A stretch of 18,080 nucleotides of DNA from Chloroflexi bacterium RBG_19FT_COMBO_55_16 (GTDB lineage: Bacteria; Chloroflexota; Anaerolineae; Anaerolineales; UBA4823), in assembly GCA_001795335.1 (NCBI GenBank), contig MGOK01000117.1, forward strand, positions 53,538 to 71,617, in the 5' to 3' direction. The notes under the pieces are model-generated. The model was not told the DNA's origin and did not search any database. It worked only from the letters and a program-made list of their open reading frames with translations. This document shows, in pieces, positions 1-18,080 of this stretch (positions within the stretch are counted from its first letter, which is position 1; each line of letters opens with the position of its first letter). The translations under genes were made by a program, and so were the position numbers.

Positions 1-459
1 GCCAATGATAACTGTCCCGGACAGGTGGTGATCTCTGGGGCTGCTCCTGCGCTGGAACGCGCTTTAGCCCTGGCCGAGCAAGCCGGTGCACGCCGCGCGG
101 TTCGGCTAGCTGTCAGTATCGCCGCGCATTCGCCCCTGATGGCGCACGCCCAGACCGCCTTTAATCAAGCAGTCAACGCAGCCCCGATCATCGATCCTGA
201 AATCCCCATTATTGGAAATGTGATCGCCACCCCTCTCAATAAAGCATCCCAGGTTCGCTCGGATTTGCAAGCCCAGCTTAATTCCCGTGTTCGCTGGACT
301 GAATCGATCCAATTCATGCTCGCTCAAGGCATAACCACCTTCCTGGAGATCGGCAACAACTCGGTTCTGACTGGCTTACTCAAACGCATCGACCGCCAGG
401 CGCAAGGCATCCCCCTCGGTACTCCCGAAGACTTCGATAAGCTCTCGCAAATCCTGTGA
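1..459 (+). CDS. fabD: Malonyl-CoA:ACP transacylase, C-terminal part (partial at left edge)
   Basis: FabD moves the malonyl group from CoA to acyl carrier protein for cytoplasmic fatty acid synthesis. The reading frame is open from base 1, so the start and the nucleophile GXSXG motif lie outside the window; 152 residues are visible. The visible part begins with a segment close to the family's PGQVVISG signature. It carries the catalytic-dyad histidine at visible residue 43 (context SIAAHSPLM), and near the end a segment EIGNNSVLTGLLKRI that corresponds to the family's GPGxVLTGLxKRI. Its place immediately before fabG supports the call, since fabD-fabG is a standard fatty acid synthesis order. 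No acpP lies between them here. The rest of the protein would be left of the window. Confidence is high because both sequence and context agree. Confidence 0.93.
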   Translation, partial: ANDNCPGQVVISGAAPALERALALAEQAGARRAVRLAVSIAAHSPLMAHAQTAFNQAVNAAPIIDPEIPIIGNVIATPLNKASQVRSDLQAQLNSRVRWTESIQFMLAQGITTFLEIGNNSVLTGLLKRIDRQAQGIPLGTPEDFDKLSQIL

Positions 460-513
460 GCCAAACTTCCTCACTCCCATTTCGGATGACTGTTCACTGA
501 TCACCGAGAAAGG

Positions 514-519
514 TATAAT
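514..519 (+). promoter_or_regulatory. Candidate -10 element upstream of fabG
   Basis: A perfect TATAAT sits 28 nt before the fabG ATG, in the 88-nt gap after fabD. The hexamer at 491-496 (TGTTCA), 17 nt upstream, is only a weak -35. A transcript starting about 7 nt downstream would have a short leader that still includes the fabG Shine-Dalgarno. This suggests fabG and the genes after it can be transcribed independently of fabD. It is inferred from the consensus match and spacing only. Confidence 0.4.
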
Positions 520-547
520 TGCTTTACCTTCAACCAAGGAGCCCATC

Positions 548-1312
548 ATGTCCCCTCTTTCCGGCCTTTCCCTGGAAGGTCGAGTCGCTCTAGTCACCGG
601 CGCCTCTCGCGGCATTGGCCGGGCGATCGCTGTTGAGTTAGCCCAGCGCGGGGCAGCTGTGATCGTGAATTACCAGCACTCAGCTCAGGCGGCAGGGGAA
701 GTTGTTGATAACATCCAGGTAAATGGCGGTCGCGCTCGTGCCCTCCAGGCGGATGTCGCTGATTACAACCAAGCCCAAGCCTTGGTTAAATCCACTCTTG
801 ACGTCTTCGCAGGATTGGACATTTTAGTCAACAACGCAGGCATCACGCGTGACAACCTGATCATGATGATGAGCGAACAGGATTGGGATGCCGTGTTGTC
901 CACCAATCTCAAGAGCGCCTTTAGTTGCTCGAAAGCTGCCGTACGCTACATGATGCGTAAACGGTATGGACGGATAATAAACATCACTTCTGTGGCAGGC
1001 CAGATGGGTAACGCTGGTCAGACAAACTATTCCGCCTCGAAAGCCGGACAAATCGGCTTCACGAAAGCCTTGGCCCGCGAAGTCGCCTCCCGAAATATCA
1101 CCGTCAACGCGGTTGCTGCCGGGTACATCGACACCGACATCTGGGCCGGGGTACCCGAAGAAGCCCGCCAGCTCGCTCTTTCCTTAATTCCGTTGGGTCG
1201 TAAAGGAGAGCCCCAGGAAATCGCCGATGCGGTAGCCTTCCTCGCTTCAGACCAGGCTGCTTATATCACGGGACAGATCCTTGGTGTAGATGGTGGGATG
1301 ACAATGATGTAA
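548..1312 (+). CDS. fabG: 3-oxoacyl-ACP reductase FabG (SDR family)
   Basis: FabG is an NADPH-dependent ketoreductase that reduces 3-oxoacyl-ACP to 3-hydroxyacyl-ACP in each elongation cycle. The 254-residue product has the usual length of a classical short-chain dehydrogenase. Seen in it are the TGASRGIG nucleotide-binding loop (residues 17-24), NNAG (95-98), catalytic N120, S148, Y161 and K165 (YSASK), and a C-terminal GQILGVDGG segment typical of FabG. The ATG is preceded by an AAGGAG ribosome site. It follows fabD, which favours FabG over another SDR, though many SDR enzymes share these motifs. The Asp23 gene begins 23 nt after its stop, so the genes are probably co-transcribed. Confidence 0.94.
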   Translation: MSPLSGLSLEGRVALVTGASRGIGRAIAVELAQRGAAVIVNYQHSAQAAGEVVDNIQVNGGRARALQADVADYNQAQALVKSTLDVFAGLDILVNNAGITRDNLIMMMSEQDWDAVLSTNLKSAFSCSKAAVRYMMRKRYGRIINITSVAGQMGNAGQTNYSASKAGQIGFTKALAREVASRNITVNAVAAGYIDTDIWAGVPEEARQLALSLIPLGRKGEPQEIADAVAFLASDQAAYITGQILGVDGGMTMM

Positions 1313-1335
1313 AGTACGATCGCCGGAGGAGGATT

Positions 1336-1707
1336 ATGCCAGACTATCCTGCAACACCTGGAAAAACAACTGTTGCTATCGATGTTTTGTTGACTATCGC
1401 TCGGCTGACAACCCTTAGTGTGTCTGGGGTTAGCCGGATGAGCCGGATTCCCACCAGTGGAGTCAGAGGCATCCTAAAACGCCGCCAGATAGAAGATGGC
1501 GTCAGAATCGATATCAAGGACGACTCGGTGTACGCCGATATCTATGTTATCTTACAAAACGACGTTAACATCCGTGATATTTGTCGCAATATCCAAATTG
1601 AAGTTGCACGTGCAATCTCAGACATGATCGGTATGCAGGTCGGTCACATCAACATTCATGTCGAAGATATCGATTATCCAATTGAGACTGAACCGGATCC
1701 TGTATGA
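1336..1707 (+). CDS. Asp23/Gls24 family protein
   Basis: This is a 123-residue protein of the Asp23/Gls24 (DUF322) family, small cytoplasmic or membrane-associated proteins linked to the cell envelope in Gram-positive bacteria. The family pattern is visible: an N-terminal beta-strand/helix segment (TTVAIDVLLTIARLTTLSVSG), a glycine-rich middle, the DDSVYADIYVIL strand, and a C-terminal helix ending with VGHINIHVEDIDY, where family members usually have VxxVNVxVxxV. A strong GGAGGAGG ribosome site precedes the ATG. The stop overlaps the nusB start (ATGA). An Asp23-type gene next to nusB is a known arrangement in Firmicutes (yqhY-nusB), which supports the call. Its precise job is not known from sequence. 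Confidence 0.85.
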   Translation: MPDYPATPGKTTVAIDVLLTIARLTTLSVSGVSRMSRIPTSGVRGILKRRQIEDGVRIDIKDDSVYADIYVILQNDVNIRDICRNIQIEVARAISDMIGMQVGHINIHVEDIDYPIETEPDPV

Positions 1708-2144
1708 AAGCCCGCACTAGGGCGCGTGGTGTTGCCCTGCAAGCACTTTTTGAAATTGATATCACGGGGCATCTCCCAGCCAGGGTGATCGAAGATCGGT
1801 TCAACGATGAGGCGCTGGATGAAAAGATGGCCGATTTTGCCCGCGAAATCGTCACCGGCGTCTGGCCCATTGTCGCTGTGTTGGATCAATTTATCGCTGC
1901 ACACGCTACAGAGTGGCCGCTCGACCAGGTGGCTGTGATCGACCGCAATATCCTGCGCATCGCCTTATGGGAATTCGCAGTTTGTGAGAAGATTCCGATA
2001 AAAGTGGCGATCAATGAGGCAGTGGAACTTGCTAAAGTTTACGGTTCAGACAGCACGCCTCGCTTTGTAAATGGAGTCTTAGGTAGCCTGGCTGCCCACC
2101 AAAATGAAATTCGCCAATCCTTCAAACACCTTTCCTCACCATAA
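1704..2144 (+). CDS. nusB: Transcription antitermination factor NusB
   Basis: NusB binds boxA RNA with ribosomal protein S10 and takes part in antitermination of rRNA operons. The 146-residue product has the family length. It begins with the typical RTRARGVALQALFEID helix, where the family has RxxARxxALQxLYxxD. The diagnostic second half is present: a DRNILRIALWE segment matching the usual DRxILRxAxxE, then IPIKVAINEAVELAKVYG and FVNGVLGSLA. Translation is probably coupled to the upstream Asp23 gene through the 4-nt ATGA overlap. The tatB gene starts 9 nt after the stop. Confidence 0.96.
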   Translation: MKARTRARGVALQALFEIDITGHLPARVIEDRFNDEALDEKMADFAREIVTGVWPIVAVLDQFIAAHATEWPLDQVAVIDRNILRIALWEFAVCEKIPIKVAINEAVELAKVYGSDSTPRFVNGVLGSLAAHQNEIRQSFKHLSSP

Positions 2145-2153
2145 ACGTCCAAA

Positions 2154-2558
2154 ATGGAAATTTTCGGTATCGGTCCGCTGGAATTAATCTTCATCATTTT
2201 GATTGCCATGATTGTTCTCGGCCCATCCGATATGGTTAAGGCCGGTCGAACGATCGGGAAATTTCTTCACCAACTCGTCACTTCTCCAACCTGGCGGACT
2301 TTCACCCGTGCATCCAGAGATTTACGCCACCTGCCCAATAAACTGATCCGTGAAGCTGGATTAGAAGAGGATATTAAGGAAATAAATCAAGCAGTTAAGC
2401 AAGCTACCCCCTCAGGAATAGGATCTGACATCGATCAATGGCAAAAAGACGTCTCACCCTGGACCACGCCACCCCAGACGATCGGTACTCCCCCCACTCC
2501 TCCAGCTTCTTCTGACCCGGCTGACGCTTCCACGGAACCATCTGTAGAAGAAGGCTAA
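2154..2558 (+). CDS. tatB: Sec-independent translocase subunit TatB (TatA/B family)
   Basis: TatA/B proteins are single-span membrane subunits of the twin-arginine translocase. The 134-residue product has the expected build: a short N-terminus, one membrane helix (about residues 8-23) with an acidic residue near its start (E10), a VLGP hinge (21-24), an amphipathic helix, then a low-complexity Pro/Ser/Thr tail ending in acidic residues. A Leu-Gly-Pro hinge is more like TatB than TatA, which usually has a Phe-Gly hinge, and the gene directly precedes tatC. I therefore call TatB, though the A/B split is not always clear in this phylum. There is no clear Shine-Dalgarno, so translation may be coupled to nusB, 9 nt upstream. 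No separate tatA is visible in the window. Confidence 0.85.
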   Translation: MEIFGIGPLELIFIILIAMIVLGPSDMVKAGRTIGKFLHQLVTSPTWRTFTRASRDLRHLPNKLIREAGLEEDIKEINQAVKQATPSGIGSDIDQWQKDVSPWTTPPQTIGTPPTPPASSDPADASTEPSVEEG

Positions 2559-2561
2559 CCT

Positions 2562-3428
2562 ATGCGCAAATTGTTGCGCGCCATTTGGCGTCTGATTACC
2601 ATCCCATTTCGCTGGATCAGGACAATCCTTCGCGAGGTTCGCCAGTTCTTCACCGAAGAACCTGAGGACGCCCCCTTGGCAGATTCGATCCAAAAAGCTG
2701 TTGAAAATCCTCAGAGCATCCTGATCCACATCGACGCCCTCCGCAAGCACCTCATGCGGGCTGTCGCGGCCCTGGCTTTAACGACCATCTTTTCCTTCGC
2801 CTTCGCCTCTCGCATTATCGATATCCTTGCCCAGCCTGTCGGTGGGATTAAAGGCTTGGTAGCCATCGATCCTACCGAGCCGATTGGTGTTTTTATGCGC
2901 GTGTCCCTCCTTTCGGGTTTTGCCCTGGCATTACCATATATTGCCCTCGAATTGTGGTTGTTCGCCGCCCCGGGTCTGGGGCGCGACTCGCGTATCTTCG
3001 GCCTGGCAGCCATCCCCATCACCACTCTCTTCTTCTTGGGAGGCGTAGCGTTTGCTTATTTTGTTATGCTGCCTACCGCCATCCCATTTTTAGTAAATTT
3101 TATGGGAATGACCAGTGAGCTTCGCCCCGCCTCATACATTCGCTTCATTACCGGGATCATGTTTTGGATCGGCGTTGCCTTTCAATTTCCCCTGGTAATC
3201 TATGTCTTAGCCCGCCTCGGAATAATCCGTGCCCGGGTCTTAGCCAGTCAATGGCGACTGGCGATCGTGTTGATAGCCGTAATATCTGCCGCGATCACAC
3301 CAACCGTAGATCCGGTCAATATGGCTCTGGTGATGGGACCGATGATCGGCTTATACTTTCTCAGTATCGGTTTTGCATTTTTCGCCCAACGTGGTCGCGA
3401 AACCAGAACAGCCAATAAGCCCGCGTGA
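2562..3428 (+). CDS. tatC: Sec-independent translocase subunit TatC
   Basis: TatC is the six-span core subunit that recognises twin-arginine signal peptides. The 288-residue product has about six hydrophobic segments from residue 65 on. Family landmarks are an HxxxLR segment (H56-R61), the LWLFAAPGL cytoplasmic loop (131-139), GVAFAYFVMLP (161-171), and a late AAITPTVDP segment. Two things are odd. A basic N-terminal extension of about 55 residues precedes the usual start. Aligned by eye to E. coli TatC, the two glutamates of the signal-peptide site are replaced: E15 by A59 and E103 by S143, each with an Asp one residue earlier (D58, D142). The gene begins 3 nt after tatB and ends 6 nt before the lyase gene. 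Confidence 0.92.
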   Translation: MRKLLRAIWRLITIPFRWIRTILREVRQFFTEEPEDAPLADSIQKAVENPQSILIHIDALRKHLMRAVAALALTTIFSFAFASRIIDILAQPVGGIKGLVAIDPTEPIGVFMRVSLLSGFALALPYIALELWLFAAPGLGRDSRIFGLAAIPITTLFFLGGVAFAYFVMLPTAIPFLVNFMGMTSELRPASYIRFITGIMFWIGVAFQFPLVIYVLARLGIIRARVLASQWRLAIVLIAVISAAITPTVDPVNMALVMGPMIGLYFLSIGFAFFAQRGRETRTANKPA

Positions 3429-3434
3429 GGTTCT

Positions 3435-4325
3435 ATGCATGCCCGCCGCGCCCTGCTCTACATGCCCGGTGATGATTTCCGCAAAATCCGTAAGGCGACT
3501 ACTTTAGGAGTAGACTGCATCTGTATGGATATGGAAGATGGTGTTGCAGTTAATCGTAAAGCCGTGGCGCGCGAGACGATTGTCTCCGCTCTACATACGC
3601 TCGATTTCGGCCAGTCGGAGCGCTTAGCCCGCATCAACGCTATCGGGTCAGGGCTGGAAAGCGACGATCTCCACAGTGTGTTGCCGCACCGACCGGATGG
3701 CATCGTCATTCCTAAAGTGGACACAGCTAATCAAATCTTGTGGGTTAACGAACAGATCGCTTCCACTGAGACTGAATATGGTTGGCCTGAAGGATCGATT
3801 ATCCTGATCGCCATCATCGAGACTGCGCGCGGCATTATCAACCTGCCAACGATTGCTCAGGCTACCCCCCGGCTAAAGGCGTTGATTTTCGGGGCTGAAG
3901 ATCTGGCAGGTGATATTGGCGCGCTGCGGACTGGCGAGGGTTGGGAGGTATTTTATGCTCGCAGCGCGGTCGTGACCCACGCTGCGGCCTTCGAACTGCA
4001 AGCCATAGACATGGTTTTTATCGATTTCCATGACATCGAAGGGCTGCGCCGAGAGGCACAACAAGGAGCTCAGATGGGCTTTGCCGGCAAGCAGATCATC
4101 CACCCAAACCAGGTAGAATCAGTCCAACAGGCGTTTACCCCCGATGACGAATCCATCGCCAGGGCGTTGTACATTTTGGAAGCTTTCGCCAGTCATCAAG
4201 AGGCCGGACTGGGTGCCTTTGCCCTGGATGGAAAGATGATCGACGCTCCGAGCGTCAAAGCCGCCGAACACGTCCTCGCCCGCGCCCGGGCAGCTGGTAA
4301 GATCAAAGGCAATGGTCATCCGTAA
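3435..4325 (+). CDS. HpcH/HpaI-type CoA-ester lyase (CitE/malyl-CoA lyase-like)
   Basis: The 296-residue protein belongs to the CitE-like branch of the HpcH/HpaI aldolase family, Mg-dependent TIM barrels that cleave or form C-C bonds in 3-hydroxyacyl-CoA esters such as malyl-CoA or citramalyl-CoA. Family motifs are visible: a start RRALLYMPGDD, MDMEDGV (31-37), an Arg in ARINA (R66), the metal-binding IIETARG glutamate (E129), FGAEDLAGDIG (152-162), GKQIIHP (218-224), and a late ALDGKMIDAPSVKAAE segment. The substrate cannot be read from sequence; citramalyl-CoA, malyl-CoA and methylmalyl-CoA are all possible. It is only 6 nt from tatC, so it probably shares that transcript. It also lies just upstream of the thiolase-fold/DUF35 genes, which likewise point to acyl-CoA chemistry. 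Confidence 0.88.
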   Translation: MHARRALLYMPGDDFRKIRKATTLGVDCICMDMEDGVAVNRKAVARETIVSALHTLDFGQSERLARINAIGSGLESDDLHSVLPHRPDGIVIPKVDTANQILWVNEQIASTETEYGWPEGSIILIAIIETARGIINLPTIAQATPRLKALIFGAEDLAGDIGALRTGEGWEVFYARSAVVTHAAAFELQAIDMVFIDFHDIEGLRREAQQGAQMGFAGKQIIHPNQVESVQQAFTPDDESIARALYILEAFASHQEAGLGAFALDGKMIDAPSVKAAEHVLARARAAGKIKGNGHP

Positions 4326-4441
4326 TTTATTACCAAGACAAGTTCGATATCTGTTTGTGCTTAGCGGGCTAGCGACAGGACTGTCAAACGATAAATCTGG
4401 GAAATCTGCGTAATCCTTGTCCCAACTTAAGAGGAGTTTAT
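4326..4441 (+). other. Gap before the thiolase-fold operon
   Basis: This 116-nt gap, the largest between genes in the window, separates the lyase gene from the thiolase-fold/DUF35 genes. It contains a ribosome site (AAGAGGAG) at its end and a short dyad GACAG-GA-CTGTC. I see no convincing -10/-35 pair and no terminator, so whether the four-gene unit has its own promoter is undecided. Confidence 0.5.
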
Positions 4442-5593
4442 ATGAATGAACGCGTCGCGATCGTCGGAATAGGATGGGCCGGGTTCCGGCCTGTCACCCC
4501 AGAGGTTTCTTACAAAGAACTCATGTATGCCGCAGCTGTGCGGGCTTACGCCGATGCAGGCGTTGATCCACTCCGTGACATTGACAGCTTTATAACTGTC
4601 GCAGAAGATTTCCATGAAGGCACCAGCATCTTTGACGAATACACGCCCGATCAGCTCGGCGCGGTACTGAAACCGATGCACACCATCGCTGGTGACGGTC
4701 TACACGGCCTGGCAGCCGCGTACATGTTGGTTCGTACTGGACAATTCTCGATAGTCGCCGTGGAAGGGCATAGCAAAGCCTCGAACATCTTGACTTTACC
4801 TGAAATTACTGCCTATGCGCAAGACCCGGTGCTCAACCGCCCGCTCCGCCTTAACACCCATTTCGTCGCCGGGCTGGAAATGAACCGTTTCCTTTACGAT
4901 ACAGGCACATCCCTAGAACAATGCGCCGCGGTCACAGCGAAAAACCGACGCAACGCCCTGGATAACCCCTCGGCTGCCTATGGCGCTGACCTGACCCTCG
5001 CAGAGGTCATGGATAGCCAGTTTCTTGCCTGGCCGTTAAGCCGCCACCAGGTTGCTGAACACGCTGACGGAGCTATCGTCATGGTGTTAGCAGCGGAGGA
5101 GACCGCCCGCCGGTTGACTGACTATCCAGTCTGGATCCTTGGTGCCGGGTGGTGCAGTGACTCGCCCTCCCTGGAAAATAGAGACTGGGGGCAGGCAGTG
5201 TACGCCCACCAGGCAGCTGGCATGGCATATCGTCAGGCTGGCATTCGCAGCCCGCAAGCTGCAATAGACTTCGCTGAAGTAGATGATACCTACGCTTATA
5301 AAGAGCTGCAATCCCTGGAAGCCTTGGGGCTAGTTCCTGCTGGCTCGGCTGGTCTGCTTACCGAAGAGGGCGCCACGCAGCCAGATGGTGAACTACCTGT
5401 GAACGTCTCCGGTGGCAGCCAGGGTATGGGGAACTTGTTGGATGCTACCGGTCTGGCGCGTGCTTTGGAAGTGGTAGTGCAATTGCGGGGAGAAGCCGGA
5501 CCTCGCCAATTGAAAGACATCCAAATCGGATTAGCTCAGTCCTGGCGCGGCGTACCGACCGCTAGTGGAGCGGTTGTCATTTTGAGCAACTGA
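4442..5593 (+). CDS. Thiolase-fold protein A, lacking thiolase catalytic residues
   Basis: The 383-residue product has the overall pattern of SCP2-type thiolases: a VAIVGIGWAGF start, an EMNR/NRRNALDNP segment (146-176), ADGAIVMVLAAEE (208-220), a VSGGSQGMG turn (322-330) and QLRGEAGPRQ (347-356). The residues that make a thiolase work are missing in my motif alignment. The nucleophile Cys position reads Gly (G86, context GDGLHG), the HDCF motif reads DDTY (281-284), and the GHP histidine is Asn (N331). It is therefore unlikely to be a conventional thiolase. It is followed 16 nt later by a paralogue and then two DUF35 genes, so the four products probably form a complex. A good AGAGGAG ribosome site precedes the ATG. 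The reaction is unknown. Confidence 0.85.
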   Translation: MNERVAIVGIGWAGFRPVTPEVSYKELMYAAAVRAYADAGVDPLRDIDSFITVAEDFHEGTSIFDEYTPDQLGAVLKPMHTIAGDGLHGLAAAYMLVRTGQFSIVAVEGHSKASNILTLPEITAYAQDPVLNRPLRLNTHFVAGLEMNRFLYDTGTSLEQCAAVTAKNRRNALDNPSAAYGADLTLAEVMDSQFLAWPLSRHQVAEHADGAIVMVLAAEETARRLTDYPVWILGAGWCSDSPSLENRDWGQAVYAHQAAGMAYRQAGIRSPQAAIDFAEVDDTYAYKELQSLEALGLVPAGSAGLLTEEGATQPDGELPVNVSGGSQGMGNLLDATGLARALEVVVQLRGEAGPRQLKDIQIGLAQSWRGVPTASGAVVILSN

Positions 5594-5595
5594 AT

Positions 5596-5600
5596 AGGAG
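5596..5600 (+). promoter_or_regulatory. Ribosome binding site deciding the start of thiolase-fold protein B
   Basis: AGGAG lies 9 nt before the ATG at 5610 but only 3 nt before the alternative GTG at 5604. The spacing favours the ATG start. Confidence 0.75.
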
Positions 5601-5609
5601 AGCGTGATT

Positions 5610-6776
5610 ATGTCAAAGCGAAAAGTCGCTGTTGTCGGGGCCGGGATGACAAGGTTTGTCCGCCGTGCCCAGGAAACCGGAAAGGAACTCTCCTGGCAGG
5701 CAGTTCGTATGGCGCTTGAATCCTGCGAAATGACGATGGACGATATCGAAGCGGTTTGCCTAGGAACCGCTCCAGACGCTTTCGATGGCGTACATATGAA
5801 AGGAGAATACCTGAGTGATGGCGCTGGCGCCTGGCGTAAACCTTACATGCGCTCGTATGTTGGCGGTGGTACCGGCGTCTTTGTTCCCATCCAAGCCTGG
5901 TATCATATCGCCTCTGGGCTTTTCGATGTCTGCCTGGTGGTCGCCGAAGAGAAAATGTCGAGTTTTTATCCCCATGCTCAGGCTGCTTTCCTGACCATCT
6001 TCGACCATACCACCGAACGACCGCTTAAGCCCAATCTGTTGTGGATCTTCGCTCTGGAAATGAACCGTTATATGCATACCTACGGCATTTCTAAGGCCGA
6101 CATCGCCCAAGTAGCTGTAAAAAATAAACGCAATGCCGCTGACCATCCATGTGCTCTCCTCGGTGATAAAAACATCACTGTAGAAGACGTGCTTAATTCC
6201 GAACTGCTTGCCTGGCCGGTCAACCGGCTGGATGTCAGCCCAGTCTCTGATGGAGCCGTCGCCCTGGTCCTGGCTGCGGAACACGTCGCCAAGCGCATCA
6301 CCGATAAACCGGTCTGGATCGAGGGCGTCGGCTGGAGTCTTGATACAGCCCACTGGACCAACCGCGACCTGGCTTATCCACGCTACGTCGAATACGCCGC
6401 TCGCATGGCCTACGAGATGGCCGGTATCAAAGAACCCCGCAAAGAGATTCACATCGTCGAACCATACGATCCCTTCGACTACAAAGAGCTCCACCACCTG
6501 GAAGGATTGCTGCTGGCTGACCGCGGCCAGGCTCCTCAGCTGGTCGCCGATGGGGTCACATTACGGGATGGGGATATGCCGGTGTGCCCCTCGGGTGGCC
6601 TGTTGGGAGTCGGCAACCCAATCGCTGCCGCTGGTTTAATGAAAATCGCAGAGCTTTTCTGGCAATTGCGTGGCGAAGCCGGTGCCCGTCAGGTCCCAGG
6701 CCAACCCAAGCGCGGTCTGGCCCAGGCCTGGGGTGATTTGATGCAGGTTGGTACTGTAGTGATCATGGGTCGCTGA
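5610..6776 (+). CDS. Thiolase-fold protein B, lacking thiolase catalytic residues
   Basis: The 388-residue protein is a paralogue of the preceding one; shared blocks include ALEMNR, KNKRNAADHP, ELLAWP and QLRGEAGARQ. It has the thiolase pattern (VAVVGAGMTRF start, VVAEEKMS, PSGGLLGVGNP) but not the catalytic set. The nucleophile position reads Gly (G86, context GGGTG), HDCF reads YDPF (286-289), and the GHP histidine is Asn (N336). The Tyr in the HDCF position resembles what I recall of Ltp-type steroid side-chain aldolases, which reuse this fold for retro-aldol cleavage. The ATG at 5610 is preferred over GTG at 5604 because of ribosome-site spacing. A DUF35 gene starts 9 nt after the stop. 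Other possibilities are an acyl-CoA-binding or structural partner of protein A. Confidence 0.85.
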   Translation: MSKRKVAVVGAGMTRFVRRAQETGKELSWQAVRMALESCEMTMDDIEAVCLGTAPDAFDGVHMKGEYLSDGAGAWRKPYMRSYVGGGTGVFVPIQAWYHIASGLFDVCLVVAEEKMSSFYPHAQAAFLTIFDHTTERPLKPNLLWIFALEMNRYMHTYGISKADIAQVAVKNKRNAADHPCALLGDKNITVEDVLNSELLAWPVNRLDVSPVSDGAVALVLAAEHVAKRITDKPVWIEGVGWSLDTAHWTNRDLAYPRYVEYAARMAYEMAGIKEPRKEIHIVEPYDPFDYKELHHLEGLLLADRGQAPQLVADGVTLRDGDMPVCPSGGLLGVGNPIAAAGLMKIAELFWQLRGEAGARQVPGQPKRGLAQAWGDLMQVGTVVIMGR

Positions 6777-6785
6777 GGAGGTTAA

Positions 6786-7307
6786 ATGACATCAAATATC
6801 AAGAACTTTCCGGGAACATCCTTGAGTGAACAGGATATTGTCGATGGGAAAATTTTTTCCCTGCATGACAGTATGCGTGCTGACTTCGGCTGGGATACTG
6901 GCGTCGCAGTCGGCAGCTATCTAGCCGCCCTCAAAGAGGGCGTGATCCTCGGAGCACGCTGCCGTCACTGTCGAAAAACAGTGGTCCCACCTCGCCAAGT
7001 CTGCGAATGGTGCTATCGCCCAATGAGCGATTACGTTCCTCTGCAAGATACAGGCATAGTGAATACCTTCTCTTTATGCTACGTGACCTGGGATGTGCAA
7101 CGAATCAAGGAACCCGAAATCCCAGCCGTCATCGAAATCGATGGCGCCTCTCCCTTGCACGGTATCCTCCATAAGTTGGGTGAAATTAACCCCCAAGAAG
7201 TGCGAATTGGGATGCGCGTTAAAGCTGTCTGGAAACCCACCGCAGAACGCATCGGAGCTATCACCGATATCCTGTATTTCAGGCCTAACCTGGAGAAACA
7301 GCCATGA
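6786..7307 (+). CDS. DUF35 (zinc ribbon/OB-fold acyl-CoA-binding) protein A
   Basis: The 173-residue protein has the DUF35 layout. A leading helical region is followed by a rubredoxin-like zinc ribbon with CxxC pairs at C59/C62 and C73/C76, then an OB-fold that ends with the typical AVWKPTAER...DILYFRP pattern. DUF35 proteins bind acyl-CoA and assemble with thiolase-fold partners; known cases include archaeal acetoacetyl-CoA thiolase/HMG-CoA synthase complexes and ChsH2 with Ltp2. The N-terminal 45 residues are longer than in minimal members and might contact the thiolase-fold partner. A strong GAGGAGG ribosome site overlaps the end of the upstream gene. The stop overlaps the next gene's ATG (ATGA), which suggests coupled, balanced production of the two DUF35 subunits. 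Confidence 0.88.
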   Translation: MTSNIKNFPGTSLSEQDIVDGKIFSLHDSMRADFGWDTGVAVGSYLAALKEGVILGARCRHCRKTVVPPRQVCEWCYRPMSDYVPLQDTGIVNTFSLCYVTWDVQRIKEPEIPAVIEIDGASPLHGILHKLGEINPQEVRIGMRVKAVWKPTAERIGAITDILYFRPNLEKQP

Positions 7308-7768
7308 CTCTTCTTGAACGAGATCCGCATGCACCGCCCATCTGGCAAGGTTCGGTCCCAATCACCAACCGTTACACATTTGGTCTTGCCGGGGAACGCT
7401 TCTTCCAGGCGATCAAGGAGCAGGGGCGTATCTTGGGCACCCATTGCACCAATTGCATGCATACTTATGTGCCAGCGGCAACCTTTTGTGAACGCTGCCT
7501 TAACCAGCTAGACGATTGGATCGATGTTGGCACAGTAGGTGAGATCGTCACCTATACGCTTTTATCCGTGAACTTTGACGGTTCTCCCAAGACATCGCCC
7601 GAGTTGGTGGCTTTCATCCGGCTTGGCGATGGTGGGTTAATTCATCGGATCGCAGAGGTCAATTCGGAGCCAGTCTTCATTGGGATGCAGGTTGAGGCTG
7701 TATTCAGGCCACCTGCCGAGCGCCAGGGCTCTATTCTGGATATTGCTTATTTCAAACCATACCCATAG
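7304..7768 (+). CDS. DUF35 (zinc ribbon/OB-fold acyl-CoA-binding) protein B
   Basis: The 154-residue second DUF35 protein shows zinc-ribbon CxxC pairs at C48/C51 and C62/C65, then an OB-fold region (VTYTLL through VFRPPAERQGSILDIAYF). It shares the architecture of the preceding protein but differs clearly in sequence, so the two are paralogues and not a recent duplication. With two thiolase-fold proteins and two DUF35 proteins in one operon, each DUF35 may pair with one thiolase-fold protein. The pairing cannot be read from sequence. It is the last gene of the unit; a 53-nt gap without a recognisable terminator follows before the lipoprotein gene. Confidence 0.88.
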   Translation: MTLLERDPHAPPIWQGSVPITNRYTFGLAGERFFQAIKEQGRILGTHCTNCMHTYVPAATFCERCLNQLDDWIDVGTVGEIVTYTLLSVNFDGSPKTSPELVAFIRLGDGGLIHRIAEVNSEPVFIGMQVEAVFRPPAERQGSILDIAYFKPYP

Positions 7769-7821
7769 ATATTCACAAAATCTACTAAGCCTCCTTCCCC
7801 CTATCGCATAACTGGAAAAGC

Positions 7822-10224
7822 ATGTCTTTTCGCCGCCACTTTATATCCGTTCTGATACTAATCGGGGTTCTGGCTGGAACCATTCTGGGCTGTAATTTCA
7901 CTGGCTTGTTATCGACTCAACCCACTCCGCCTGCATCACAGGCAAGTCCTACACCAACCACACCACTCCTGGAGGCTATGGTAACCTTCCGGATTCAGCT
8001 TCCCCCCAACACCCCACCACAGCAACCTGTTACCCTGGATGTACTCGATGAAGTCACTGGTCTGGCGCTTAACATCGAGCAGTACGAAATGCAGAAGGTC
8101 GATAGCCTGGTTTATGAAATAAGCCTACCTTTACCAGTTGGTGCGACGATCAAATATCGTTATTCCCGCCAGGGGAGTTACCAGGCCGGTGAACACACGT
8201 CTAATGGCTATCCAGTGCGTTACCGCATGGTGAACGTTGATGGACCCGGCATTGTCCAGGATTTGGTCAGCGCCTGGAGCGACACGCCCTTTCAAGGGCT
8301 TAGCGGGCGCATCATCGGGCAGGTAACCGATGCGCAGAATGGTTCTCCACTCGCGAACCTGCTGGTTACCGCCGGGGGCTACCAAACCCTGACTGCCTCC
8401 AACGGCTCGTTTTTATTAGAGGGGCTGCCTCCTGGAACACATAACCTGGTCGTTTATGCTTTGGATGGCTCCTACCAGACTTTCCAGCAGGGCGCACGCG
8501 TGGCTCCCAATTCCGGTACCCCCGCCATCATTCAAATGACCGCCGCCCCTCTGGTTAATGTTATCTTCACTGTCAGCGTTCCCCCAGATACCTTGTCTGC
8601 CGTTCCGATTCGACTGGCTGGAAACCTCTACCAGCTTGGTAATACTTTTGCCGATCTGTCCGGTGGCATCAATACATTGGCTTCCCGAATGCCAGTATTA
8701 ACCCCATTGCCTGACGGACGCTACAGCCTGGCCCTGAATCTACCTGCTGGCGCGGATATTCAGTATAAATACACCCTTGGGGATGGGTTCTGGAACGCGG
8801 AACATACATTCAGTGGTGATTTTCGCCTGCGCCGTTTGATAGTCTCTGAGTCGACCACTATCATTCAGGACATCATTGACACCTGGAAGACAGAACCAGG
8901 CGGAGGATCAGTTTTTTTTGATCTCACCGCACCAGCCAATACCCCAGACATCGATTTCGTCTCGATTCAGTTTAATCCATACGGCTGGACCGAACCAATC
9001 CCTATGTGGCACCTGGGCCAGGACCATTGGGCTTACGTGCTTTACAGCCCGCTCGACATGCTGGAGACGCTTGGCTATCGTTACTGCCGTAACGACCAAT
9101 GCTCTTACGCAGACGACAAAACCACAGCTGGGAAAGACAGTATCGGGCGTACGCTTAAGGTTAAAGGGGGCAACCAGGCGGTTAATGACACAGTTGATTC
9201 CTGGATCTGGTGGGGAGCAGAGAGTCTCCTTACGTCAATGGATACGCCGGAGGTCATCTCACACGGGCAAGATTTCATCGCTGGCGTAGAATTTCAACCC
9301 GGCTACCACCCTTCCTGGACCCCCCGCCTGCCAGTCTCCCTCAAGGAGCTGCAATGGTTAGGCGCAAATTGGGTAGTGTTCTCCCCAACCTGGACTTATT
9401 CTCGCCAGGCGCCCCCAGTCCTCGAACCGGTCACCGGCCGCGACCCGCTTTGGCCAGATTCCGCTACTGAGTTGGATCAGGCACACGCTTTCGGCTTGAA
9501 TGTAGCCTTAAATCCAGCACCGAATTTTTCCCCCCCTGCGGAAGAATGGTGGAGCAGCGCGCCCCGTGACTTCGCTTGGTGGATTGCCTGGTTTAGCAGT
9601 TATCGTTCTTTCGTCATACACCACGCTGACCTGGCAAGTCGAAATGGAGCTCAAGCGCTCGTCCTGGGGGGTGACTGGGTTACACCTGCATTGCCAAATG
9701 GAGTCTTGTTCGATGGTTCCCCATCGGGTGTACCCCTTGACGCCGAGACTCGTTGGCGAGAATTAATTGCCGAAGTCAAGGGACGCTACGCTGGCACGCT
9801 GGTTTGGGCTTTGCCCGCTTCACCGGAAGGAATAAAAGCGCCATCCTTCCTGGATGCAGTTGACCAATTCTACTTGCTCTGGTCTTTACCCATGGGGGAG
9901 ACAGCCGATGGCTCCCAGGAGGGTATGCAAGCCGCTGCAACCCGGCTGCTTGACAATGTGGTTAAACCTCTCAAACAACAATTCAACAAGCCGATTGTCA
10001 TCGGTGTGGCTTATCCTTCAGCCAGCAACCTTCAAGAACAAGCTCTAGCGTATCAATCTATCCTGCTCGCCCTAAACGGGAGTGAGTGGATCGCTGGCTT
10101 CATCTCACGCGGTTACTTTCCGCCTGCGGCGCTCCAGGATGAGTCAACCTCTGTGCACGGTAAACCAGCAAGCGATGTGCTAAAATACTGGTTTCCACGC
10201 TTATTAGGTATCTCCCCTCCATAG
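7822..10224 (+). CDS. Multi-module surface lipoprotein with GH113-like C-terminal barrel
   Basis: The 800-residue protein starts with a lipoprotein signal peptide: basic MSFRRH, a hydrophobic stretch, and the lipobox ILGC with C24. A Pro/Thr/Ser linker follows. Next come three related beta-rich modules, roughly 52-155, 244-358 and 362-464. Each opens with a PP/PAN-type strand and closes near a conserved (D)xxxxW tail (VQDLVSAW, IQDIIDTW, NDTVDSW); they resemble starch-binding-like folds. A carboxypeptidase-regulatory-like module (about 162-240, GQVTD...GSFLLEGLPPG) sits between the first two. The C-terminus (about 483-800) resembles GH113 mannanase-like TIM barrels (LGANWVVFSPTW, WF-SY). The position I expect for the acid Glu reads GGD (D617), so activity is doubtful. 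Probably an extracytoplasmic carbohydrate-binding protein. Confidence 0.75.
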   Translation: MSFRRHFISVLILIGVLAGTILGCNFTGLLSTQPTPPASQASPTPTTPLLEAMVTFRIQLPPNTPPQQPVTLDVLDEVTGLALNIEQYEMQKVDSLVYEISLPLPVGATIKYRYSRQGSYQAGEHTSNGYPVRYRMVNVDGPGIVQDLVSAWSDTPFQGLSGRIIGQVTDAQNGSPLANLLVTAGGYQTLTASNGSFLLEGLPPGTHNLVVYALDGSYQTFQQGARVAPNSGTPAIIQMTAAPLVNVIFTVSVPPDTLSAVPIRLAGNLYQLGNTFADLSGGINTLASRMPVLTPLPDGRYSLALNLPAGADIQYKYTLGDGFWNAEHTFSGDFRLRRLIVSESTTIIQDIIDTWKTEPGGGSVFFDLTAPANTPDIDFVSIQFNPYGWTEPIPMWHLGQDHWAYVLYSPLDMLETLGYRYCRNDQCSYADDKTTAGKDSIGRTLKVKGGNQAVNDTVDSWIWWGAESLLTSMDTPEVISHGQDFIAGVEFQPGYHPSWTPRLPVSLKELQWLGANWVVFSPTWTYSRQAPPVLEPVTGRDPLWPDSATELDQAHAFGLNVALNPAPNFSPPAEEWWSSAPRDFAWWIAWFSSYRSFVIHHADLASRNGAQALVLGGDWVTPALPNGVLFDGSPSGVPLDAETRWRELIAEVKGRYAGTLVWALPASPEGIKAPSFLDAVDQFYLLWSLPMGETADGSQEGMQAAATRLLDNVVKPLKQQFNKPIVIGVAYPSASNLQEQALAYQSILLALNGSEWIAGFISRGYFPPAALQDESTSVHGKPASDVLKYWFPRLLGISPP

Positions 10225-10241
10225 GAGTCCTGGACTGAAAG

Positions 10242-11144
10242 ATGAAACCTTTTGCCCTCCCCCCTTATACACATATCGCCAACATACATTTACAGGTATC
10301 GAATCTTGAACGCTCCTTGACCTTCTACGCCGGGATGATGGGGTTCAAGGAAATTCACCGAGGTAAAGCTCTAGCCGACCTTTCCGCCAGTGGGACCGAC
10401 CCCTTTCTGATCCGCTTAAGCGAAAAGCCTGGCGCCCGCCCAAAACCACCTCGCACCACCGGCCTTTACCATATTGCCATTCGTCTGCCTGACCGCTCAT
10501 CACTGGCGCGCCTCTTTCAGCGTCTGATCGATTCTCAAGTCCCCTTTCAGGGTTTTTCAGACCATAAGGTCAGTGAGGCGCTTTATCTGGCAGATCCAGA
10601 TGGCAACGGCGTGGAACTTTATGTCGATCGACCGCGCAGCCAATGGCCTCGTTTGGACGATATGATCGCCATGACCACAGACCCTCTGGATGTGGAAGAC
10701 CTACTTCACCAGGCAGAAGGCAATACCTCCCCCTGGCGTGGCATCCACCCGGAAACTGATATTGGCCATATCCACCTGCAGGTATCTGACCTGGCGCAAA
10801 CTGAAGATTTTTATCATGGCCTGCTGGGCTTTGATGTCACCCAAAGGTTTTACCCGGGAGCGTTATTCCTTTCAGCCGGTGGATATCACCACCATTTAGG
10901 CACAAATATCTGGGACAGTCGCGCCGCTCCCCCGCCACCGGCGGATGCTGTCGGGCTTTTGTCTTTCGCGATCAGGATTCCGGATTGGACAACCTGGAAG
11001 GCACTGAATGTCCGCCTTCAGGAATCGAATATACCAATTGAACTTCAGGAAACTGATAGTACGGCCAGCCTATTAATACACGATCCAGCTCAGAATAGGG
11101 TTGAACTCATCGTAGACCGATCCACACACGCTGCGATTTCCTGA
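10242..11144 (+). CDS. Two-domain VOC protein, extradiol dioxygenase/glyoxalase-like
   Basis: The 300-residue protein consists of two vicinal-oxygen-chelate domains (about 10-130 and 172-293). Each has the IHLQVS(N/D)L opening and a xVEL(Y/I)VDR closing strand. Candidate metal ligands are H16, H77 and E125 in the first domain, and H178, one of H216-H218 and E288 in the second. The length and the GGYHHHLGTNIW segment are closest to the CatE-type catechol 2,3-dioxygenase group of Bacillus. In an organism that looks anaerobic, an oxygen-dependent ring-cleaving role would be surprising, so a lyase, isomerase or resistance role within the superfamily is equally possible. The gene starts 17 nt after the lipoprotein gene and may be co-transcribed with it. 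Confidence 0.82.
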   Translation: MKPFALPPYTHIANIHLQVSNLERSLTFYAGMMGFKEIHRGKALADLSASGTDPFLIRLSEKPGARPKPPRTTGLYHIAIRLPDRSSLARLFQRLIDSQVPFQGFSDHKVSEALYLADPDGNGVELYVDRPRSQWPRLDDMIAMTTDPLDVEDLLHQAEGNTSPWRGIHPETDIGHIHLQVSDLAQTEDFYHGLLGFDVTQRFYPGALFLSAGGYHHHLGTNIWDSRAAPPPPADAVGLLSFAIRIPDWTTWKALNVRLQESNIPIELQETDSTASLLIHDPAQNRVELIVDRSTHAAIS

Positions 11145-11150
11145 GTAAGA

Positions 11151-11159
11151 TGGTATAAT
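11151..11159 (+). promoter_or_regulatory. Extended -10 promoter immediately upstream of the two-TM protein gene
   Basis: TGGTATAAT is a perfect extended -10 (TGn plus TATAAT). Its last base is 9 nt before the ATG at 11169, so transcription would start only about 2-3 nt before, or at, the start codon. No recognisable -35 lies 17 nt upstream, as expected for extended -10 promoters, and no Shine-Dalgarno precedes the ATG. Both features fit a leaderless mRNA. Confidence 0.55.
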
Positions 11160-11168
11160 CATTCTGAC

Positions 11169-11636
11169 ATGGATACCGGGATTCCACCTTCACAGGACTA
11201 TACCAACCCAGATCTTTCCCCTGTATCATCGGTTCAAAGCAAGGAAGAAATTCGCCGCCAGCGGTCGTTGATCCTCGTCCTGATCCTAGGTGGGATAGTC
11301 TTATTGGCTTTGTTCGCCCTGGGGATCTTTTTCCTGGTCAAGCCAGCCACAGATGTTGCCCGAATCCGTGACATTTTTATAATTTTCATGGTCTTGGAGT
11401 TTATGGTTATCGGCCTGGCGCTGGTTATCATGATCATCCAACTGGCTACCTTGGTTAATCTGCTCCAGAACGAGGTGAAACCAATTCTCGAGTCGACCAA
11501 CGAAACTGCCAATACCTTGCGGGGTACAGCGATCTTCATCAGCGAAAACTTGACCGCACCTGTGATCAAATTCAACGAATATATATCCGCTATGCGCCGT
11601 TTAATGGAAATGGTCGGCCTTTTTCGGAAACGATAA
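11169..11636 (+). CDS. Two-TM membrane protein of unknown function
   Basis: The 155-residue product has a polar N-terminus (1-32), two hydrophobic spans (about 33-57 and 69-96), and a C-terminal helical region (about 97-150) likely to form a coiled coil, ending in FRKR. I do not recognise a named family with certainty. The layout of membrane span plus amphipathic tail, followed by a YtxH-type gene, recalls DUF948/YtxG-like proteins that neighbour ytxH in Bacillus, but the second span differs. There is no Shine-Dalgarno before the ATG; an extended -10 promoter ends 9 nt upstream, so the mRNA may be leaderless. No other plausible in-frame ATG occurs before residue 74. Confidence 0.8.
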   Translation: MDTGIPPSQDYTNPDLSPVSSVQSKEEIRRQRSLILVLILGGIVLLALFALGIFFLVKPATDVARIRDIFIIFMVLEFMVIGLALVIMIIQLATLVNLLQNEVKPILESTNETANTLRGTAIFISENLTAPVIKFNEYISAMRRLMEMVGLFRKR

Positions 11637-11644
11637 AATTCAGA

Positions 11645-11672
11645 AATGACCAGTATTACCCGACTGGTCATT
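11645..11672 (+). repeat. Perfect inverted repeat between the two-TM gene and ytxH-like gene
   Basis: AATGACCAGT (11645-11654) pairs perfectly with ACTGGTCATT (11663-11672) across an 8-nt loop. It follows the stop codon by 8 nt. It is not followed by a clean T run (ATATTC), so a classical terminator is unlikely. It could be a weak attenuator, an mRNA 3' end stabiliser, or a dyad operator for the ytxH-like gene. Confidence 0.7.
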
Positions 11673-11704
11673 ATATTCAAACAACTAGAAAAGGAGTGTA
11701 AGCG

Positions 11705-12055
11705 ATGGCAGAGAATAATGGCGATTTAGGATCCTTCTTGGCGGGTTTTTTAGTCGGTGGATTGATTGGCGCGACGGTAGCCCTACTTATGGCGCCTCAA
11801 TCCGGCGAGGAAACCCGCGCTATAATCAAAGAGAAAAGCATCGAACTCAAGGACCGGGCTGTGGAGACTGCAGACGAAGCCCGAATGAAGGCTGAAGCCA
11901 CAGCCGCTGAAGCCCGCGCCCGCGCCGATTACTACGCCCAACAGGCCAAGCAAGCCCTTGAGCAACAGAAACAACGCGTTGGAGCTGCGGTCGAAGCAGC
12001 CAAGAAACCGTCAACCCCAAAGCCCAGCGAATCCAGCCCGCCGGCTAAAAAGTAA
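11705..12055 (+). CDS. YtxH-like protein
   Basis: The 116-residue protein begins with a glycine-rich membrane span (about residues 8-30, with GFLVGGLIGATVALLMAP) that ends in APQSGEETR. This matches the YtxH family signature, in which a short N-terminal span is followed by APxSGxExR. An Ala/Glu/Lys-rich helix follows (about 36-100, likely coiled coil) with a Pro/Ser/Lys tail. Members are general-stress-associated in Bacillus, but their function is not established. A clear AAGGAG ribosome site lies 8 nt before the ATG. The gene follows the two-TM protein gene with a hairpin between them, and is closed by a strong terminator. Confidence 0.85.
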   Translation: MAENNGDLGSFLAGFLVGGLIGATVALLMAPQSGEETRAIIKEKSIELKDRAVETADEARMKAEATAAEARARADYYAQQAKQALEQQKQRVGAAVEAAKKPSTPKPSESSPPAKK

Positions 12056-12084
12056 GGGGAATATCTGACTTCTATCAAGGAATC

Positions 12085-12116
12085 AAAAAGGGGCCGGAAC
12101 ATTCCGGCCTCTTTTT
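12085..12116. terminator. Bidirectional Rho-independent terminator
   Basis: GGCCGGA (12092-12098) pairs with TCCGGCC (12103-12109) across ACAT. A flanking A run on the left and T run on the right extend the pairing. Read on either strand, the GC stem is followed by five Ts, so it can end transcription from the ytxH-like gene (+) and the nnr gene (-), which converge here. Confidence 0.9.
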
Positions 12117-12146
12117 ATTCACCCTAAATCTCCCGATCCATCGCCT

Positions 12147-13787
12147 TCATCCACCGGCCTCCATCCTCCCCATAACTCCCACCACCGCCTCTAAGACATC
12201 TCCTGCCAATACCGCCGCGGTTGAGCCCAAAGTTTGGGCAGCGCGCAGTCCGCTCTCAGCGTGTATCCAGCTTCCACTCACTGCAGCTTCGAAAGCTTCA
12301 AATCCCTGTGCCCGGAAGCCGACGATCAATCCCGCAAGCACGTCGCCTGTCCCGGCGCGCGCCAGGGCTGCGCTCGCCACAGGGATCAAAACCGTCCTCC
12401 CATCTGGGGCAGATACCACGCTGTTAGCGCCTTTGAGCACAACCACGTGCCCCCATTCTTGAGCGTAACGTTCAGCTATCTCTATCCGGTTTGCTTGAAT
12501 ATCGCCTACTTGCAGGCCGGTCAAAATCGCCATTTCCCCAGGATGGGGTGTCAATACTGCTGGCGCAGGCAGGGATTTGGCCCACTCTGGGAGGCGAGCC
12601 AACAACTTCAAACCGTCTGCGTCTACTACCAATGGCGGCAATTTTTCCCGAATTGCGCTCCCACCTTTGCTCGATGCAGGCGCGAAACCAATACCAATCC
12701 GCCGGCCTTGGGGAACCGACCCAAGCAGCCGTACTAGGAAGTCCCGAGTTTCTTCCTCCAGGCCAAGGCCAGGTCCGATTAACATAGCCGTCGCCCGATC
12801 CAGGTTTTCCCTGATTACCTCGGTTGCTTCGGCAGCGATCACTCCCATCTCATGCGGCAAGAGTAACCAGGTCGCTTCTGGAAATTGACCTGCTAAGACG
12901 GCATGCAACGGAGCTGGGACCGCCAGAGTTACCAGACCTGCGCCGCACCGGTAGGCTGCTTTTCCGGCCAGGAGCGCTGCGCCGGTGTAATTCACCGAGC
13001 CAGCCACTACCAACGCGGTGCCGAAGGTACCCTTATGAGCGTCGCGTGGTCGGTCGGGTAACAATCGCCGGACCATATCCTCATCAGCCACATGGCGCTT
13101 AATCGCTTGCCAGACTTCCAGGTTTAGGCCTTCCTGCTCCAAACCGATCCCCACCACGCGCAGCTTACCGATCAGGTTATTTGCTGGGAAGCGTAACAGG
13201 CCAGTTTTTACCGCCGCCATGGTTACAGTCAGATCCGCCGGAATACACTCAGCAGCTGCCTCTCCACTATCGCAGTCTACCCCAGATGGGCAATCAACTG
13301 CCACCACTAGCGGCTTTTGAGGAAGCTCATCCAACTCGCGCCGGGTCTTCTCTAAAGCCTCCGCCACCTTGCCCCGCACAGGCAATTGGATGCCTGTCCC
13401 GAGCACACCATCCAACAGAATAGCACTTTTGCTTAATTCTTCTGTCAATTTCCTAAAATCAACATCGTCTTCGATAGTTAAGATTTTCCCACCTGCCGCC
13501 CTTAAGCGCTCCACCAATGGGTCATCCGATGGGCGCTTCCGCACCAGATACGCGCTCGTAATCCACCCTTGATTAGCTAAATGCGTCAGGGCAACCAGCG
13601 TATCTCCACCATTGTTCCCAGAGCCGATCAAACCACATACCCCCCTTGTAACAAGGTGCCCATAGACTTCACTCACCACCTGTGCCAGTCCTAGCCCTGC
13701 GTTCTCCATCATCATCGCATAACTCAATCCACTGGCATCTGCCTGGCGTTCGATGGCCTGCATCTCAGCTACCGTCACTAATCTCAC
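12147..13787 (-). CDS. nnr: Bifunctional NAD(P)HX epimerase/ADP-dependent NAD(P)HX dehydratase
   Basis: This enzyme repairs hydrated NAD(P)H: the N-terminal domain interconverts the R and S epimers and the C-terminal domain dehydrates the S form using ADP. In the 546-residue product the epimerase domain (about 1-225) shows GNNGGD (57-62), LDGVLGTG (125-132) and the catalytic-region DCPSG (165-169). The dehydratase domain (about 240-540) shows HKGTFG (251-256), GPGLG (338-342), TPHPGEM (413-419), VLKGANSVV (450-458) and GTGDVLAG (479-486). This is the usual fused bacterial form. Its ATG overlaps the AOR stop by 4 nt, so the two are co-transcribed and translationally coupled. That pairing may reflect demand for cofactor repair beside a redox enzyme, but the link is inferred. 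Confidence 0.95.
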   Translation of the reverse strand: MRLVTVAEMQAIERQADASGLSYAMMMENAGLGLAQVVSEVYGHLVTRGVCGLIGSGNNGGDTLVALTHLANQGWITSAYLVRKRPSDDPLVERLRAAGGKILTIEDDVDFRKLTEELSKSAILLDGVLGTGIQLPVRGKVAEALEKTRRELDELPQKPLVVAVDCPSGVDCDSGEAAAECIPADLTVTMAAVKTGLLRFPANNLIGKLRVVGIGLEQEGLNLEVWQAIKRHVADEDMVRRLLPDRPRDAHKGTFGTALVVAGSVNYTGAALLAGKAAYRCGAGLVTLAVPAPLHAVLAGQFPEATWLLLPHEMGVIAAEATEVIRENLDRATAMLIGPGLGLEEETRDFLVRLLGSVPQGRRIGIGFAPASSKGGSAIREKLPPLVVDADGLKLLARLPEWAKSLPAPAVLTPHPGEMAILTGLQVGDIQANRIEIAERYAQEWGHVVVLKGANSVVSAPDGRTVLIPVASAALARAGTGDVLAGLIVGFRAQGFEAFEAAVSGSWIHAESGLRAAQTLGSTAAVLAGDVLEAVVGVMGRMEAGG

Positions 13788-15607
13788 GATTCCTTCTCCT
13801 CAAGCACCCAACTTAACCCTAATCGACCCAAGGTTTCCCGGGTTGGAAATCCAGTCGCCGGCTCCCAACCACGCGTTTCATAGTATGCTTCCAGCATGGC
13901 ATTAAAATCCGGTGCATAGCCGGACTCGCCGTTCGGATCATCCAAATATGGGACCAGCAACCCTTTGGGGAGCTTATCGCTTGAAGGTTCCAACCCCAGG
14001 CGCTTATTGATGACGCGTTTCAGGTTCCAACCTCGTTCGCCAGATCGTATCACTTCATTAATATCCCAATCAAGACCACAAGCGGCGTTGATCAACTCCA
14101 CAACCGTCTCTGGCGCGACGTTGGCAAAAAAGCACATGACGAGAGAATTAAACACGGTTCGCCAGTTCTGGTGGATGGCGACGTTTGCTGCTTTCTCCGC
14201 CCCACCCTTCGAGGGATGCCATTCACATCCCAGGCTTGTTTCCACCTGCCCCAAATCAACCAGGAAATAATCTGACTGGTTGTGGCAGGCGCCGCGCGGT
14301 GAGGTGGCGTAGACCAATGCCATTCCTGAAGCCCCCCGCGGATCGTGATAAGCCACCTCAAGACCATTGACCTGCACCGCATCTTCCTCCACACCGAACC
14401 TCCTACCCAGGTTACGCGCCCCCTCAGCCAGGGATGCCCCAAAACCAGTGCGTTGGGCAGTCATGTTCACCAACTGTTCAACTAACAAGGCCTTTCCCCA
14501 ATCCAATGCCAACCCGCCAGTATCTTCTCTCGTTATTATCCCTTTATCGTATAAGCTGAACGCCAATCCGATTGTGTTACTCAGGCTAATGATATCCATC
14601 CCGTATCGATCGCACAGCTCTCCCAACCGAGTCGCCGCCTTTGGGTCATTCAAGCACAGATTCGGACCAAACCCCACCAATGTTTCGTATTCCGGTCCTT
14701 TGCGCTTGACGCCATCCTCGAGACGTACCACCCTCCCGCAGGCGATCACACAGGCGTGGCAAGTGCTAAAACCGGCCAGGATCGTCTCTGTAACGCTGGA
14801 TCCGGTGATCTGGAGCTCCTCGTCAAATTCTCCTCTCTGGAAATATTTTTTTGGCATCTCCCCGATGTAATCGAAGTAGTCAGCTGCGCTCGCTGAGCCC
14901 AACTCGTGGACCACCTGGCTAATGTTGTCCTCCCGCAGCACGCGGTTTGCCTCGGACCGCAGCGGGTTGTACTTGGCTGGATCGCTAACCGCCACTTTAC
15001 CACTTCCTCTGACCGCCACAGCCTTAAGGTTTTTTGACCCCATCACAGCTCCCAGGCCTGTCCGTCCTGCGACGCGGCCGTGATCACACAGGATCAGCGC
15101 AAACGGGATCAACGCTTCCCCGGCTGGGCCGATGCAAGCAACCCTTATTGCTTGTTGCGCAAGTTCATTTTTGATTGCCATCTGGGTCTGGTAGGTATCC
15201 ATCCCCCACAATTGGTCCGCCGCTCGGATTTCCAACTGGTCATCCTCGACCCACACATAGACTGGACGCAACGCACGTCCGCTGATCAGTATGCCGTCGA
15301 AGCCAGCTTTGCGCAGCTCGGGTCCCCAGAAACCTCCACAGTTAGATTCAGCCCATAAGCCGGTAGCTGGTGAACGCCCACAGACTACAAAACGTCCCAC
15401 TGCCGGTCCAGATGTCCCTGTGAGCGGTCCGTTCATGAACAGCAGCGGCGCTTCAGGTGATAACGGATCCAAATCTGGCACCAAAACGGCATATAATATG
15501 CGCGCCGCTAATGAAGCCCCACCCAGGTAATCACGCTCCCATGCCTCCGGTATCGATATTTTCCCGAATTCACTGGTGGTTAAATCCACGGATAAGATTG
15601 GCCGCAT
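13784..15607 (-). CDS. Aldehyde ferredoxin oxidoreductase family protein (tungsten-type)
   Basis: AOR-family enzymes oxidise aldehydes to acids with ferredoxin, using a tungsten bis-pyranopterin and one [4Fe-4S] cluster; they are oxygen-sensitive. The 607-residue protein has the family length. The cluster ligands are visible as C283-x2-C286-x3-C290 plus a distant C492. Other landmarks are the RTGLGAVMGSKNLKAV cofactor-binding segment (182-197), the GPEYET segment (304-309), and H442 in ACHNQSDY, near the place of the active-site His in Pyrococcus AOR. The aldehyde substrate cannot be told from sequence; some relatives act on other compounds. A GAGGAG ribosome site precedes the ATG. The stop overlaps the nnr start, and the gene diverges from the ubiquitin-like/Mut7-C gene. 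Confidence 0.92.
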   Translation of the reverse strand: MRPILSVDLTTSEFGKISIPEAWERDYLGGASLAARILYAVLVPDLDPLSPEAPLLFMNGPLTGTSGPAVGRFVVCGRSPATGLWAESNCGGFWGPELRKAGFDGILISGRALRPVYVWVEDDQLEIRAADQLWGMDTYQTQMAIKNELAQQAIRVACIGPAGEALIPFALILCDHGRVAGRTGLGAVMGSKNLKAVAVRGSGKVAVSDPAKYNPLRSEANRVLREDNISQVVHELGSASAADYFDYIGEMPKKYFQRGEFDEELQITGSSVTETILAGFSTCHACVIACGRVVRLEDGVKRKGPEYETLVGFGPNLCLNDPKAATRLGELCDRYGMDIISLSNTIGLAFSLYDKGIITREDTGGLALDWGKALLVEQLVNMTAQRTGFGASLAEGARNLGRRFGVEEDAVQVNGLEVAYHDPRGASGMALVYATSPRGACHNQSDYFLVDLGQVETSLGCEWHPSKGGAEKAANVAIHQNWRTVFNSLVMCFFANVAPETVVELINAACGLDWDINEVIRSGERGWNLKRVINKRLGLEPSSDKLPKGLLVPYLDDPNGESGYAPDFNAMLEAYYETRGWEPATGFPTRETLGRLGLSWVLEEKES

Positions 15608-15647
15608 TGTTTTCTCCTCAAAGAATCGACGTGGCTAGTCAAAAGGA

Positions 15648-15676
15648 AGTTTACCAAAATTTCGCCCTCCCAACAA
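15648..15676 (-). promoter_or_regulatory. Candidate promoter for the AOR-nnr operon
   Basis: On the minus strand, TTGTTG (15676 to 15671), a 17-nt spacer, and an extended -10 TGG-TAAACT (-10 at 15653 to 15648) lie about 40 nt before the AOR start. The hexamers match consensus only partly (3/6 and 4/6), so this is a modest candidate in the 109-nt divergent gap. Confidence 0.3.
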
Positions 15677-15703
15677 AATTCAACTCAACAATGAGATCGA
15701 TTT

Positions 15704-15707
15704 GGAG
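15704..15707 (+). promoter_or_regulatory. Ribosome binding site deciding the start of the Mut7-C gene
   Basis: GGAG lies 9 nt before the ATG at 15717. A TTG five codons further upstream overlaps this site, so it would leave the gene without a ribosome site. The ATG is preferred. Confidence 0.65.
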
Positions 15708-15716
15708 CTATTTTTG

Positions 15717-16463
15717 ATGCCCACGACCAATATTCGTTTTTTCGCCGAGCTGAACGACTTTCTCCCAGCAGATCGGAAAGAAAAACTATTTCGCTTTCCT
15801 TTCAAAGGCAATCCATCTGTTAAACACTTGATCGAATCCTTGGGTGTCCCTCATACCGAAGTCGGTCTGATTGAAGCCAACGATCAACCTGTGGATTTCA
15901 CATACCTTCTTCAACCTGGCGATCGGATCGCTGTTTACCCGGCATTCCAGGAGCACGAAAACAATCCTGGGACAACTAGATCTGACCTCAGTCAAACTGG
16001 CCCGCGTTTTCTGCTTGATAATCATCTGGGCAAATTGGCGACTTACCTGCGTATGTTGGGTTTCGACGTCCTTTATCGCACCGACTACCAGGATGATGAT
16101 CTCGTCGCTGTCCTGAACCAGGAAAAGCGCATCCTTTTGACTCGCGATCGCCGCCTTTTGATGCGTAAGTCTGTCGTCGACGGTTATTGTGTACGCAGCC
16201 TGGATCCCGAATCTCAATTGCTCGAAGTATCACGACGCTATGATTTACCTGACAAGATCACCCCCTTCAGGCGTTGCCTGCGCTGCAATAGCTCTCTGCA
16301 ACCCATCGAAAAAGAGGCCATATTGCACCGTCTGCAACCCCTGACAATCCGCTACTACGATGAATTCCACATTTGCCCATCCTGCAACCAGGTGTATTGG
16401 AAAGGCTCCCATTACGAGCGGATGCAAAAGTTCGTCATCCAGGTAGCTCCAACACGGGGATGA
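15717..16463 (+). CDS. Ubiquitin-like (MoaD-type) domain fused to Mut7-C RNase domain
   Basis: The 248-residue protein has two parts. Residues 1-78 form a MoaD/ThiS-like beta-grasp domain (RFFAELNDFLP, VKHLIESLGVP, LQPGDRIAVYPAF), matching the Ub-Mut7C type. Residues 97-240 form a Mut7-C domain, a PIN-like putative nuclease, with FLLDNHLGKLATYLRMLGFDV, acidic D101 and D143 in LLTRDRRLL, and a zinc ribbon with C187/C190 and C220/C223 near the YWKGSHYERM end. This fusion is a known but poorly characterised architecture. The MoaD-like part lacks the exposed C-terminal Gly-Gly of sulfur carriers, so it probably does not form a thiocarboxylate. It is divergent from AOR. Its stop lies only 14 nt from that of the converging zinc-ribbon gene. 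Confidence 0.88.
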   Translation: MPTTNIRFFAELNDFLPADRKEKLFRFPFKGNPSVKHLIESLGVPHTEVGLIEANDQPVDFTYLLQPGDRIAVYPAFQEHENNPGTTRSDLSQTGPRFLLDNHLGKLATYLRMLGFDVLYRTDYQDDDLVAVLNQEKRILLTRDRRLLMRKSVVDGYCVRSLDPESQLLEVSRRYDLPDKITPFRRCLRCNSSLQPIEKEAILHRLQPLTIRYYDEFHICPSCNQVYWKGSHYERMQKFVIQVAPTRG

Positions 16464-16477
16464 ATATTTATGATTAA

Positions 16478-17563
16478 TTAGTGATCGATTGAAATCAGGT
16501 TTCCGAAGGAATTAACGTTCAATGTCCACTCACTACCAACCTGCGCTTGCTGAAACAGATTGAAATCGCTGGTCGTATAATTATAGTTGACATCCCCGCT
16601 GCGAAAAACTATCGTGTAACTCTCGCTGCGTTCTTGCCCCATACGTTGGTCAGGTTGCAAGGCAGCCTCCGGCCAGGTCGGTGAAAAATTATTCCCGCTC
16701 ATGGTGATCGCATCGACCTGACTCCACTCCTCCACGGTATACATACACATCAGATCATACACCTGATACTCACAATCCTGAACGACCTCCCCGTACCCCT
16801 GGCCAGTATCTACCGTGTATGGTGTGCCGCATACTTCTACAGCGTTTGGCGCTGGGTCATCTTGGACAGTCCGTACTTGGTCCTCGCACGATCCAACTTG
16901 AGCACCTTGCGGGATCTGGTCCTGCCAGGTGCTGTATTCGACCGGCACAAGCGCTTCGATCGGTATCGAGCGCTCCCAGCTCACTTGCTCCACCGTGCCC
17001 ACTATAGCCTCAGTCCTTTGAGAAAGGAATATTAGGTAACCAATAACCCCACAGACTAGGATGACTACCGCGCCAATCGCAGCGTATACCCAGGCTGGAG
17101 TCTTCCTTGGGACTGCCGGAGTGGATAATGGAACCTTAGCCTCCACCTCAGCCAGCTTTAAGCTCCCGCCGCATTGAGAACACACCAGACTCGTATCAGG
17201 ATTTTCCGTGCCGCACCTTGGGCACTTGACCATTGTTGCCGGCCCGGTAGTAAAGGCCCCCAACACCCTGCCCTGTTCTCGTTTAATCCCCTCGACGAGA
17301 TCCCCCCCGCATTGAACGCAGACCTTTGCATCGGCTGGATTGCGCGTCCCGCAATATGGACAATGGATATCCGCCCCCGCCTGTGCTTTCGCCTTGGCAG
17401 CCTCATCAGTGATCAGCTCCTGCCGATTCGCCTGTTCGAACTTCACGTCTACAGGCTGGCCTGCGCCACAACCGGTGCATAGCTTGACTGGACCGGGATT
17501 GACTGTCCCACACTTAGGGCAAGTCCAGCGCAATTCAATATAGCCGATCTTCTTTTTCGCCAT
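16478..17563 (-). CDS. Triple-zinc-ribbon, single-TM protein with extracytoplasmic domain
   Basis: I do not recognise a characterised family. The 361-residue product has three zinc ribbons with paired CxxC motifs: C15/C18 with C29/C32, C68/C71 with C82/C85, and C114/C117 with C128/C131. A linker, one membrane span (about 157-180) and a C-terminal domain of about 180 residues follow. That domain contains four Cys (C226, C245, C264, C273) that could form disulfides outside the cell. By the positive-inside rule the ribbons should be cytoplasmic. The start is the ATG at 17563, which has GGAG 8 nt upstream; a GTG at 17572 is less well placed. It begins 5 nt after trpS, so it is probably co-transcribed with it. 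Its role is unknown; a sensor or scaffold is only a guess. Confidence 0.82.
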   Translation of the reverse strand: MAKKKIGYIELRWTCPKCGTVNPGPVKLCTGCGAGQPVDVKFEQANRQELITDEAAKAKAQAGADIHCPYCGTRNPADAKVCVQCGGDLVEGIKREQGRVLGAFTTGPATMVKCPRCGTENPDTSLVCSQCGGSLKLAEVEAKVPLSTPAVPRKTPAWVYAAIGAVVILVCGVIGYLIFLSQRTEAIVGTVEQVSWERSIPIEALVPVEYSTWQDQIPQGAQVGSCEDQVRTVQDDPAPNAVEVCGTPYTVDTGQGYGEVVQDCEYQVYDLMCMYTVEEWSQVDAITMSGNNFSPTWPEAALQPDQRMGQERSESYTIVFRSGDVNYNYTTSDFNLFQQAQVGSEWTLNVNSFGNLISIDH

Positions 17564-17568
17564 AAGGA

Positions 17569-18080
17569 TCACTCCACTCCAACTGCCGCTCTGATCTTCT
17601 CCAGCATAGGTTTAGAAATCTTGCGCGCTTTTTCTGCCCCCTGTAAAAGGACTTGCTCTAAGTACTCCCAATCAGACATCAAGGCGTTGTATTTGTTTCG
17701 CGCCTCACTAAATGTTACTTCGAGCAGTTCGTAGAGCTCGCCTTTGATCTCGCTGTATGCCAGCCCACCATTTAGATAGCGTTGCCGCATCCTTTCCACC
17801 TCCTCGGGTGGAGCAAAATGGCGGTAGACGGAGAAAACATTGTCACTGTCCGGGTCTTTCGGCTCCTCTGGCCGTCGCGAATCAGTCACAATGCGCATCA
17901 CCGTTTTTTTCAACACATTGGCGGGGGCAAACATCGGGATCACATTGTCGTAGCTTTTACTCATCTTCCGCCCGTCTACCCCCGGAATGGTCATCACCTC
18001 TTCCCGGATAACTGCTTCAGGCAGCGTCAAGATATCGCCATAATTATTGTTGAACGTCAAGGCTATGTCGCGCGCGATCT
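17569..18080 (-). CDS. trpS: Tryptophanyl-tRNA synthetase, C-terminal part (partial at right edge)
   Basis: TrpRS charges tRNA-Trp in the cytoplasm. The frame stays open to the window edge, so the start and the HIGH-type motif lie beyond it; about 170 residues are visible. The first visible residues (IARDIALTFNNNYGD) match the segment after the family's HxELTRDIAxxFN motif. The class I KMSKS loop is intact (GRKMSKSYDN), followed by TDSRRPEEPKDPDSDNVF and the C-terminal tRNA-binding helices. TyrRS is less likely because of the TRDIA-type and SKSYDN context. The zinc-ribbon gene follows by 5 nt. Confidence 0.93.
   Translation of the reverse strand, partial: IARDIALTFNNNYGDILTLPEAVIREEVMTIPGVDGRKMSKSYDNVIPMFAPANVLKKTVMRIVTDSRRPEEPKDPDSDNVFSVYRHFAPPEEVERMRQRYLNGGLAYSEIKGELYELLEVTFSEARNKYNALMSDWEYLEQVLLQGAEKARKISKPMLEKIRAAVGVE

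Follow-up and report, generated by a model that had tools for sequence, protein, structure and literature searches.

Two steroid side-chain aldolases, Ltp2-ChsH2 (PDB 6ok1) and Sal-Shy (PDB 9myr), combine a thiolase fold with a DUF35 protein, two kinds of protein that the gene cassette described here also encodes. In the available text of PMC12329534, and in an alignment that includes an Ltp2 relative, the Sal and Ltp2 aldolases have Gly in place of the thiolase nucleophile Cys, Tyr in a YDxF motif and an altered residue 50 positions further on, and Sal-Shy is described as a thiolase dimer at the centre with one DUF35 protein on each side, two in total. The actinobacterial pair Ltp3-Ltp4 is termed a heteromeric aldol-lyase in the part of a review available to us (PMC6678751), and within PhlACB, PhlC is described as the active thiolase-type subunit (PMC2954200, in part). 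The founding DUF35 structure is SSO2064 (PDB 3irb), whose genome context is treated in section 3.4 of PMC2954200; that section covers thiolases in general and phlABC but leaves the four-gene set unmentioned. No paper assigning a function to this set was found in searches of an open-access library.

The window, meaning the whole 18,080-nucleotide stretch of Chloroflexota DNA that was analysed, carries the cassette as four same-strand ORFs, A to D, with spacers of 10 bp between A and B and 9 bp between B and C, and a 4-bp overlap of C and D. The features are as follows.

3435..4325, + strand: CitE-like HpcH/HpaI lyase, 116 bp upstream of A (Pfam PF03328)
4442..5593, + strand: A, thiolase-fold protein with a degenerate active site, putative non-catalytic partner of B (383 aa; Pfam Thiolase_C_1)
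4697..4699, + strand: codon of A Gly86, at the nucleophile-Cys position (alignment with thiolases)
5282..5293, + strand: A DDTY (residues 281-284), at the HDCF position (alignment with thiolases)
5432..5434, + strand: codon of A Asn331, at the GHP-His position (alignment; His in 32/81 A proteins)
5604..6776, + strand: B, thiolase-fold protein with a fixed Cys-free site, putative catalytic subunit (Pfam Thiolase_N and Thiolase_C_1)
5865..5867, + strand: codon of B Gly88, at the nucleophile-Cys position, in the GGG loop (alignment with thiolases)
6465..6476, + strand: B YDPF (residues 288-291), at the HDCF position, with Tyr288 the proposed base (aligns with YDHF of an Ltp2 relative)
6615..6617, + strand: codon of B Asn338, at the GHP-His position, 50 residues past Tyr288 (alignment)
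6786..7307, + strand: C, DUF35 protein, zinc ribbon and OB fold (173 aa; Pfam zf-ChsH2 and OB_ChsH2_C)
7304..7768, + strand: D, DUF35 protein, zinc ribbon and OB fold (154 aa; Pfam zf-ChsH2 and OB_ChsH2_C; PDB match)

B is 390 aa long if read from its GTG, or 388 aa from the ATG at 5610, in which case Gly88 is numbered Gly86. A and B are paralogues (38% identity), and the original prediction of two thiolase-fold and two DUF35 paralogues in one tight operon is borne out by the ORFs, the Pfam matches and the spacers. All four zinc-ribbon Cys residues of C are invariant in 10/10 aligned proteins, and two of the four are missing from one of ten aligned D proteins (L146). The scans for promoters (1 promoter-like site, 3.1 expected) and terminators (6 terminator-like sites, 3.9 expected) gave nothing informative.

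Alignment with thiolases confirmed what had been predicted for the window itself, namely that Gly replaces the nucleophile Cys in both A and B, and that HDCF has become DDTY in A and YDPF in B. The two proteins part company once relatives are considered, with residues counted over the window sequence and 80 relatives, and only where a row has letters at the site. The altered site of B (GGG, YDPF, GNP) hardly varies across 14 named phyla of Bacteria and Archaea, with YDPF and Asn338 each in 78/78 rows, leaving neither the His and Cys of HDCF nor the GHP His in these rows. In A, which also lacks HDCF, position 86 is Gly in 54 proteins, Phe in 21 and other residues in 6 (n=81); position 281 is Asp in 57, Asn in 15 and Ser in 9 (n=81); and position 331 is His in 32, Asn in 27 and Tyr in 13, the remainder being others (n=81). 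A nucleophile Cys is found in none of the 81 A rows and 80 B rows. Asn in place of the GHP His, predicted for both proteins, is thus present in both window sequences, but as a trait of the family it belongs to B alone, being fixed there and variable in A.

B is also better conserved than A in 80/80 other loci, and its identity to the window protein is 61-70%, versus 38-60% for A, in all 40 archaeal loci. The fixed site of B and the drifting positions of A suggest that B is probably the catalytic subunit and A a degenerate partner. The earlier claims that both proteins had lost the whole catalytic set, and had been repurposed and not decayed, therefore stand for B, and the second also for the assembly, which has been kept together; A, in which the positions drift and some members retain the GHP His, is better called degenerate.

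A and B are closely linked: B lies downstream of A on the same strand in 80/80 fetched relatives of A, a pairing that exceeds chance, with a median gap of 23 bp (largest 996 bp). A survey of genome context, proposed as a check on the four-gene set, recovered the ABCD order in 99 of 121 loci. Of 300 archaeal genomes, 58 have B and C together, and in 4 the two occur apart. The apparent absence of A from ten archaeal genomes is a threshold effect in nine, where a divergent A (234-286 bits) precedes B; A was not called in the other (L183). The 11 genomes seemingly lacking C and D were also searched: in eight, C and an adjacent second DUF35 match lie elsewhere, in two, C begins right at the start of another contig, and in one (G304), where C and D were not found, the contig ends 0.7 kb past B. 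The link of A and B to DUF35 is thus observed as gene linkage and co-occurrence, and the four genes may encode one hetero-complex.

The likeness to Ltp2-ChsH2 that was originally proposed holds for B at the residue level: B, like Ltp2 and Sal, has Gly for the nucleophile Cys, Tyr-Asp-x-aromatic for HDCF and an altered residue 50 positions on. However, the motif is YDHF or YDCY in those enzymes and YDPF in B, the altered residue is Tyr or Gln there and Asn in B, and at the second catalytic residue, Tyr344 in Ltp2 and Cys304 in Sal, B has Asn338 and Pro290, respectively. Furthermore, those systems have one kind each of thiolase-fold and DUF35 protein, whereas the cassette has two of each. A model of B built solely on its close homologues was set aside (mean pLDDT 34.2); the predicted structure retained (pLDDT 93.5) has thiolases as its top structural matches, and its fold resembles DUF35-linked thiolases more than it does Ltp2 or Sal. 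The thiolase fold of A is assigned by sequence only. In the tree, the A clade and the B clade are sisters and fall outside the Ltp2/Sal aldolases, which group with 4u4e in a clade (100/99) containing neither. The resemblance to Ltp2 and Sal is thus a likeness of residues, and tree position, fold and the differing second catalytic residue speak against membership of their group. If the reaction proposed below is correct, Cys-free chemistry would have arisen on this fold one more time, independently.

Ltp3-Ltp4 (PRK08313 and PRK07937 types) resembles A and B in being an unlike thiolase-fold pair, one member degenerate, accompanied by DUF35, and all three Ltp3-type rows share Y-x-P-F and N-P with B. 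In an Ltp3-Ltp4-type cluster of Streptomyces clavuligerus (L092), one protein matches C twice, giving two DUF35 units; the assignment of plasmid genes to Ltp3/Ltp4, by NCBIfam match and gene order, is our own. A and B nevertheless form their own clade pair apart from Ltp3-Ltp4, the tree position of Ltp4 being unsure owing to long branches. An HMM family search, suggested with the original prediction, placed B above the cut-off of PRK06065 (653 bits against 455) and below that of PRK08313 (271 against 514), and A below those of both PRK06066 (481 against 516, a cut-off exceeded by A in one of eight relatives' genomes searched) and PRK07937 (100 against 419). A PhlACB-type acyltransferase is disfavoured by the lack of Cys at the nucleophile position of A and B, and PhlACB (5m3k) has a single DUF35 kind versus the two of the cassette. 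SSO2064 is itself a D subunit, identical at 116/144 positions to the D of an ABCD locus (L160).

Genes of acyl-CoA metabolism are frequent neighbours of the cassette. Acyl-CoA dehydrogenases account for 33 matches within 1.5 kb across 121 loci and adjoin the cassette in 10/10 divergent loci; short-chain acyl-CoA synthetases are nearby in 30/134 loci; and a CoA-transferase, an isobutyryl-CoA-mutase-type B12 mutase and a 2-oxoacid dehydrogenase E1 also occur. Some cassettes adjoin Cys-bearing thiolases (ACA, HD[CA]F, GHP), and one (L134) is flanked by a KAS III/HMG-CoA-synthase-like gene and an acetoacetyl-CoA-type thiolase with DUF35.

We propose, with confidence a little short of even, that the four proteins form a hetero-complex in which B catalyses retro-aldol cleavage of a short, probably branched 3-hydroxyacyl-CoA. 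In the simplest case, an A-B thiolase-fold dimer, A retaining the fold and dimer surface, would be flanked by C and D, giving the known DUF35-thiolase-thiolase-DUF35 arrangement, here with each copy distinct. Lacking Cys, B could not make an acyl-enzyme; instead, Tyr288 would accept a proton from the beta-hydroxyl, cleavage between C(alpha) and C(beta) would give an acyl-CoA enolate and an aldehyde or ketone, and groups close to Asn338 and to the GGG loop would bind or protonate the enolate. The pathway may oxidise short and probably branched acyl-CoAs. An acyl-CoA synthetase, a CoA-transferase or a 2-oxoacid dehydrogenase would provide the activated substrate, an acyl-CoA dehydrogenase would act on it, and after hydration ABCD would cleave the product, with the B12 mutase entering where isobutyryl- and butyryl-type acyl-CoAs interconvert. 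Our guess at a substrate is 3-hydroxy-3-methylbutyryl-CoA, which would yield acetone and acetyl-CoA. The double-heteromeric C-C lyase or condensing enzyme of the original prediction gains a heteromeric precedent in Ltp3-Ltp4 (PMC6678751, in part); the reaction itself, with catalysis by B, aldol chemistry, cleavage direction and substrate, we infer.

In some databases, many A and B proteins are named acetyl-CoA C-acetyltransferase, and fold and overall alignment agree with it. The aligned residues of B contradict that name, for no row examined has a nucleophile Cys, the His or Cys of HDCF, or a GHP His, and Cys-bearing thiolases adjoin some of the same cassettes; an ordinary thiolase is accordingly disfavoured, and we consider it highly implausible. 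As aldol reactions are reversible, the complex could instead serve assimilation or biosynthesis by running forward, with an acyl-CoA enolate being added to a ketone or aldehyde; the nearby short-chain synthetases and the flanking genes of L134 would agree with this. Cleavage to acetyl-CoA is, however, usually the favoured direction, and the acyl-CoA dehydrogenase and B12 mutase neighbours indicate breakdown, making the forward reaction rather improbable.

Somewhat unlikely, in our estimate, is that B performs other Cys-free acyl-CoA chemistry, such as decarboxylation, hydration/dehydration or isomerisation: among residue patterns, the closest for which a reaction has been measured are YDHF and YDCY, both of aldolases, and CtSal is described as not decarboxylating malonyl-CoA, both in the available text of PMC12329534. 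DUF35 proteins have been proposed as acyl-CoA carriers (PMC2954200, section 3.4) and A has no conserved catalytic set, so that a complex that merely binds or delivers acyl-CoA, or acts as a scaffold for another protein, might be imagined; fixation of YDPF, GNP and the GGG loop across two domains is not what one expects of a binder, and this reading seems distinctly improbable.

Returning to retro-aldol cleavage by B, the 61-70% identity of B between the Chloroflexota window and all 40 archaeal loci, with the same partners, argues for a basic function. An extension that we regard as unlikely is a four-subunit CoA-thioester aldolase, widespread among Archaea and Bacteria, that evolved from the thiolase fold along a line of its own and opens a biotin-free path through beta-methyl-branched acyl-CoAs, replacing methylcrotonyl-CoA carboxylase and HMG-CoA lyase; isovaleryl-CoA would undergo dehydrogenation, hydration and retro-aldol cleavage to acetone and acetyl-CoA. 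If the proposal is correct, SSO2064 would gain its proper partners, and a single construct carrying the four genes would make it possible to test what becomes of short branched acids in anaerobes and archaea. A link to acetone formylation was dropped, as that reaction uses a TDP enzyme and the available text of PMC7888143 has 0 hits for both thiolase and DUF35. For one neighbouring mutase (L034), identity as MCM or HCM was ruled out by residues, five others being compared by motif. The CitE-like lyase upstream of A occurs in 10/121 loci, all titled Chloroflexota or members thereof, and is a possible pathway partner in that phylum only.

The four genes are tightly packed in one direction between 4442 and 7768 by open reading frame (ORF) calls, and a domain search placed thiolase domains in A and B and both DUF35 domains in C and D:

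4442–5593, A, thiolase-fold protein
5604–6776, B, thiolase-fold paralogue of A
6786–7307, C, DUF35 protein
7304–7768, D, DUF35 protein

The A–B–C–D module is real, conserved and widespread, and no published assignment for it was found in the open-access literature. The closest relatives of the window's A share 95–99% identity, one being named Anaerolineales, and the window is a Chloroflexota contig. From a genome scan, the best 80 of 134 relatives of A were retained; by the labels given to metagenome-assembled genomes, these comprise Chloroflexota (38), Actinomycetota (7), Thermodesulfobacteriota (5), Bacillota (5), Myxococcota (4), Caldifarciminota (4), Bathyarchaeota (3), Pseudomonadota (3), Planctomycetota (3), Baldrarchaeota (2), four other phyla (1 each) and two without a phylum. 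B lies downstream of A in all 80.

The archaeal survey covered 300 genomes of the phylum containing L034, a locus from a Bathyarchaeota metagenome-assembled genome; we take this phylum to be Thermoproteota in GTDB. A-profile matches at E ≤ 1e-90 occurred in 58 genomes (7 via B alone), B in 59 and C in 61. Both B and C were found in 58 genomes, B without C in 1, C without B in 3 and neither in 238 (Fisher p 4e-57, with no correction for kinship); in the three C-only genomes an A–B pair of lower score is present with one DUF35. Loci L187, L188 and L189 (genomes G117, G166 and G261) hold A–B–C triplets with a single DUF35 and a lower-scoring B (271–368 bits), and are a related cassette variant.

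The original prediction had pointed to genome context as a check, and a conserved four-gene set was indeed recovered: across 121 loci (the window, the 80 relatives and 40 loci fetched out of the 58 archaeal genomes), gene order was ABCD in 99, AB in 15, ABC in 6 and rearranged in 1. Eleven genomes without C and D beside A–B were searched; 8 have C and a second DUF35 match elsewhere, in 2 C lies at the very first bases of a different contig, and in one, G304, the contig stops 0.7 kb past B. This persistence of gene pairs even where they are split apart argues for A, B, C and D as parts of one putative complex.

D from the relative locus L160 matches PDB 3irb (SSO2064) over its full length (274 bits, 116/144 identical), which makes SSO2064 a D subunit; the same identity would make the L160 host a Sulfolobus relative. 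SSO2064 was the first DUF35 structure, and part of its report proposes an acyl-CoA carrier role (PMC2954200).

Active sites were compared by alignment against solved thiolases and against thiolases with an intact Cys that some of the archaeal cassette loci also encode. The catalytic losses originally read from A and B held up: both proteins carry Gly in place of the nucleophile Cys and Asn in place of the GHP His, and where thiolases have HDCF, A has DDTY and B has YDPF. Across the window and 80 relatives, B retains YDPF (78/78 rows with letters there), Asn338 (78/78), Gly88 (80/80) and Gly89 (78/80), whereas A varies at 86 (Gly 54/81, Phe 21/81), at 281 (Asp, Asn or Ser) and at 331 (His 32, Asn 27, Tyr 13 of 81 rows), and is unconstrained at 283. 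In 14 further archaeal pairs GG[GA], YDPF and GNP are all retained in B, A being more divergent still. B is nearer the window than A in 80/80 loci (median identity 75% versus 60%) and in 40/40 archaeal loci (61–70% versus 38–60%). With the B site fixed, B evolving more slowly and A positions drifting, our reading is that B would be the catalytic subunit and A a degenerate partner.

Aldol chemistry is put forward as the best guess for the module. Passages of one study describe Sal and Ltp2, the steroid side-chain aldolases, as DUF35-bound aldolases on a thiolase fold with the Tyr of YDxF as base, and Sal as carrying Gly at the thiolase Cys position (PMC12329534). B shares this Tyr with both and a GGG loop with an Ltp2 relative, and in all three a changed residue lies 50 positions on (288/338 in B, 294/344 in Ltp2, 302/352 in Sal). 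However, the second catalytic residue of B matches neither Ltp2 nor Sal, which counts against an aldolase. Part of a review terms the actinobacterial Ltp3–Ltp4 pair a heteromeric aldol-lyase (PMC6678751), and Ltp3-type plasmid proteins (3/3) have Y-x-P-F and N-P in common with B. The module belongs with the thiolase-fold/DUF35 systems, as a distinct variant. PDB 4u4e, a Sphaerobacter thermophilus ‘thiolase’ with YDSF replacing HDCF, clusters in the tree with Sal (98/82) and with Ltp2; despite its name it is probably of the aldolase type. On Rhodococcus qingshengii plasmid pLP1, a ‘hypothetical protein’ (L091, 8081–8995) is a very degenerate thiolase-fold partner, neighboured by genes for an Ltp3-type protein, a DUF35, two MaoC proteins and two acyl-CoA dehydrogenases.

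Neighbour counts are raw and from cassette loci alone. Over successive 1.5-kb bins, the far ones thinned by short contigs, acyl-CoA dehydrogenase matches in the 121 loci numbered 33, 11, 8, 6, 3 and 1, with 28 of the nearest 33 co-directional. The same loci hold mutase large (8) and small (10) subunits, adenosyltransferase (5), MeaB (4), a CoA-transferase pair (4), crotonase (7), acetyl-CoA acetyltransferase (5), ETF (4) and, in Chloroflexota only, a CitE-like lyase (10). With 13 further loci (134 in total), the dehydrogenase lies anywhere on the locus in 57, its marker search finding none in at least 64; AMP-forming acyl-CoA synthetase occurs on 30, E1-alpha on 6 and E1-beta on 3, and L139 has an indolepyruvate-oxidoreductase-type gene pair. 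The L034 mutase has 2-hydroxyisobutyryl-CoA mutase as top match (625 bits) and lacks both the Asp of that enzyme and the Tyr and Arg of MCM, presumably the diagnostic residues; exclusion of these two identities leaves a putative isobutyryl-CoA type. At L042, extra large- and small-subunit matches (58–70%) besides the pair adjoining A suggest a second mutase set. Syntrophic isobutyrate breakdown uses a mutase/adenosyltransferase/MeaB cluster, according to part of one study (PMC5017805); taken together, this precedent, the neighbouring genes and the mutase type suggest short branched acyl-CoAs as cassette substrates. 3-Hydroxyisovaleryl-CoA is chosen on purely chemical grounds, since its tertiary β-alcohol is not oxidisable to a ketone.

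Upstream of A–D in the window lies a CitE-like lyase gene (domain and family searches) and, farther, tat, nusB and Asp23-like genes (ORF reading) and fabG (family search). Directly 3′ of D, 7822–10224 encodes an 800-aa lipoprotein-like protein with carboxypeptidase-regulatory and GH113-like domains. The two-domain glyoxalase/VOC protein at 10242–11144 matches many Fos families weakly, and a resistance call is unwarranted, the listed family scores being far below cut-offs. Aldehyde ferredoxin oxidoreductase and YjeF/NAD(P)H-hydrate dehydratase genes overlap by 4 bp at 12147–15607 (minus strand), and 15702–16463 encodes a ubiquitin-like domain fused with a Mut7-C RNAse domain.
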